Notes under the pieces: model-generated
What the model was told of the DNA's origin: nothing
Databases searched by the model: none
What the model saw: only the letters and a program-made list of their open reading frames with translations
Shown here: positions 1-64,000 of the stretch, one piece after another
Layout of the letters: each line of letters starts with the position of its first letter
Numbering within the stretch: the stretch's first letter is position 1
Assembly: GCF_008520305.1 (NCBI RefSeq)
Contig: NZ_ML703263.1
Location: 421,544-485,543, forward strand
From: Mesorhizobium sp. SARCC-RB16n
Lineage (GTDB): Bacteria; Pseudomonadota; Alphaproteobacteria; Rhizobiales; Rhizobiaceae
Direction of reading: 5' to 3'
DNA: 64,000 nt
Made by a program: the position numbers and the translations under genes

Positions 1-1
1 G

Positions 2-325
2 CTGGACAGCCCGCTCGGCATCACCGACTACGCGCATCGCAGCGTGCCGAATGTCTTTCTCAAGAGCCCGCTGGTCAGCGACGGCCCGTGGAACGCGGCG
101 CATTTCAAGAGCCCTGCCTATGACGGCATGGTCGCCAACTATCTCAAGGCGCTCGACATCGGCGCGCAGCGCGCGGCCGCCTCCGATATCCAGAAACTGC
201 TGCTGGACGAGACACCCGTGATCTTCAGCTACTTCCCCGATCTCCTGGTGCCGGTGCGCAAGAATGTCAGCGGCCTGCCGCCGATCGCCGCCGGGCTGCT
301 GCTCGATCGGGTGTCGCTGGCATAG
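2..325 (+). CDS. Peptide-type ABC transporter substrate-binding protein, C-terminal fragment
   Basis: This is the last ~107 residues of a periplasmic family 5 (DppA/OppA-like) solute-binding protein, cut by the left window edge. The frame is open from base 2 to a TAG at 323. The visible part carries the usual C-terminal signature of the family: an ITDYAHR-VPNVFL segment, then WNAAHFKSPAYD, then a helix ending LLLDETPVIFSYF. Such proteins bind dipeptides, oligopeptides or related amines and deliver them to an inner-membrane ABC permease. No permease or ATPase follows it, so those genes would lie upstream of the window or elsewhere. The family is clear; the ligand cannot be told from the fragment. 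Confidence 0.85.
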   Translation: MDSPLGITDYAHRSVPNVFLKSPLVSDGPWNAAHFKSPAYDGMVANYLKALDIGAQRAAASDIQKLLLDETPVIFSYFPDLLVPVRKNVSGLPPIAAGLLLDRVSLA

Positions 326-513
326 GCTGCAAAGATCATGCTCGAACAGGCAGAGGCCAGATCGGACCGCTCCGTGTTTCGGGCGGTGAGGCTATCCGGC
401 AGCAGGGCCGCGACGAACGATGGGGGGCCATCGTTCCAGCGGTTCGACACCGGCAACGCTCGCCGCCCGGAAGCCCTCGCCGGCCATCGGCCCAGCCTCA
501 TATCGCCCTAGCC

Positions 514-1398
514 ATGCGCCCTCGTCCGGCCCCGACAGACAAGAAACGGGAGACTACCATTCGCAAGCCTCATCTGCGCGGTCGCGGACCGCATTTCCCC
601 TTGCTCGACACTATCGTGCAGTACGAGTTCGAGCCCGGCTATGTCGCCTTCACCATGCCGTCACTGAAACGGCTGCGGGTCCAGGTCGGCTCGATGACCG
701 TTGCCGACACCACCAGGGCACTGGTTTTGTACGAATCCGACCATCTGCCGGTCTACTATTTCCCGATCGAGGACGTGCGCGAGGAATTCCTGCTGCCCTC
801 AAAGACGACCACGGAAGACCCATACAAGGGCGTCGCCACGTACTATTCGCTCAATACAGGCATCACCCTGGTCGAGGATGGTGCATGGCGCTACCTCGAT
901 CCCGTCAAAGGTTGCCCGCCGATCTCAGGCTACATGTCGTTCGTGTGGAGCAAGATGGGCCACTGGTTCGAGGAGGACGAGGAGATCTTCGTTCACGCCC
1001 GCGATCCATTCCGCCGCGTCGACTGCCTGCCCTCCTCACGACGTGTACAGGTCATCCTCGACGGCGAGCAGGTCGCCGATTCACGGCGCGGCGTATTCCT
1101 GTTCGAGACCGGGCATCCGGTGCGTCATTATCTGCCCATTTCGGACACGCGGCTCGATATGTTTGCGGCCAGCCGCTACATTTCGCGCTGCCCCTACAAG
1201 GGCATTTCCAACTATTATCACGTGACGACCGCCAAGAAGCGCCATGAGAACATGGTCTGGTATTATCCGGAGCCGGTCCATGAAGCAGAACGCATCAAGG
1301 GGCTGGTCTGCTTCCACCACGAACTGGTCGACAAGATCCTGGTCGACGGCGTCGAAATCCCGAAGGAGGCCACGGCGGCGTCAGACGGGTATTTCTGA
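514..1398 (+). CDS. Tandem DUF427 domain protein
   Basis: A soluble protein of 294 residues with two copies of the DUF427 fold, roughly residues 40-150 and 165-285. Each copy has the family pattern of a short beta strand with VAD (or IAE) followed by a strand ending in YYFP/HYLP and then a CPYKG or DPYKG turn (PYKGVATYY in the first copy, PYKGISNYY in the second). DUF427 proteins have no established reaction. The ATG at 514 has no good ribosome binding site, so the start is uncertain; a later ATG at 655 would remove much of the first copy. It stands alone between the peptide-binding protein and the tmo operon and need not be related to either. Confidence 0.75.
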   Translation: MRPRPAPTDKKRETTIRKPHLRGRGPHFPLLDTIVQYEFEPGYVAFTMPSLKRLRVQVGSMTVADTTRALVLYESDHLPVYYFPIEDVREEFLLPSKTTTEDPYKGVATYYSLNTGITLVEDGAWRYLDPVKGCPPISGYMSFVWSKMGHWFEEDEEIFVHARDPFRRVDCLPSSRRVQVILDGEQVADSRRGVFLFETGHPVRHYLPISDTRLDMFAASRYISRCPYKGISNYYHVTTAKKRHENMVWYYPEPVHEAERIKGLVCFHHELVDKILVDGVEIPKEATAASDGYF

Positions 1399-1820
1399 GC
1401 GACGGCGAACAACTTCGCCTGCAGTCTGAAATTCCGCCGCGCTCGTGGCGTTAGTCGTTGCGCGGCATGAACGTTGGTATATATAATTTCATCCTATGAA
1501 ACGGCGCTGGCGGGACGGGGCTTGCCGGGCCTATAGCCGAAAGCATGGGATCTTGATGGCTCGCACCTTGCAGGGCGCCGAAGGACTGGCATTTGATCCG
1601 CGGATGATCGCTATCGCGGCGATCCACCGGCCATGAGACTGGCCGCCTCGGCAGCATCCGTCCGTCATCATCGAAATCGAGTATCATCGCGCCTGCGCCG
1701 GCCTTGCCGGCGACATGGCGACAATGGCCTTGCGCAACAGCCAGTCTTTCCAACACAATCAAGAAAAGACGCAAGAAGGGAACGACCGATAACCGTCACA
1801 GCTTGAAGGAGAACCAAGCA
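1399..1820. other. Non-coding stretch upstream of tmoX
   Basis: About 420 bases with no convincing gene. It is less GC-rich near 1475-1490, where a TATATAAT run sits just before a perfect dyad at 1487-1501. The last 20 bases hold the tmoX ribosome binding site (GAAGGAG at about 1805-1811). I expect the tmoXWV promoter here. Confidence 0.6.
1487..1501. promoter_or_regulatory. Candidate operator upstream of tmoXWV
   Basis: A perfect inverted repeat, TTTCAT-CCT-ATGAAA, directly after an AT-rich TATATAAT stretch. It resembles the TTCACC-GTA-GGTGAA dyad in front of the XRE-cupin regulator gene (7519-7533): both have TTCA/TGAA arms about a 3-base centre. Binding is inferred only. Confidence 0.4.
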
Positions 1821-2795
1821 ATGCCATTTCGCAGTGTGATTTCGAAATTCTCAATGGGAGCTTTTGTATTTGCCGCGGCAAGTGTCCTGACGCCAACAGC
1901 GCAGGCAGCGGCACCGGAATCCAACGACCCGATCAAGATCGCGCTGTTCGACTGGACCAGCGTCAATCTCAACGCCAAGATCCTCGGCGGCATCCTGGCA
2001 AAGCTCGGCTATACCGTCGAATATCCGACCGCGGACTACCTCTCCAGCCTGACCACCGGCCTCACGAACGGCGATCTCGACGTCGGCCTGGAGTTCTGGG
2101 ACACGACGGCGGGCGAAGCCATGAAAGCATCGGATGCGACGGGCCAGACCGAACGGCTCGGCAAGCTCGGCCCGAAGGCCAAGGAAGAGTGGTGGTTTCC
2201 CGAATATATGAAGGAAAAGTGCCCGACCTTGCCGGACTGGCACGCGATGCTCGACGCCACCTGCGCGGCATCGTTCTCGACCGCCGAGACGGCGCCGAAG
2301 GGACGTTATCTCGGTGGCCCGGTGACCTGGGAAGGGTTTGACGACGAACGCGTCGCGGCCCTGAAACTGCCTTTCACGGTCATCCATGCCGGCACAGATG
2401 CGGCGATGTTCGCCGAACTCGATTCAGCCTATCAGCGCAAGGCGCCGATCATGCTGTGGATCTACTCGCCGCATTGGGCGCCTGCAAAATACAAGGGCGA
2501 ATGGGTGCAATTCCCCGAATACACGCCTGAGTGCTACAACGACCCGAAATGGGGCGTGAACCCGGACGCCAAATACGACTGCGGCAAGCCGCATGGCGAG
2601 ATCTGGAAATACTCCTGGAACGGCATGAAGGACAAATGGCCGGTCGCCTACAAGGTGGCCAAGGCCTACACGATCGACACCGACGAGTTGAACAAGATGA
2701 GCGGTGAGATCGACCTCGACGGCAAGACACCGGAAGACGTCGCCGCCGCCTGGATCGCCGCGCACGAGGCCGACTGGAAAGCCTGGGCGAAGTGA
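1821..2795 (+). CDS. tmoX: TMAO-type ABC transporter substrate-binding protein
   Basis: Periplasmic binding protein of 324 residues, OpuAC (glycine-betaine type) fold, likely the TMAO receptor of a TmoXWV importer. The N-terminus (MPFRSVISKF, then a hydrophobic stretch ending TAQA-AAPES) is a Sec signal peptide. The mature part is rich in Trp and Tyr in places expected for an aromatic cage around a quaternary or N-oxide nitrogen (FDWTS, LEFWD, WWFPEY, WIYSPHW). The ATG at 1821 is preceded by GAAGGAG, which favours it over upstream in-frame codons. It is the first gene of tmoX-tmoW-tmoV and lies next to TMA monooxygenase, which is the main reason to prefer TMAO over betaine or choline as ligand. 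A betaine-binding role cannot be excluded by sequence reading alone. Confidence 0.8.
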   Translation: MPFRSVISKFSMGAFVFAAASVLTPTAQAAAPESNDPIKIALFDWTSVNLNAKILGGILAKLGYTVEYPTADYLSSLTTGLTNGDLDVGLEFWDTTAGEAMKASDATGQTERLGKLGPKAKEEWWFPEYMKEKCPTLPDWHAMLDATCAASFSTAETAPKGRYLGGPVTWEGFDDERVAALKLPFTVIHAGTDAAMFAELDSAYQRKAPIMLWIYSPHWAPAKYKGEWVQFPEYTPECYNDPKWGVNPDAKYDCGKPHGEIWKYSWNGMKDKWPVAYKVAKAYTIDTDELNKMSGEIDLDGKTPEDVAAAWIAAHEADWKAWAK

Positions 2796-2871
2796 TCGCT
2801 CCGACTGGAAAAGGGAGGCCCGGCTGGTACCAGCCGGGTCTCAATTCCTGGTATTCCAGAAGGACGACTGA

Positions 2872-3945
2872 ATGACGGAAACTATGGAACAGGCATCGAA
2901 TGCGATGGGAAAAGATCCCCGTCCGATAAAACTTGCCTGCCGCAATGTCTGGAAACTGTTTGGGGCAAACGCCGCCAATTTCATCCGCGAGCGCGACGGC
3001 AAGGCCAGCACGGCCGACATAGCCGCGGCCGGGCTGGTCGGCGCGGTGCGCGCCGTCGATCTGGAGATCCGGCAGGGCGAGATCTTTATCATCATGGGCC
3101 TGTCAGGATCCGGCAAGTCGACGCTGGTGCGCTGCATGTCGCGGCTGGTCGAACCGACACATGGCAAGGTGGAATTCGAAGGCAAGGACCTGCTCAAGAT
3201 TTCCGATGCCGCGCTGATAGAACTCAGGCGCCACCGCATGGGCATGGTGTTCCAGAACTTTGCCCTGCTGCCGCATCTCAACGTGCTCGATAACATCGCC
3301 TTCCCGCTCAGCATCCAGGGCCAGGATCGTTCGACACGTGAGGCGCGCGCCCGGGAAGTCATCGAACTCGTCGGCCTGCGTGGGCGCGAGCATTTCTATC
3401 CGCGCGAATTGTCCGGCGGCCAGCAGCAGCGTGTCGGCATCGCACGCAGTCTCGCCACCAAGCCGGAGATCTGGTTCCTCGACGAGCCGTTCTCTGCGTT
3501 GGACCCATTGATCCGTCGCGAAATGCAGGACGAGCTGATGCGGCTGCAGACCATGCTGCACAAGACCATCGTCTTCATCACCCATGATTTCGACGAGGCG
3601 ATAAGGCTCGCCGACCGCATCGCCATCATGAAGGACGGCGAGGTCATCCAGATCGGCACGCCGGAGCAACTCGTAGTCAATCCCGCGACCGACTATGTCG
3701 CCGAGTTCACCCGCGATGTCGACCGCGCCAAGGTGATTTCGGCGCGCAGCCTGATGCGCGCCTGCGACGGCGCCGAGCACGGCGGCACGGTGGCGCCGGA
3801 AGCCAAGATTGCGAGTTTCTCGGCCAGCATCGTTTCAGCCGGCAAGCCGTTTGCGGTGATCAACGGCACCGGCAAGCCGATCGGCGAAGTGACGCCGCAA
3901 GCGGTGATCGATCTGCTGGCCGGCATCGAACGAGCCGGCGCATGA
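2872..3945 (+). CDS. tmoW: TMAO/betaine-type ABC transporter ATP-binding protein
   Basis: Cytoplasmic ATPase subunit of 357 residues of the ProV/OpuA type. Walker A is GLSGSGKS (about residues 80-87), the signature is LSGGQQQR, Walker B is IWFLDEPF with SALD following, and the switch His is in FITHD. The C-terminal ~70 residues end in a CBS-like segment (FAVINGTGKPIGEVT) as in osmoprotectant transporters. ProV-like proteins carry an extended N-terminus as seen here (RNVWKLFGANA). The start at 2872 has GAAGGA upstream. It is followed by tmoV with a 4-base ATGA overlap, so the two are translationally coupled. Confidence 0.88.
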   Translation: MTETMEQASNAMGKDPRPIKLACRNVWKLFGANAANFIRERDGKASTADIAAAGLVGAVRAVDLEIRQGEIFIIMGLSGSGKSTLVRCMSRLVEPTHGKVEFEGKDLLKISDAALIELRRHRMGMVFQNFALLPHLNVLDNIAFPLSIQGQDRSTREARAREVIELVGLRGREHFYPRELSGGQQQRVGIARSLATKPEIWFLDEPFSALDPLIRREMQDELMRLQTMLHKTIVFITHDFDEAIRLADRIAIMKDGEVIQIGTPEQLVVNPATDYVAEFTRDVDRAKVISARSLMRACDGAEHGGTVAPEAKIASFSASIVSAGKPFAVINGTGKPIGEVTPQAVIDLLAGIERAGA

Positions 3946-5921
3946 CGGTAACGGCAAGGGCCAGCCGGGCAAGGCCGCCGATTCAACGGTGGCTGGTGAT
4001 CTGGGTGCTCGCGCTTGCCGTCGTGCTGGTGGTGTTCCTGCTGCAGGAAAGGCTGCCATGGGCCGTCAACTATCCTGCCGAGGCGGTCGTCCCCGTCGCA
4101 GACTGGGTCAGCGCATTGATGGGCTGGATCAAGTCGAACCTGTCCTGGTTGACCCGCTCTATCACGGCGGTGCTCAGCGTGCCGCTCGACTTCGCCCTCA
4201 ATCTCTTGGCCAAGAATTTCAAGTTCGGCCATGGCGCCGACGCTTTCGTGCTGCCGCGCCTGTCCTGGGTTGGCGTCTGCGCGGCGGCCTTCCTTGCCGG
4301 CTATTCGGCCGGTGGCAGAAAACTCGGCATGCTGGTCGGGGGCTGTTTCCTCTACATCGCGCTGTTCGGCCAATGGACCAGCGCCATGCTGACATTGGCG
4401 CTGATCTCGATCGCGGTGCCGTTTTGCATTCTCACCGGGCTGTTCGCCGGCATCTGGGCCTGGCGCAAGCCGCGGGCGGAGCGGCTGGTGGTCTCCCCGG
4501 CGCTTGACCTGATGCAGACCATCCCGACCTTCGCCTATCTCATCCCGATGCTGCTCCTGTTCGGCAATAGCCCGGTCTCGGCGATGATCGCCACCGCCAT
4601 CTTCGCCACCCCGCCGATGGTGCGAGCAACGATGCTCGGGCTGTCGCGCGTGCCCTTGGAGATCGGCGAGTTCAGCGACATGGCCGGCTGCACCGCACGG
4701 CAGAAGCTGTGGCGCGTGCTGCTGCCCTCGGCCCGACCGACGCTGATGGTCGGCGTCAACCAGGTGATCATGCTGGCGCTCAACATGGTGATCATCGCCT
4801 CTATGATCGGCGCCGGCGGGCTAGGCTACGATGTGCTGCTCGCATTGCGCGCGCTGAAGGTCGGCGAAGCGATGGAAGCCGGTCTTGCCATCGTTGCACT
4901 CGCCATCGCGCTCGACCGGCTGAGCCAGGCCATTGCCCACAAGCAGGCAAAGGGCAATGTCCACGGGTCCGCGAGCCCGGGCTTCTGGCGGCGCTACCCC
5001 AATCTGACGCTGGCCATTGTGATTCTTGTGGTCACCACGCTGCTTGGCGTGTTCGTGCCGGCCTTCGCGGCCGTGCCGAAGGCGATCACCTTCACCACCG
5101 CGCCATTGTGGAAAGCGGCGGTGAACTGGGTGACGATCAACTTCTTCGACATCATCGAAGCGTTTCGCGTGGCGCTGATCCTCAATGTACTCAACCCGCT
5201 GCGCGCCTTCTGCGAGGGATTTCCGTGGCTGGGCGCGGTGTTCCTGCTCGGCCTTGCCGGCTACCAGCTCTCAGGTTTGCGGCTGGCCGCACTTGTCGCG
5301 GGACTCACCGCCTTCTGCGCCATCACAGGCCTTTGGGAAAAGACCATGGCGACGGTCTATCTCTGCGGCATCTCGGCCTTCATAGCCTGCCTGATCGGCA
5401 TTCCGATCGGCCTTGCGGCGGCGCGCAGCGACCGTTTCGAAAAGATCGTCACGCCTGTCATCGACACGCTGCAGGTGCTGCCGTCCTTCTGCTTCATCAT
5501 TCCCGTGGTGATGCTGTTCCGTGTCGGCGACGTCACCGCGATGATCGCCACGGTCGCCTTCGCCGTGGTGCCGGCAATCCGCTACACCAATCACGGCATC
5601 CGGCAGGTGCCGCCGGCGCTGATCGAGGCGGCAAAGGTTTCGGGCTGCACCCCGCGCCAGACATTTTTCCGGGTGCAGTTGGCGCTGGCGCTGCCGGAGA
5701 TCATGCTCGGTGTGAACCAGACCATCCTGATGGCGCTGGCGATGATCATCATCTGCGCCATGGTCGGCACCCGCGATCTCGGCCAGGAAGTGTTCATCGC
5801 GCTGTCGAAAGCCGATTCCGGCCGCGGTATCGTCGCGGGCCTGGCCATCGCTTTCATCGGCATCGTCGCCGACCGGCTGTTCAATGCCTGGACGGCGAAG
5901 GCGCGGGCAAGGCTCGGATAG
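3942..5921 (+). CDS. tmoV: TMAO/betaine-type ABC transporter permease, duplicated in one chain
   Basis: Inner-membrane permease of 659 residues, about twice the size of a ProW-type subunit. It holds two complete binding-protein-dependent permease units. The first has its EAA-type loop around residues 245-265 (FSDMAGCTARQKLWRVLLP) and the second around 560-580 (AAKVSGCTPRQTFFRVQL). Each loop is followed by a similar VGVNQVIMLALNMVI or LGVNQTILMALAMII helix. A fused double permease is the arrangement known for TmoV, and one chain would supply both halves of the channel. It overlaps tmoW by four bases. It converges on tmm, whose stop lies 19 bases away, with no clear hairpin between them. Confidence 0.85.
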   Translation: MTVTARASRARPPIQRWLVIWVLALAVVLVVFLLQERLPWAVNYPAEAVVPVADWVSALMGWIKSNLSWLTRSITAVLSVPLDFALNLLAKNFKFGHGADAFVLPRLSWVGVCAAAFLAGYSAGGRKLGMLVGGCFLYIALFGQWTSAMLTLALISIAVPFCILTGLFAGIWAWRKPRAERLVVSPALDLMQTIPTFAYLIPMLLLFGNSPVSAMIATAIFATPPMVRATMLGLSRVPLEIGEFSDMAGCTARQKLWRVLLPSARPTLMVGVNQVIMLALNMVIIASMIGAGGLGYDVLLALRALKVGEAMEAGLAIVALAIALDRLSQAIAHKQAKGNVHGSASPGFWRRYPNLTLAIVILVVTTLLGVFVPAFAAVPKAITFTTAPLWKAAVNWVTINFFDIIEAFRVALILNVLNPLRAFCEGFPWLGAVFLLGLAGYQLSGLRLAALVAGLTAFCAITGLWEKTMATVYLCGISAFIACLIGIPIGLAAARSDRFEKIVTPVIDTLQVLPSFCFIIPVVMLFRVGDVTAMIATVAFAVVPAIRYTNHGIRQVPPALIEAAKVSGCTPRQTFFRVQLALALPEIMLGVNQTILMALAMIIICAMVGTRDLGQEVFIALSKADSGRGIVAGLAIAFIGIVADRLFNAWTAKARARLG

Positions 5922-5940
5922 TACTGAAGATGCGCCGCGG

Positions 5941-7299
5941 CTACTCGGCCGCGACGCCCTTCACCTCAAGGTAACTCTCCATCGAATCGTCCAGCGCCTG
6001 TAGCCAGGGCGTGTGGTGTAGCGGCGCCATGGTGCCGGTCATCAGCGAGCGGTAGGCGTGGTCGCGGAAGCTCATGATGTCTTCCGCCTTGTGATGCTCC
6101 CACTCCATGAAGGTCTGGTTGACCGCTTCGACGTCGAACCCGGGATAGTCGGTCTGGTCCATCAATTCCTTGGTGTAGTCGCCCTGGAACCAGATCATCT
6201 GCTCGGCGTCCTCGAGGGTCTCCTCGCGGGCGCGCCATTTGGCGCCATGCGCCGCCATCGCCTCGGCGGAGGGCAGCTTGATGCGGCCCATGATGACGTC
6301 GCGCGCGAACCAGGCCTGCGCGTCGAACATGTTGAAAGTATAGAACTGGTCCTGCATGCCGATGTAGGACAGCTTGGGGTTCTTCTCCCAGACTACGCCC
6401 TCGTAGAGCGAGTCCGGCCACATGCGATTGGCGGTCTTGAGCTTGAGATCGTCGGTGAGGAAAGGGAAGGAATGGAGATAGCCGGTGCACAGAATGATGG
6501 CATCGACATCCTTGGTCGTGCCATCCTTGAAATGGGCCGTCTTGCCGACGACCTTCTGCAGCAGTGGCACTTCCTTCCAGTTCTCCGGCCATTTGAAACC
6601 CATCGGCTTCGAGCGGTAGCTGGAGGTGATCGATTTGGCGCCGTATTTGTAGCATTGCGAGCCGATGTCCTCGGCCGAATAGGAGCGGCCGATGATCAGG
6701 ATGTCCTTGCCCTTGAACTCCATCGCGTCGCGGAAATCGTGGCTGTGCAGGATGCGGCCGTTGAAGGTCGAGAAGCCCTCGAAATAGGGCACGTTAGGCA
6801 CCGAGAAGTGCCCGGAGGCGACGACGACATTGTCGAACTCTTCCGAATAGGTCACGTCGTTGGTGCGGTCATGCGCGGTGACGGTGAATTTCTTCGTCTC
6901 GTCGGAGAAGGTGACCATGCGCACCGGGCTGTTGAAGCGCACCCATTTGCGCAGGCCCGACTTCTCGACGCGGCCCTTGATGTAGTCCCACAGTACGGCG
7001 CGTGGCGGATAGGAGCCGATCGGCCGGCCGAAATGCTCCTCGAACGTGTAGTCGGCGAATTCGAGGCATTCCTTCGGCCCGTTCGACCAGAGGTAGCGGT
7101 ACATCGAGCCGTGCACCGGATCGCCATGTTCGTCGAGGCCCGTGCGCCAGGTGTAGTTCCACAGGCCGCCCCAGTCCGACTGCTTTTCGAAGCAGACGAT
7201 TTCGGGAATCTCGGCGCCCTTGTCGGCTGCCGACTTGAAGGCCCTGAGCTGTGCCAGACCGGACGGTCCGGCCCCGATGACGGCAACGCGAGTTTTCAT
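5941..7299 (-). CDS. tmm: Trimethylamine monooxygenase (bacterial FMO)
   Basis: Flavin-containing monooxygenase of 452 residues that would oxidise TMA to TMAO with NADPH and O2. The FAD Rossmann motif is VIGAGPSG (residues ~6-13), the FMO fingerprint FxGxxxHxxxF is present as [11 protein letters not shown] (~179-189), and the NADPH motif is GRSYSAED (~200). Length and the SYSAED motif match Tmm proteins better than generic FMOs or Baeyer-Villiger enzymes. The ATG at 7299 has GGAGG seven bases upstream, so I reject an in-frame start 39 bases earlier. It is transcribed away from the XRE-cupin regulator gene and towards tmoV. The neighbours (TMAO importer, Tdm, Dmm) make the TMA role very likely. 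Confidence 0.93.
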
Positions 7300-7337
7300 T
7301 TCCGGGCCTCCATTTTTTTGATTTCCCCAGCGAAACA

Positions 7338-7352
7338 AATTTCACTGACAGG
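7338..7352. promoter_or_regulatory. Shared motif upstream of tmm
   Basis: AATTTCACTGACAGG lies 39 bases before the tmm start. Thirteen of 15 positions match the first part of the element at 12226-12250 before dmmD, and it is also similar to 25648-25672 before tdm. This points to a common regulator of the three demethylation steps. Confidence 0.45.
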
Positions 7353-7518
7353 ACAGTAATTGGCCCTTCGGTGCTGTCAACAACCAACTGCGTGAACGGC
7401 ATTTGCGCGCGATGGATTCCTGGCGAAAAACCAGCAGCCAATGCGATCGCCGAGCCGGCCTATGCGATGTAAGATCGCTTGCCGTCGCGGTTGCGCTGTT
7501 GTATCGGCACCTGACATG

Positions 7519-7533
7519 TTCACCGTAGGTGAA
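7519..7533. promoter_or_regulatory. Candidate auto-operator of the XRE-cupin regulator
   Basis: A perfect dyad, TTCACC-GTA-GGTGAA, lies 27 bases upstream of the regulator's ATG in the divergent tmm/regulator region. Its size and place suit a helix-turn-helix dimer, probably the regulator itself. Inference only. Confidence 0.45.
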
Positions 7534-7559
7534 ATAAATCCTGCGAATTCGGGGGCGAG

Positions 7560-8279
7560 ATGGCGAAGACAATTTCCGATCCCAAGGCCGGCCCCGCTGG
7601 CGCCAAGCCAAAGCCGCAGCTGAAGGTCTCGGCCGATGGAAAGACCATCCGGGCGCCGCTGACGCAGAACCCGCACGCCATTCGCGACACCCGCGAAAAA
7701 GTGCTGGAGGTCGCGATCGGCCGCGAGGTGCGGGCGTTCCGCAAGAAGCTCGGCATCACCGTCGCCGATCTCGCGGTCGCCACCGACATTTCGCTGGGCA
7801 TGCTGTCGAAGATCGAGAACGGCATCACCTCACCGTCGCTCACCACCTTGCAGGCACTGTCGCGGGCGCTGGGTGTTCCCGTCACTGCCTTCTTCCGCCG
7901 TTTCGAGGAAGAACGCAGCGCCGTCTTCGTCAAGGCAGGCCAGGGCCTCGATGTCGAACGCCGCGGCACGCGCGCCGGCCACCAGTACAACCTGCTCGGC
8001 CATATCGGTTCCAACACCAGCGGTGTCGTCGTCGAGCCCTATTTGATCACGCTGACCGAAGATTCCGACGTGTTCCCGACCTTCCAGCATGAGGGCATGG
8101 AGTTCCTGTACATGCTCGAAGGCGAGGTCGTTTACCGGCACGGCAGTAATCTCTACCCGATGAAGCCCGGCGACAGCCTGTTCTTCGACGCCGATGCGCC
8201 GCATGGGCCGGAGCAACTGACAAAACTGCCGATGCGCTATTTGTCGATTATCTGCTATCCGCAGAACAGCGCGGGTTGA
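7560..8279 (+). CDS. XRE-family transcriptional regulator with C-terminal cupin
   Basis: Regulator of 239 residues. Residues ~50-112 form an XRE helix-turn-helix (GREVRAFRKKLGITVADLA, then SLGMLSKIENGITSPSLTTL), and residues ~155-235 form a small cupin barrel with HEGMEFLYMLEGEV and a GDSLFFDADAPHGP strand carrying the usual His and Glu positions. Proteins of this build often regulate amine, polyamine or amino acid catabolism and sense a small ligand in the cupin. The gene is divergent from tmm and convergent with dmmC, placing it inside the methylated-amine island, so I infer control of tmm, dmm and possibly tdm and tmo. The first 45 residues are Lys/Pro-rich and look disordered. The site before the ATG (GGGGGCGAG) is only fair. 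Confidence 0.85.
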   Translation: MAKTISDPKAGPAGAKPKPQLKVSADGKTIRAPLTQNPHAIRDTREKVLEVAIGREVRAFRKKLGITVADLAVATDISLGMLSKIENGITSPSLTTLQALSRALGVPVTAFFRRFEEERSAVFVKAGQGLDVERRGTRAGHQYNLLGHIGSNTSGVVVEPYLITLTEDSDVFPTFQHEGMEFLYMLEGEVVYRHGSNLYPMKPGDSLFFDADAPHGPEQLTKLPMRYLSIICYPQNSAG

Positions 8280-8285
8280 GGTGTG

Positions 8286-8316
8286 GCCAATCTCCCTCCT
8301 CGTAGGGGAGATTGGC
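8286..8316. terminator. Hairpin between the regulator and dmmC
   Basis: A perfect 11-base stem (GCCAATCTCCC / GGGAGATTGGC) with a 9-base loop lies between two convergent stop codons. There is no long T-run. The sequence also resembles dispersed intergenic palindromes of Mesorhizobium, so it may be a repeat serving as terminator. Confidence 0.55.
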
Positions 8317-8326
8317 AGCTTCACCT

Positions 8327-9367
8327 TCAGTCCGGCCCAAAGCCCGGGCTCGTCGGGCTGCCGTCATCCAGCTTCGACAGCCATTCGACCAATGTCGGCC
8401 GATAGCGCGTCAGGCCTTTGTAGTTGGCGAGTTCTTCGGGCAGATCGCGGATCACCCGGTGCAGGCGCCGTGCCCATTTCGGCTGCGTCACCAGTTCGTC
8501 CATCTTGATCAGGTAGCAGCGGATCGGAAAGACGATGCCGTTGGAACGCGGCAGCCGCCAGAAGCTTTGCAACTCGACCCGCAGATGCACCTTGTCGCCG
8601 ACATTTTCGGGCGTCACCGTCGCCCGGTCCGGTCCCCATTTGTGGTAGTTTTCGGGGCTGGTGTCGAGGCGCGGATTGATGGTCATCGTCCAGTTCAGCC
8701 GCCGTGCCGGCTTGCCCTGCTGGATGTTGGTGAGGAACTTCAGCGCCCTGACGAAAATCCCCTTCTCATGCGCCAGCGGCACCGGCGCATGCCACTCGAA
8801 GAAATTCATGCCGATGTCGAAATCGAGCGACCAGTCGGCCTGGGTAGTGACCATGCCGGCATCCATCCACAGATTGCCGTCGCGCTGGTCGAGGATGCAG
8901 AAATCGCCCTGGCTCTGGCGGGTGATGTATTCCACCGGCCCGTAAGGCAAAGTCGAGGTATCGCCGAAGGTGAAGGTGTCGTCGATGCCGAGCGGCCGGT
9001 TGATCCAACGCCAGCGATCGCCATCACGCGTCAGCGTGAAATGCTCGGGATAGCCCAGCGCCTGCTGCTCCATCAAAAGTTCCAGCAGGTCCCAGCCGGC
9101 GAGCGTCATGTGCGGCAGCGACTGGCAACGCAGCGGATCCTCGGCCAGCACCATCGCGCGATCCTGCATCTCGGCGACATAGTGTTCGTCGACGTCGATC
9201 AGGTTCTCGAGCACGCTGCCTTTCGGGCCGACGACATGCGGCTCGATGTTGACCGCATACATGTAGCTGTCTTCGTGGAACGGAAACGGAAACCGCCTGA
9301 TGTGCTCAGGGCTGTTCCTGAAGGTGAAATCGTCGCGGAACGTTTCCTTGCGAAAGGTGATGCCCAT
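8327..9367 (-). CDS. dmmC: Dimethylamine monooxygenase, heme-dependent N-demethylase subunit (DUF3445)
   Basis: Protein of 346 residues of the DUF3445 / heme-dependent oxidative N-demethylase family. This is the probable catalytic subunit that removes a methyl group from dimethylamine using O2, giving methylamine and formaldehyde. Family features seen include a central DICILDQRDG-like segment (FCILDQRDG), the MNFFEWHAPVP segment, and RVELQSFWRLPRSNGIVFPIR near the C-terminus. The ATG at 9367 has GGAGG upstream, overlapping the end of the reductase gene 9 bases before. It is last in a minus-strand operon D-A-B-C. The subunit letter follows this gene order as I recall it for dmmDABC; the enzyme class is surer than the letter. 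Confidence 0.85.
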   Translation of the reverse strand: MGITFRKETFRDDFTFRNSPEHIRRFPFPFHEDSYMYAVNIEPHVVGPKGSVLENLIDVDEHYVAEMQDRAMVLAEDPLRCQSLPHMTLAGWDLLELLMEQQALGYPEHFTLTRDGDRWRWINRPLGIDDTFTFGDTSTLPYGPVEYITRQSQGDFCILDQRDGNLWMDAGMVTTQADWSLDFDIGMNFFEWHAPVPLAHEKGIFVRALKFLTNIQQGKPARRLNWTMTINPRLDTSPENYHKWGPDRATVTPENVGDKVHLRVELQSFWRLPRSNGIVFPIRCYLIKMDELVTQPKWARRLHRVIRDLPEELANYKGLTRYRPTLVEWLSKLDDGSPTSPGFGPD

Positions 9368-9376
9368 GATTTCCTC

Positions 9377-10342
9377 CTACCGTTCCAGCACCAGCGACCG
9401 GCCTTCGAAGCGCGAGACGCACGGCATGATCTTCCTGCCGGAACGGTGCTCTTCCGCGCTCAGCCAATGGTCGTTGTGGATGAACTTGCCGTCACACGAG
9501 ATGACGTTGGTCTCGCATTGACCGCAGACGCCGCCACGGCAGAGATAGGGCGGATCGACGCCGGCTGCCTCGATGGCTTCCAGCAGGCTCTGCTGCTCGC
9601 CAACGCGGATGGTCTTGCCGCTGACGGCAAGTGTCACTTCGAATGGCAGACCGGGCTGGGGCGCCGCGAAATGCTCGAAATGCACGGTTTCCGGCGGCCA
9701 GCCGAGCGCGGCGGCGCGGTCGCGCACCCAGTTGATCATGCCGGCAGGGCCGCAGACATAGAGATGCGTGCCGAGCGGTTGCGAGGACAAGAGCCGGTCG
9801 AGATCGATGCGCTCCTCACGGTCATCGTGATAGAGCCTGACGCGACGGCCGTAGCGTTCGCTCAGCACATCGGCATAGGTGCCGAGCGAAGCGGTGCGGC
9901 AGGTGTAGTGCAGTTCGAAATTGCCGCCCTCCCCCGCCAGTTGCGCGGTCTGCGCCATGAACGGCGTTATGCCGATGCCGCCAGCAAGCATCAGGTGCTT
10001 TTTGGCGCGCAGGTCGAGTGAGAACAGATTGACCGGATAGCTCACCACCATCTCCAGCCCCGGCCGGACCTGGTTGTGCATGAACAGCGAGCCGCCACGG
10101 CCGACATCGTCGCGCCGCACCGAGATCGTATATTCGCGCGTGTCGAGCGGCGAGCCCATCAGCGAATAGGGATTGAGCCTTGTGCGCTCGCCATCGCGCA
10201 TCTCGACCACGACATGGGCGCCGCCGGAAAAGGTCGGCAACAGCCCGCCGTCACGCCGGCGGAAATGGAAGCGAGTGACCAGGTCGTTGACCGTGACGAC
10301 ATCGCTGACGACGACGTCGAGCTTGGTGGTGCCGGTGCTCAT
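9377..10342 (-). CDS. dmmB: Dimethylamine monooxygenase reductase (FNR-2Fe-2S)
   Basis: Electron-transfer protein of 321 residues in the phthalate dioxygenase reductase style. A flavin/NAD(P)H module comes first (flavin motif NPYSLMG about residue 58, nucleotide motif GGIGITPFM about 121-129, CGPAGM near 196). It is followed by a plant-type ferredoxin domain in the last ~85 residues with the cluster ligands in CRGGVCGQC plus a later Cys. It would pass electrons from NAD(P)H to the heme demethylase. In isolation it could be taken for a vanillate demethylase reductase; the operon decides. Its ATG overlaps the stop of the preceding gene by four bases. Confidence 0.85.
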   Translation of the reverse strand: MSTGTTKLDVVVSDVVTVNDLVTRFHFRRRDGGLLPTFSGGAHVVVEMRDGERTRLNPYSLMGSPLDTREYTISVRRDDVGRGGSLFMHNQVRPGLEMVVSYPVNLFSLDLRAKKHLMLAGGIGITPFMAQTAQLAGEGGNFELHYTCRTASLGTYADVLSERYGRRVRLYHDDREERIDLDRLLSSQPLGTHLYVCGPAGMINWVRDRAAALGWPPETVHFEHFAAPQPGLPFEVTLAVSGKTIRVGEQQSLLEAIEAAGVDPPYLCRGGVCGQCETNVISCDGKFIHNDHWLSAEEHRSGRKIMPCVSRFEGRSLVLER

Positions 10343-10935
10343 GGGAAGGCCTCCTCGATCGGAGGAATTTCGCTGCGGTCTTCGGCATTGATGCAGACGC
10401 CCTGGAACGCGGCGAGGCGCCGGGAATAGTGGTCACGCACCAGCAGAAGCAGGCCGCAATGCGAACAGGTCGCCGGCTGCGTCGTCACGTTTTCAGTGAT
10501 GCCCTTGCAGTGCACACACTGCATGCGCCGCGCCAGCGAGCCGCGATGCTCGGTCTGCATGGAGGTGTGGTCGATGCCGGCTTCGAGGGCCACCTGCATG
10601 GCCTGGCCGATCAGACCTTCGGTACCGGCGAGATAGAGGCGCAGCCCCATATGAGCGTTGGTCAGCGTCTGCTTCAGACGCGGCAGCAAGCTGGCGAACG
10701 ACGGCGCGATGTGCAGTTGCGCCGGCTTCAACGCTTCGAGAGCGGCAACGTATTTGCCTTCAGGACCGGGAATGAAGACGATTTCGGCCCCGTCGAAGAA
10801 CCCGGCCGGAGCCCTGGCGGCCATGTCCGTTATCGCGAGTGCGCCTTCCGCATCCGCCAGGAAAAGATGATGCTTGCCGGGCTGCGGAGACAGCGTCCCG
10901 TAAATGGGCCGGCTGATGATGGTCTTGGCTGCCAT
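10339..10935 (-). CDS. dmmA: Dimethylamine monooxygenase DmmA-family subunit with zinc-ribbon tail
   Basis: Protein of 198 residues with an alpha/beta N-terminal region and a C-terminal CxxC-x13-CxxC knuckle (CVHC ... CSHC, about residues 148-168) that looks like a zinc ribbon or rubredoxin-like iron site. It is found in dmm operons and is needed for dimethylamine demethylation in known systems; its exact job, electron transfer or structure, is not visible here. The start MAAKTIISRP at 10935 is chosen because the much longer open frame upstream overlaps dmmD out of frame. The end overlaps dmmB by four bases. Confidence 0.75.
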   Translation of the reverse strand: MAAKTIISRPIYGTLSPQPGKHHLFLADAEGALAITDMAARAPAGFFDGAEIVFIPGPEGKYVAALEALKPAQLHIAPSFASLLPRLKQTLTNAHMGLRLYLAGTEGLIGQAMQVALEAGIDHTSMQTEHRGSLARRMQCVHCKGITENVTTQPATCSHCGLLLLVRDHYSRRLAAFQGVCINAEDRSEIPPIEEAFP

Positions 10936-10976
10936 TCTGTCTTTGTGCCTCGAAACCCCTCGCTGTCGATTATGCC

Positions 10977-12110
10977 TCAGCCTTTCGCCGTGCGCTTGGT
11001 CTTCTTGGGATCGTCGAACGGCAAGGGCTGCGCCGTCGCCTTGATGGAACCGCTCTTGTTGCGGATTTCGAGCTTGGTGTCCTTGACCGCGCAGTCGACG
11101 TCGAGCCGGGCGATGCCCATCGATTTCTGGACCAGCGGCGAATACATGGCGCAGGTCACCACGCCGACCTTTTTGCCGTCGCGATAGATCGGAGCGCCCT
11201 CGTCCGCCGGCTCCTTGCCGTCGAGCAGGACGCCGTAAATCTTGAAGCGCTCCTTGCCTTTCAGACGGTAGTGCTCCTCGGCACCGCGAAAACCGGTCTT
11301 GCCGGGGCTGACGGTGAAGTCGAGGCCGAGTTCCCACAGCGTGTCGCCGGGGCCCTCGGTCTCGAACGGATATTTCTGCGAATTGTCGTAGGGATAGAAC
11401 AAGAGGTAGCTCTCGACGCGCAGCATATCGAGCGTGGTGAAGCGGCACGGAATGATGCCGGCGCCCTTGCCCTCGTCGAGGATCCTGTCCCAGATCGTGC
11501 CGGCATCCTGGCCACGGCAGAATATCTCGTAGCCGCGCTCGCCGGTATAGCCGGTGCGCGAGATCATGACGGGGAAGCCGAACAACTGCGTCTGCGTGTG
11601 ATGGAAGTAATTGAGGTCGCGGATGCCGGGCACGTGCTTGGCGAGATAGTCGACCGCCGCCGGCCCCTGCAGCGACAAATCGTGCAGATTGTCGTCGAAG
11701 CGCAGCGATACGTCCCGGCCCATCGCCGCCCGCTGCAGTTCCTCGTGGCCGGTGCCCGAGCCGTGCACCACCATCCAGGAATTCGGCCCCATGCGGTAGA
11801 GGATGCAATCGTCGGTGAATTTTCCCGCCTCGTTCAGCATGCAGGCATAGGCCGACTTGCCGGGATAGATTTTTTCAACGTCACGCGTTGTGGCGAGGTC
11901 GATCAGGTGCGAGGCGTGCGGCCCTGTGATGTGAACCTTCTTCAGGCCGGAAACATCCATGAGCCCGGCCCTGGTGCGGATGGCGATATATTCCTCATCG
12001 GCATCCTTGTCGTAAGTCCAGGCGGTGCCCATACCGCTCCAGTCTTCGAGTTTCGACCCCAGGGCGCGATGGCGATCCGCCAGGGTTGAAAATCTCCAGG
12101 ATGCCGTCAT
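10977..12110 (-). CDS. dmmD: GcvT-like folate-dependent aminomethyltransferase, dmm operon
   Basis: Protein of 377 residues with the glycine-cleavage T-protein fold: a folate-binding core (DVSGLKKVHITGP, then LSLQGPAA), ISRTGYTGERGYEIFC around residue 190, and a C-terminal barrel with GVVTCAMYSPLVQKSMG. It probably captures the formaldehyde made by the demethylase on tetrahydrofolate. GGAGG lies eight bases before the ATG at 12110, which is why I drop 41 upstream codons. It is the first gene of dmmDABC, with a shared motif at 12226-12250 in front and a divergent operon of small membrane proteins beyond. The fold is certain; the gene letter rests on operon order. Confidence 0.82.
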   Translation of the reverse strand: MTASWRFSTLADRHRALGSKLEDWSGMGTAWTYDKDADEEYIAIRTRAGLMDVSGLKKVHITGPHASHLIDLATTRDVEKIYPGKSAYACMLNEAGKFTDDCILYRMGPNSWMVVHGSGTGHEELQRAAMGRDVSLRFDDNLHDLSLQGPAAVDYLAKHVPGIRDLNYFHHTQTQLFGFPVMISRTGYTGERGYEIFCRGQDAGTIWDRILDEGKGAGIIPCRFTTLDMLRVESYLLFYPYDNSQKYPFETEGPGDTLWELGLDFTVSPGKTGFRGAEEHYRLKGKERFKIYGVLLDGKEPADEGAPIYRDGKKVGVVTCAMYSPLVQKSMGIARLDVDCAVKDTKLEIRNKSGSIKATAQPLPFDDPKKTKRTAKG

Positions 12111-12225
12111 CCGCTCGTCCTCCGTTCGAAAATGCTGCTGTTCCCTGCTCCTTTGCCTGAGGCCGGAGCTTTGGATGGAATATTGACCGCAAACGCGGCA
12201 AGCCTGCAATCCCCTTGAAGCAAAT

Positions 12226-12250
12226 AATTTCATTGTCAGGCAAAATTGTT
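12226..12250. promoter_or_regulatory. Shared 25-bp element upstream of dmmD
   Basis: Begins AATTTCATTG, has a central CAGGCAAA and ends TTGTT. Nineteen of 25 positions equal the element at 25648-25672 before tdm, in the same strand orientation, although dmmD is read leftwards and tdm rightwards. It lies 116-140 bases before the dmmD start and about 150 before the divergent operon, and may serve both. Confidence 0.5.
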
Positions 12251-12331
12251 CACTCGAAGCGAGCGGTTAACCCGACGTAAATTCGTCTTGACAAGTCCGG
12301 GATTCGAGTGGAACTTATGAAAAAAATTTCA

Positions 12332-12347
12332 CTCTCTTGAAAGAGAG
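12332..12347. promoter_or_regulatory. Perfect palindrome in the leader of the small-protein/permease operon
   Basis: CTCTCTT-GA-AAGAGAG, a perfect 7-base dyad just after a TGAAAAAAATTTCA stretch and about 50 bases before the first ATG. A possible -35 (TTGACA) lies near 12290. It could be an operator or a short leader hairpin. Confidence 0.35.
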
Positions 12348-12397
12348 CGGCGAGCGGTGGATTCGGAACCGGGCGTCGGCAAAGAAGGGGAAAACCG

Positions 12398-12685
12398 ATG
12401 TCAGACCTGCAGCAGCGCATCGAGGCGCTATATCGCTCCGACTTGCGCGGATCCGCGCTCCTGATCCTCTGCCTATGGGCGACGATCCTCTTCGTCCTCT
12501 TCATGACATGGCCCTACATCCCGCACAGCGGCATCAAAGCCGTGGTGGCGATTGCCGCCGGCGCGGTGCTGATCTTCAACACGGCTGCCATCCTGGCGAT
12601 GGTCAAGCACTACAAGGAAGACAAGGAGTTCATCTACGGGCTCGACATCAAGAACGCCGACGCGTTCCGCAACCGCGAATCCTGA
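12398..12685 (+). CDS. Small two-helix membrane protein, APC permease operon
   Basis: I do not recognise this 95-residue protein. It has a polar N-terminus (MSDLQQRIEALYRSDLRG), two hydrophobic helices at about residues 19-38 and 46-68, and a charged tail (KHYKEDKEFIYGLDIKNAD). A GAAGGGG site precedes the ATG. It is the first of four genes that run tightly together to an APC permease (11-, 32- and 14-base gaps), all in the methylamine island. Small membrane partners are known for some secondary carriers, so an accessory subunit of the permease is a reasonable guess, not a demonstrated one. Confidence 0.75.
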   Translation: MSDLQQRIEALYRSDLRGSALLILCLWATILFVLFMTWPYIPHSGIKAVVAIAAGAVLIFNTAAILAMVKHYKEDKEFIYGLDIKNADAFRNRES

Positions 12686-12695
12686 GGATAAAAGC

Positions 12696-13073
12696 ATGTC
12701 CCGTTACACGCCTCCGGAGCAGAGCAAGGCCGGCCAGGTCTTCGATATCGCCGTCGTCGTGGTCGCCATCTTCGTGGCGCTATGGCTGCCATTGAAGCTC
12801 GGCCTTGCCGGGGCGGCGAAATCCATCGACGCGCTCGACGCCAAAACCTGGGAAGCGCTTGGCCAGAACCCGACCATGGCCTCGATCTGGGAAAAGCTCG
12901 GCTACACGCCGGAGACCGCGCACGACGTCATCCAGAACCGCTTTCACTACATCATCGACTGGCCGACGCTGATCATCATGGCAGTCGTGCTGATCGGCTA
13001 TTTCGTCTTCCTTTTTCGCGCATCCGACCGCGAATATCGCGACGTCATCAACGAAAAGTTCGACGACAAATAA
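12696..13073 (+). CDS. Small two-helix membrane protein, APC permease operon
   Basis: A 125-residue protein I do not recognise. It has helices at about residues 17-38 and 88-108 separated by a ~45-residue loop (DAKTWEALGQNPTMASIWEKLG) that could form a small folded piece. The C-terminus is acidic and charged (RDVINEKFDDK). It follows the 95-residue protein by 10 bases. The even spacing and one direction suggest that it is made with its neighbours and the permease. No enzymatic motif is visible. Confidence 0.75.
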   Translation: MSRYTPPEQSKAGQVFDIAVVVVAIFVALWLPLKLGLAGAAKSIDALDAKTWEALGQNPTMASIWEKLGYTPETAHDVIQNRFHYIIDWPTLIIMAVVLIGYFVFLFRASDREYRDVINEKFDDK

Positions 13074-13105
13074 AGTCTGACGACGAAGAATTTGAGGACA
13101 CGATC

Positions 13106-13267
13106 ATGTGGGTGGCACTCTCTTACGCATGCTGGGGTATCTCGATCGTGCTCGCGCTGTGGATGCTCTACGACTGGTTCCAGGTCGACACGACCTATAC
13201 CGAGGACGTTTTGACCTCCTCGCGCGAAGGCGAACTTGAAGCCGTTTCCGAAAAACACCGGATCTAA
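13106..13267 (+). CDS. Single-helix 53-residue membrane protein, APC permease operon
   Basis: A very small gene with GAGG eight bases upstream of its ATG. One hydrophobic helix spans residues ~2-23 (ALSYACWGISIVLALW) and is followed by a polar, acidic tail of ~30 residues. It ends 14 bases before the APC permease. Its coding reading is supported by the ribosome binding site, the tight spacing and a sensible membrane topology. I cannot assign a family. It may be an accessory peptide of the permease. Confidence 0.65.
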   Translation: MWVALSYACWGISIVLALWMLYDWFQVDTTYTEDVLTSSREGELEAVSEKHRI

Positions 13268-13281
13268 GTGAGGATTGAACG

Positions 13282-14685
13282 ATGACGGTCGCGGTTGAAT
13301 CGACGGGAACGGCTGTAAATGGCGACAGGGTGTCGCTGCTCAGGGTGCTCGGCCCCGCCCATGTCTGGGCGCTCGGCGTTGGCATCGTCCTGGTCGGCGA
13401 GTTCACCGGCTGGAATTTCTCCGCCGACAAGGGCGGCACGCTGGCGGCCCTTATCGTCTGCTGGGTGGTCGGTCTGCTCTACACATCCGTCGCCATGATC
13501 GATTCCGAGGTGACGTCCACCGTTGCCGCGGCGGGCGGCCAATACGCCCAGGCCAAGCACATTGTGGGGCCGCTGATGGCCTTCAACGTCGCGCTGTTCC
13601 TGGTCTTTGCCTACACGATGCTCGAAGTGTCCGACGCCATCCTGCTTGGCGACACCATCGTCGCCAAGGCCGGAGTCGACGGGCTCACCCACAATTCCTT
13701 CATCGCCGCCACCATCGTGGTGCTGGCATGGCTCAACTATCGCGGCGTGCTGATGACGCTCAACGTCAACTTCGTCATCACCGCGATCGCCTATGTCTCG
13801 ATCGTCATCCTGTTCTTCTCGGTCAGCCCGTGGACGCAAGGCGCGGTGCTGAAGCTCAACGAGTTGGTGACGCCAGGCAATGCGCTGCCCTATGGCTGGA
13901 TCGGTGTGATCGCCGCGTTCCAGTTCGGTATCTGGTACTATCTCGGCATCGAAGGGACCACGCAGGCCGCCGAGGAAGTGCGCTCTCCAGCGCGCTCGCT
14001 GCCCTATGGCACGATGGCCGGCATGATCACGCTGCTGATCGCCGCCGCCATGACCTGGTATGTCTGCGCCTCTCTGATGCCATGGGAATATCTCGGCATC
14101 ACGCCCTATCCGCTTTGGGACGCGGGCAAGCTGACCGGCAGCCCGCTGCTCGAAAATCTCCTGTTCATCGCCACGTTGCTGGCAGCCATCGCCTCTGCCA
14201 ATGGCTGTATCAATGATGCCGCGCGCGCCTGGTTCTCGCTTGGCCGCGACCGTTATCTGCCGAGCTGGTTTTCGGCGGTGCATCCGAAATACCGCACACC
14301 CTACCGCTCGATCCTGTTCCTGCTGCCGATCGCGCTGGCCTTCGCCTTCATCGCCGATCTCAATCAGGCGATCACCTTCTCGATCCTGTCGGGCGTGCTG
14401 CAATATACTTTCATGAGCATCAACATCATGATGTTCCGCAAGAAATGGCCGCTCGGCACAATCCGCCGCGGCTACACCCACCCTTTCCATCCGCTGCCGG
14501 CGATCGTGCTGTTCTGCCTCTGCGTGGTGACCTTCTTCGCCATCTTCCTCGGCTTCGGTTCGCAACTGAGCGCCATGGTCGCCTTCTATTTCCTGATCTC
14601 CGTGTGGTTCCATTTTTACCGCTACAAATTCGTGCGACGCGGCGACCAGTTCACCATGCCGTGGCCGAAACCGCAGGGTTATTGA
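13282..14685 (+). CDS. APC-superfamily amine/amino acid permease
   Basis: Integral membrane carrier of 467 residues with about 12 helices, APC superfamily. The first helix pair (GIVLVGEFTGWNFSADKGG) and the ISSEV-like unit (MIDSEVTSTVAAAGGQYAQAK) are closest in style to ethanolamine and small-amine permeases. With the mgs-gmaS-mgd genes downstream, it probably imports methylamine, dimethylamine or another short amine, or exchanges it. It is the fourth gene of an operon that begins with three tiny membrane proteins. A perfect hairpin follows the stop. The substrate is inferred from context only. Confidence 0.8.
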   Translation: MTVAVESTGTAVNGDRVSLLRVLGPAHVWALGVGIVLVGEFTGWNFSADKGGTLAALIVCWVVGLLYTSVAMIDSEVTSTVAAAGGQYAQAKHIVGPLMAFNVALFLVFAYTMLEVSDAILLGDTIVAKAGVDGLTHNSFIAATIVVLAWLNYRGVLMTLNVNFVITAIAYVSIVILFFSVSPWTQGAVLKLNELVTPGNALPYGWIGVIAAFQFGIWYYLGIEGTTQAAEEVRSPARSLPYGTMAGMITLLIAAAMTWYVCASLMPWEYLGITPYPLWDAGKLTGSPLLENLLFIATLLAAIASANGCINDAARAWFSLGRDRYLPSWFSAVHPKYRTPYRSILFLLPIALAFAFIADLNQAITFSILSGVLQYTFMSINIMMFRKKWPLGTIRRGYTHPFHPLPAIVLFCLCVVTFFAIFLGFGSQLSAMVAFYFLISVWFHFYRYKFVRRGDQFTMPWPKPQGY

Positions 14686-14692
14686 TGGGAGT

Positions 14693-14719
14693 AGGCCCGT
14701 CCAGGATCTGGACGGGCCT
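14693..14719 (+). terminator. Hairpin after the APC permease
   Basis: Perfect 12-base stem AGGCCCGTCCAG / CTGGACGGGCCT with a GAT loop, eight bases after the permease stop. There is only a short T-run after it, so termination may be partial, which would allow some read-through into the next genes. Confidence 0.6.
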
Positions 14720-14730
14720 TGCACGATAAA

Positions 14731-15420
14731 ATGTCCGAGGTGACATCAGCACTGTTTGCCGGGACAATTGTCCTGGCTCTCGCCCTTCACTTTGCGTGGC
14801 TGGCACGCCGCAGCCGCGACAGGGCGTCGGCAGCACTCGTCGCCGATGAGGCCGGCATTCGCACCGTCGTCGCGGACGCGGCCAATGTCTCCGATGGCAC
14901 CGCTGGCGTCATCACCTGGGAAGGATCGTGGAACGGCCAGCGTGTCCAGCTGCGCACCATCGTCGATACGCTGGCGACGCGAAAGCTGCCAGCACGCTGG
15001 CTCAGCGTTTCGGTGACCGAGAAGGTCGCGGTACCCGCGATCTTCGACATGATGATGCGGCCCGGCTCGCCGACGACATTCTCCAACTTCGACCATCTCC
15101 AGCATACGCTGCCGAAAGCGCCCGGCTTTCCTGCCGAAGCGGTGCTGCGGACAGACCGCCGGGGCACACGTTTCCCGCAAGGCATCATCGCCGGTCATCT
15201 CGAAGCCTTTTCGGATGGCCGCGCCAAGGAGCTGTTGATCACGCCAAACGGAGTACGCATCGTGTGGCTGCTGGCGGAAGCCGAACGGGCACGCTACGGC
15301 GTGTTCCGGCAGGCGGCGTTCGGCGAGGCGCGGATTGATCCGGCGGTGATCGAACGGCTGCTCGTCTCTCTCTCGGAGCTGCGCGACGCCATCAACCATA
15401 GCGAACGGCAGGTCGCATGA
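14731..15420 (+). CDS. Membrane-anchored protein of unknown function
   Basis: A 229-residue protein with one N-terminal hydrophobic helix (residues ~6-23) and a soluble remainder with no motif I can name. It contains alternating strands (GVITWEGSWNGQRVQLRTIVDTL; LPARWLSVSVTEKV) and an amphipathic C-terminal helix (ERLLVSLSELRDAIN). I take the ATG at 14731; a TTG at 14719 is possible. It ends in an ATGA overlap with the next small membrane gene, so the two are coupled. Its position between the permease operon and mgsA suggests a link to methylamine use, perhaps at the membrane. Confidence 0.65.
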   Translation: MSEVTSALFAGTIVLALALHFAWLARRSRDRASAALVADEAGIRTVVADAANVSDGTAGVITWEGSWNGQRVQLRTIVDTLATRKLPARWLSVSVTEKVAVPAIFDMMMRPGSPTTFSNFDHLQHTLPKAPGFPAEAVLRTDRRGTRFPQGIIAGHLEAFSDGRAKELLITPNGVRIVWLLAEAERARYGVFRQAAFGEARIDPAVIERLLVSLSELRDAINHSERQVA

Positions 15421-15746
15421 GCAGTTCAAACACTTTGCCGGCACCAGTGAACCCTTATCTCGTCTTGGGCGCGGCAATCGTGCTGCCGGCAAGCGGGCAC
15501 GTCATTCTGGGTGTACCGGTGCGTGGCTTGCAGTTTCTTTTCTTCATGGTCATCCTGGCGTGGGTTACCGCCAAGATCGCGCCGCCCGACGCCAGCTTCG
15601 TCGGCCGCCATGCCGGCGGCTTCCTGATCTACGCACTGTCGATCCTCGACGCCTACAAGCTCGCCCGCATCCGCAGCGCCAAATGGGTTCACAATGTCAG
15701 GCGGGACGGTGATGATGTGCCCGGCGACATCGGGCCGCACACGTAA
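15417..15746 (+). CDS. Small membrane protein coupled to the preceding gene
   Basis: A 109-residue protein with two clear hydrophobic helices (about residues 13-30 and 36-54) and a third weak one (~67-82), ending in a basic then acidic tail. The ATG lies inside the ATGA overlap with the gene before it. I know no family for it. Together the pair may form a small membrane complex. The gene is followed by the 84-base mgsA promoter region. Confidence 0.6.
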   Translation: MSSSNTLPAPVNPYLVLGAAIVLPASGHVILGVPVRGLQFLFFMVILAWVTAKIAPPDASFVGRHAGGFLIYALSILDAYKLARIRSAKWVHNVRRDGDDVPGDIGPHT

Positions 15747-15762
15747 CCAGAGGAAAATTTTT

Positions 15763-15781
15763 TTCATACCATTGAATTCAA
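15763..15781. promoter_or_regulatory. Dyads upstream of mgsA
   Basis: TTCA-N6-TGAA (15763-15776) overlaps a perfect TTGAATTCAA palindrome (15772-15781), both AT-rich within a GC-rich region. They lie 50-70 bases before mgsA and resemble the TTCA/TGAA dyads before tmoX and the regulator. Confidence 0.35.
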
Positions 15782-15830
15782 GGATTTCATTCGGTACATC
15801 ATATCTGGTCACAAACGTCGGGAGGCTGAC

Positions 15831-16727
15831 ATGTGCGGAATCGTTGGACTTTTCCTGAAGGACAAGGCGCTTGAGCCGAAGCTCGGCGCGATGCTGTCGG
15901 AGATGCTGGTATCGCTCAGCGACCGCGGCCCTGACAGCGCCGGCATCGCCATCTATGGCGCGACCGCCGGGAACGAGGCCAAGATCACCATCCAGTCGCC
16001 GAAGCCGGAACGCGATTTCCGCGGCCTGGACGCCGAACTCGCCAAGGCCCTCGGAGCGCCAGTGAGCATTGCGGTGAAATCGACACACGCGGTGATCAGG
16101 ACCACGCCCGACAAGGTCGACGCGGCGCGTGAAGCCCTCCAGTCGCTCAGGCCCGACGTCCGCGTCATGGGCGCCGGCGAAGCGGTTGAGATCTACAAGG
16201 AAGTCGGCCTGCCGGAAGCTGTCGTCGATCGCTTCGACGTGCGCAAGATGACCGGCACGCATGGCATCGGCCACACCCGCATGGCCACGGAATCGGCGGT
16301 GACGACGATGGGCGCGCATCCGTTCTCGACCGGCGCCGACCAGTGCCTGGTGCACAATGGATCGTTGTCCAACCACAACAATGTCCGCCGCGAGCTGGTG
16401 CGCGAAGGCATGAAATTCGAAACCGAGAACGATACCGAGGTCGCCGCCGCCTATCTCTCCTCGCAGATCGCGCATGGCAAGAATCTCGGCGAAGCGCTGG
16501 AAGGCACGCTGTCCGACCTCGACGGCTTCTTCACCTTCGTCGTCGGCACCAAGAACGGTTTTGGCGTGGTGCGCGATCCGATCGCCTGCAAGCCCGCAGT
16601 GATGGCCGAGACCGACCAGTATGTCGCCTTCGGCTCGGAATATCGCGCGCTCACCAAACTGCCCGGCATCGACAATGCGAGGGTCTGGGAACCGGAGCCC
16701 GCAACCGTTTATTTCTGGGAGCATTGA
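15831..16727 (+). CDS. mgsA: N-methylglutamate synthase, glutamine amidotransferase-type subunit
   Basis: Protein of 298 residues that starts MCGIVGLF, so Cys2 can act as the N-terminal nucleophile of a class II amidotransferase. It also shows HTRMATESAV and a GSLSNHNN segment, the typical glutamine-site motifs. With MgsB and MgsC it corresponds to separate pieces of glutamate synthase. N-methylglutamate synthase makes N-methylglutamate from gamma-glutamylmethylamide or methylamine and glutamate. GGGAGG is seen before the ATG. It is first in the run mgsA-mgsB-mgsC-gmaS-mgdABCD. Related GlxB-type proteins exist outside this pathway, but the full neighbour set supports Mgs. Confidence 0.9.
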   Translation: MCGIVGLFLKDKALEPKLGAMLSEMLVSLSDRGPDSAGIAIYGATAGNEAKITIQSPKPERDFRGLDAELAKALGAPVSIAVKSTHAVIRTTPDKVDAAREALQSLRPDVRVMGAGEAVEIYKEVGLPEAVVDRFDVRKMTGTHGIGHTRMATESAVTTMGAHPFSTGADQCLVHNGSLSNHNNVRRELVREGMKFETENDTEVAAAYLSSQIAHGKNLGEALEGTLSDLDGFFTFVVGTKNGFGVVRDPIACKPAVMAETDQYVAFGSEYRALTKLPGIDNARVWEPEPATVYFWEH

Positions 16728-16731
16728 GTTC

Positions 16732-17454
16732 ATGCCGGCAACCTCCAAGGCCACGCGCGAAAGCCATGCGCGCGTCTTCGACCTCGATGTGTCGTCGCTG
16801 CGCGAGCTCAACCAGGCGCTCCACAACCTGACCCCCGGTTCGAACGAGACGGCATGGGAAGTGCTCAACCCGAAAGGCAACCATTCGGTCGCCGTCGGTG
16901 TCGACCAGCCCGTCAGCATCGATGTGCGCGGCAGCGTCGGCTATTACTGCGGCGGGATGAATTCGGGCAGCACGATCACCGTGCACGGCTCGGCCGGCCC
17001 GGGCGTCGGCGAGAACATGATGTCGGGTTCCATCGTCATCAAGGGCGACGCCAGCCAGTATGCCGGCGCCACCGGCAAGGGCGGGCTGCTGGTCATCGAG
17101 GGCAATGCCTCGTCGCGTTGCGGCATCTCGATGAAGGGCATCGATATTGTCGTGCACGGCAATATCGGCCACATGTCGGCCTTCATGGCGCAGTCCGGCA
17201 ATCTGGTGGTGCTGGGCGATGCCGGCGACGCGCTGGGCGATTCCATCTATGAGGCGCGCCTCTTCGTGCGCGGCAAGGTCGACAGCCTGGGCGCCGACTG
17301 CATTGCCAAGGAAATGCGGCCCGAACATCTGGAGTTGCTGCAGGGTCTTCTTGACCGCGCCGGCCTGACCGGCGTCAAGCCGTCGGAGTTCAAGCGCTAC
17401 GGCTCGGCGCGCACGCTCTACAATTTCAATATCGACAACGCCGACGCGTATTGA
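16732..17454 (+). CDS. mgsB: N-methylglutamate synthase, GltB C-terminal-like subunit
   Basis: Protein of 240 residues made mostly of a right-handed beta-helix like the C-terminal domain of glutamate synthase. The repeated Gly-rich turns are plain: GYYCGGMNSGSTITVHG, GENMMSGSIVIKGDA, GATGKGGLLVIEGNA, SMKGIDIVVHGNIG. This domain is structural in GltB and carries ammonia-channel contacts. The ATG at 16732 follows the mgsA stop by four bases. It is followed six bases later by mgsC. Confidence 0.9.
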   Translation: MPATSKATRESHARVFDLDVSSLRELNQALHNLTPGSNETAWEVLNPKGNHSVAVGVDQPVSIDVRGSVGYYCGGMNSGSTITVHGSAGPGVGENMMSGSIVIKGDASQYAGATGKGGLLVIEGNASSRCGISMKGIDIVVHGNIGHMSAFMAQSGNLVVLGDAGDALGDSIYEARLFVRGKVDSLGADCIAKEMRPEHLELLQGLLDRAGLTGVKPSEFKRYGSARTLYNFNIDNADAY

Positions 17455-17460
17455 GGCAAG

Positions 17461-18789
17461 ATGACGTACCGCAACCCGCCGACGACGCCGCGCAAATCCG
17501 CGACCTTCGACGACTACACGCTTTCCGAAATCCGCCGCGCCGCGGCGACCGGCATCTACGATATCAGAGGGGCCGGCGCCAAGCGCAAGCTGCCGCATTT
17601 CGATGACCTTTTGTTCCTCGGCGCCTCGATCTCGCGCTATCCGCTGGAAGGTTATCGCGAGCGGTGCGACACATCCGTGGTGCTGGGATCACGCCATGCC
17701 AAGAAGCCGATCGAGCTGAAGATCCCGATCACCATTGCCGGCATGAGCTTCGGCTCGTTGTCCGGCCCGGCCAAGGAAGCGCTCGGGCGCGGCGCGACGC
17801 TTTCTGGCACTTCGACCACGACCGGCGATGGCGGCATGACCGAGGAAGAGCGCGGCCATTCCAAGCAACTGGTCTATCAGTACCTGCCGTCGCGCTATGG
17901 CATGAACCTGCGTGACCTGCGCCGCGCCGATGCCATCGAAGTGGTCGTCGGCCAGGGCGCCAAGCCCGGCGGTGGCGGAATGCTGCTCGGCCAGAAGATT
18001 TCCGACCGCGTCGCCGAAATGCGCACGCTGCCCAAAGGCATCGACCAACGCTCGGCCTCGCGCCACCCCGACTGGACCGGTCCGGATGATCTCGAGATCA
18101 AGATCCTCGAATTGCGTGAAATCACCGACTGGGAAAAACCGATCTACGTCAAGGTCGGCGGCGCCCGCCCCTACTACGATACAGCACTCGCGGTGAAGGC
18201 CGGCGCCGATGTTGTCGTCGTCGACGGCATGCAGGGCGGCACGGCAGCGACGCAGGAAGTGTTCATCGAAAATGTCGGCCAGCCGACGCTCGCCTGCATA
18301 AGGCCGGCCGTGCAGGCCCTGCAGGATCTCGGCATGCACCGCAAGGTGCAACTGATCGTCTCCGGCGGCATCCGCAACGGCGCCGATGTCGCCAAGGCGC
18401 TGGCACTCGGCGTTGACGCGGTATCGATCGGCACGGCGGCACTCGTGGCGCTCGGCGACAATGATCCCCGCTGGGAGGCGGAGTACAATGAACTCGGCAC
18501 TACGTCAGGCGCCTATGACGACTGGCATGAGGGCAAAGACCCCGCCGGCATCACCACGCAGGACCCGGAACTGATGAAGCGGGTCGACCCCGTGGCCGCC
18601 GGGCGCCGGCTGGCGAACTATTTGAAGGTGATGACGCTGGAGGCGCAGACGATCGCCCGCGCCTGCGGCAAGAACAGCCTGCACAATCTCGAACCCGAGG
18701 ACCTCGTCGCTTTGACGATCGAGGCAGCCGCCATGGCTGGCGTGCCGCTGGCCGGCACCAACTGGATACCGGGGAAGAACGGCTTCTAG
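17461..18789 (+). CDS. mgsC: N-methylglutamate synthase, FMN-binding glutamate synthase-like subunit
   Basis: Protein of 442 residues with the central TIM-barrel/FMN domain of glutamate synthase. Recognisable pieces are GMSFGSLSGPAKEALGRGA, GQGAKPGGGGMLLG, VKVGGARPY, the VDGMQGGTAAT loop and SGGIRNGADVAKALALGVDAV with its phosphate-binding glycines. It would carry the synthase chemistry. The site GAGGCAAG precedes the ATG. The usual iron-sulphur Cys cluster of large GltB is not obvious, only scattered Cys, as in the split Mgs/Glx type. Confidence 0.9.
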   Translation: MTYRNPPTTPRKSATFDDYTLSEIRRAAATGIYDIRGAGAKRKLPHFDDLLFLGASISRYPLEGYRERCDTSVVLGSRHAKKPIELKIPITIAGMSFGSLSGPAKEALGRGATLSGTSTTTGDGGMTEEERGHSKQLVYQYLPSRYGMNLRDLRRADAIEVVVGQGAKPGGGGMLLGQKISDRVAEMRTLPKGIDQRSASRHPDWTGPDDLEIKILELREITDWEKPIYVKVGGARPYYDTALAVKAGADVVVVDGMQGGTAATQEVFIENVGQPTLACIRPAVQALQDLGMHRKVQLIVSGGIRNGADVAKALALGVDAVSIGTAALVALGDNDPRWEAEYNELGTTSGAYDDWHEGKDPAGITTQDPELMKRVDPVAAGRRLANYLKVMTLEAQTIARACGKNSLHNLEPEDLVALTIEAAAMAGVPLAGTNWIPGKNGF

Positions 18790-18821
18790 AACACATCCAA
18801 AGACATAAGCGAGGAACTATA

Positions 18822-20129
18822 ATGGGGAACGATCTCGCCGCATTCGCCAAAGAGCACGGCGTCAAATATTTCATGATTTCCTACACTGACCTGTTCAGTG
18901 GCCAGCGTGCCAAGCTGGTGCCAGCGCAGGCGATATCAGACATGCAGAAGGACGGTGCCGGCTTTGCCGGATTCGCCACCTGGCTCGATCTGACGCCGGC
19001 GCATCCGGACATGCTGGCGGTGCCGGATCCGGACTCGGTCATCCAGCTGCCATGGAAACCTGAAGTCGCCTGGGTTGCCGCCACCTGCATCATGGATGAC
19101 AAGGAGGTCGACCAGGCGCCGCGCAACACGCTGAAGCGTCTGATCGCCGAGGCCGCCGCCGACGGCATGCATGTCAAGACCGGCGTCGAGGCCGAGTTCT
19201 TCCTGATCTCGCCGGACGGCAAGGCGATCTCCGACGAATACGACACGGCATCGAAGCCTTGCTACGACCAGCAAGCCGTGATGCGCCGCTACGATGTCAT
19301 CGCCGAGATCTGCGACCACATGCTGGCGCTCGGCTGGGGCGCCTACCAGAACGACCACGAGGACGCCAACGGCCAGTTCGAGATGAACTGGGCCTTCGAC
19401 GACGCGCTGCCGACCGCCGACAAGCATTCCTTCTTCAAGTTCATGGTCAAGTCGATCGCGGAAAAGCATGGGCTACGCGCCACCTTCATGCCCAAACCCT
19501 TCCAGGGCCTGACCGGCAATGGCTGCCATGCTCATATCTCAGTCTGGGACAAATCGGGCAAGACCAATGTCTTCGCCGACAATTCGATGGAGCTCGGTCT
19601 TTCTGCCAAGGGCAAGAACTTCCTCGGCGGCATCATGAAGCATGCTTCGGCGCTCGCCGCGATCACCAACCCGACGGTGAATTCCTACAAGCGCATCAAC
19701 GCGCCGCGCACCATTTCGGGCGCTACCTGGGCGCCGAACACGGTGACCTGGACCGGCAACAACCGCACCCACATGGTGCGAGTGCCTGGCCCCGGCCGCT
19801 TCGAATTGCGCCTGCCGGATGGCGCCGCCAACCCTTATCTCTTGCAGGCAGTCATCATCGCCGCCGGCCTCGACGGCATCCGCTCGAAGGCCGATCCGGG
19901 CAAGCGCTACGACATCGACATGTACCAACACGGCCACACGGTGAAGGGCGCACCGAAGCTGCCGCTCAACCTGCTCGATGCGCTGCGCGAGTTCGACAAG
20001 GACAAATCGCTTAAGGCGGCGCTGGGTGAGGAATTCTCGTCGGCATATCTAAAGCTCAAGCATCAGGAATGGAATTCCTATGCTTCGCACTTCACGCAAT
20101 GGGAGCGCGACCACACGCTGGACATCTAG
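18822..20129 (+). CDS. gmaS: Gamma-glutamylmethylamide synthetase (glutamine synthetase family)
   Basis: Protein of 435 residues of the glutamine synthetase superfamily (type III/GlnT-like). It joins methylamine to glutamate with ATP, giving gamma-glutamylmethylamide. Seen motifs are VEAEFFLIS and EDANGQFEMNW (metal/glutamate ligands), NGCHAHISVWD (ammonium/ATP loop) and TGNNRTHMVRVPGPGRFELRL (Arg and Glu ligands). True glutamine synthetases lie in a different context; here the gene sits between mgsC and mgdA, as in indirect methylamine oxidation clusters. GAGGAA precedes the ATG. Confidence 0.92.
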   Translation: MGNDLAAFAKEHGVKYFMISYTDLFSGQRAKLVPAQAISDMQKDGAGFAGFATWLDLTPAHPDMLAVPDPDSVIQLPWKPEVAWVAATCIMDDKEVDQAPRNTLKRLIAEAAADGMHVKTGVEAEFFLISPDGKAISDEYDTASKPCYDQQAVMRRYDVIAEICDHMLALGWGAYQNDHEDANGQFEMNWAFDDALPTADKHSFFKFMVKSIAEKHGLRATFMPKPFQGLTGNGCHAHISVWDKSGKTNVFADNSMELGLSAKGKNFLGGIMKHASALAAITNPTVNSYKRINAPRTISGATWAPNTVTWTGNNRTHMVRVPGPGRFELRLPDGAANPYLLQAVIIAAGLDGIRSKADPGKRYDIDMYQHGHTVKGAPKLPLNLLDALREFDKDKSLKAALGEEFSSAYLKLKHQEWNSYASHFTQWERDHTLDI

Positions 20130-20130
20130 A

Positions 20131-20175
20131 GCATCGGACCGAAAAGTGTGACACGGTTTTCGGCGAATCCGATGC
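20131..20175. repeat. Intergenic double palindrome of the Rhizobiales type
   Basis: Two nested perfect stems: outer GCATCGGA / TCCGATGC and inner CCGAAAA / TTTTCGG, starting one base after the gmaS stop. This GCATCGGACCGAAAA pattern is, from memory, a common dispersed intergenic element in Mesorhizobium and relatives. It may form an RNA hairpin that tunes the balance between gmaS and mgdA. Confidence 0.6.
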
Positions 20176-20220
20176 GTCAGGAAAGTTCCTGTTTGGGGCG
20201 AGCGACCTCGGAATGAACGT

Positions 20221-21474
20221 ATGAAATACTCGATCTTCTCGCTCGCCCGCGCCGCTCTTTCCGGCCACAAGAACTGGCAACGCACTTGGCGCGACGCCGC
20301 CCCGAAGGACCGCTACGATGTGGTGATCATCGGTGGCGGCGGCCATGGGCTCGCCACCGCCTGGTTCCTGGCCAGCGAGTTCGGCATCAAAAATGTCGCC
20401 GTGCTGGAAAAGGGCTGGATCGGCTCCGGCAATGCTGGCCGCAACACCACCATCATCCGCTCCAATTACGGCCTGCCCGGCAATACCGGCTTCTACGAAT
20501 TGTCGATGAAGTTGTGGGAGCGGATGGAGCAGGATCTCAATTACAATGCGATGGTCAGCCAGCGCGGCGTCATCAACCTCTACCATTCCGACGCGCAGCG
20601 CGACGCCTATGCGCGGCGCGGCAACACCATGCGCATCAACGGCATCGACGCCGAACTGCTCGACCTGGCGGCGGTCAAGAAGATGATCCCGTTCCTGAAC
20701 TTCGACAATGCGCGCTTTCCCGTGCAGGGCGGATTGCTGCAGCGGCGCGGCGGCACGGCGCGGCATGATGCCGTGGCCTGGGGCTATGCCCACGCTGCCA
20801 GCGAACTTGGCGTCGACATCATCCAGAATTGCGAAGTCACCGGCTTTGTCAGGGACGCGAACGGCAAGGTGACCGGCGTCGAGACCTCGCGCGGCAGGAT
20901 CGGCGCCGGCAAGGTCGGCATGGCGGTGGCCGGCTCCTCGTCGCGGGTCGCTGCAATGGCCGGCCTGCGGTTGCCGATCGAAAGCCATGTGCTGCAGGCC
21001 TTCGTCTCGGAGGCGATCAAGCCGCTCATCCCCGGCGTCATGACGTTTGGGGCCGGCCATTTCTATGTCAGCCAATCCGACAAGGGCGGGCTGGTCTTCG
21101 GCGGCGACATCGATGGCTACAATTCCTACGCCCAGCGCGGCAATATGCCTGTCATGGAAGATGTCTGCGAGGGCGGCATGGCACTGATGCCGATGATCGG
21201 CCGCGTGCGCCTGTTGCGCCAATGGGGCGGCATCATGGACATGTCGATGGACGGCTCGCCGATCATCGACAAGACACCGGTGGACGGGCTCTATCTCAAT
21301 GCCGGCTGGTGCTATGGCGGCTTCAAGGCGACGCCGGGTTCGGGCTTTGTCTTCGCCCATCTGCTTGCCCGCGACGAATCGCACGAGGAAGCTGCAAGGT
21401 TTCGCCTGGACCGATTCCGGACTGGCGCCATGATCGACGAAAAGGGCCAGGGCGCCCAACCGAACCTGCACTGA
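20221..21474 (+). CDS. mgdA: N-methylglutamate dehydrogenase, SoxB-like subunit
   Basis: FAD-dependent subunit of 417 residues, homologous to the beta subunit of heterotetrameric sarcosine oxidase. The dinucleotide motif is VVIIGGGGHGLATAWFLA (about residues 35-52), followed by NAGRNTTIIRSNYG (where SoxB binds flavin) and a C-terminal NAGWCYGGFKATPGSG loop. In this operon it would oxidise N-methylglutamate to glutamate with release of the methyl group as formaldehyde or methylene-THF. Length agrees with SoxB (~415). The ribosome site is weak. Confidence 0.9.
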   Translation: MKYSIFSLARAALSGHKNWQRTWRDAAPKDRYDVVIIGGGGHGLATAWFLASEFGIKNVAVLEKGWIGSGNAGRNTTIIRSNYGLPGNTGFYELSMKLWERMEQDLNYNAMVSQRGVINLYHSDAQRDAYARRGNTMRINGIDAELLDLAAVKKMIPFLNFDNARFPVQGGLLQRRGGTARHDAVAWGYAHAASELGVDIIQNCEVTGFVRDANGKVTGVETSRGRIGAGKVGMAVAGSSSRVAAMAGLRLPIESHVLQAFVSEAIKPLIPGVMTFGAGHFYVSQSDKGGLVFGGDIDGYNSYAQRGNMPVMEDVCEGGMALMPMIGRVRLLRQWGGIMDMSMDGSPIIDKTPVDGLYLNAGWCYGGFKATPGSGFVFAHLLARDESHEEAARFRLDRFRTGAMIDEKGQGAQPNLH

Positions 21475-21484
21475 GGACGGTCAC

Positions 21485-21760
21485 ATGCGCATTGTCTGTC
21501 CCTTCTGCGGCGAACGCGAACTCGGCGAATTCACCTATCTCGGCGACGCCAAGCCGGTGCGGCCGGCACCTGGAGCATCCGAAGACGAGGTCTACGATTA
21601 CGTCTATCTGCGCGACAACATCGCCGGTGTGATGGATGAGAACTGGTACCATGGCGGCGGCTGCCGGGCCTGGCTGAAGGTCACTCGCAACACGCTGACG
21701 CACGAGATTTCAGCGGTCGAACCGGCGGCGGGTGCCGGGGCCAGGCAGGTTGCGAAATGA
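21485..21760 (+). CDS. mgdB: N-methylglutamate dehydrogenase, SoxD-like zinc subunit
   Basis: Protein of 91 residues, delta-subunit type. The metal ligands are visible as CPFCGERE near the N-terminus and HGGGCRAW around residues 56-63, giving a Cys3His zinc site. It holds the SoxABDG-like complex together. GAGG lies upstream, spanning the mgdA stop. A 226-base gap with a repeat element separates it from mgdC, unusual for this operon type. Confidence 0.9.
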   Translation: MRIVCPFCGERELGEFTYLGDAKPVRPAPGASEDEVYDYVYLRDNIAGVMDENWYHGGGCRAWLKVTRNTLTHEISAVEPAAGAGARQVAK

Positions 21761-21779
21761 ATATCTTCTGTCAACTCGG

Positions 21780-21958
21780 CGTCGCCCCTCACCTGCCTGC
21801 CGGCATCCTCTCCCCGTATAGGGACGGGGAGAGGGGTGCTGCCGTCGCCGATTTCGCCAATCGCCAACGTTGCAAGAAGGGAGCCGGCGTTGCGGCCAGC
21901 CCCCTTCTCCCCGTCACTATACGGGGAGAAGTGCACGGCAGGGCGATGAGGGACGGCG
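21780..21958. repeat. RIME-like palindromic element inside the mgd operon
   Basis: Two perfect hairpins, 21807-21834 (CCTCTCCCCGT / ACGGGGAGAGG) and 21904-21931 (CTTCTCCCCGT / ACGGGGAGAAG), are flanked by imperfect outer arms (CGTCGCCCCTCACC... against ...GATGAGGGACGGCG). The whole is one ~180-base inverted element, as in Rhizobium intergenic mosaic elements. It fills almost all of the mgdB-mgdC gap. Confidence 0.7.
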
Positions 21959-21986
21959 CAAGCCTTCCGATTGTGAGGCGTGCATC

Positions 21987-24968
21987 GTGACTTCCTTTCA
22001 ATCCAATCGCCTGGCCAACGGCGGTCTCGTCGACCGCTCCGCGCCGTTCAACTTCCGCTTCGACGGCAAGAGCTTCTCCGGTTTCAAAGGCGACACGCTT
22101 GCCTCGGCATTGGTTGCCAACGGCGTCAAGCTGGTCGGCCGCTCGTTCAAATATCACCGCCCGCGCGGCATCCTGACGGCCGGGTCGGAAGAGCCCAACG
22201 CACTGGTGGAACTGCGCAGCGGTGCACGGCGCGAGCCGAACACCAAGGCGACGACGGCAGAGCTCTATGACGGGCTCGTCGCCGCCAGCCAGAACCGTTG
22301 GCCGTCGCTCGACTTCGACGTGATGTCGGTCAACCAACTGTTCGCGCCGATCTTCGTCGCCGGCTTCTACTACAAGACCTTCATGTGGCCGGCGAAGTTC
22401 TGGGAGGCGATCTACGAACCGGCGATCCGCCGCGCCGCCGGCCTCGGCCGCGCAGCGGGCATCGCCGATCCCGACCATTACGACAAGGCTTGGGCGCATT
22501 GCGACGTGCTGATCGCCGGATCCGGCCCGACGGGCCTCGCGGCCGCTCTCGCGGCAGGCCGCAGCGGCGCCCGCGTCCTGTTGTGCGAAGAGGATTTTAT
22601 CCTCGGCGGGCGTCTGCTTTCGGATGGCGGCACGATCGACGGAATGCCGGCGGCCGAATGGCTTTCACGGACGCTCGACGAGCTTGTCGCGATGCCTGAT
22701 GTCCGCATCATGACGCGCACGACGCTGTTCGGCGTCTATGATGGCGGCACCTATGGCGCGATCGAGCGCGTCAGCGACCACCTGCCCTCGCCGCCGGAGT
22801 ACCAGGTGCGCCAGCGACTGTGGCGGATCGTGGCCAAGCGCTGCGTCGTCGCGGCAGGCGCGCTCGAACGGCCAATCGTCTTTGCCGGCAACGACACGCC
22901 GGGCGTGATGATGGCGTCCGCGATGCGCAGCTATATCGCACGTTACGCTGCGGCACCGGCCAAGCGCATCGCGCTGTTCACCAACAATGAGGACGGATGG
23001 CGCACGGTCGAGGCAGCACTCGGCGCCGGGCTGCAGGTTGCGGCCGTGATCGACGCGCGCGCGGAAATCTCGCCCGAGCACCGCTCGCTTGCCAGCAAGG
23101 GCGGCTTTCCCGTTCTGCATGGCTCCGTCAGCGGCATCGATGGTGGCAAGAATGGCGTGCGCAGGATTTCCGTCTCGCTCACCGGCGGCGCGCGTGCCGA
23201 AGTGGAAGCCGACGGACTTGCCGTTTCGGGCGGATGGAACCCGGCGGTCGGGCTCACCTCCTATCATCGCGGCCGGCCGAAATGGCGCGACGATATCGCC
23301 GCCTTCGTGCCCGATGGCGCGCCTCCGGGAATGGTTGCGGCTGGTGCCGCCAACGGCGCCTTCGGGCTTGGCGCCTGCCTGCGCGAAGGATTTGCGGCGG
23401 GCGCGGCGGCTGCACGTGATGCCGGACATGGCAATGGTTCAGGCTCCACGCCGGTGGCCGACGACGAGGCGTTTTCGCTCACACCGCTCTGGCATGTTGC
23501 CGGCAAGGGTAAAGCCTTCGTCGACCAGCAGCATGATGTCACCGCATCCGATATCGAGCTGGCGCAGCGCGAAGGTTTTGAATCGGTCGAGCACCTGAAG
23601 CGCTACACCACGCTCGGCATGGCGACCGACCAGGGCAAGACCTCGAACGTCGCCGGCCTCGCCATCATGGCGGTGGTCACTGGCAAGTCCATTCCCGAGA
23701 CCGGCACGACAATCTACCGGCCACCTTATGTGCCGGTCGCCATCGGCGCCTTCGCCGGCCATCATCGCGACGAGAATTTTCATGCGACGCGGCTGACGCC
23801 GTCGCATCATTGGGCCGTCGAACAGGGCGCGGTGTTCGTCGACACCGGGCTGTGGAAGCGCGCGCAATGGTATCCGCGCGCCGGCGAGAAGGACTGGCTG
23901 GAGTCCGTAACCCGCGAGGTCAAGGCGGTGCGCGGCGGTGTCGGCTTCTGCGATGTCTCGACACTCGGCAAGATCGACGTGCACGGCGCGGACGCCGGCG
24001 CCTTCCTCGACCGCGTCTACATCAACACCTTCTCCAACCTCGCGGTGGGAAAGGCGCGCTATGGGCTTATGCTGCGCGAGGACGGCATCGTCTACGACGA
24101 CGGCACGACGTCGCGGCTGGCCGAGGACCACTATTTCCTGACCACCACCACGGCCAAGGCCGGGCTGGTGATGCAGCATCTCGAATTCTGCCGGCAGGTG
24201 TTGTTTCCGGAGCTCGATGTCCAGTTGACGTCGGTCTCCGACCAGTGGGCGCAATTTTCGATCGCCGGACCCAAAACCCGCGACCTGTTGAAAGAGATCG
24301 TCGATCCTTCGGAAGACCTTTCCAACGAGGGTTTTCCCTTCATGGGCGCACGCGAAGTCGCGTTGCGCGGCGGCGTCAGGGCGCGGCTGTTCCGCATCTC
24401 CTTCTCCGGCGAAATGGCGTTCGAGATTTCGGTGCCGGCGCGCTACGGCGAGGCGATGGCCCGCAATCTGATGATTGCGGGCAAGCCGTTCGGCGTGACG
24501 CCTTACGGCACCGAGGCGCTCGGCGTCATGCGTATCGAAAAGGGTCATGTCGCCGGACCGGAACTCAGCGGCACGACCACCGCCGCCGATCTCGGCCTCG
24601 GCAAGATGATGTCGACCAAGAAGGATTTCATCGGCCGCGTCATGGCCGGCCGGGAGGCGCTGGTGGCAGCGGATCGGCAGGTCGTCGTCGGCGTCAAGCC
24701 GGTCGACAAGGCACACCGCTTGCGCTCCGGCGCGCATATCATTCCGAAGGGGCAGACACCTGGACCCAGCAATGACCAAGGCTATGTCACCTCGGTCTGC
24801 TTCTCGCCGACGGTTGATCAGTGGATCGGGCTCGCCCTCGTCGAACGCGGCCGCGAGCGCATTGGCGAGATCGTGAACGCACATGATCCGCTGCGCGGCG
24901 AGGACTACGATGCCGTGATTTGCAATCCCGTCTTCTACGATCCGGATGGAGGGCGCCAGCGTGGCTGA
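21987..24968 (+). CDS. mgdC: N-methylglutamate dehydrogenase, SoxA-like subunit
   Basis: Large subunit of 993 residues, like the alpha subunit of sarcosine oxidase. The N-terminal ~90 residues are a ferredoxin-like/Fer2_4 piece (GFKGDTLASALVANGVKLVGRSFKYHRPRGI, without cluster Cys). An NAD/FAD Rossmann module follows (DVLIAGSGPTGLAAALAAGRSG, near residue 170). The C-terminal ~380 residues are a GcvT-type folate domain (GFCDVSTLGKIDVHG; SIAGPKTRDLL), which would take the methyl group on tetrahydrofolate. I choose the GTG at 21987, with GAGG eight bases upstream; the open frame further 5' lies in the repeat. It overlaps mgdD by eight bases. Confidence 0.9.
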   Translation: MTSFQSNRLANGGLVDRSAPFNFRFDGKSFSGFKGDTLASALVANGVKLVGRSFKYHRPRGILTAGSEEPNALVELRSGARREPNTKATTAELYDGLVAASQNRWPSLDFDVMSVNQLFAPIFVAGFYYKTFMWPAKFWEAIYEPAIRRAAGLGRAAGIADPDHYDKAWAHCDVLIAGSGPTGLAAALAAGRSGARVLLCEEDFILGGRLLSDGGTIDGMPAAEWLSRTLDELVAMPDVRIMTRTTLFGVYDGGTYGAIERVSDHLPSPPEYQVRQRLWRIVAKRCVVAAGALERPIVFAGNDTPGVMMASAMRSYIARYAAAPAKRIALFTNNEDGWRTVEAALGAGLQVAAVIDARAEISPEHRSLASKGGFPVLHGSVSGIDGGKNGVRRISVSLTGGARAEVEADGLAVSGGWNPAVGLTSYHRGRPKWRDDIAAFVPDGAPPGMVAAGAANGAFGLGACLREGFAAGAAAARDAGHGNGSGSTPVADDEAFSLTPLWHVAGKGKAFVDQQHDVTASDIELAQREGFESVEHLKRYTTLGMATDQGKTSNVAGLAIMAVVTGKSIPETGTTIYRPPYVPVAIGAFAGHHRDENFHATRLTPSHHWAVEQGAVFVDTGLWKRAQWYPRAGEKDWLESVTREVKAVRGGVGFCDVSTLGKIDVHGADAGAFLDRVYINTFSNLAVGKARYGLMLREDGIVYDDGTTSRLAEDHYFLTTTTAKAGLVMQHLEFCRQVLFPELDVQLTSVSDQWAQFSIAGPKTRDLLKEIVDPSEDLSNEGFPFMGAREVALRGGVRARLFRISFSGEMAFEISVPARYGEAMARNLMIAGKPFGVTPYGTEALGVMRIEKGHVAGPELSGTTTAADLGLGKMMSTKKDFIGRVMAGREALVAADRQVVVGVKPVDKAHRLRSGAHIIPKGQTPGPSNDQGYVTSVCFSPTVDQWIGLALVERGRERIGEIVNAHDPLRGEDYDAVICNPVFYDPDGGRQRG

Positions 24969-25587
24969 GTTTTCGTGGGAAACCCGCAGTCCGCTCGATC
25001 GCGCGCTTGTCGGCGGCGCCCACGGTGCGCAAGGCGAAGTCGGCGTGGCGCTGACCGAGATCCGCAATTTCGACCTCGTCCAGGTTATTGCGCGGCGCGG
25101 CAGGGCGCCTGATATGGCGAGCGCCGCTCGTGCGCATTTCGGCGTTGCGGTTCCGGAAACGCCGAAGGCAGTCCGGGCTTCGGACGCCACGCTGATCTGG
25201 TCGGGACCGGACCAGTTCTTCGTCCTGTCGAATGGCGGCAAGCATGGGATGGACGCGCTCGGCCAGGCGTTTTCGTCCTCAGCTTCGCTGTCGGACCAGT
25301 CACATGCGCGGGTGTTGATCAGCATTTCCGGCGACAAGGCGCGCGCCCTGCTCGCCAAGCTGTCGTCGATCGATCTGTATCCGGCGGCGTTCCCTGTCGG
25401 AGCCGCGGCAGCCACCTCGATGGACCACACCAGCGTCATGCTGTGGCGCGGCAATGATGCGCCGGACGAACAGGCTGTGTTCAACGTTCTGGTGTTCGCG
25501 ACCTTCGCCGAAAGCCTGTGGCACACGATGCTGGACTCGGGTGCCGAATATGGTGTCGAGATCGGGCATTCGGAGGACCTGGCATAG
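24961..25587 (+). CDS. mgdD: N-methylglutamate dehydrogenase, SoxG-like subunit
   Basis: Small subunit of 208 residues of the sarcosine oxidase gamma type. Family marks are RNFDLVQVIARRGR, a WSGPDQFFVLS strand, SDQSHARVLISISG and the C-terminal FAESLWHTMLDSGAEYG. It has no catalytic residue of its own and packs on the large subunit. The GTG at 24961 is preferred to an ATG at 24946 because GGAGGG lies before it. It ends the mgs-gma-mgd run. Confidence 0.85.
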   Translation: MAEFSWETRSPLDRALVGGAHGAQGEVGVALTEIRNFDLVQVIARRGRAPDMASAARAHFGVAVPETPKAVRASDATLIWSGPDQFFVLSNGGKHGMDALGQAFSSSASLSDQSHARVLISISGDKARALLAKLSSIDLYPAAFPVGAAAATSMDHTSVMLWRGNDAPDEQAVFNVLVFATFAESLWHTMLDSGAEYGVEIGHSEDLA

Positions 25588-25647
25588 CTGTGCGCTTCTT
25601 CCCTGCCTTGCCAAACTCCGCTCCGCTGCTATTCTTGCTGCTAAAAT

Positions 25648-25672
25648 AATTTTACACACAGGCAAACTTGTT
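25648..25672. promoter_or_regulatory. Shared 25-bp element upstream of tdm
   Basis: AATTT, a central CAGGCAAA and final CTTGTT match the dmmD element in 19 of 25 positions. It ends 19 bases before the tdm ATG, close enough to cover the promoter or transcription start. Confidence 0.5.
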
Positions 25673-25691
25673 TCTCGAACCTCGAGTTGAG

Positions 25692-28061
25692 ATGAGCCAG
25701 TCGCCCTACCCCGCCGTGACAGCCGGACCGCCCAGGCCAAGCCTGATCCTGCGGCCCGGCCAGATCGCGCTGCCGGCCGGCGTGGAGCGCTATACCGTAC
25801 AGGGCAATGGCGCGGTCCTGATCGAGGTCGAGGCCGGCGACACGATCACGGTTCGCAATGTCGAGGGTGGCCAGGCCTGCGAATTGCTGGCCTGGGACAA
25901 GTCGGGCGTCACCGACCCCAGCATTCTCGGCGAAAAATCCAATAGCAATGCCGCCGGCGTCAAGGCGCTGCTCGCCGAGGGCGACGACAGTCTCGGCACA
26001 CTGCGCCGCGGACTCGAACGTCGCCAGGTTCAGCTTGACCAGGCCAAGGCGGTGCGCGTGTTTGGCGGCGCCACTCCGGCCGGTACCGAGCAGGCATTCG
26101 CGATAGCGCGCGATGGTGCGATGCTGATTGGCGCGCCCGGCGGACCGATGCTGGTCGATGGCCACGACACGGCGACGCCACTCAGCGTCATCGTGCGGCG
26201 AAACACGATCCGCCTGAAGGCAAAATCCCGGCTTGCCGATCCACTGGCCGATCCGGTGCTCGATCTGCGCGTCCATTCGGCGACGGCGGAATCCTATTTC
26301 GTCAAGGCGGGCGACTATCTGCAGATCATCGATGTCGACGGGCGCCAGTGCACCGACTTCCAGTGTTTCTCGGCGCGCAAGCTGGACAAGGGGCTCGACC
26401 ATCCGCTCGACGTCACGACGACGCGCACGCTGATGGGCGCGAGCTATCCGATGCCCGGCCTGCATTCGAAATATTATGACCAGGACATGGAGCCGTTGGT
26501 CGAGGTGGTGCAGGACACGTGCGGCCGGCACGACGCTTTCGCGCTCGCCTGCGCTGCCAAATATTACGACGATATCGGCTATCCCGGCCACACCAACTGC
26601 TCTGAGAATTTCAACCGTGCGCTGGACGGCAAGGGCGTCAATCCCCGCGCCGGCTGGATGGCGATCAATTTCTTCTTCAACACGGCGATCGACGCGCATG
26701 GCGTCATGGTGTCGGACGAGCCATGGTCGCGGGCCGGCGACTATGTGCTGCTCAGGGCGCTGACCGACATCGTCTGCGTCTCCTCCGCCTGCCCCGACGA
26801 CACGACGCCGGCCAATGGCTGGGACCTGACCGACATCCACGTGCGGACCTATTCCGGCCAGCACAAATTCTCGCGAGCGATCGCCAGACGCATGACGCCC
26901 GATTCGGAACCGAAAATGACCCGCGAGACAGCCTTTCACCAGAGCTTTGCCAAGCACACGCGCGACTTCGTCGAGTACAGGGGCTATTGGCTGGCCAATT
27001 CCTTCGCCAGGGAAGGAGCCATCGCCGAATACTGGGCCTGCCGGCAAGACGCGGTGATCATGGACCTGTCGCCGCTGCGCAAATTCGAGGTCACCGGCCC
27101 GGATTCGGAAGCGCTGCTGCAATACACGCTGACCCGTGACGTCAAGAAACTCGGCATCGGCCAGGTCGTCTACTCCGCCATGTGCTACGAGCATGGCGGC
27201 ATGATCGACGACGGCACGCTGCTGCGGCTCGGCAAGGATAATTTCCGCTGGGTCGGCGGCGACGACCTGTCCGGCGAATGGCTGCGCGAGACGGCGACAA
27301 AGCTCGGCCTCAACGTGCTGGTGCGCTCGTCCACCGACCAGATGCACAATATCGCCGTGCAGGGGCCAAAGAGCCGCGACATCTTGAAAGAGGTGATCTG
27401 GACTTCACCCTTACAGCCGTCGATCGAGGAACTTGAATGGTTCCGTTTCGCGGTCGCCCGCATTGGTGGGGGCAATGGCATTCCCGTCGTCGTCTCTCGC
27501 ACCGGCTACACGGGCGAACTCGGCTACGAGATCTGGTGCCATCCGCGCGACGCCGAAAAGGTGTTCGACGCGATATGGGCAGCCGGCCAGCCGCACGGAC
27601 TGAAGCCGATGGGCTTGCAGGCGCTCGACATGGTGCGCATCGAGGCCGGGCTGATCTTCGCCGGTTACGAATTTTCCGACCAGACCGATCCGTTCGAGGC
27701 CGGCATCGGCTTCACCGTGCCGCTCAAGAGCAAGACCGACGATTTCATCGGCCGCGAGGCGCTGATCCGGCGCAAGGACCATCCGCAGACGAAACTGGTC
27801 GGCCTCGACATCGACGGCAATGTCGCCGTCGGCCATGGCGACTGCGTCCATGTCGGCCGTGCCCAGATCGGCGTCGTCACCTCGGGCATGCGCTCGCCTG
27901 TGCTGAGCAAGAACATCGCTCTGGCGCGGCTCGACGTCACCCACGCCGCCATCGGCACGGAGGTCGAGATCGGCAAGCTCGACGGCCATGCCAAGCGGCT
28001 GCCGGCGCGGGTCGTTGCCTTTGCCCACTACGATCCGCAAAAGACCAAACCACGTTCCTGA
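25692..28061 (+). CDS. tdm: TMAO demethylase/aldolase (DUF1989-GcvT fusion)
   Basis: Protein of 789 residues that splits TMAO to dimethylamine and formaldehyde and can hand the formaldehyde to tetrahydrofolate. The N-terminal ~395 residues are DUF1989. They seem to hold two copies, a degenerate one (~25-165; GDTITVRNVEGGQACELL) and a complete one (~190-390; GDYLQIIDVDGRQCTDFQ, then Cys-containing HTNCSENF and SSACPDDTTPANGW, candidate zinc ligands). The last ~380 residues are a GcvT-type domain (MDLSPLRKFEVTGP; VVSRTGYTGELGYEIWC). The ATG at 25692 is preferred to a TTG 24 bases earlier. A strong hairpin follows the stop. Domain order and length fit Tdm of methylotrophs and roseobacters. Confidence 0.93.
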   Translation: MSQSPYPAVTAGPPRPSLILRPGQIALPAGVERYTVQGNGAVLIEVEAGDTITVRNVEGGQACELLAWDKSGVTDPSILGEKSNSNAAGVKALLAEGDDSLGTLRRGLERRQVQLDQAKAVRVFGGATPAGTEQAFAIARDGAMLIGAPGGPMLVDGHDTATPLSVIVRRNTIRLKAKSRLADPLADPVLDLRVHSATAESYFVKAGDYLQIIDVDGRQCTDFQCFSARKLDKGLDHPLDVTTTRTLMGASYPMPGLHSKYYDQDMEPLVEVVQDTCGRHDAFALACAAKYYDDIGYPGHTNCSENFNRALDGKGVNPRAGWMAINFFFNTAIDAHGVMVSDEPWSRAGDYVLLRALTDIVCVSSACPDDTTPANGWDLTDIHVRTYSGQHKFSRAIARRMTPDSEPKMTRETAFHQSFAKHTRDFVEYRGYWLANSFAREGAIAEYWACRQDAVIMDLSPLRKFEVTGPDSEALLQYTLTRDVKKLGIGQVVYSAMCYEHGGMIDDGTLLRLGKDNFRWVGGDDLSGEWLRETATKLGLNVLVRSSTDQMHNIAVQGPKSRDILKEVIWTSPLQPSIEELEWFRFAVARIGGGNGIPVVVSRTGYTGELGYEIWCHPRDAEKVFDAIWAAGQPHGLKPMGLQALDMVRIEAGLIFAGYEFSDQTDPFEAGIGFTVPLKSKTDDFIGREALIRRKDHPQTKLVGLDIDGNVAVGHGDCVHVGRAQIGVVTSGMRSPVLSKNIALARLDVTHAAIGTEVEIGKLDGHAKRLPARVVAFAHYDPQKTKPRS

Positions 28062-28080
28062 GCTGCCCTTTTGGGATCAC

Positions 28081-28113
28081 AAAGCCTCCGTCGTCGACGC
28101 CGACGGAGGCTTT
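28081..28113 (+). terminator. Rho-independent-type terminator after tdm
   Basis: Perfect 13-base stem AAAGCCTCCGTCG / CGACGGAGGCTTT with a 7-base loop, 20 bases after the tdm stop. Confidence 0.85.
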
Positions 28114-28313
28114 GCCGTTCGCGCGCGTAAGCGTGATGTGCATGGCTTCACAAATCGCTTGACGTGAAAGCGCGCCGGATCAATCTTCACTCTTAAGAAA
28201 AAAATACGACTGAGTGGAAACACTGCGGCCGGAACAATCATTTGCCGGGGAGCAAGCTTCGCGTAGCCGAGGCATCGCTGGCGGGGAACATCGAAAAAGG
28301 GGAACTCATCGAC

Positions 28314-30023
28314 ATGAGCACGATAAGTACGGTCCTGGACCAGCCTGCCGAAAGCAAGCTGCTCAGGCATATCGACTGGCGCGGCGCCTTCTGGGTGGCG
28401 AGCGGCGTTCCGGCGCTGGTTCTGTTCTCGATCGGCGGCATTGCCGGCACGACGGGAAAGCTGGCCTTCCTGATCTGGACGGTGTCCATGATCATGGGCT
28501 TCCTGCAGTCCTTTACCTATGCCGAGATCGCCGGCCTGTTTCCGAACAAGTCTGGTGGCGCCTCGATCTACGGCGCCACGGCCTGGCTGCGCTATTCCAA
28601 GTTCATCGCGCCGCTGTCGGTGTGGTGCAACTGGTTCGCCTGGTCGCCGGTGCTGTCGCTCGGCTGTTCGATCGCCGCCGCCTACATCCTCAACGCGCTG
28701 GCGCCGGTGCCGCTGTTCACCGAAACCTCGCCCGATGTCGTCGCCTACATCGCCGCGCATGCCGGAACGAGTGCCGCCGATGCCATCACGGCGGTGACGG
28801 CCGCGGCGACGCCGGCGATCCGCAACTGGACGCTGTGGAGCCACACGCTGGGACCGGTTTCGTTCACGCTCAACGCCACCTTCTTCATCGGCGCGGTGCT
28901 GATGCTGATCATCTTCTCGATCCAGCATCGCGGCATCCTGGGCACCGCCAGCGTGCAGAAATATATCGGCCTGCTGGTCATCATCCCGATGCTGATCGTG
29001 GGCGTGGTGCCGATCTTCACCGGTCAGATCGACTGGTCGAACTTTTCGCCGCTGGTGCCGCTCGCCGCCGCTTACGCACCCGAGCCCGGATCCTGGAACA
29101 TCGCCGGCTGGACATTGGCGCTCGGCGGCATGTTCATCGCCGCGTGGTCGACCTATGGTTTTGAGACCGCCGTCTGCTACACGTCGGAATTCAAGAACCC
29201 CGGCACCGATACGTTCAAGGCGATCTTCTATTCCGGCCTGCTCTGCATGCTCCTCTTCATCCTGGTGCCCTTCACCTTCCAGGGCGTGCTGGGCCTGAAC
29301 GGCATGCTGGCGACGCCGATCGTCGATGGCTCCGGCGTGGCCGATGCGCTGGCCGGCATGGTCGGCGGCGGCAAGCTCATCCACAGTCTGCTTGTGATGC
29401 TGATGATCCTGGCGCTGGTGCTGTGCATCATGACAGCGATGGCCGGCTCCTCGCGCACGCTCTACCAGGGCTCGGTCGATGGCTGGCTGCCGCGCTATCT
29501 CAGTCACGTCAACGAGCATGGCGCGCCGACGCGGGCCATGTGGACCGACCTCTGCTTCAATCTGGTCGTGCTGGCCATCGCCTCGGCCGACGCGACGAGC
29601 TTCTTCTTCATCCTCGCCGTGTCGAACTGCGGCTACATCATCTTCAACTTCCTCAACCTCAATGCCGGCTGGATCCACCGCATCGACAACGGTCATATCG
29701 TACGGCCATGGAAAGCGCCGAGCTGGCTCTTGGGGATCGGGGCGATCTTCGCCTATGTCAACGCCATCTTCATGGGCGCAGGCGCCAAGGTGTGGAACCC
29801 GATGGCGCTGTGGGCGGGGCTGATCACGGCCGCGCTGATCATCCCGGTGTTCTGCTTCCGCCACTATATCCAGGACAAGGGCAAATTCCCCGATCATATG
29901 CTGGCCGACCTCGGCATGGCGGGAGCCGACCTTTCGGTCAAAAAGGCGGGCATGCTGCCCTATCTGACGCTGGTCGCCGGCGTGGCGGTCATGCTCATCG
30001 CCAATTGGGTATTCGTCATCTGA
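28314..30023 (+). CDS. APC-superfamily permease at the end of the methylated-amine island
   Basis: Integral membrane carrier of 569 residues with about 12-14 helices. Helix 1 has the APC GIAG-like turn (LFSIGGIAGTTGKL) and the next loop reads FPNKSGGASIYGATAWLRY, typical of amino acid/amine exchangers. It is separated from tdm by a terminator and a 200-base leader, so it has its own promoter; AAGGGGA precedes the ATG at 28314. Context suggests uptake or exchange of TMA, dimethylamine, methylamine or a methylated amino compound, but nothing in the sequence fixes the substrate. It differs clearly from the 467-residue permease at 13282. Confidence 0.78.
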   Translation: MSTISTVLDQPAESKLLRHIDWRGAFWVASGVPALVLFSIGGIAGTTGKLAFLIWTVSMIMGFLQSFTYAEIAGLFPNKSGGASIYGATAWLRYSKFIAPLSVWCNWFAWSPVLSLGCSIAAAYILNALAPVPLFTETSPDVVAYIAAHAGTSAADAITAVTAAATPAIRNWTLWSHTLGPVSFTLNATFFIGAVLMLIIFSIQHRGILGTASVQKYIGLLVIIPMLIVGVVPIFTGQIDWSNFSPLVPLAAAYAPEPGSWNIAGWTLALGGMFIAAWSTYGFETAVCYTSEFKNPGTDTFKAIFYSGLLCMLLFILVPFTFQGVLGLNGMLATPIVDGSGVADALAGMVGGGKLIHSLLVMLMILALVLCIMTAMAGSSRTLYQGSVDGWLPRYLSHVNEHGAPTRAMWTDLCFNLVVLAIASADATSFFFILAVSNCGYIIFNFLNLNAGWIHRIDNGHIVRPWKAPSWLLGIGAIFAYVNAIFMGAGAKVWNPMALWAGLITAALIIPVFCFRHYIQDKGKFPDHMLADLGMAGADLSVKKAGMLPYLTLVAGVAVMLIANWVFVI

Positions 30024-30057
30024 TGATCTGACCGCGGCCCAAGCCACTGCATCAAGG

Positions 30058-30094
30058 AAAACCGGCCGGTCGATTTGCGACCGGCCGGTTTTTT
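30058..30094. terminator. Two-way terminator between the permease and RND genes
   Basis: Perfect 15-base stem AAAACCGGCCGGTCG / CGACCGGCCGGTTTT with loop ATTTG, a T-run on the plus strand and an A-run on the other side. It lies between two convergent stop codons and should work in both directions. Confidence 0.9.
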
Positions 30095-30095
30095 C

Positions 30096-33000
30096 TTATT
30101 CCGCCGCCAACGCCAATTGCGGCCGTTCGATGCCTTCGATCTCTCCTGGCTCCTGGGCCTGCTCGTCGGTCTTCGCCTTCTTCGGCTCGCGGCCGAAGAA
30201 GAGCGCATATCCCGCCGGCAGCACCAGGATGGTCAGCACGGTCGCGACCAGAATACCGCCCATCATGGCGTAGGCGAGCGGGCCCCAGAACACGGCGCGC
30301 GAGATCGGGATCAGTGCCAGCACCGCGGTCATCGCCGTCAGCACGATCGGCCTGAAGCGGCGCACCGCCGAGCCGATGATCGCTTCGGAACGATCCATGC
30401 CCCTGGCAATGTCCTGGTCGATCTGGTCGACCAGGATGATCGAGTTGCGCATGATGATGCCGAGCAGCGCGATGACGCCGAGGATGGCGACGAAGCCGAA
30501 TGGCGCGCCGCTGATCAGCAGAGCCGCGGCAGCGCCGATGATGCCGAGCGGGCCGGTCGCCAGCACCAGCATCGCCTTGCCGAAGTTCTGTAGCTGGATC
30601 ATCAGCAGCACGACGATGATGGCCAGCATGATCGGCGCCTTGGCGGCAATCGAAGCCTGGCTTTCGGCCGAATCCTCGGCCCCGCCCTGAATCTCGATCT
30701 TGTAACCGGGCGCCAGGCCGTCGCGCAGACCCTGCATGTCCTTGTACATCTTGGTGACGACGTCGTTGGACTGCACGCCGTCGGGCAAAGTGGCGCGCAC
30801 CGAGATGGTCGGCAGGCGGTCGCGGCGCCACTCTATGCCTTGCTCCAGCACAGGCACCACCTTGGCGACCTGCGACAGCGGCACGAAGCCGCCGAAATCG
30901 GTCGGGATATAGACCGAGTCGACCGAGGACAGCAGGCTGCGGCTGGCATCCGGCTCGCGGGCGACGATGGACACCGTCTCCTCGCCGTCACGGAAATCGT
31001 CGAGCGGCGCGCCGGACATCGCGGCCTGCAGCATCTGGCGGATGCGCTGCGAGGTGACGCCGAGCGCACGGGCGCGATCCTGGTCGATGACCAGCTTCAT
31101 CGCCGGCACTGGCTCCAGCCAGTCGTCATGAACGGCGCCAAGCAGCGGATCCTCGCGGAACTTCGCCTTCACCTGGTCGGCGATGCGGCGCACCTCCTGA
31201 CGATCCGGACCCATGACGCGCATCTGCACGGGCCAGCCCGTCGGCGGTCCGAGGAACAGGCGGTCAACCTTGGCGCGGATCGACGGGAAATCCTGCGCCA
31301 GAACCGTGCGCAGCTTGACGATCAGCCGCTCGCGGGCCGGCTCGTCATTGGCCATGACAAGCATCTGGGCGAAATTCGGGTTGCGCAGTTGCTGGTCGAG
31401 CGGCAGGAAGAAGCGCGGGGCGCCTTCGCCGATATAGGTGGCGATGAAACGCTTGTCCTTGTCGTCCATCATCTTGGCTTCCAGGGCCTTGGCCTGCGTC
31501 TCGACTTCCTTGATGCTGGTGCCTTCCGGCAGCCAGAGGTCGACGAGGATTTCGGGCCGAGACGATTGTGGGAAGAAGTTCTGCGGGATGAACTGGAAGG
31601 CCCACAGGCTGGTGCCGAAGGTCACCAGCGTCATGACCAGCACGATGATGCGGTGGCGCACCGCCCAGCCGACGGTCGAGCGAAGCCGGCGGTAGAAACG
31701 CGTGTCGAAGGCATCGTGGTGGGTGCCGGCATGCTTGCGCTGCTTGAGGATCATATGCCCCAGCCACGGCGTGAAATAGACCGCCACGAACCACGACACG
31801 ATCAGCGCGATGCCGACGACATAGAACAGGGTGCGCACATATTCGCCAGCCGTCGAGGCGGCGAAGCCGACCGGGATGAAGCCGGCGGTGGTGATCAGCG
31901 TGCCGGTCAGCATCGGGAAGGCGGTCGAGGAATAGGCGAAGCTCGCCGCCTCGATCTTGACCAACCCCTCCTCGAGCTTCCGCTCCATCATCTCGACGAC
32001 GATCATGGCATCGTCGACGAGCAAGCCGAGCGCGATGATCAGCGCGCCCAGCGAGATGCGCTGCAGGTCGATGCCGATTTCGTACATGATGGCGAATGTG
32101 GCGGCGAGCACCAGCGGTATGGCGATGGCGATCACCAGGCCCGAGCGCCAGCCGATCGACAGGAACGAGACGACAAGCACGATCAGCAGCGCCTCGCCGA
32201 GCGCATGCATGAACTCGGCGACCGCGTCCGTGACGACGCCGGGCTGGTCGGAAATCTGGTCGACCGAAACGCCATAGGGAAGCGCTTCCTCGAAGTGCTT
32301 GTAGGTCGCCTCGACATCCTTGCCGACGTCGGTGACCTTAAAACCCTTGGCCATGACGACGCCAAGCTGCACGCTGTCATGACCATTGAAGCGGTATTTG
32401 CGCTGGAAGGGATCTTCCAGCCCCGAAGTGACGGTGGCGATGTCGCCCAGCCGGGTGACCTGACCGCCGGCGCGCAGGCGCAGCTCGCGGATGTCGGCGG
32501 CCTTGGCGACGTCGCCTTCGACCGAAATGCGCACCGAATTGACGCCGGTATCGACGGAACCAGCCGGGTCGACGTTGTTCTGGCCCTTGATCGCGTTCTG
32601 CAGGTCGGTCAGCGTCAGGCCGCGTTCGGCCAGCGCCTTGGACGAGACGTCGATGTAGAGTTTTTCCGGCTGGTCGCCGATGATGACCGCCTTTTCGACG
32701 CCAGGCGTCGTCAAGAGCATATCGCGCGCCTGGATGGCGAACTTCTTCAGCTCCGGATAGGAGAAGCCGTCGCCGCTGATCGAATGCAGCGTGATGAAGG
32801 TGTCACCGAATTCGTCGTTGAAATAGGGGCCGAGCAGGCCCTGCGGCAGGTCGCCCTGGATATCGCTGACCTTCTTGCGCACCTGATAGAAGGCGTCCTT
32901 GACTTCTTCGGCATTGGTGTCGCCCTTGATCTGGACGGTGATAATGGCGCTGCCGGCCCGGGTGAAGGAACGCACGAAGTCGAGATGCGGCGTCTCCTGC

Positions 33001-33242
33001 AGTTTGCGCTCGATCTTGTTGACGACCTGGTCTTCCATCTCCTGGATCGAGGAGCCCGGCCAGATCGCCTGCACGACCATGACGCGGAAGGTGAAGTCGG
33101 GATCTTCCTTCTGGCCCATGCGCATCAGGCCGAGCGCGCCGGCGATGATGATCAGCCCGAACAGGAACCGTGCGATGGAGGGATGGCCGATTGCCCAACG
33201 CGAGAGATTGAAGGGCCGCTTTTCTTCAGTGGAGGTCGTCAT
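30096..33242 (-). CDS. RND-family efflux pump, inner-membrane subunit
   Basis: Proton-driven exporter of 1048 residues with the usual 12 helices and two large periplasmic loops. The proton-relay Asp pair is in GLLVDDAMIVVEMMERKL (about residue 408). The N-terminal helix (RFLFGLIIIAGALGLMRMGQKEDPDFTFRVMVV) and PGSSIQEMEDQV are typical of the AcrB/CzcA-like HAE group found in rhizobia. It would export drugs, bile-like compounds or plant phenolics with the fusion protein gene 260 bases upstream. No outer-membrane channel gene is nearby. The start at 33242 (MTTSTEEKRPF) gives the expected length; its ribosome site is weak. Confidence 0.9.
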   Translation of the reverse strand: MTTSTEEKRPFNLSRWAIGHPSIARFLFGLIIIAGALGLMRMGQKEDPDFTFRVMVVQAIWPGSSIQEMEDQVVNKIERKLQETPHLDFVRSFTRAGSAIITVQIKGDTNAEEVKDAFYQVRKKVSDIQGDLPQGLLGPYFNDEFGDTFITLHSISGDGFSYPELKKFAIQARDMLLTTPGVEKAVIIGDQPEKLYIDVSSKALAERGLTLTDLQNAIKGQNNVDPAGSVDTGVNSVRISVEGDVAKAADIRELRLRAGGQVTRLGDIATVTSGLEDPFQRKYRFNGHDSVQLGVVMAKGFKVTDVGKDVEATYKHFEEALPYGVSVDQISDQPGVVTDAVAEFMHALGEALLIVLVVSFLSIGWRSGLVIAIAIPLVLAATFAIMYEIGIDLQRISLGALIIALGLLVDDAMIVVEMMERKLEEGLVKIEAASFAYSSTAFPMLTGTLITTAGFIPVGFAASTAGEYVRTLFYVVGIALIVSWFVAVYFTPWLGHMILKQRKHAGTHHDAFDTRFYRRLRSTVGWAVRHRIIVLVMTLVTFGTSLWAFQFIPQNFFPQSSRPEILVDLWLPEGTSIKEVETQAKALEAKMMDDKDKRFIATYIGEGAPRFFLPLDQQLRNPNFAQMLVMANDEPARERLIVKLRTVLAQDFPSIRAKVDRLFLGPPTGWPVQMRVMGPDRQEVRRIADQVKAKFREDPLLGAVHDDWLEPVPAMKLVIDQDRARALGVTSQRIRQMLQAAMSGAPLDDFRDGEETVSIVAREPDASRSLLSSVDSVYIPTDFGGFVPLSQVAKVVPVLEQGIEWRRDRLPTISVRATLPDGVQSNDVVTKMYKDMQGLRDGLAPGYKIEIQGGAEDSAESQASIAAKAPIMLAIIVVLLMIQLQNFGKAMLVLATGPLGIIGAAAALLISGAPFGFVAILGVIALLGIIMRNSIILVDQIDQDIARGMDRSEAIIGSAVRRFRPIVLTAMTAVLALIPISRAVFWGPLAYAMMGGILVATVLTILVLPAGYALFFGREPKKAKTDEQAQEPGEIEGIERPQLALAAE

Positions 33243-33500
33243 CGGTGCTGGTCCACTTTGCTTGGTTGCCGGCGCCCTGGTGCTTCGAGGATGTGCTTCG
33301 AAGAAGCCTGGCGCGCAAAACGAAATCATCTGCGTTCGATACTGGTTTCCGGGCGGCGTCGCTCTTCGAGCGGAGAGACACTCATCGCGGTGGGACGCGA
33401 GGATCGATGCGGGGGTACATCGGCCTTGACGTCTCGACCTTCGGGCGTGCGCCGCCCGGAAACCTGCGGCCGCGGGAACGCGCGGCCGACCTGTCTGTCG

Positions 33501-34637
33501 TCAGCGCAGCTGGCTGGCGCCCTCGGCCGAGGCGGACTGCTGTGTAACGCCGCCGGCGAGTTTTACCTTGAGGTTCTCGGTCATGAACTGTGTACCGGCG
33601 GCGACCACGACATCGCCCGGTTTCAATCCCTCCGCGACCCGCACGCCATCGGCGGCAAACTCTGCGACCTTGACCGGACGGGCATGAACCGTGTCGGCGC
33701 CACGATCGACGGTCCAGACGATCGACTGGCTGTCTTTCTCGGCGAGCGCGCTCAGTGGGATAGACACGAGCTGCTTTTCATTGGCTGCCGACGCTTCGAT
33801 ATTTGCGGTCATGCCGAGAAGCACGCGCGGGTCGTTGGGCAGGCTGACGCGGACGGCAAAGGTGCGCGACTGCGGATCGGCGCTGCCGGCGACCTCGCGA
33901 ACCTTGCCGTCCAGCGCCAGAGCGGCATCGGACCAGAAGCCCGCCTTGACGTCCTTGCCCGGCTTGAATTGCGCGATCTCCATTTCCGGAACCGCGATCA
34001 GCACTTCCTTTTCGCCATCAACCGCGACGGTGACCACCGGCGTGCCCGACCCGACCACCTGGCCGACATCGGCGTTGACCGCCGTGACGATGCCGTCCCT
34101 GTCGGCCTTGAGGTCGGTGTAGCCGACCTGGTTCCTAGCCTGGGCAAGCGTCGAGCGGGCGGAGTCGCGCGTGGCGACAGCCTGGTCATAAGTCAGCGTT
34201 GCCTGTTCGAGCTGCGATTTCGGCGCGAAGTTCTTGGCGAAAAGCTGCTCGGCGCGCTTGCGGGCGAGTTCGACGGTCTCGACCTGCCGTTCGGAGGCAT
34301 CCAGCGCGGCCTGCGCGCTCTTGACCGACAGGTCATAGTCGGAGGGATCGATGCGGGCGAGCACATCGCCAGGCGCCACGCGCTGGCCGATGTCGACGAG
34401 ACGTTCGGTGATCTTGCCGTTGACGCGGAAACCCAGCGTGCTCTCGGTCCGGGCACGCACCGATCCGGAATAGGACAGCGTGCGGGTGTCATGCGCCTGG
34501 GCGATCTCGACTACCTTGACCGGGCGGATGATGTCCTTCACCTCCGCTTTTTCCTGCGAGCAGCCGGCAAGCCCAAGCGATGCGACGATCAGGCCGGCAG
34601 CTGGCAGCTTGCGAAGGATGGAACTGGGCAAAAACAT
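33501..34637 (-). CDS. RND efflux membrane fusion lipoprotein
   Basis: Periplasmic adaptor of 378 residues. It begins with a lipoprotein signal (ASLGLAGC, Cys ~26). A lipoyl half-motif pair (LGFRVNGKITERLVDIGQRVAPGDVLARID and YTDLKADRDGIVTAVNADVGQVV) flanks a helical hairpin (~100-165). Beta-barrel and membrane-proximal domains follow. It links the RND pump to an outer-membrane channel. The two genes are 258 bases apart with no gene between. GGGAG precedes the ATG. Confidence 0.9.
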   Translation of the reverse strand: MFLPSSILRKLPAAGLIVASLGLAGCSQEKAEVKDIIRPVKVVEIAQAHDTRTLSYSGSVRARTESTLGFRVNGKITERLVDIGQRVAPGDVLARIDPSDYDLSVKSAQAALDASERQVETVELARKRAEQLFAKNFAPKSQLEQATLTYDQAVATRDSARSTLAQARNQVGYTDLKADRDGIVTAVNADVGQVVGSGTPVVTVAVDGEKEVLIAVPEMEIAQFKPGKDVKAGFWSDAALALDGKVREVAGSADPQSRTFAVRVSLPNDPRVLLGMTANIEASAANEKQLVSIPLSALAEKDSQSIVWTVDRGADTVHARPVKVAEFAADGVRVAEGLKPGDVVVAAGTQFMTENLKVKLAGGVTQQSASAEGASQLR

Positions 34638-34691
34638 CTTGATACTCCCGACTGGAGACGGACTGTCGACACCGGCACCGACTGGCGGCGG

Positions 34692-35297
34692 CTATTTCAA
34701 GGCTCTGATGGCATAATCGATGAGCTCTTCGGGCATCGCCCGATTGGTCTTTGCGAGGCACTGCGCCACCATCTGCGGATGGCACAGGATGACGGTGGCG
34801 GCACCGAAGCAACGCGACGCGGTCACCGGATCCTGCTTCCTGAACTCGCCGGCTTCGATGCCATCGCTGATCACTTCGGCGAAGAGATCGTGGATGCTGT
34901 CGACATGCTTGTCGATGACGCCCCAGTCGCGCTCGAGGGCGACGATGACCATCTCGTGGACCTTCTGGTCGTCGAGCATGACCTCCATCGTCATCTTGTA
35001 CTGCGCATGCACGTAGCGCCGCAGCCGCTCCTCGGCGCTGATCGGCAGGTGCATGATCTCGTAGGCCATCTTGTAGCTGGCGCCGAGCATCCGGCCACAG
35101 ACGGCCTGGTGGATTTCGACCTTGGAAGCAAAGAAACGATAGATGTTGGCCGGCGACATGCCGAGTTCGCGGGCAATGTCGGCGACGTTGGTCTTGCCGT
35201 AGCCATAGTGCCGGAACAGGCGCTCCGCACAATCGAGAATGCGCGTTACATTTTCCTGTCGGGCGACGTCGGCGACGATGTTGGCGGCTTCGGACAT
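34692..35297 (-). CDS. TetR-family repressor of the RND pump
   Basis: Regulator of 201 residues. The N-terminal helix-turn-helix is clear (ILDCAERLFRHYGYGKTNVADIARELGMSPANIYRFFASK, residues ~20-60); the rest is an all-helical ligand domain with no family-specific motif I can name. It is the first gene of the minus-strand set TetR - fusion protein - pump, 54 bases before the fusion protein. A good TetR-type palindrome lies about 20 bases upstream, so autorepression and pump control are likely. Confidence 0.88.
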   Translation of the reverse strand: MSEAANIVADVARQENVTRILDCAERLFRHYGYGKTNVADIARELGMSPANIYRFFASKVEIHQAVCGRMLGASYKMAYEIMHLPISAEERLRRYVHAQYKMTMEVMLDDQKVHEMVIVALERDWGVIDKHVDSIHDLFAEVISDGIEAGEFRKQDPVTASRCFGAATVILCHPQMVAQCLAKTNRAMPEELIDYAIRALK

Positions 35298-35318
35298 AGC
35301 TCTCTGTCAAATAACGAG

Positions 35319-35340
35319 TGACGAATTTCGATTTTCGTCA
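35319..35340. promoter_or_regulatory. Candidate TetR operator
   Basis: TGACGAA-N8-TTCGTCA, perfect 7-base arms, lying 21 bases upstream of the TetR ATG. Size and spacing fit a TetR dimer site. Confidence 0.55.
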
Positions 35341-35483
35341 GTCGTAAATCGAAAAAGGCGGGATGTCAACGCGAATTCGACGTACGCGTACAATAGGTGA
35401 CAGATGGTGACACCCCGTAGACGGAACCAGGCGGTCCAACGATGCGGGGCCACAAAAATATTTACGCTAAGCTGCGTGAGGCA

Positions 35484-37124
35484 TCAGGCGACCTTGGCCA
35501 TTTCCCGCAGCCGGAACTTTTGGATCTTGCCGGTCGAGGTCTTCGGTATCTCGGCGAAGATCACCGCTTTCGGCACCTTGAAGCGGGCGAGTAGCGCCCG
35601 GCAGTGCTCGATGATCTCCGCTTCGCTCGCCTCCTTGCCCGGCTTCAGCTCGACATAGGCGACAGGCACCTCGCCCCATTTGTCGTCATGACGCGCCACG
35701 ACGCCGCAGGAGGCGACGGCGGGATGCTTGTAGAGCGCGTCCTCGACCTCGATCGAGGAAATGTTCTCGCCGCCGGAGATGATGATGTCCTTGGAGCGGT
35801 CCTTGAGCTGGATGTAGCCGTCGGGGTGCATGACCCCGAGATCGCCCGAGTGGAACCAGCCGCCGGCGAAAGCCTCGTCCGTTGCCTTGCGGTTCTTCAG
35901 GTAGCCCTTCATGACAATGTTGCCACGGAACATCACCTCGCCGATGGTCTCGCCATCGGCGGGCGTTTCGGCCATGGTCTCGGGATCCATCACCGTCAAG
36001 CCTTCGAGCGCGGCATAGCGCACGCCCTGCCGTGCCTTCTTGCCCGCCCTCGCCCCTTTGTCGAGTGCGTCCCAGCCATTATGCCATTCGTTGACGACAG
36101 CCGGACCGTAGGTTTCGGTCAATCCGTAGAGATGGGTGACGGCAAAGCCGGCGTCCGCCATGCCCGACAGCACGGCTTCGGGCGGCGGCGCGGCCGCCGT
36201 GTTGAAGGTGACCGTTTGCGCAAACGCGCGCTTGTCCTCCTCCCTGGCGTTGATCAGCACCGACATGACCACCGGCGCGCCGCATAGATGGGTGACGCCG
36301 TGATCGGCGATCGCGTCATAGATCGGCTTCGGCCGCACCCAGCGCAGGCAGACATGCGTGCCGGCCTGGACGGCGAGCGTCCAGGGAAAACACCAGCCAT
36401 TGCAATGGAACATCGGCAGGGTCCAGAGATAGACCGCGTGCTTGGCCATGCCGGCATGAATGGTGTTGGTGTAGGCCATCAGCGCGGCACCCCGGTGATG
36501 GTAGACGACGCCCTTGGGATTGCCTGTCGTGCCCGACGTGTAGTTGAGCGAGATGGCGTCCCATTCGTCGTCGGGCATCGACCACGTGAAATCCTCGTCG
36601 CCGCCAGCGACAAAATCCTCATAGTCTGATGTGCCGACCCGCTCGCCTTTCGGATAGGGCGCGTCAGCGGCGTAATCGGGATCGTCGTAGTCGATGACCA
36701 GCGGCTTGGCCTTGGCCAGACCGAGCGCCTCGCGCACGACTCCGGAAAACTCGCGATCGACGATCAGCACCTTGGTCTCGGCATGATCGAGCTGAAAGGC
36801 GATGACCGCTGCATCAAGGCGCGTGTTGAGCGAGTGCAGCACCGCTTTGGTCATCGGCACGCCGAAATGCGCCTCCAGCATCGGCGGCGTGTTCGACAGC
36901 ATGACCGTCACCGTATCGCCCTTGCCGATGCCGTGCTTGTGCAGCGCCGACGCGAGCTTCAGGGAGCAGCGCCAGAAATCGCGATAGCTGATGCGCTGTC
37001 CCCCATGGATGATGGCAATGCGGTCGGGATAGGTTCTTGCCGCGCGCTCCAGATAGGTGAGCGGCGTCAGCGGCTGGTGGTTGGCGGCGTTCCTGTCGAG
37101 ATCCTGTTCGTAGGGATTGGCCAT
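35484..37124 (-). CDS. Acyl-CoA synthetase (AMP-forming)
   Basis: ANL-superfamily ligase of 546 residues that activates a carboxylic acid to its CoA thioester through an acyl-AMP. The P-loop is YTSGTTGNPKG (about residue 200), the acceptor motif YGLTETYGP (about 335), the hinge region GWFHSGDLGVMHPDGYIQLKDRSKD and the C-terminal lysine motif PKTSTGKIQK. The overall build is that of the medium/long-chain FadD-like group that also includes methylmercaptopropionate-CoA ligase. GGAGG lies six bases before the ATG. It is divergent from a SorC-type regulator gene. The acid cannot be named from sequence. Confidence 0.88.
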   Translation of the reverse strand: MANPYEQDLDRNAANHQPLTPLTYLERAARTYPDRIAIIHGGQRISYRDFWRCSLKLASALHKHGIGKGDTVTVMLSNTPPMLEAHFGVPMTKAVLHSLNTRLDAAVIAFQLDHAETKVLIVDREFSGVVREALGLAKAKPLVIDYDDPDYAADAPYPKGERVGTSDYEDFVAGGDEDFTWSMPDDEWDAISLNYTSGTTGNPKGVVYHHRGAALMAYTNTIHAGMAKHAVYLWTLPMFHCNGWCFPWTLAVQAGTHVCLRWVRPKPIYDAIADHGVTHLCGAPVVMSVLINAREEDKRAFAQTVTFNTAAAPPPEAVLSGMADAGFAVTHLYGLTETYGPAVVNEWHNGWDALDKGARAGKKARQGVRYAALEGLTVMDPETMAETPADGETIGEVMFRGNIVMKGYLKNRKATDEAFAGGWFHSGDLGVMHPDGYIQLKDRSKDIIISGGENISSIEVEDALYKHPAVASCGVVARHDDKWGEVPVAYVELKPGKEASEAEIIEHCRALLARFKVPKAVIFAEIPKTSTGKIQKFRLREMAKVA

Positions 37125-37327
37125 CCCGTCCTCCCCAAAGTCTTTTCGAGCGTTCTAACCCCAGGCTCGTCGTCACGCTATCCCCCCTGAAGGGCTGAGA
37201 ATGCTATACTGCGCCGACTTGCTGGAATGGTGATCTCGATCGAGCCGCCCCGGCAGAAGATTCCTTCCTGTTCATCCAAATTTGACTTTTGTCGAGAGCC
37301 GTGACTATTGTCAGCCAAGGAGGCGGC

Positions 37328-38293
37328 ATGGCGATCCGACCGGCAGAACAGCTCATCCACAAGGCGGCCTGGCTTTACTATGCCCATGGGCTTCGCCAGG
37401 ACGAAGTGGCCAATCAACTCAACATTTCGCGCGCTTCCGTCGCCATGTATCTGCGCAAGGCGCGCGAGACAGGCATCGTCAACATTTCGACCTCGACGCA
37501 GCTCTTCACCGACGACGTCATGGCGCGCAGGCTGGAAGACGCGCTCAAGCTCGACGCCGTCTGGATCGCCCCGGAAAACGCCTATCTCGCCGACCCCTCG
37601 ACCGATATCGCGGTGCTGGCGGCAAGCGTCTTCCTGGAACTCGTCAGAAAAGGCGACCGCATCGGCGTCGCCTGGGGCCGCACCGTCTACACCATCGCCG
37701 ACATCATGTCCTATGCCGACCTGCAGGACGTCACCGTGGTGCAGCTCTGCGGCAATCTCGGCGCGCCCTATTCCTACCGGCCCGACCAGTGCACGATGGA
37801 AATCGCGCGGCGGCTTAACGCCAAGGGCCTGAACTTCTACGCGCCTCTGGTGCTGTCGACCGAGGACCTGGCGCAAGGCCTGCGCGCCGAGCCGGTGATC
37901 CGCGACCAGCTTGCCGGGATCAGCGACTGCGATCTCGCGCTCTATTCCATCGGCGCGGTCGATGCCGACAGCCATCTGGTGAAGTGCGGCGCGCTGACGG
38001 CAGCCGAGATGGCGGCACTGCGCAGGGAAGGTGCCGCCGGTGTCATTGCCGGGCAGATCATCGATGCCGGTGGCGAGTTGCTCGACTGCAGCTACAACCG
38101 GCGGGTGATCTCGGCGGGGCTTGCTTCACTGCGCGTCATCGGGAAACGGCTGATGGTCGTGCAGGAAGACAGCAAGTTCGAGCCGCTGCTCGCGGCGATC
38201 GCCGGCGGCCTCTGCACGCATCTTGTGGTCGGCGCGCGCATGGCGCAGCGGCTGCTCGATCATGCTGGAACGTCAGCAGAAAAGGCATCCTGA
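37328..38293 (+). CDS. SorC/DeoR-type sugar-binding transcriptional regulator
   Basis: Regulator of 321 residues. Residues ~10-55 hold a helix-turn-helix (AWLYYAHGLRQDEVANQLNI, then SRASVAMYLRKARETGIV). The remainder is the SorC sugar-phosphate binding domain (GDRIGVAWGRTVY; VVQLCGNLGAP; LYSIGAVDADS). Such proteins usually sense a phosphorylated sugar and control the genes next to them, here the aldolase fusion, and perhaps the ABC-mtnKA set. The ATG at 37328 has AAGGAGGC upstream; an earlier TTG lacks a site. Confidence 0.88.
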   Translation: MAIRPAEQLIHKAAWLYYAHGLRQDEVANQLNISRASVAMYLRKARETGIVNISTSTQLFTDDVMARRLEDALKLDAVWIAPENAYLADPSTDIAVLAASVFLELVRKGDRIGVAWGRTVYTIADIMSYADLQDVTVVQLCGNLGAPYSYRPDQCTMEIARRLNAKGLNFYAPLVLSTEDLAQGLRAEPVIRDQLAGISDCDLALYSIGAVDADSHLVKCGALTAAEMAALRREGAAGVIAGQIIDAGGELLDCSYNRRVISAGLASLRVIGKRLMVVQEDSKFEPLLAAIAGGLCTHLVVGARMAQRLLDHAGTSAEKAS

Positions 38294-38382
38294 AAAAACC
38301 AATCCTTTGCCGACGCATTGTCATCAAGGCGTCGCGGCATTCCTGTTTCACCACTCAAAGACAGCAACTGGACGAAGCGAAC

Positions 38383-40437
38383 ATGAAGAATCTGTGGAAC
38401 GACGACGCGGCCGAAAAACTCGTTGCCGACTATGCAAAGAAGGGTGTCGGCCGCGACCTGGCCTTGCGTGTCTACACGACGCGGCTTCTGGGCGGCGTGC
38501 CACAGCTGGTCCTGCACGGCGGCGGCAACACCTCCTGCAAGATCAAGGCGACCGACCTCGTCGGCGACGAATGGGACGTGCTGTGTGTCAAGGGCAGCGG
38601 CTGGGACATGGCCGTCATCGAGCCGCAGGGCCTGCCCGCCGTCAAGATGGGCGCCCTGCTCAAGGCGCGTAAGCTGGACAGGCTTTCCGACGAGGATATG
38701 GTCGCGCTGCAGCGGGCGAACCTCATCGACCCCGCCTCGCCCAACCCTTCGGTCGAGACCCTGCTGCATGCCTTCCTGCCGCACAAATTCGTCGACCACA
38801 CCCATTCGACCGCCATCCTGGCCATTGTCGACCAGGAAGACAGCAAGCCGCTGGTGGCAAAGGTGTTCGGAGCAAGGATGGGCTACGTACCCTACATCAT
38901 GCCGGGCTTCGACCTCGCCAAGGCGGCGGCCGATGTCTTCGATGCCGATCCAGATGTCGAAGGCCTGATCCTCGACAAGCACGGCATCTTCACTTTCGGC
39001 GACGACGCCAGGCAGGCCTACGACCGGATGATCCACTATGTGAACGTCGCCGAGGACTATGTAGCCAAGCACGCCAAGCCGCAGCCGGCCAAGGCGGCAT
39101 TGCCGGCAAGGCTGGCGACGCCGGCTTCCATTGCGCCCATGCTGCGCGGCGCTGTCGCGGCGCCACGCGGCGAAGGCCGCTTCGACCGCATGATCAGCGA
39201 TTTCCGCACCTCGGACGCGATCGTCGATTTCATCAACTCGACTGCGATCGCCGACTATGCCGGACGCGGCGTGTCGACGCCGGATCTGTCGATCCGCATC
39301 AAGACAGGTCCGATGGCCGTGCCGGCACCCGATGCCGACAAGGTCGGCGACTACAAGGCGGTGATCAAGAGCCATGTCGACGCTTTCGCCAGCGTTTATC
39401 GCGCCTATTTCGAAACCAATGACGCGCTCGACGACGTCAAGCGCACCATGCTCGATCCGATGCCGCGGCTGACGCTGGTGCCGGGGCTCGGCATGTTCGG
39501 TCATGGCCGCACGTTGAAGGATGCCAGGATCGCATCGGACGTCGGCGAGATGTGGATCGAGGCCGTGCGCGGCGCCGAGGCGGTCGGGCGTTTCCACCCG
39601 TTGTCCAAGGCGGACCTGTTCCCACTCGAATACTGGTCGCTGGAACAGGCCAAGCTCGCCTCCAACAAGCCGAAGCCGCTGACCGGACAGGTGGTGCTGA
39701 TCACCGGTGGCGCCGGCGCAATCGGTGCGGCGACCGCAAAACTGTTTGCCGACAATGGCGCCCATGCCGTCGTCGTCGATCTCGACGCTGAAAAGGCCGC
39801 CGATGCCGCAAAAAAAGCCGGCAACAATTCGATCGGCGTTGGCGCCGACATCACCGACCCCGCTCAGATGCGTGCCGCCTTCGACAAGGCGGTCGCCGTG
39901 TTCGGCGGCGTCGACATATTGGTGTCCAATGCGGGTGCTGCCTGGGAAGGCCGCATCGGCGAGCTTGACGATGCGCTGCTGCGCAAGAGCTTCGAGCTCA
40001 ATTTCTTCGCCCACCAGTCGGCGGCGCAGAACGCCGTGCGCATCATGCTCGAACAGGGCACCGGCGGCGCGCTGTTGTTCAACACCTCCAAGCAGGCGGT
40101 CAATCCGGGCCCGAAATTCGGCGCCTATGGTGTGCCGAAAGCGGCGACGCTGTTCCTGTCCAGGCAATACGCGCTCGACTACGGCGCCCATGGCATCCGC
40201 TCCAACGCGGTGAATGCCGATCGCATCCGCTCCGGGCTGTTGACCGACGCGATGATCGCCAGCCGCTCGGGCGCGCGCGGCGTGTCGGAAAAGGAATACA
40301 TGTCAGGCAATCTGCTCGGCCAGGAAGTGACGGCGCAGGATGTGGCACAGGCGTTCCTGCATCACGCACTGGCCGATCGCACCACCGCCGACGTGACGAC
40401 GGTCGACGGCGGCAACATCGCCGCGGCGCTGCGGTAA
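38383..40437 (+). CDS. Class II aldolase / short-chain dehydrogenase fusion
   Basis: Bifunctional protein of 684 residues. Residues ~1-400 form a class II (FucA/RhaD-like) aldolase with HGGGNTSCK, zinc ligands in DHTHS (about 139-143) and the KHGIFTFG strand. Residues ~430-684 form an SDR with TGGAGAIG at about 441 and the catalytic YGVPK at about 582. Such fusions (for example RhaEW) cleave a ketose 1-phosphate to dihydroxyacetone phosphate and an aldehyde, and the second domain oxidises or reduces the aldehyde. No rhamnose isomerase or kinase is near. MtnK and MtnA lie 4-6 kb away across an ABC transporter, so 5-methylthioribulose 1-phosphate or 5-deoxyribulose 1-phosphate is an attractive alternative substrate to rhamnulose 1-phosphate. 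Confidence 0.85.
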   Translation: MKNLWNDDAAEKLVADYAKKGVGRDLALRVYTTRLLGGVPQLVLHGGGNTSCKIKATDLVGDEWDVLCVKGSGWDMAVIEPQGLPAVKMGALLKARKLDRLSDEDMVALQRANLIDPASPNPSVETLLHAFLPHKFVDHTHSTAILAIVDQEDSKPLVAKVFGARMGYVPYIMPGFDLAKAAADVFDADPDVEGLILDKHGIFTFGDDARQAYDRMIHYVNVAEDYVAKHAKPQPAKAALPARLATPASIAPMLRGAVAAPRGEGRFDRMISDFRTSDAIVDFINSTAIADYAGRGVSTPDLSIRIKTGPMAVPAPDADKVGDYKAVIKSHVDAFASVYRAYFETNDALDDVKRTMLDPMPRLTLVPGLGMFGHGRTLKDARIASDVGEMWIEAVRGAEAVGRFHPLSKADLFPLEYWSLEQAKLASNKPKPLTGQVVLITGGAGAIGAATAKLFADNGAHAVVVDLDAEKAADAAKKAGNNSIGVGADITDPAQMRAAFDKAVAVFGGVDILVSNAGAAWEGRIGELDDALLRKSFELNFFAHQSAAQNAVRIMLEQGTGGALLFNTSKQAVNPGPKFGAYGVPKAATLFLSRQYALDYGAHGIRSNAVNADRIRSGLLTDAMIASRSGARGVSEKEYMSGNLLGQEVTAQDVAQAFLHHALADRTTADVTTVDGGNIAAALR

Positions 40438-40458
40438 GCATCTCCCGACAGGCAACAA

Positions 40459-40486
40459 AAAAGGGCGGCTCACTGGCCGCCCTTTT
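40459..40486. terminator. Two-way terminator
   Basis: AAAAGGGCGGC / GCCGCCCTTTT, a perfect 11-base stem with a 6-base loop, between the convergent aldolase-fusion and ABC binding-protein genes. Confidence 0.85.
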
Positions 40487-40506
40487 CCGTCCTGTACTGG
40501 CGAGCC

Positions 40507-41556
40507 TTACTTCGCGTTCGGGTTCGGCATCCAGGCGGGCATGGCGACATCGGCATGGGCGAACTGCGGCAGCTTGGCCGACAGGTCTTCCATGTTCTTG
40601 ATGTCCTTGTCGATCAGCTCCTTCTGGGTGATCAGCGTCGGCGGCACGATGACGTTGTGGCCGGGATCTTCGCCGGCGAGCAGTTGCGCCAGCGCGCGCA
40701 CCGAGACCTGGCCGACGACGGCCGGGTTGGTTGCCGCGGTCGCGGCCCAGGCACTGTCGGGCTCACGCATCGCCGCGATGTCGGACGTCGAAATGTCGGC
40801 CGAATAGATCTTGATCTTCTTGTTCAGGCCCGCTTCGTCGACGGCGATCTTCACGCCCTTGGCGAATTCGTCATAGGGGGCAAACATCACGTTGATGTCG
40901 GGGTGCGCCGACAGCACCGAGCGCGCCTGGTTGGCGACGGAGTTGGCGATCGGATTGTCGAGCGTGCCGAACATGGCGGCTTCCTTGATGCCGGCATATT
41001 TCTTCTTCACGTCGACCCAGGTTTCGTTGCGGCGGTCGAGCGGCGCAATGCCGGCGACATAGACATAGCCGGCATTCCAGCTTTCGCCATTGTCCTTGAC
41101 CGCCTGCTCGAGCGCCAGCCGCGCCAGGTCCTTGTCCGACTGTTCGACCTGCGGGATTTTGGGGTTTTCTACATTGACGTCGAAAGCCACCACCTTGATG
41201 CCGGCGTCGACGGCGCGCTGGGCGGCATCCTTCATCGATTCCGTCAAGCCGTGCTGGATGATGATGCCCTGCACGCCGAGCGCGATGGCCTGGTCGACCA
41301 TATCGGATTGAAGCGCGGCGTCCTGGCGGCTGTCGAGCACGCGCAGGTCGATGCCGAGCGCCTTCGACTGCGCCTCGACGCCCGAGAGATAGGCCTGGAA
41401 GAAGTAACCGGTCGAGAGATAACGCACCAGCGCGATCTTGACGCCGGGCTTGTCGAATGGCGCCGGCTTGTCCGCGGCAAATGCCCCCTGCATCAGCATG
41501 GTTGCGCCGGCCAGCCCGAGCGCCACTTTCCCCAGAACTCTTCTTGTGATGTTCAC
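40507..41556 (-). CDS. Sugar ABC transporter substrate-binding protein
   Basis: Periplasmic binding protein of 349 residues, RbsB/ribose-type (peripla_BP_4 class). The N-terminal VNITRRVLGKVALGLAGATML stretch ends AFA-ADKPA and is a signal peptide. The core shows IALVRYLSTGYFFQAYLSGV and LGVQGIIIQHG, then KVVAFDVNVENP. I choose the GTG at 41556, which has GGAGG eight bases before it. It is last in a minus-strand operon ATPase-permease-binding protein, divergent from mtnK, so methylthioribose, deoxyribose or another pentose-like sugar is a plausible ligand. Confidence 0.85.
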   Translation of the reverse strand: MNITRRVLGKVALGLAGATMLMQGAFAADKPAPFDKPGVKIALVRYLSTGYFFQAYLSGVEAQSKALGIDLRVLDSRQDAALQSDMVDQAIALGVQGIIIQHGLTESMKDAAQRAVDAGIKVVAFDVNVENPKIPQVEQSDKDLARLALEQAVKDNGESWNAGYVYVAGIAPLDRRNETWVDVKKKYAGIKEAAMFGTLDNPIANSVANQARSVLSAHPDINVMFAPYDEFAKGVKIAVDEAGLNKKIKIYSADISTSDIAAMREPDSAWAATAATNPAVVGQVSVRALAQLLAGEDPGHNVIVPPTLITQKELIDKDIKNMEDLSAKLPQFAHADVAMPAWMPNPNAK

Positions 41557-41605
41557 CTTGTTTTCCTCCACTTTTGTTGAACCCAAAATCCTGTCCGGCC
41601 GAATG

Positions 41606-42671
41606 CTAGCCCCTGTCCCTGCCCGAAAGGGCAAAGGTGAAGACAAGGGCGACGACCAGAACCACGCCCTTGACGAAATCCTGCGTGTAGTAGGGCGCGT
41701 TCATCATCGTCAGGCCTTGCAGCAAGATGCCGACGAACAGCGCGCCGACGGCGGTACCGAAGGCGTTCGGCTTGGCGGCGCCGAGCACCGCGTAGCCGAT
41801 CAGCGCCGCGGCAACCGCATCGAGCAGCAGATTATTACCCGAGGCGATGTCGCCGCGTCCAAGCCGGGCGGCGAGCAAAATGCCGCCGATCGAGGCAAAA
41901 ACTCCTGAAATAACGTAGGCCCAGATCTTGTATGCCTTGACAGGCGCTCCGGCGAGTTCGGCGGCGCGCTCATTGGAGCCGACGGCATACATCATGCGTC
42001 CGAAACGGGTGTATTCGAGGAAGAACCAGATAAGCAGCGCCAGCACCAGAAGCACGACGACCGACACCGGAATGAGGTTCGGGATGAAGAAATCGAAGCG
42101 GTGGCGGCCAAGCGCCAGGAAGGCATCGGAGAATTTGCCGTTGGCGACCGAGCCGTCGGGCATGGTCATGCCGGTGGCGATCGAGCGGCCTTCTGTCGGG
42201 ATGCGCTGCAGGCCGACCAGCAGGAACATCATGCCGAGCGTCGCCAAAAGGTCCGGCACGCGCATGTAGACGATCAGCCAGCCATTGATCAGGCCGACAA
42301 GGGCGCCGATCAACAGGCAGACGATGACCGCCACGAGCGCGTTCTGCTCCAGCACCACCATGACATAGGCCGCCGCCATCATGGCCGAGGTCGCGACCGA
42401 GCCTATCGACAGGTCGAAACCGCCGACCACCAGGGTGGCGGTAACGCCGAGCGCCAGCACGCCGGTGATGGCGACCGACTGGAAGATGAAGACTGCACTT
42501 TGCGGCGAGACGAACCCGTCCGGCGGCGATCGCGAAATAGGCGACCAATCCGAACAGCAGCACGATGAACCCATAGCGGATGGCATAGTCGCGCAGCGTC
42601 ATTCGGCGCACCCCGGCGCCGCTGCCGTTTTTACCCAACTCCAACCCATGGTCTCTCCATTCCAATTCCAT
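41606..42671 (-). pseudogene. Sugar ABC transporter permease, frameshifted near 42520
   Basis: A RbsC-type permease of about 355 residues. The N-terminal ~50 residues (TLRDYAIRYGFIVLLFGLVAYFAIAA) are in one frame and everything from DGFVSPQSAVFIFQ to the stop is in another. Removing one base at a CC pair (42520-42521) joins the frames cleanly. The body has the family segments TLVVGGFDLSIGS, WLIVYMRVPDLLATLG and GRGDIASGNNLLLDAVAAALIG. The start at 42671 has a GAGGGGG site. The flanking ATPase and binding protein genes are intact, so a sequencing error is as likely as real loss. If real, this importer cannot work unless the shift is bypassed. Confidence 0.75.
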
Positions 42672-42683
42672 TCACCGCCCCCC

Positions 42684-44195
42684 TCAGGCAGCGCTGTGCA
42701 GCGGTCCGCCGGCGACCTCGGCCAAAAGGCGGTCGAGGTCGACATCGGCATTGCGGTGTTCGCCGACGATCGTATGCTCCGACATCACCAGGATGCGATC
42801 GGCCGTCTCCAGCGCTTCGTCGAGTTCGGTGACGAACAAGAGCGTGGCACGGCCATTGGCGCTTGCCCTCAGCTTGGCGGCGATGTCGCGCCTTGCCGAA
42901 ATGTCGACGCCCTGGAACGGCTCGTCGAGGATGAACAGCGCGGCATGCTGCGCCATCCAGCGGGCGACCATCACCTTCTGCTGGTTGCCGCCGGACAGCG
43001 CCGACATCTCGTCCTTCTCCGAGCGGCAGACGATGCCGAGTTGCTCGATCTGCCGGCGCGCGGTGGCGCGTTCGAGGCGGCGCTTGAGCACGCTGAAATT
43101 CGACATACGCTTCAGGAAAGGCAGGCTGACATTGCGCTCTATGTTGAAGCCACCGACGATGCCGCTGCTGGCGCGATCCTTGGCGACGAGGAACACGCCG
43201 GCGGCGATCGCGTCGCCCGCCGAGCGCGGCGCGTAAGGCTTGCCGTTCATCGTCATGGTGCCAGCGAGCGGCCGGCGCACACCGAACAGCGTTTCGGCAA
43301 GAGCGGTCTTGCCGACGCCAACGAGGCCGGTGATGGCGACGACCTCGCCATCGCCAAGCGTCAGCGAGATAGGCCGGGCACCCTGCGCGATGCGCAGCCC
43401 CTCGATGGTCAGGACCGCCCTGGCCGAACTCCTGGCGACGATCTGGTCGAGATGGATCTTGCGGCCGAGCATGGCGTTGACCGCGCCTTCATAGTCGAGC
43501 GGCTTGGTGTCGAAGGCGCCCGAGACGACCCCATCGCGCATCGAGACGATGCGGTCGGCGAGCCGCCTGATGTCCGACATGCGGTGAGAGATATAGAGGA
43601 TCGCCACGCCTTGCTCGCGCAGCCGGTCGACCAGCGCGAACAGCCTGTCGGCTTCGGCACTGGAGAGCGACGAGGTCGGCTCATCGAGGATCAGCACTTT
43701 CGGCTGGTGCGCCAGCGCTCGGGCAATCGCCACCATCTGGCGGTCGGCCAGCGACAGATCGCTGACGCGTGCCTTGAGATCGATGGCCAACCCCATGCGG
43801 TCGGCGACCGCCTTGGCTTCGCGGCGCACGCGGACGGGGTTGAACAGGGTCGGCACGCCTTTGCCGCTCAGCCTGTCGAGCGTGAGATTGGTGGCGACAT
43901 CGAGGTCGGCGACAACACCGTCATTGATGTTCTGGTGCACGGTGACGACGCCGGCGCGGATCGCTTCCGCCGGCGTGTTCGGTGCGAAGTCCTGGCCGGC
44001 GAGCGTCATGGTGCCGCCGCCACGCTCGTAGACGCCGCTGACGATCTTGACGAGGGTGGATTTGCCGGCGCCGTTGGCGCCCATCAGCACGGTCACTTCA
44101 CCGGCATGGAGGTCCAGCGCGATGCCGCCAAGCACCTCGTTGCGGCCAAAGGATTTCCTCAGTCCCTCTACGCGGAACACGGCATTGCCGACCAT
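42684..44195 (-). CDS. Sugar ABC transporter ATP-binding protein, double ATPase
   Basis: Protein of 503 residues with two ABC modules in one chain (RbsA/MglA type). The first has Walker A GANGAGKST, signature LSLADRQM and Walker B VLILDEPTSSL. The second has the degenerate P-loop GLVGVGKTA and the signature LSGGNQQK. It energises the permease and binding protein that follow. GGGAGG is seen before the ATG at 44195. A 12-base perfect palindrome lies between it and mtnK. Confidence 0.9.
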   Translation of the reverse strand: MVGNAVFRVEGLRKSFGRNEVLGGIALDLHAGEVTVLMGANGAGKSTLVKIVSGVYERGGGTMTLAGQDFAPNTPAEAIRAGVVTVHQNINDGVVADLDVATNLTLDRLSGKGVPTLFNPVRVRREAKAVADRMGLAIDLKARVSDLSLADRQMVAIARALAHQPKVLILDEPTSSLSSAEADRLFALVDRLREQGVAILYISHRMSDIRRLADRIVSMRDGVVSGAFDTKPLDYEGAVNAMLGRKIHLDQIVARSSARAVLTIEGLRIAQGARPISLTLGDGEVVAITGLVGVGKTALAETLFGVRRPLAGTMTMNGKPYAPRSAGDAIAAGVFLVAKDRASSGIVGGFNIERNVSLPFLKRMSNFSVLKRRLERATARRQIEQLGIVCRSEKDEMSALSGGNQQKVMVARWMAQHAALFILDEPFQGVDISARRDIAAKLRASANGRATLLFVTELDEALETADRILVMSEHTIVGEHRNADVDLDRLLAEVAGGPLHSAA

Positions 44196-44231
44196 GCGTT
44201 CCTCCCTGACGACGACGCTATGGTCAATATC

Positions 44232-44260
44232 GGCAATTGTCAACACGATTGACAATTGCC
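44232..44260. promoter_or_regulatory. Long perfect palindrome in the ABC/mtnK divergent promoter
   Basis: GGCAATTGTCAA-CACGA-TTGACAATTGCC, perfect 12-base arms, in the 137 bases between two divergent starts. This is a strong operator candidate able to control both sides. The likely protein is the SorC-type regulator or another local sugar regulator. Confidence 0.65.
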
Positions 44261-44332
44261 AGACAGCTTCCTAGCTTGGCCCCGCCGCCAAGGCTCCCTT
44301 ATGATCGGAGCACACAGGCGGGAGGGATGAGG

Positions 44333-45607
44333 ATGACTGGGAAATTGCCGTTCGAAGCATTGTCGGTGGAGACGCTCGCAACACGTCTCGGCATGAACGA
44401 AGCGCTCTGCGCGAAGATCGGCAGGGACGCGAGCGCCTGGAAAGTCCGCGAAGTCGGGGACGGCAATCTGAACCTGGTGTTCATCGTCGAAGGCGCCAGT
44501 GGCGGCGCCATCGTCAAGCAGGCCCTGCCCTATGTCCGCCTCGTCGGCGACAGCTGGCCGCTGCCGCTCAAACGCTCCTTCTTCGAGTATCACGCGCTGA
44601 CCCGGCAAGAGGCGCGTGCGCCGGGTTCGGTGCCGGCGATCTACTACTTCGACGAGGTCCAGGCTCTGATCATCATGGAATATCTGGCGCCGCCACACAT
44701 CATTCTCAGGCGCGCCCTGATCGACGGGCGCCAGTTGCCGAACATTGCCAGGGATATCGGCCTGTTCATGGCCCGTACGCTGTTCCGCGGATCCGACCTG
44801 TCGATGGTGACCAAGGATCGCAAGGCGGACCTGGCGCTGTTCGCCGACAATATCGAACTCTGCGACATCACCGAGAACCTGGTGTTCTCAGACCCCTATT
44901 TCGACGCCAAGATGAACCGCCACACCAGTCCGCAGCTCGACGGGCTGGTGGCCGAGTTCCGGGCCGACCGCGACCTCAAGGTGGAGGCGCAACGGCTGAA
45001 GCACATCTTCGCCGCCAATGCCGAGACGCTTCTGCATGGCGACCTGCATTCCGGCTCGATCATGGTCACCGACCAGGAAACGCGGATGATCGATCCCGAG
45101 TTCGCCTTCTACGGCCCGATGGCGTTCGACGTCGGCATGCTGCTCGCCAATTTCTGGATGTCGTTCTTCTCGCAACGCGGGCATGAGCGGAAGGGCAAGC
45201 GCGATGCCATGCGCGCCTATCTGCTCGATGTCGTCGTCGAGACATGGGCGGTGTTCCGTGCCGAGTTCTCGCATCTGTGGCGCACCGAGCGGAACGGCAT
45301 GCTTTACCAGAAGAGCCTGTTCGAGGATCAGGGCGACAGGCTGGGCGCCGAGCAGGCACTCGATCATGTGCTGCACCAGATCTGGGACGATCTGCTCGGC
45401 TTTGCCGGCATCGAGGTGCACAGACGCATCCTCGGCCTCGCCCACAATGCGGACTTCGAGACCATTGCCGATGAAGATCTGCGCGCCAGTTGTGAGGCGA
45501 AGGCGCTGAAATTCGGCCGTCATATCGCCGTCAACCGGCGCCAGATCCATAGCATCGACGAGGTCAACAATCTGGCCGCGCTGATCGAACGGGAGAACAG
45601 CATTTGA
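44333..45607 (+). CDS. mtnK: S-methyl-5-thioribose kinase
   Basis: Kinase of 424 residues with a choline-kinase/APH-like fold that phosphorylates methylthioribose at C1 with ATP. Motifs are [11 protein letters not shown] (glycine loop), VKQALPYVR (ATP Lys), [12 protein letters not shown] (catalytic Asp, about residue 232) and [11 protein letters not shown] (metal Asp). I start at 44333 because GGAGGG is properly spaced for it, not for the ATG two codons earlier. It overlaps mtnA by four bases. Confidence 0.93.
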
Positions 45608-46698
45608 ACGTCGGCGAACGCCACTATCGGACCATCTGGCTGAGCGACGACGGCCGCTCGGTTGAGATCATCGACCAGCGCTGGCTGCCGCATGAATTCC
45701 GCGTCGAGAAGCTCGACACGGTCGCCGGCATCGCCACCGCGATCCGCGACATGTGGGTGCGCGGCGCACCGTTGATCGGGGTCACCGCGGCCTACGGCGT
45801 CGCCATGCAGATGGCGGATGATGCATCCGACGAAGCGCTCGACACTGTGTGGGAAACTCTGCACGAGACACGACCGACGGCAATCAACCTGCGCTGGGCG
45901 CTGGACGAGATGCGGCGTTTCCTGCAGCCTTTGCCGACAGAACAACGCGCCGCGGCCGCCTATCGGCGCGCCAGTGAAATCGCCGACGAGGACGTTGGGC
46001 TGAACCGCGCGATTGGCAAGAACGGCCTTGAAATCATCAAGGCGATCGCGGCGCACAAACAGCCCGGCGAGCCGGTCAACATCCTCACCCATTGCAATGC
46101 CGGCTGGCTGGCGACGGTCGACTACGGCACAGCGACTTCACCGATCTACCTCGCTGTCGAAGCTGGCATTCCCGTCCATGTCTATGTCGATGAAACACGC
46201 CCGCGCAACCAGGGCGCCCAACTGACCGCCTGGGAAATGGCCGGCCACGGGGTGCCGCACACGCTGATCGTCGACAATGCCGGCGGCCATCTGATGCAGC
46301 GCGGCGCGATCGACATGGTCATCGTCGGCACCGACCGCACCACCGCCGACGGCGATGTCTGCAACAAGATCGGCACCTATCTGAAGGCGCTCGCCGCAGC
46401 CGACAATGACGTGCCGTTCTATGTCGCGCTGCCCTCTCCCACCATCGACTGGACGGTGGGCGACGGCCTCGCCGAAATCCCGATCGAGGAGCGCTCGGGC
46501 GACGAGGTGTCGCTGGTCTGGGGCAAGACCGCCAAGGGCGAAATCGCCCAGGTGCGTGTGTCGCCCGAAGCAACACCGGCAAGGAACCCCGCCTTCGACG
46601 TGACGCCGGCACGGCTGGTGACCGGACTGATCACCGAGCGCGGCATCGCCAAGGCATCGCGCGAAGGGCTGATGGCGATGTTCCCCGAGCGGGGATAG
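45604..46698 (+). CDS. mtnA: S-methyl-5-thioribose-1-phosphate isomerase
   Basis: Isomerase of 364 residues of the eIF2B-like family. It turns methylthioribose 1-phosphate into methylthioribulose 1-phosphate. The catalytic Cys is in HCNAGWLA (about residue 163), the Asp in [11 protein letters not shown] (about 244), and [13 protein letters not shown] and NKIGTY are further family marks. The start is a TTG overlapping the mtnK stop, with GGGAG upstream. The later salvage genes mtnB, C, D and E are not in the window, so the product may go to an aldolase instead. Confidence 0.93.
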
Positions 46699-46815
46699 CA
46701 GGACCGGGCGGCGTCATCCGTCAGAGCGGTCCAGCGATAGAATCGCCGATCCGCTCCAACTCTCTGTTTTTACGCAATTCCCGACGGAGCCCGCCGCACA
46801 CTTTCCTGAAATGCT

Positions 46816-47355
46816 TCAGTAGAGCGGCTTGCCCATGTGCTTCGGCGTCGGCCACTGCGCCGTGATCCCGGGCTGTACCGGCCGTTCGAGGTAGGTCGCC
46901 AGAACCACGTAGCTGCGCGTCGAGGTGACGCCGGGTGTCTCGTAGAGACGCAACAGCAGGCCTTCGAGTGCCTTGGTGTCCTCGGTACGCACCTTGAGCA
47001 AGACGCATGTATCGCCGGCGACGGTGTGGATCTCCTCGACTTCGGGATATTCCGAGATCGCCATCAATTCCGGGGTCTTGCCCCAGCCACTGGTGTCGAT
47101 GTGGACGAAGGTGAGCAGCGGCTTTCTCACCGCGTTGGGATCGATGATGGCGGCCGTACTGCGGATAGCGCCGCTGCGCCGAAGCCGCTTGACGCGCTCA
47201 TGCGCTGCCGGCGGCGACAGGCCGACGCGATCGCCGAGCTCGGCATAGCTGACCGTCGCGTCGTCGACCAGAACGCCTAATATCTTTCGGTCGGTCGCGT
47301 CGACATCCCGGGCCGCCGGCCTGTTCCGCGGAATGCCATCTGTTTCTTTATCCAT
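46816..47355 (-). CDS. Lrp/AsnC-family transcriptional regulator
   Basis: Regulator of 179 residues. The winged helix is clear (DATDRKILGVLVDDATVSYAELGDRVGL, then SPPAAHERVKRLRRSGAI), followed by the RAM ligand domain (VEEIHTVAGDTCVLLKVRTED). It probably senses an amino acid. It is divergent from an MFS transporter gene with 48 bases between, so it may regulate that exporter or importer. The start at 47355 (MDKETDG) is chosen; an upstream ATG at 47394 would overlap the transporter's promoter. Confidence 0.85.
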   Translation of the reverse strand: MDKETDGIPRNRPAARDVDATDRKILGVLVDDATVSYAELGDRVGLSPPAAHERVKRLRRSGAIRSTAAIIDPNAVRKPLLTFVHIDTSGWGKTPELMAISEYPEVEEIHTVAGDTCVLLKVRTEDTKALEGLLLRLYETPGVTSTRSYVVLATYLERPVQPGITAQWPTPKHMGKPLY

Positions 47356-47403
47356 ATCGACATTCCCGATTGTCACGGAATTTAATACGGCCATTATGAT
47401 GAT

Positions 47404-48579
47404 ATGTCGAACAATGATCAATCTGCAACCTTGGGCGCGGACACCAGGCCGCCCATCCCGGCCCTTGCCTATCTCCTGACCGGATGCATCGCCGTGATCG
47501 GCTCGAATTCGCTGGTGCTGGGCCCGATCGCTCCGTCGGTGGCCGTATCGTTCGCGACCAGCGTTCCCAGGGTGATGATGGCGGCGGCGGCCTTCGGCCT
47601 CGGCACATCGGCGAGCGCCCTGTTCCTGGCACGCCATATCGACCGGGTCGGGGCGCGCCGAATGCTGCAGGCGGCCTTGCTGCTGCTGGCACTGGCCTTA
47701 GTCGCCAGCGCGGCCGCGCCGACGGTGAGCGCGCTGGTTGCCGCGCAGCTTGTCGCAGGCATTGCCGCCGGTGTCGCCATGCCGGCAATCTATGCCAGTG
47801 CCGCGGCCATCGCCCCGCCTGGCCGCGAAAGCGGCACGATCGGCGTGGTGCTGACCGGATGGACGCTCAGCATGGTGGCCGGCGTTTCGCTGTCGGCGGT
47901 GCTTGCCGATCTCGTTCACTGGCGCGCCGTCTTCGCCGCCGTGGCGCTGCTTGCCACACTGGCGCTCTGCGGTCTCAGCGCATCGTCGCTCCCGGACGTC
48001 AGAAAGACCGGGCCGGCGCCCGCGCCGTTCGAGGCGCTGAACATCCCCGGCATTGTGCCGCTGCTGGTTGCCTGCGGCGCCTTCATGACCGCCTTCTACG
48101 GTGTCTATGGCTATCTTGGCGATCACCTTCATAGCGGACTTGGGCAGCCGGTCAGCGCCAACGGTCTGGCGGCCCTCGCCTACGGCGCAGGGTTTGGCAC
48201 GGCGGCGCTCTTCGACGGCACCATTGATCGCCTGGGCGCCCAGCGCGTCATGCCTTTCGCCTATCTTCTCGTCGCCATGGTCTACGTGGCGATCGCCGCG
48301 ACCAGCGACAGTTATGGCCTGACGCTCGCCATGGTTACCGCCTGGGGGCTTGCCAATCATTTCGGCCTGAACGTGCTGGTGATGCGCCTGTCGGCGCTCG
48401 ATCCGTCACGGCGGGGCACGATCATGGGTCTGAACAGCGCGGTGACCTATCTCGCGGTGTTCGTCGGCACCACCGGCTTCGGGCCGCTCTATTCCGGATT
48501 CGGCTTTACCACATGCGCGATGGTCGCGGCGGTGCTGATGCTGGTTGCAGCCTCGGCCGCAGCGTGGCGCACCCGATAG
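47404..48579 (+). CDS. MFS transporter
   Basis: Membrane carrier of 391 residues with 12 predicted helices. The MFS loop motif between helices 2 and 3 reads ARHIDRVGARR (about residues 78-88). The N-half helices (FGLGTSASALFLAR) resemble the DHA1/YdhP-type exporters. Divergence from a Lrp/AsnC regulator hints at export or uptake of an amino acid-like compound; nothing in the sequence fixes this. Confidence 0.8.
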   Translation: MSNNDQSATLGADTRPPIPALAYLLTGCIAVIGSNSLVLGPIAPSVAVSFATSVPRVMMAAAAFGLGTSASALFLARHIDRVGARRMLQAALLLLALALVASAAAPTVSALVAAQLVAGIAAGVAMPAIYASAAAIAPPGRESGTIGVVLTGWTLSMVAGVSLSAVLADLVHWRAVFAAVALLATLALCGLSASSLPDVRKTGPAPAPFEALNIPGIVPLLVACGAFMTAFYGVYGYLGDHLHSGLGQPVSANGLAALAYGAGFGTAALFDGTIDRLGAQRVMPFAYLLVAMVYVAIAATSDSYGLTLAMVTAWGLANHFGLNVLVMRLSALDPSRRGTIMGLNSAVTYLAVFVGTTGFGPLYSGFGFTTCAMVAAVLMLVAASAAAWRTR

Positions 48580-48683
48580 AGCCATCCTCTCATCGCATTG
48601 CTCCAGTCGACAGAACGTAATTGGCCAGCGGCCTCTGGCGCAGTTGACAGCGGCACCCCCATCCTTCCATACAGAGCCGTTAA

Positions 48684-49379
<696 letters not shown>

Positions 49380-49557
49380 AGCACTGAAGCCGGGTGGAAA
49401 TCCCGGTGACAGCCGGTAGTATCGGATGCATGTCGCCCAAAACTGCGCAGCGGTTTTGGGACAAGACATGCACAAGACAAAGACCTGGAAACGCGTCGCG
49501 TGAATTCATTTCAGCGCAATGGGTTTCCAGGAAACTGCCGAGTTCGGGAGGATGCCG

Positions 49558-50565
49558 GTGCAGACCAAGAAGATCATCAATGACGGCAACCGCGCCGTCG
49601 ACGAGATGCTCGAAGGGATCCTGGCCGCGCATTCTCGCCATCTCACAAGCGTGGAGGGCAGCCCGCGCTCGATCATCGCCCGCGACGGACCGCGGCCCGG
49701 CAAGGTCGGGCTGGTGATCGGCGGCGGCTCCGGCCACGAGCCAACCTTTCTCGGCTTTGTCGGCAAGGGGCTGGCGGACGCGGCGGCCATCGGCAACGTC
49801 TTTGCCTCGCCACCACCGGATCCGATCCTCGAATGCGCCAAGGCGGTCAGCGGCGGCGCCGGCGTCCTGTTCATGTACGGCAACTATGCCGGCGACGTGA
49901 TGAATTTCGACATGGCGGCCGAGATGGCCGGCATGGACGATATCGAGGTGCGCACCGTATTGACCACCGACGACGTCGCCTCGGCACCGCTTGACCAGCG
50001 GCAGAAGCGCCGTGGTGTCGCCGGCAATTTCTTCATCTTCAAGGCGGCCGGCGCGGCCTGCGACCTCATGCTCTCCCTCGATGAATGCGAACGCATCGCG
50101 CGCAAGGCCAACGACCGCACCTTCACCATGGGCGTGGCACTGTCGCCCTGCTCGCTGCCGCAGACGCGGCGGCCGAACTTCGAGATCGGCGCGGACGAGA
50201 TGGAGATCGGCATGGGCATCCATGGCGAACCCGGCATCGCGCGCGGCAAGCTCGGGACCGCCGATGAGATCACCGACGAGATGGTCGACAAGATTTTAGC
50301 CGAGATGGCGCCGAAGCGCGGCGACAAGGTCGCGGTGCTGGTCAATTCGCTGGGATCGACGCCGCTGATGGAGCTCTACATCATGAACCGCCGGGTCAGG
50401 CAGAGGCTCGATGCAATCGGCGTTTCCGTCCACGCGACCTGGGTCGGCAATTACTGCACGTCGCTGGAAATGGCCGGTGCTTCGGTGACGCTGTTCCATC
50501 TCGATGAAGAATTGCAGGCGATGCTCGACCAGCCCTGCGACTGCGCCATGTTCCGCGCCGGCTGA
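49558..50565 (+). CDS. dhaK: Dihydroxyacetone-type kinase, substrate-binding subunit
   Basis: Subunit of 335 residues that binds a short ketose covalently. GGGSGHEPTFLGFVG (about residue 57) is the phosphate/ketose loop, and the His that forms the hemiaminal is in MGIHGEPG (about 222). The usual start MQTKKIIN is matched by the GTG at 49558, which has GGGAGG six bases before; the ATG at 49552 is too close to that site. With DhaL next door and no DhaM, the pair should use ATP rather than the PTS. Near ery isomerase genes, erythrulose is as likely a substrate as dihydroxyacetone. Confidence 0.88.
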   Translation: MQTKKIINDGNRAVDEMLEGILAAHSRHLTSVEGSPRSIIARDGPRPGKVGLVIGGGSGHEPTFLGFVGKGLADAAAIGNVFASPPPDPILECAKAVSGGAGVLFMYGNYAGDVMNFDMAAEMAGMDDIEVRTVLTTDDVASAPLDQRQKRRGVAGNFFIFKAAGAACDLMLSLDECERIARKANDRTFTMGVALSPCSLPQTRRPNFEIGADEMEIGMGIHGEPGIARGKLGTADEITDEMVDKILAEMAPKRGDKVAVLVNSLGSTPLMELYIMNRRVRQRLDAIGVSVHATWVGNYCTSLEMAGASVTLFHLDEELQAMLDQPCDCAMFRAG

Positions 50566-50575
50566 GGAGCGTTCC

Positions 50576-51211
50576 ATGACCATCGGTGCCTCCGACCTGA
50601 AAAGAATGTTCGACGCCATCGCGGTGGCAATCGAAGCAGACAGGGACCGGCTTTGCCAACTCGACGGCGCCATCGGCGACGCCGACCATGGCATTGCCAT
50701 GGCGCTCGGATTCAACGCCGTGCGCGATGCGCTGGCATCGCTCGACCTTGCGGCGACCGAGCCGACCGCGCTCCTCAACACGGCAGCGAAATCGTTTCTC
50801 AATGCCGTCGGCGCGTCCTGCGGTCCACTCTATGCCACGGCCTTCATGCGCGCCGCCGCCGCCGTCAAGGGCAAGGCGACGCTGGCGGACGCCGAATTCG
50901 TCGCGCTGCTGCAGGCCATGGCGCAAGGCATCAAGGATCGCGGCAAGGCCGAGATCGGCGAAAAGACAATGATCGACGCCTGGCAACCCGGGGCAGAAGC
51001 GGCCATCGCTGCAAATGCGGCCGGCAAGCCTTTGGCGGAAAGCCTTGGGTCAGCCCTTGCCGCCGCCGAGCGCGGCGCGGAAGCGACAAAGCACATGATC
51101 GCGGCCAAAGGCCGTTCCTCGCGGCTCGGCGAGCGGTCGCTTGGCCACATGGATCCGGGCGCTGCATCGGCCGTCACCGTCATCCATGCCATGACAAAAA
51201 GCATGGGCTAA
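50576..51211 (+). CDS. dhaL: Dihydroxyacetone-type kinase, nucleotide-binding subunit
   Basis: Helical-barrel subunit of 211 residues that holds Mg-ATP and phosphorylates the ketose on DhaK. The metal Asp cluster is in LDGAIGDADHGIAM (about residues 26-39), with GASCGPLYATAF and GRSSRLGERSLGHMDPGA as the other nucleotide contacts. GAGGAGC precedes the ATG, ten bases after the dhaK stop. Together they make one kinase. Confidence 0.88.
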   Translation: MTIGASDLKRMFDAIAVAIEADRDRLCQLDGAIGDADHGIAMALGFNAVRDALASLDLAATEPTALLNTAAKSFLNAVGASCGPLYATAFMRAAAAVKGKATLADAEFVALLQAMAQGIKDRGKAEIGEKTMIDAWQPGAEAAIAANAAGKPLAESLGSALAAAERGAEATKHMIAAKGRSSRLGERSLGHMDPGAASAVTVIHAMTKSMG

Positions 51212-51306
51212 CGCCTCACACCGACCAACCACCGCGCAGGGCCGCGCCACCCATAGGGATTGCCGCTTCAGGCACCCACGGGAGGCACGGCCGTGCCAAT
51301 GCCCGG

Positions 51307-53233
51307 CTATAGCTTCAGATCGAAATTGATCTTGAAGGTATGTCCCTGCGCGTCCCTGGCGATCTGGCCGGAATAGGACGCACCCAGCGTGGCGTTGGAC
51401 GACAGGAGAACGTCGAACCCGGTTTCGAGCGCCAGCGCATCCCTGGCGATCGGCACGCCCGAAATGGTGAAGGATGCTTCGGTGTTGAAGGTCAGATTTG
51501 AGGTCGGACCGACGTCGCCATAGGCGTGCTGCCAGCCCAGCATGCCGTGCAGGGGCAGCCTTGGTCGCGCCCGTGTCGAACTGGGTCGAGGCCCGAACGC
51601 CGAACGTCGAGAAGGTTTTTTCGGTGCTCGTCCCCTGAGCTGACAGTGCCGATGTCGTGCCGCCGGTTTCAGTGAAGCTATCGGCCTTCAGATGGACATA
51701 GGCGAGGTTGGCGAAGGGCTCGAAGGCATTGCGGCCAATGTCGAACCGGTAGGACACTTCGCTGAAAGCCTGCGCCGTTGCGGCATTGTAGTCGGCCGAG
51801 AGCTGTTCGCTGAAGGCGGGGAAGACGACGCTGCGCCTGGTCTCGATGTCATGCCAGCCATAGATCGCGCCGGCGCGGAAACCGAACTGGCCCAACTGCG
51901 TGCCGGCATAGACACCGAGATTGTAGTTGTCGCTCGAGCCCGACGAGGCGCGGTCGGTGACATCGAAGCTCGAGTGGCTGTAGCCGCCAAGCACGCCGAG
52001 CCTCCAGTTTCCGAGAGGTGCGTCGGCGCCGCCGATGAATCCAGCGGTGTTGCGGCCGAAGGCGGCGGCATCGCCGGAAGCCTTCGCATCGCCGGTCATC
52101 GCAAGCGCCTCGCTCCAGATCACGATGCCGTCGGCGGTGGAGGGCGCGGCGTGCATGCCGCCGGCGTCGATGCTGGCGGTCGTCAGGACAGGGGCGGAGA
52201 CCCCGTCGAAGGCGGATTGCAATCGACTGTTTGCCGCATCCCGCGCGAAGCGGCTGTCTTCGACCAGCGCGCCATTGATGTCGGCATGAATCTCCCCGGA
52301 GAGCGCGTTTCCATAGGGGCGCAGATAGCGATAGAAGCCAACCGCTTCTTCGTCAGGGTTGCCCTCCAGCGCTTCGCGATTGAGGATGTACATCGACCAG
52401 CCATCCTTCGTCTGGTTGAAGGAAAGACCCTCGATTTCCTGCTCGCCGTCGATTTTCAGATTGCCGAGATTCTCGACTTCGCCCGTCTTGAGGTTTGCCC
52501 GGTAGATGATCTTGTCGTCATTGTCGGTGGAAAAATACATCCAGCCGCCGAGCAGCTTGCCGCCCTGTGCCTGGTCGATGGTATGGGTCAGCGGGATGTA
52601 TTCCTTGAAGCTCCAGTCCGACAGATTGTAGACGGCGATCTCGGTCGCGTTTTCATAGGCCATGCCGTAGCCGAGGCCATTCTTGGCGTCGACAGCCACC
52701 CAGCTGGCAATGTCATGGATGCCGTGAGGCGGATTGAGCGAAAAAGCCTGGCCGGTGAAGCTCAGGTCACTCGCGCGGTACACCGCGAAGACCGGGTTTT
52801 CGTATTTGCCGCCGGTGACCGGGTCGCGCTGGCTCGAGTCCAGCGAAATGTAGAGCAGCCCGTCGGCATAATCGATATCGCCGATATGGTTCAGCCCGAT
52901 GTCGGAATATTGCGACGGAAGCTTGAGAGCGTCGGGAATGGCAGGCGAGACATGCATGGAGGGGTTGTAGTTCCTGTCCGTGCGCTCGAGGATATTGGTG
53001 CCGGAGAAATACCAGTTCGTGCCGTCCGTGGTCACGCCCTGCTGTTTTGAGGATATCGCGTCACCGGTGAAGGTCGTCTTCTCGACCATGATCCAGGGCT
53101 CGACGGCAAACGCCGGCACCGACGTCATGGCAAGGGCGCTGGACAGGACAATGCAGGAGGTTATGGTTTTCGGAAGGCGGGCCGTTCCCTTGAGGGCGGC
53201 TTTGCCGGTGAGATCAATCATCTTGGGAGACAT
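51307..53233 (-). pseudogene. Autotransporter with propeller-like passenger, frameshifted near 51560
   Basis: A type V secreted protein of about 641 residues if mended. It has a signal peptide (LPKTITSCIVLSSALAMTSVPAFA). The passenger (~30-340) is globular and looks like a beta-propeller, with repeats such as IGDIDYADGLLYISLD, ASWVAVDAKNGLGYG and GGWMYFSTDNDDKIIY. From about 347 on there is an autotransporter barrel (GNWRLGVLGGYSHSS; GWHDIETRR). The barrel is broken: one extra base at 51559-51560 puts the last ~84 residues (LPLHGMLGWQHAYGDV to FKINFDLKL) in another frame. This may be a true mutation, phase switching or a sequencing error. Without the last strands the barrel should not assemble. 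Confidence 0.72.
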
Positions 53234-53431
53234 TTTTGGCGCGTTCCTGTTGGTGTGTATGATCGACGGCTCGACGCGCACGACATCGACCAACGACGGC
53301 AAGGCGCCGTCGGCGATGACAAGACTCGAGATTTTTTGTGGCTCTTCGGGTGCTATCTGCGCTTTGGTTCGTCGATCGCTCTGGCGGGAGGTTCAACGAT
53401 GTGCTCACTAGGATGGGCACGTGACAATCGT

Positions 53432-54220
53432 ATGAATAATGAGAATAGTATGAAGATTTCGAACGCCCCTCCCCGGGCACCCCGGATGACCTCGCGGATG
53501 GCCGGTTCATCCCATTCCGGCCTTCATGCGAGACTGCTCAACGAGATTGGTCTCAGCATCGTGCGCGGCGAATTGGTTCCGGGCGACCAGTTGCCGAATG
53601 GCGACGACTGGAGCGCCTCCTATGGCGCAAGCCGCACCGGCCTGCGTGAAGTCGTCAAGGTGCTGGCGGGCAAGGGCATGGTGGAAATGCGCCCTCGTAC
53701 GGGGACACGCGTGCGCCCCCGCAAGGATTGGAATTTCCTCGATCCGGACGTGCTGCTGTGGCGTTTCGGTTCGAGAACGACGGCCGAGGAGGCGCGCTCC
53801 CTGTTCGAACTGCGCCGCGCGATCGAGCCGACGGCAGGTGGGCTGGCCGCGGAGCGCGCCAGTCCGGTGCAGATCGCCGAATTGCGGGCACTCCTCGAAG
53901 AGATGGAACGGGCCGGCGACGACGGCGAACGCTTCGCCGTACCGGATCTGGCTTTCCACCAGGCGATCCTGCACATGTCGGGCAACGAGCTGATCGGCTC
54001 GCTCGCCGCCCTGATCGAGACCGCACTGGTGATCAGCTTCCGGCTGTCGGACGACAATCCGGCCGGTCAGCGCCACTCGCTCGGCCTGCATCGGCGGATC
54101 GTGGAGAACATCGAAAAGCGCGATCCGGCCGCCACCAGCAAGCTGTTGGTCGAGCTGCTGGACGGGGCGGAAGAGGACGTGCGCCGCTCCCTTGCGGCCA
54201 GGCTTGGCAGACAGAAATAG
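53432..54220 (+). CDS. FadR-family (GntR, FCD domain) transcriptional regulator
   Basis: Regulator of about 262 residues. The winged helix-turn-helix is at ~30-100 (GLSIVRGELVPGDQLPNGDDW, then ASRTGLREVVKVLAGKGMVE and RPRTGTRVRPR), followed by an all-helical FCD ligand domain (ELRRAIEPTAGGLAAERA; DLAFHQAILHMSGNE; HRRIVENIEKRD with metal His and Asp positions). Such proteins often sense sugar acids. The start is unsure: ATGs at 53432 and 53450 both lack a clear site. It is divergent from the autotransporter gene and convergent with eryI. Confidence 0.82.
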   Translation: MNNENSMKISNAPPRAPRMTSRMAGSSHSGLHARLLNEIGLSIVRGELVPGDQLPNGDDWSASYGASRTGLREVVKVLAGKGMVEMRPRTGTRVRPRKDWNFLDPDVLLWRFGSRTTAEEARSLFELRRAIEPTAGGLAAERASPVQIAELRALLEEMERAGDDGERFAVPDLAFHQAILHMSGNELIGSLAALIETALVISFRLSDDNPAGQRHSLGLHRRIVENIEKRDPAATSKLLVELLDGAEEDVRRSLAARLGRQK

Positions 54221-54284
54221 GGCCAGCCTTGCCGCACACACCCAGCGGCCAAAGTGGCCCCAGCCTATGCCGGGAACCTGCGAG

Positions 54285-54728
54285 TCACACGGGCTTTGCC
54301 GCGTCGAGCCTGTCGATCGCCTGGACGTTGCCGACCGACGGACCCTTCTCGTCGAACTCCGAGGCCAGCCACGTATCGACGATGGCCTTGGCCAGTTCCG
54401 GACCGATGACGCGTGCGCCCATGGTGATGATCTGGGCGTTGTTGGACTTCGCCGCACGCTCGGCCGAATAGGTGTCGTGGGTGAGCGCCGCGCGGATGCC
54501 CGGCACCTTGTTGGCCGAGATCGAGACGCCGATGCCGGTACCGCAGAACAGGATGCCGCGATCGTTCTCGCCTTCGACGATCGTCAGGGCAAGTTTCTGC
54601 GACAGGTCGGCATAGAAGCCGGCCTGGCTGAGGTCGCTGACGGTGAGGCCGGGCTTGGTCGCCAGATGCGCGGCGATGACATCGAGCAGCGGCTTGCCGG
54701 CGCTGTCGGCTCCGATGGCTATTTTCAT
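54285..54728 (-). CDS. eryI: RpiB-type isomerase, D-erythrose-4-phosphate isomerase
   Basis: Protein of 147 residues with the RpiB/LacAB fold: [14 protein letters not shown] at the N-terminus, [20 protein letters not shown] with the catalytic Cys (about residue 66), and [15 protein letters not shown]. In Brucella and Rhizobium this RpiB homologue, renamed EryI, makes D-erythrose 4-phosphate in the last step of erythritol use. The gene order DeoR-tpi-rpiB here equals the known eryR-tpiB-rpiB set. AAAGGA precedes the ATG. Confidence 0.88.
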
Positions 54729-54754
54729 TTTTTGTCCTTTCCGGTTCGATTGAT

Positions 54755-55513
54755 TCAAATCGCGGCTGACGCGCGGCGCAGGATGTCTATGTAGCCTTCG
54801 GCCTGCCAGGCGGAGCGGCCGATGAACAGGCCGTCGATGTTGGGCTGGCCGATCAGTTCCGCGGCATTGCTGGGATTGACGCTGCCGCCATAGAGCACCG
54901 GCGGCACGGACGACAGCAGGCCGCCGGCGACCTTCTTGATCAGCGCCTGCTGCTGGTCGGCATAGTCGGAACTGGCCGGAATGCCCTTGTCGCCGATCGC
55001 CCAGACCGGCTCGTAGGCGAACAGGATTTTTGCTGCCCTCGCCTCGCCCTCGAGGAATTGCAATGCGCCCTCGACCTGGCTGGTCAGCACCGCATCGGCC
55101 TTGCCGCTTTGGCGCTCGGCCAGCGTCTCGCCGAAGCAGATCAGCGGTGTCAGTCCATGCTTGACCGCAGCCGCCGTCTTCAGGCCGACCGTGCGATCGG
55201 TCTCGCCGAAATGTTCGCGACGCTCGCTGTGACCAAGTTCGACCAGGTCGAGGCCGCAATCGTTCAGCATCACCGGCGAGATCTCGCCGGTCCAGGCGCC
55301 GGCGTCGGCCCAATGCATGTTCTGCGCGCCGACCTTGACGCGCGTTGCCGACAGCGCCTGCCTGACCTCGCGCACCGCCGTGAAGGGCGGGACGACGAAA
55401 GGCTGGATGCGTTCGTCGAAACCCGGCACGAAGCCGGCCAGCGTCCCGGCAAAATCAAGCGCCTCGGCGAGCGTCTTGTTCATCTTCCAGCTTGTACCGA
55501 CCCAGTAAACCAC
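54755..55513 (-). CDS. eryH: Triose-phosphate isomerase-like enzyme, 3-tetrulose-4-phosphate isomerase
   Basis: TIM-barrel protein of 252 residues with the triose phosphate isomerase catalytic set: SWKMN (Lys ~10), VELGHSERR (His ~93) and [12 protein letters not shown] (Glu ~168). It is the TpiA2/TpiB type, shown in Brucella to isomerise D-3-tetrulose 4-phosphate (EryH). The start is a GTG with AAGGAG upstream. It lies between the DeoR-type regulator and eryI, 18-26 bases from each, clearly one operon. Confidence 0.9.
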
Positions 55514-55531
55514 GCGTACTCTCCTTGACCC

Positions 55532-56302
55532 TCAATCCTTGTCGGCGACCACCGTCAGCGAGACGCCGGCCGCATCCAGCGTCGCGCGCATCCCGGGCTC
55601 TGGCTCGCGTCCGGTGAAGACGGCGTCAAATGCCTTGAGATCGGTCAGGAAATGCAGCGCGCTGCGGCCAAACTTGCCGTGATCGACCAGCAGATATTTG
55701 CGTGTCGCCGCAGCCATCATCAGCCGCTTGGCCTGCACCACTTCCTGGTCCTGATGGTAGGCGGAGGCGCCGTGGATGGCGGATGACGACAGGAAGGCGA
55801 CATCGGCGCGCAGCGATCTCAGCGAAGCCTCTGCGAGCAGGCCGAAGAAGCCATGGAATTTCTTCGAGTACTGGCCGCCGAGCGCGATCAGGTTGATGCC
55901 TCCGGCACCGGCCAGATCCTGGATGACGGCGAGGTTGTTGGTGATCACCGTCAGTGGCCTGAGATCGGCGAGATGCCGCGCGATGCCGCCCGCCGTTGAG
56001 CCGTCGTCGATAATGACCGTCTGGCCGGGCTCGATCATGGCCACGGCTGCCGCCGCGAGGCGCTGCTTTTCCCCAGTCGCCTGCTTCTGCCGGTAGCGAA
56101 AATCGCTTTCAAAGAGGCTGCTCGGCTGGATCGAGGCGCCGCCGCGCACCTTGCGCAGGAAGCCGCTCTCCTCCAGGTCGTCGAGGTCGCGGTGCACGGT
56201 CATCCTGGAGACGCCAAAACGCGAAGCCAGGTCGTCCACGCTCGCCGCGCCGGCGTCCATCAGGAAGTCCATGATGCCTTGCCGCCTATCGTCGCTCTTC
56301 AT
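55532..56302 (-). CDS. eryR: DeoR-family repressor of the ery isomerase genes
   Basis: Regulator of 256 residues. The DeoR helix-turn-helix is at ~5-55 (RRQGIMDFLMDAGAASVDDLASRFGV, then SRMTVHRDLDDLEESGFL), followed by the sugar-phosphate sensor domain with the phosphate loop (IDDGSTAGGIARHL; TNNLAVIQDL) and VDHGKFGRSALH. It would sense a tetrose or ketose phosphate. A direct repeat upstream (56356-56380) is a likely binding site that could also govern the divergent aldolase gene. Confidence 0.85.
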   Translation of the reverse strand: MKSDDRRQGIMDFLMDAGAASVDDLASRFGVSRMTVHRDLDDLEESGFLRKVRGGASIQPSSLFESDFRYRQKQATGEKQRLAAAAVAMIEPGQTVIIDDGSTAGGIARHLADLRPLTVITNNLAVIQDLAGAGGINLIALGGQYSKKFHGFFGLLAEASLRSLRADVAFLSSSAIHGASAYHQDQEVVQAKRLMMAAATRKYLLVDHGKFGRSALHFLTDLKAFDAVFTGREPEPGMRATLDAAGVSLTVVADKD

Positions 56303-56355
56303 TGTCGCCGATCCGCCAACACAGAAGCCTGGCTCTCGATTGAGGCCCAGACATA

Positions 56356-56380
56356 ACAGATATCATCGCACAAATATCAT
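56356..56380. promoter_or_regulatory. Direct repeat, candidate DeoR-type operator
   Basis: ACAGATATCAT-CGC-ACAAATATCAT: two 11-base repeats, 10 of 11 identical, 14 bases apart, in the eryR/fba divergent region. A second pair, ATGGGATA at 56394 and 56407, follows. Tandem repeats of this type are common for DeoR-family proteins. Confidence 0.5.
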
Positions 56381-56574
56381 ATTTTCTGTGATAATGGGAT
56401 ATTTCTATGGGATACTTCGCCGGCTTCTATCGCGACGCTGTAACAAGAATTGCGGCAGGGACGGTCTGTCACGGTTGCGGTTGCGCGGAATTCCGGCCAG
56501 AAGCATCGGTGGGCTGAACGATGCGCGGACAGCCCGCAACCACAGGTTTGAAACCAGATACGGGAGACTAATCG

Positions 56575-57639
56575 TTGGCTCGCATCACACTGAGACAATT
56601 GCTCGATCACGCCGCCGAATACGGCTATGGCGTGCCGGCCTTCAACATGAACAACATGGAACAGGGCCTCGCCATCATGGAGGCGGCCGAGGAGACCAAG
56701 TCGCCGGTCATCCTGCAGGCGAGCCGCGGTGCGCGCGCCTATGCCAATGACGTGGTGCTGGCCAAGCTGATCGACGCGCTGGTTGAGATCCACCCCGACA
56801 TCCCGGTCTGCATGCATCTCGACCATGGCAACAACGAAGCCACCTGCGTCACCGCGATCCAGTACGGCTTCACGTCGGTGATGATGGACGGTTCGCTGAA
56901 GGAAGACGGCAAGTCCCCGGCCGATTATGCCTATAATTCCGGTATCACCAAACGCGTCGTCGACATGGCGCATTGGGGCGGCGTGTCGGTGGAAGGCGAG
57001 ATCGGTGTGCTGGGCTCGCTCGAGAGCGGCGGCGGCGAGCAGGAAGACGGCCACGGCGTCGAAGGCGCGATCAGCCACGACCAGCTTTTGACCGATCCGG
57101 TGCAGGCCGAACAGTTCGTGCGCGACACCCATGTCGATGCGCTGGCGGTGGCCATGGGCACCAGCCACGGCGCCTATAAATTCTCGCGCAAGCCCGACGG
57201 CGCGGTGCTGGCGATGAATGTGATCGAAGAGATCCACCGCCGGCTGCCGAACATGCATCTGGTCATGCACGGCTCGTCCTCGGTGCCGGAGGACCTGCAG
57301 GAGATCATCAACAAATATGGCGGCCAGATGAAGCCCACCTGGGGCGTGCCGGTGGAGGAGATCCAGCGCGGCATCAAGCACGGCGTGCGCAAGATCAACA
57401 TCGACACCGACAACCGCATGGCGCTGACCGGCGCGATCCGAAAGGTGCTGACAGAAAACCCAAGCGAGTTCGATCCGCGCAAATATCTGACACCGGCGAT
57501 GGCGGCGATGAGGAAGCTCTGCAAGGAGCGCTTCGAGCAATTCGGCACCGCCGGCAATGCGCCGAAGATCAAGCCGCTGCCGATTTCGGAAATGGCCAAG
57601 CGCTACAAGTCGGGCAGCCTCGATCCGAAATTTGCCTGA
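56575..57639 (+). CDS. fba: Class II fructose-bisphosphate aldolase
   Basis: Zinc aldolase of 354 residues that cleaves fructose 1,6-bisphosphate or condenses the triose phosphates. Zinc and catalytic residues are in HLDHGN (about residues 80-85), VEGEIGVLG with its Glu, MGTSHGAYK and [10 protein letters not shown]. The start is a TTG with GGGAG ten bases upstream, matching the family N-terminus ([18 protein letters not shown]). Length and the GVPAFNMNN motif fit the CbbA/Fba group of alphaproteobacteria. It is divergent from eryR, so it may be co-regulated with polyol use. In sedoheptulose metabolism it could also act on erythrose 4-phosphate. Confidence 0.92.
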
Positions 57640-57661
57640 GTTCGATCTGGTTGCATTTCAT

Positions 57662-57695
57662 GGACAGGAGCCGCGTCGGCTCCTGTCCGTTTTCT
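57662..57695. terminator. Terminator between fba and eryC
   Basis: Perfect 11-base stem GGACAGGAGCC / GGCTCCTGTCC with a GCGTC loop and a following GTTTTCT, lying between convergent genes. Confidence 0.85.
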
Positions 57696-58635
57696 ATCCG
57701 GCCTTCGGCAGCAGGCTGGGCCTGCCGGTCTCGATGAAGGGAGCCCAGTAGTCGACCGACTCGCGGATCATGGCGACCACCTGATGGTCGACCGGCTCGC
57801 GCTCGCGGAAGGATAGTTCGAGGCAGATTTCGTTTTCGGTGCCGCCGCCGCGCCGCACCGTCTCCAGCAGCTTCTCAGGCGTGATGCGGCCGTCCTTGTT
57901 GTGGGCTGCGGTGAACGGCCAATGGCCGCCTTTGTTCATCGACGATTGCTTGATATGGATGATCGGCGACTTCCGGGGGAAGGCTTCGGCCCAGGCATAG
58001 GGATCGATATCGGCCGGGTTGGAGGAGGTCACGTCGCCATGGTCGATGTCGACCATCATCTCCAGCGGAATGGCCATGCCGGCAGCATCGATCGCATCCT
58101 GCAGCATCCGGCAGCTTTCGATGGTGTGGCCAAACTCGCGGCCAACCGACATGGGCTCCCAGAACAGGTAGCTCAGGCCTGCCGCCCGGGCGTGTTCGGC
58201 GACCTCGCGCCAGCAGTCAAGCGCGATGTCGAACAGCCGCGCGCAGCGCTCTGGGTCGTCAAAGTCGCGATGCGTGAAGATGGCGAACTGCGTGCCCATG
58301 CCGCCGGCACCAAGCTCGGCCGAGATGTCGGCGAACGTCTTGAACCAATCGACATAGTAGCGGCGCACATCGGCGTCGGGATGGCCGAAATGGTTGAGCC
58401 GACCGTAGGGGCCAGTCATTCCCGACGTCACACGCACGCCGGTGCGGTTCAAGGCAGTGCGGAACAGACGGATGAATTTGACGATCGTCGCCGCCGGCCA
58501 GCCCGGATTGACGAATTCATGCGTGAGCTGAATGTCTCTGACGCCGATGCCATAAGCGACGGTGTCGATCAGGTCGTCCGGCTCGGCGAAGCGGTTGACC
58601 AGCGGATTGGTGTTGAGGGAGAGCGTGAAGGCCAA
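57694..58635 (-). CDS. eryC: Tetrulose-4-phosphate racemase
   Basis: Xylose-isomerase-like TIM-barrel protein of 313 residues, very close to Brucella EryC: SLNTNPLVNRFAEPDDLIDT, SGMTGPYGRLNHFGHPDAD, FWEPMSVGREFGHT and CLELSFREREP. EryC was first called a dehydrogenase but was later shown to convert L-3-tetrulose 4-phosphate to its D form. I choose a TTG at 58635, with GAAAGGA before it, as start; further codons upstream show no similarity to the family. It is last in the minus-strand eryA-(dehydrogenase)-eryB-eryC run, 51 bases after eryB. Confidence 0.92.
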   Translation of the reverse strand: MAFTLSLNTNPLVNRFAEPDDLIDTVAYGIGVRDIQLTHEFVNPGWPAATIVKFIRLFRTALNRTGVRVTSGMTGPYGRLNHFGHPDADVRRYYVDWFKTFADISAELGAGGMGTQFAIFTHRDFDDPERCARLFDIALDCWREVAEHARAAGLSYLFWEPMSVGREFGHTIESCRMLQDAIDAAGMAIPLEMMVDIDHGDVTSSNPADIDPYAWAEAFPRKSPIIHIKQSSMNKGGHWPFTAAHNKDGRITPEKLLETVRRGGGTENEICLELSFREREPVDHQVVAMIRESVDYWAPFIETGRPSLLPKAG

Positions 58636-58686
58636 CGTCGCGATCCTTTCAACGCCGTCGCCGAATAGGGGCGGCAACGAGCGCCA

Positions 58687-60204
58687 TCAGCCTGCCCTCG
58701 CCTGCCGGCTCGCGCACCAATGCTCGAAGGCCAACCTCTCCTCGGCGGACAGATGCAGACCATGCTTGGTGCGCCGTTCGAGAATGTCGGCCGCATGTTC
58801 CGCCCATTCCTGCTCGAACAGATAATTCGCCTCGCGCTCGAAGAAATCCTTGCCGAAGCACCGCCCCAGCGCGGCGAGCGAACGGGCGCCGCCGACCACA
58901 GACCGCGTCCTAGTGCCGTAGAGCCGGCCGTAATGCTTGAGCAGCGATGCCGGCATCCATGGATACTCGTTTGCGAGGTCGCCGAGGAACTGTTCGAAGT
59001 CGGCATTGGCGATGTCGCCGCCGGGCAGATGCGCCTTCGCGGTCCAGGCTTTGCCCATGTGGGGAAAGAACGGTGCGATCCTGTCCAACGCATGCTCGGC
59101 CAGTTTGCGGAAAGTGGTGATCTTGCCGCCGAAGACGGACAGCAGCGGCGCCTGCGCGTCCGGCGCGTCGAGTTCGAAAATATAGTCGCGGGTCACCGCA
59201 CTCGGATTGTCGGCGTTGTCATCGTAGAGCGGCCTGACGCCGGAGAAGGAATGGACCACATCGCCGCGCGCAAGGCCGCGCTTGAAATAGCGGTTGACCA
59301 CCCTGATCAGGTAGTCGATCTCGCTCTCCTCCGCGGTCACGTCCTCGGGCCGGCCTTCGTAGGGAATGTCGGTGGTCCCGATCAGCGCGAGATCGGTCTG
59401 GTAGGGATTGATGAAGATGACGCGCTTGTCGCTGTTCTGGACGAGATAGGCCTGCCGGCCCTCCCAGAATTTGGGCACGACGATATGGCTGCCCTTGACG
59501 AGACGGACATTGCGCCTGGAGTTCTGGCCGGCAACGCGGTTGACGACGTCGTTGACCCAGGGGCCGGCGGCATTGATCAGCGCGCGGGCCCGCACACTGG
59601 TCTTGATGCCGGTCCTGGCGTCGCGCATCTCGACGACCCAGAGGCCGCCCTCGCGGCGGGCGGCGGTGCAGGCGGTGCGGGTGAAAACCTTCGCGCCCCG
59701 TTCGGCGGCGTCGAGCGCATTGATGACAACGAGGCGGGCATCGTCGACCCAGCAGTCGGAATATTCGAAGCCGCGCTTGAAATTGTCCTTGATCGGCGCC
59801 CCCTCGGGCGCGGTGCGCAGGTCGAGCGTGCGGGTGGCCGGCAGCCGCTTGCGGCCGCCGAGATGGTCGTAGAGGAAGAGGCCGAGCCGCACCAGCCATG
59901 CCGGCCGGTCGTCGGGGCTGTGCGGCAGCACGAAGCGCATCGGCCAGATGATGTGCGGCGCCGATTCCAGCAGCACTTCGCGCTCGATCAGCGCCTCGCG
60001 CACCAGGCGGAACTCGTAATATTCGAGGTAGCGCAGGCCGCCATGGACGAGCTTGCCCGAGCGTGAACTGGTGCCTTGGGCGAGATCGTCCTTTTCGCAC
60101 AGGATGACCGAAAGGCCACGGCCGGCGGCGTCGCGCGCGATGCCTGCGCCGTTGACGCCGCCGCCAATGACGAAGAGGTCGACGATGTCAGGGCCGTCGC
60201 TCAT
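58687..60204 (-). CDS. eryB: Erythritol-4-phosphate dehydrogenase (GlpD-like)
   Basis: FAD-dependent dehydrogenase of 505 residues, homologous to aerobic glycerol-3-phosphate dehydrogenase. The flavin motif is FVIGGGVNGAGIARDAAGRG (about residues 10-29), then SSRSGKLVHGGLRYLEYYEF, and GKITTFRKLAEHALD near residue 355. In erythritol use it oxidises L-erythritol 4-phosphate to L-3-tetrulose 4-phosphate and passes electrons to the quinone pool at the membrane. Operon position between eryA and eryC supports EryB over GlpD. Confidence 0.9.
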   Translation of the reverse strand: MSDGPDIVDLFVIGGGVNGAGIARDAAGRGLSVILCEKDDLAQGTSSRSGKLVHGGLRYLEYYEFRLVREALIEREVLLESAPHIIWPMRFVLPHSPDDRPAWLVRLGLFLYDHLGGRKRLPATRTLDLRTAPEGAPIKDNFKRGFEYSDCWVDDARLVVINALDAAERGAKVFTRTACTAARREGGLWVVEMRDARTGIKTSVRARALINAAGPWVNDVVNRVAGQNSRRNVRLVKGSHIVVPKFWEGRQAYLVQNSDKRVIFINPYQTDLALIGTTDIPYEGRPEDVTAEESEIDYLIRVVNRYFKRGLARGDVVHSFSGVRPLYDDNADNPSAVTRDYIFELDAPDAQAPLLSVFGGKITTFRKLAEHALDRIAPFFPHMGKAWTAKAHLPGGDIANADFEQFLGDLANEYPWMPASLLKHYGRLYGTRTRSVVGGARSLAALGRCFGKDFFEREANYLFEQEWAEHAADILERRTKHGLHLSAEERLAFEHWCASRQARAG

Positions 60205-60244
60205 CTCGTATCCATGCCGGGTTTGCGCTCCATGGCCACGGCTC

Positions 60245-61285
60245 TCAGCACGGATTGACCGGAGGTAGGCCGGCGATGTAGCGGCGGACCTCCTCGGCGG
60301 CCTGCTCGGCGGCATAGGTCACGGTGCGGACCGAAGCGCCGGCGATATGTGGCGTCAGCGTCACGTTGGGCAGTTGCAGCAAGGGCCAGTCCGAGGGCAC
60401 CGGCTCGACCGCGAAGGTTTCCAGCATGGCGCTGGCGATCTGCCCCGAAACCAGCGCCTCGTAGAGCGCGTCGTAGTCGACCAGCGGCCCGCGCGCGGTG
60501 TTGACGAAGATCGCGCCCGGCTTCATCCGCGCGATCGTGTCCTTGCCGATCAGGCCACGTGTCTCCCCGGTCACCCGCGAATGCAGCGTGACCACATCGG
60601 AGCGCGACAGGAGATCGTCGAGCGCAACCAGTTCGACACCGGCGTTGCGGTCCTCGGCGCTCAACTGCACATAGGGGTCGCTGACCAGGACGTGGCAGCC
60701 GAAGGCGCGCAGCAGGCGCACCACTTTCGTGCCGATATTGCCGTAACCGACCACGCCGACGGTCATTTCGCCGAGTTCGCGGCCGGTGCGGTCGGCGCGG
60801 TAGAGATCGCCGCGCCATTCCCCCTTGCGCAAGGCCTCGTGGCCGACCCGGATCAGCCGCGTCTCGGCCAGGATGGCGCCGATGGTGAACTCGGCCACGG
60901 CGGTCGCGTTTCGGCCGGGCACATTGACCACGGTGATGCCGTTCGCCCTGGCCGCTTCCATATCGATGTTGATCGGGCCGCCGCGCGACACAGCGACCAG
61001 CTTGAGCCCCGGCAGCCGCCGCATCATGCCCTCCGACAGGGGCGCCAGCTGCGTGACCAGGATTTCGGCATCGCCGATGAAGTCGACGACCTCGTCGGGA
61101 CGGCCGAAATATTCCTTGACCTTGTCGAGGCCGAGCGCGGCGTTACCGAACTCCATCGGCTCGTCGGGCCAGGCCGTCTGCAATATCCTGATATCGAGGT
61201 CGCCACTGGCGACGTTCTCGATTTTGGCTCGAAACACCTCAGGCAGCATGAAGTTGTCGCCAATGATCGCTATTTTCCTGGGCAT
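60245..61285 (-). CDS. D-isomer-specific 2-hydroxyacid dehydrogenase
   Basis: NAD(P)-dependent oxidoreductase of 346 residues of the D-2-hydroxyacid family. The nucleotide motif is VGVVGYGNIGTKVVRLL (about residues 175-191). The catalytic Arg is in FVNTARGPLVD (~264), the Glu in ETFAVEP and the His in TPHIAGAS (~315). It acts on an alpha-hydroxy or alpha-keto acid, possibly erythronate or a sugar acid 4-phosphate, given its place between eryA and eryB. No such enzyme is part of the standard erythritol route, so it may serve a side substrate or repair damaged metabolites. Confidence 0.85.
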   Translation of the reverse strand: MPRKIAIIGDNFMLPEVFRAKIENVASGDLDIRILQTAWPDEPMEFGNAALGLDKVKEYFGRPDEVVDFIGDAEILVTQLAPLSEGMMRRLPGLKLVAVSRGGPINIDMEAARANGITVVNVPGRNATAVAEFTIGAILAETRLIRVGHEALRKGEWRGDLYRADRTGRELGEMTVGVVGYGNIGTKVVRLLRAFGCHVLVSDPYVQLSAEDRNAGVELVALDDLLSRSDVVTLHSRVTGETRGLIGKDTIARMKPGAIFVNTARGPLVDYDALYEALVSGQIASAMLETFAVEPVPSDWPLLQLPNVTLTPHIAGASVRTVTYAAEQAAEEVRRYIAGLPPVNPC

Positions 61286-61295
61286 ACTCGACTTC

Positions 61296-62849
61296 TCAAT
61301 TTTCCTGCGATGTCGCCATGGCACGCCAGACCGGCCGCAGGGCCTGGTGCGCCAGCATGTAGGACGGGGTCATCCTGTCGTAGATCGCGGCAAGGTCCGG
61401 GTCGCTCGGCTCGGCCTCGCCGAGCAGCGGCGTCACCCATTCGCCGACGCATTCGTCCATGGAGGCGTATTGGCCGACGCAGACCGCCGCGATCATCGCC
61501 GCACCGGCGGCTCCGGCCTCCTCACGCGCGCTGGTGCGCGTGTCGGCTCCAATGGCGGCACCCAGGATCTTGCGCAGCGCCGGGCTTCGGGCGGCGCCGC
61601 CGGTCAGGCGAATTTCGCGTGGCAGCGGCCCCATGGCGGCGTAGCAGTCGCGCGCCGCGAAGGCCAAGCCTTCGAAGACGGCGCGCACCAGATCGGCGTA
61701 GCCGTGCCGCGAGGAAATGCCGACGAAGCCGGCCCTGGCATTGGCATCGACGAACGGCCCTCGCTCACCGGCTTCCGATACGTAGGGCTGGTAGAGCAGA
61801 GAAGCAGGTTGCGACGCCGCGATCCAGGCATCGACCAGCGCGATCATCTCGCCATTGCTGCGCGAAATGCCTTGCGAGGCGAGAATGCCCGATGCAAGGC
61901 CGAGCACCCAGTCGATGTTGAGCGTCGCCGCCATGTTGGACTGCATCTGCGCGAACACGCCGGGCGCCGGCATCGCCATCGTATAACCGGTCGCCGCCTC
62001 ATTCAGCTGCACATCGTCGGGCGTTTCGGCCAGCCGCATATGCATGCCGGTGGAGCCGATGATCGAGCAGCCGGGCTTGCGTTCGCGGTCGAGGAGGCCG
62101 GCGCCGAGCGCGGTGCAGACGACGTCGACATAGCCAAGCACGACGGGTGTACCGGCAAGCATGCCGGTGACGGCGGCGGCCGCAGGCGACAGTCCGGTAC
62201 TATGCCTCGTGCCATCGACAACCGGCGGCAGCAGGTGCCTGAGATCGGCGACGCCGAGAACGTCGAGCACGTCGTCGCTATAGTCGCGGGTGCGGAAGTC
62301 ACCGAAGGTGAAGGTCCCTTCGGACGGATCGGTGGCGCGCTCGCCGGTCAGCTTGAAATAGAGCCAGTCCTTGCAGTGGAACGCGGTGGCAGCCTTGCCG
62401 AGCATTTCGGGCATGGTGCGCTTCATGAAGACGAACTGCGAGCCCTGCTGGCAGGCGGCGAGCCCGCTGCCGGTCTTCTCGAAGCGCAGCCGGTCATCGG
62501 GCCGCGCGCGGATTTCCTCGACGACGCCGGCGGCGCGCGCATCGAGCCAGAGCCAGCCCTTGGCCACCGGCTCGCCCTTGCCATCGATCAGCCAGGTGCC
62601 GTCGCCCTGTCCGGTCACGGCGATGGCGACGGTCCGGCTGGCGAGATCGGGTACCTTGTCGGCAAGCTGGCGCAAGGTCGTGGCGGCATCGGCCCATGTG
62701 CGCGCCAGATCCTGTTCGGCGCCGCCGCCCGGCAGCGTCTCATAGTGGTTCGGCGTTGCCGCGGCCGCGATCTGGCGGCCCGCCGTGTCGAAGGCAATGG
62801 ACTTGATGACCGAAGTGCCGGCATCGATGCCGATCAGTATGTCGCGCAT
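61296..62849 (-). CDS. eryA: Erythritol kinase (FGGY family)
   Basis: Sugar kinase of 517 residues. It phosphorylates erythritol to L-erythritol 4-phosphate. The first phosphate loop is IGIDAGTSVIKSIAFD, the substrate stretch is AVTGQGDGTWLIDG and WLWLDARA, and the catalytic Asp is in the GYVDVVCTALGAG region; ISRSNGEM and LTGGAARSPALRKIL close the ATP site. FHCKDWLYFKLTGERATDPSE is almost the same as in Brucella EryA. The ATG at 62849 overlaps the stop of the transporter ATPase gene (TGATG), so both are coupled. Confidence 0.93.
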   Translation of the reverse strand: MRDILIGIDAGTSVIKSIAFDTAGRQIAAAATPNHYETLPGGGAEQDLARTWADAATTLRQLADKVPDLASRTVAIAVTGQGDGTWLIDGKGEPVAKGWLWLDARAAGVVEEIRARPDDRLRFEKTGSGLAACQQGSQFVFMKRTMPEMLGKAATAFHCKDWLYFKLTGERATDPSEGTFTFGDFRTRDYSDDVLDVLGVADLRHLLPPVVDGTRHSTGLSPAAAAVTGMLAGTPVVLGYVDVVCTALGAGLLDRERKPGCSIIGSTGMHMRLAETPDDVQLNEAATGYTMAMPAPGVFAQMQSNMAATLNIDWVLGLASGILASQGISRSNGEMIALVDAWIAASQPASLLYQPYVSEAGERGPFVDANARAGFVGISSRHGYADLVRAVFEGLAFAARDCYAAMGPLPREIRLTGGAARSPALRKILGAAIGADTRTSAREEAGAAGAAMIAAVCVGQYASMDECVGEWVTPLLGEAEPSDPDLAAIYDRMTPSYMLAHQALRPVWRAMATSQEN

Positions 62850-63973
62850 CACGCGAGCTCCATGCCGTGCGAGATGGCCTTGCCGCTCGCCTGATCGAAG
62901 ACGTGCAGGTTTCTCGGGTCGATGCTGACATTGATCGGCGCGCCGAGGTCGAGCCGGGTGCGGTCATGTTCGACCAGCACCAGCGAACCACCGGCGAAGT
63001 CGGCGGCGATGTGGGTCTGGTCGCCGAGCCATTGGTTGGCCGACACCCTGGCAGGAACACCTTCCTTCGAGCGCCGAACCGCGTAGGGCCTGATGCCGAT
63101 GACCACCCGTTCGCGGCTGAGCAGCTGGTCGCGCACCGGAGCGCTGAAGGCGTCCCTGTCGTAGTCGAGCGACAGGCCGTCGGGCAGCCTGAGATTGATG
63201 CGGCCGGCGGCCGTCCCGACAAAGGCCTCGAAGACGTTCATCGGCGGTTCACCGACAAAGGTGCCGGTGAAGAGGTTCGCCGGGCGCTCCTTGATCCGGT
63301 CCGGCGTGTCGAACTGCTGCAGCACGCCGCCTTCCATCACCGCGATGCGGTCGGCAAGCGCGTTGGCCTCGGTCTGGTCGTGGGTGACCAGGATCGCGGT
63401 CAGGCCGCGCTCCTTGATGAAGTGCTTGATACGGCCGCGCAGCACGGCGCGGAGCTGCGGCTCGAGTTGCCCCATCGGCTCGTCGAGCAGATGCAGGTCG
63501 GCCTCGCGGATGAGCGCTCGGCCGAGACTGGCGCGCTGCTGCTGGCCGCCCGAAATGGAGCTGGGATAGCGCTCCAGTATGTCCTCGATCTCCAGCAGTT
63601 TGGCGATGCTGGCGACCTTGGCGTCGACCTCGCTCCTGGGCAGCCGGGCGGCCTTGAGGGCGAAGGCCATGTTCTCGCGCACGGTCAGCGGCGGATAGAG
63701 CGAGTAGCCCTCGAAGGCCATCGCCACATTGCGTTTGACCGGCGGCAAGGTGTGGACCTTGCGGCCGGCGACCGCGATCGCGCCGCGCGAGACCTCCTCG
63801 AAGCCGGCGATCATGCGCAAGGTCGAGGTCTTGCCGCAGCCCGACGAGCCGAGCAGCGCCACGATCTCGCCCTTGCCGATCTCCATCGTCAGGTTCTTGA
63901 CGGCGTGAACGCCCCTGTCGATCGGTCCATAGAACTTGTCGACGCCCGAAATGGTGAGTGCGCTGGCGCTCAT
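62849..63973 (-). CDS. Polyol-type ABC transporter ATP-binding protein
   Basis: ATPase subunit of 374 residues of the MalK/UgpC group. Walker A is GSSGCGKT (about residues 43-50), the signature ISGGQQQR (~143), Walker B LHLLDEPM and the switch His in LVTHD. After residue ~240 comes the TOBE regulatory domain (VVIGIRPYAVRRSKEG). The segment after Walker B reads GQLEPQ rather than SALD, typical of paired-ATPase importers such as the rhizobial polyol MptABCDE system. It is coupled to eryA and to a gene to the right, and so most likely belongs to the erythritol importer. Confidence 0.88.
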   Translation of the reverse strand: MSASALTISGVDKFYGPIDRGVHAVKNLTMEIGKGEIVALLGSSGCGKTSTLRMIAGFEEVSRGAIAVAGRKVHTLPPVKRNVAMAFEGYSLYPPLTVRENMAFALKAARLPRSEVDAKVASIAKLLEIEDILERYPSSISGGQQQRASLGRALIREADLHLLDEPMGQLEPQLRAVLRGRIKHFIKERGLTAILVTHDQTEANALADRIAVMEGGVLQQFDTPDRIKERPANLFTGTFVGEPPMNVFEAFVGTAAGRINLRLPDGLSLDYDRDAFSAPVRDQLLSRERVVIGIRPYAVRRSKEGVPARVSANQWLGDQTHIAADFAGGSLVLVEHDRTRLDLGAPINVSIDPRNLHVFDQASGKAISHGMELA

Positions 63974-64000
63974 CAGGCAACCTCACGATTGCGTTGAATC
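63973..64000 (-). CDS. C-terminal end of an upstream gene, probably another transporter subunit
   Basis: The last nine codons (ending REVA and TGA) of a minus-strand gene cut by the right edge. The TGA overlaps the ATG of the next gene, as expected for coupled ABC subunits. Too short to identify; a second ATPase of a polyol transporter is a guess. Confidence 0.4.

Follow-up and report, generated by a model that had tools for sequence, protein, structure and literature searches.

In animals, the SLC3 heavy chain has a single helix, and its large extracellular domain is glycosidase-like. APC carriers joined by a helix-bearing partner have been described for the animal SLC7-SLC3 pairs and for GkApcT-MgtS (both in the part of PMC5803215 available to us). 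The statement in the initial annotation of the present locus, that APC carriers normally act alone, therefore stands only with these exceptions added. Each of them has one partner, in contrast to the five of the cassette described below, and MgtS is a host protein carried along with an overexpressed foreign carrier. Furthermore, SLC3 is a glycoprotein (same part of PMC5803215), whereas the soluble domain of cassette protein D is predicted to be cytosolic. In a check for SLC3-type partners by Pfam and by charge, no family exceeded its cut-off in the five small proteins A-E of the window, and charge places the D domain inside.

Ethanolamine permeases (Eat; TIGR00908, 2A0305) are members of the APC superfamily and share the APC fold and an amine-type helix-1 motif with P, the carrier of the cassette. 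TIGR00908 is the best NCBIfam match of P; however, P remains under its cut-off (171.7 bits against 381.75) and has five partner genes. At three eat genes, no annotated small gene was found within the match plus 300 bases. TmoP, too, is an APC carrier and shares its methylated-amine islands with P, but it is encoded separately from P in the window and in loci L165, L127, L167 and L181, and its model (NF053774) was absent among the 15 families matched by P at E up to 1. Finally, an Amt homologue linked to gmaS fills the slot of the cassette in related islands, although it belongs to another carrier family (PF00909) and has one small partner only, compared with five. In a gmas-mgsABC-amt operon, the last gene has been designated the methylamine transporter (available part of PMC8292978).

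The window analysed here, a stretch of 64,000 nucleotides, lies in a TMA-DMA-methylamine island of a Mesorhizobium-like genome, with genes for Tmm, an aminomethyltransferase-like protein, mgsABC, gmaS, mgdA, Tdm and TmoP. Tmm, Tdm and TmoP each scored over the respective NCBIfam cut-off, gmaS matched the type III glutamate-ammonia ligase model (675.6 bits, cut-off 469.6) and mgdA matched the sarcosine oxidase beta model over cut-off, in agreement with the methylamine island named as the setting by the initial annotation. The mgs names, like other island names lacking an over-cut-off match, are presumptive and follow gene order. The features discussed are as follows.

10980..12113, minus strand: aminomethyltransferase-like gene flanking the cassette, GcvT/Tdm-like, below cut-offs
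12332..12347, no strand assigned: palindrome CTCTCTTGAAAGAGAG of 16 bases, preceding A and possibly an operator (the function is a guess)
12398..12685, plus strand: A, 95 aa, two-helix membrane protein of no known family
12696..13073, plus strand: B, 125 aa, two helices separated by a loop of about 55 residues
13106..13267, plus strand: C, 53 aa, one helix and a conserved tail, LTSSREGELE in the window
13282..14685, plus strand: P, APC permease of 467 aa, forming a separate clade
14731..15420, plus strand: D, 229 aa, N-terminal helix and soluble domain predicted cytosolic, with a TtfA-like fold
15417..15746, plus strand: E, 109 aa membrane protein of a family weakly like DUF6677/DUF5683
15831..20129, plus strand: N-methylglutamate pathway genes mgsABC and gmaS, which follow the cassette immediately
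28302..30023, plus strand: TMAO permease TmoP, the second APC permease of the island (NF053774, 893 bits, cut-off 690)

A six-gene cassette with its own carrier clade

Open reading frames of 95, 125 and 53 aa were indeed found ahead of the APC permease, at the sizes and positions first claimed. The unit proposed from these three small genes and the permease held for its four members but was incomplete, as D and E also belong to it: D starts 45 bases past the stop of P, and D and E overlap by 4 bases. Profiles of all six proteins were scanned over 168 loci (80 obtained via a permease search, 87 via B, and the window), with 22 short loci (L101-L122) left out. The neighbourhood recurred in other genomes, and the small genes and permease, together with D and E, formed a complete set in one order and on one strand in 149/168 loci. 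In 18 loci the set was partial (13 A-B-C-P, 1 A-B, 1 A-B-C-P-D and 3 B-C-P-D-E), and in all 18 the absent genes would lie past the point where the stretch or contig stops. L090 held the sole lone B, in the middle of 18 kb. Of the 164 loci with A, 163 also had B, C and P, the exception (L097) being at a contig end, so this grouping is not a chance one. Median gaps were 11 bases for A-B, 16 for B-C and 12 for C-P, and D overlapped E in 120/152 loci. The same scan revealed no second A-E set for TmoP within the window. The word CTTGAAAGAG, the core of the palindrome upstream of A, was present in only 42/161 upstream stretches. We conclude that A-B-C-P-D-E is one six-gene cassette.

The 80 permease-derived loci are mostly from Mesorhizobium and some stretches were fetched twice; because of this redundancy, figures for the 168 loci carry less weight than those from a sample of 297 genomes of the family and from 47 non-redundant representatives, the window included, whose P proteins are less than 93% identical. 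B was found in 38 of the 297 genomes. A search with P gave matches in 65, and the 38 genomes with P at 66% identity or more were exactly the 38 with B; all other P matches were at most 30% identical. Similarly, 22 records of a plasmid collection contained B and 88 contained a P match; the same 22 had P at no less than 65% identity, and every other match among the 60 listed was at or below 30%. A profile of D matched 10/10 cassette genomes and 0/44 cassette-free genomes with gmaS. Small genes without the permease, named in the initial annotation as an outcome that would refute it, were thus not observed for B in the family sample (38/38 genomes) or for D on the smaller set (10/10 versus 0/44). 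Conversely, the P clade without B was not seen in any of the 297 family genomes. Within the searched samples, this carrier clade was confined to the cassette. The distribution itself is patchy, with the cassette in 54/101 relatives and, among sampled genomes, 38/297 of the family, 6/385 of the class and 14/398 of the phylum.

P passes the models of the APC superfamily (PF00324, 105.4 bits against 24.6; PF13520, 96.7 bits against 27). Identity is 61-98% within its clade and at most 30% outside, where the closest relatives (24-30%) are mostly annotated as ethanolamine permeases.

The five small proteins

In the window, no Pfam or NCBIfam family was matched over cut-off by A, B, C, D or E, which for A, B and C agrees with the earlier impression that they resemble no familiar family. 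The helix numbers 2, 2 and 1 claimed for A, B and C were reproduced by hydropathy, and they applied in 47, 47 and 44 of the 47 non-redundant loci, respectively. Of the three deviating C genes, two had no scored helix and one was an over-long reading frame (L128). This Sinorhizobium meliloti record (L128:12392-13963) was considered as a C-P fusion and rejected, as it differs by one base from a relative with separate C and P. Near relatives have the two genes apart, and the shared open frame is possibly a sequencing error. A is 36-71% identical to 13 homologues. The C tail appeared invariant in 13 sequences, a notion ruled out by the larger set, in which the pattern LxSSREGxxE was present in 31/47 non-redundant loci.

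No usable match came from searches of PDB sequences with A, B, C or E. The window B scored 16.4 bits against FixQ/CcoQ (PF05545; gathering score 29). Its model (pLDDT 81.6) has a pTM of 0.44 and no PDB match at E 0.001, with no relative by profile or fold; for these reasons nothing was built on it. The lone B homologue of L090 (L090:9929-10336) is 43% identical to the window B, and its neighbours encode cytochrome c, multihaem, di-haem peroxidase (CCP_MauG) and cytochrome b561 domains. Members of the E family matched DUF6677 (20/27) and DUF5683 (10/27) at E up to 0.1, with best values of 1.8e-5 and 4.9e-5, respectively; the window E scored 11.7 bits against DUF6677, for which the gathering score is 24.3.

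The model of D (pLDDT 94) has the fold of TtfA, an accessory of the transporter MmpL3. MmpL3 belongs to a different transporter class. The predicted structure of D matches the TtfA/translocon-chain fold over most of the domain at 7-10% identity, and the sole hit of a profile search with an E limit of 5 was a minibinder (0.33); for TtfA the identity is 10%, with no profile match. A further protein is found next to D in some lineages. The gap between P and D exceeds 250 bases in ten loci, and in eight of these it is filled by a gene for a universal stress protein (Usp). The relevant loci are listed below.

L089, L163, L164, L165, L166, L180, L181 and L182: Usp gene between P and D
L184:10040-11872 and L185:9935-11767: permease and Usp domain in one reading frame

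This arrangement is a hint that P may receive a regulatory signal at its C-terminal end.

In the annotated plasmid records that were read, the five small proteins are hypothetical or unmarked. No account of the small genes was found in the available parts of the open-licence literature, including PMC4543880, PMC9800807, PMC8292978 and PMC13390433, and none is described in those of PMC5520151, PMC5023235 and PMC8235418. Within these portions of the literature searched, the five small membrane proteins are undescribed.

Linkage to the N-methylglutamate pathway

With presence of gmaS defined at E 1e-120, the gene was found in 37/38 cassette genomes of the family sample, compared with 59/259 cassette-free ones. 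A second set of 41 genomes contained 39 with the cassette (G1072 counted a second time, and G065 showing just A and B); gmaS was present in 33 of these 39; of the cassette-free pair, G1128 had gmaS and G1118 did not. In the two sets joined, gmaS was present in 70/76 cassette genomes. It was not found at this threshold in G1072, G065, G1123, G172, G756 and G1116. In G1072, mgsA adjoins the cassette on a contig of 4 kb; G065 carries A and B at a contig end; G1123 and G172 are 68% and 82% complete; and in G756 and G1116, MgdA/MgdC-like and GS-like genes of lower score stand beside the cassette. Taken together, these counts provide strong evidence for a functional link of the cassette to the N-methylglutamate pathway.

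Additional evidence comes from Amt (PF00909), which was located in 80 genomes with gmaS. A divergent Amt gene lay within 6 kb of gmaS in 8/46 cassette-free genomes and in 0/34 with the cassette. In three islands (L196, L209 and L214) it has the aminomethyltransferase gene on one side and mgsA on the other; this slot before mgsA is filled by the cassette in the window as well as in L148, whose genome shares its genus with L196. The two are not exclusive: L089, L167 (gene checked) and L177 have an Amt-like gene in the vicinity of the cassette.

Distance matrices were compared for 18 loci. The 15 within-cassette pairs correlated at 0.71-0.88, compared with 0.59-0.89 for 12 pairs that involved GmaS or MgsC. 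Distances of P followed those of B (0.86) and C (0.88) slightly more closely than GmaS (0.78) or MgsC (0.80). These correlations do not prove contact, because C tracks GmaS (0.89) as closely as it tracks P (0.88).

A candidate methylammonium importer

Based on these results, we propose, with a probability of roughly 0.6, that the cassette is a secondary-active, multi-subunit importer of methylammonium, of which we infer the substrate, the direction of transport, the physical complex and the gating. P would be the carrier, with an amine-type APC fold akin to that of ethanolamine permeases, and methylammonium would enter through it driven by protons or sodium. A, B, C and E may be small integral-membrane partners packed against P, and D a membrane-anchored cytosolic accessory below it, meeting its conserved C-terminal tail and controlling its assembly or opening. 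Free methylamine can leak back through membranes, and for this reason the partners might hold P closed while GmaS is unable to trap the substrate in the form of gamma-glutamylmethylamide. Judged from sequence, import of methylamine is likely and a six-part complex of A-B-C-P-D-E plausible. The most elaborate form, an obligate six-part APC transporter whose five small proteins, one of them with a TtfA-like cytosolic domain, admit methylammonium only if the cell can trap it, with Usp as a further cytosolic input in some lineages, is tentative and rather doubtful. The amine importer imagined in the initial annotation thus kept its link to methylamine, through gmaS (70/76) and the Amt gene in the cassette slot, and lost its partner count, which is five and not three.

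Several observations count against a methylammonium importer: 59 genomes of the family sample have gmaS and no cassette, mgs or gmaS lay within the fetched stretch of only 19/46 non-redundant cassettes, and other cassettes adjoin TmoP or homogentisate genes or stand elsewhere. The six cassette genomes lacking gmaS at the above threshold, the Amt-like genes near some cassettes, the close tracking of GmaS by C and the lone B of L090 also weigh against it. A TmoP-like gene was near 8 of the 27 cassettes with no nearby mgs or gmaS, in 6 cases on the same strand and 50-1488 bases downstream; four such genes that were checked, in L165, L127, L167 and L181 (the last outside the 27), pass the TmoP cut-off. 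Neighbours of this kind, together with dmm/tmm beside some cassettes and the ethanolamine permeases closest to P, would suit another substrate, such as dimethylamine, trimethylamine or an amine of another pathway; such a substrate, or export in place of import, is distinctly improbable. TMAO has a separate permease here, gmaS, which serves the methylamine step, is present in nearly all cassette genomes, and dmm and tmm were each seen at 4/46 non-redundant loci, although absence is weak evidence in stretches of about 24 kb or less. It is also unlikely that P carries its substrate alone and that A-E serve only as assembly or stability factors for its insertion and folding, since a pure assembly factor need not keep a fixed order with one carrier clade (149/168 loci) and TmoP does without a second set in the window.

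The cassette could instead be a sensor (transceptor) that reports amine availability and is not a bulk importer. When neighbours within 7 kb were clustered for the 27 loci lacking mgs and gmaS, a response-regulator cluster appeared at 6 and a sensor-kinase cluster at 4, with one member of each identified; however, 21 of the 27 were free of the response-regulator cluster, and elsewhere the slot is occupied by an Amt homologue; such a role is very improbable. Scarcely probable at all is a coupling of the carrier to the respiratory chain through the small proteins, with B akin to an oxidase subunit. FixQ was matched by 7/47 B members, with a best E of 0.0008, and haem-protein genes surround the lone B of L090, but the window B itself is well below the FixQ cut-off and has no PDB relative.

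An importer of methylammonium would matter in several respects. Methylamine is a common bacterial nitrogen and carbon source. In the available parts of the open-licence literature searched, none of the bacteria with the cassette had a named importer of it; if our reading is correct, one could now be named, five protein families would gain functions, and the APC fold, which is that of the human SLC7 carriers, would be open to study in a laboratory bacterium in combination with several small partners. That a carrier type usually regarded as solitary is repeatedly encoded with five small proteins in methylamine-using soil bacteria suggests, at the level of gene content, a multi-part machine for methylamine uptake.

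Genes for signalling proteins were seen near the cassette at two of the loci: a hybrid sensor kinase resembling NahK/ErcS (380 bits, cut-off 400) is encoded at L165:10220-11923, and a LuxR-type response regulator at L167:5151-6008. A small single-helix gene was also observed directly after ten divergent Amt genes (L196:13715-15437, L209, L210, L211, L212, L213, L214, L215, L216 and L217), eight of which are near gmaS, and the small partner has 56-72 aa in five sequences. Amt and this gene apparently constitute a second carrier of methylammonium type with a small partner. In L218-L221, where Amt is not near gmaS, a gene of 57-63 aa resembles those of L210 and L212.
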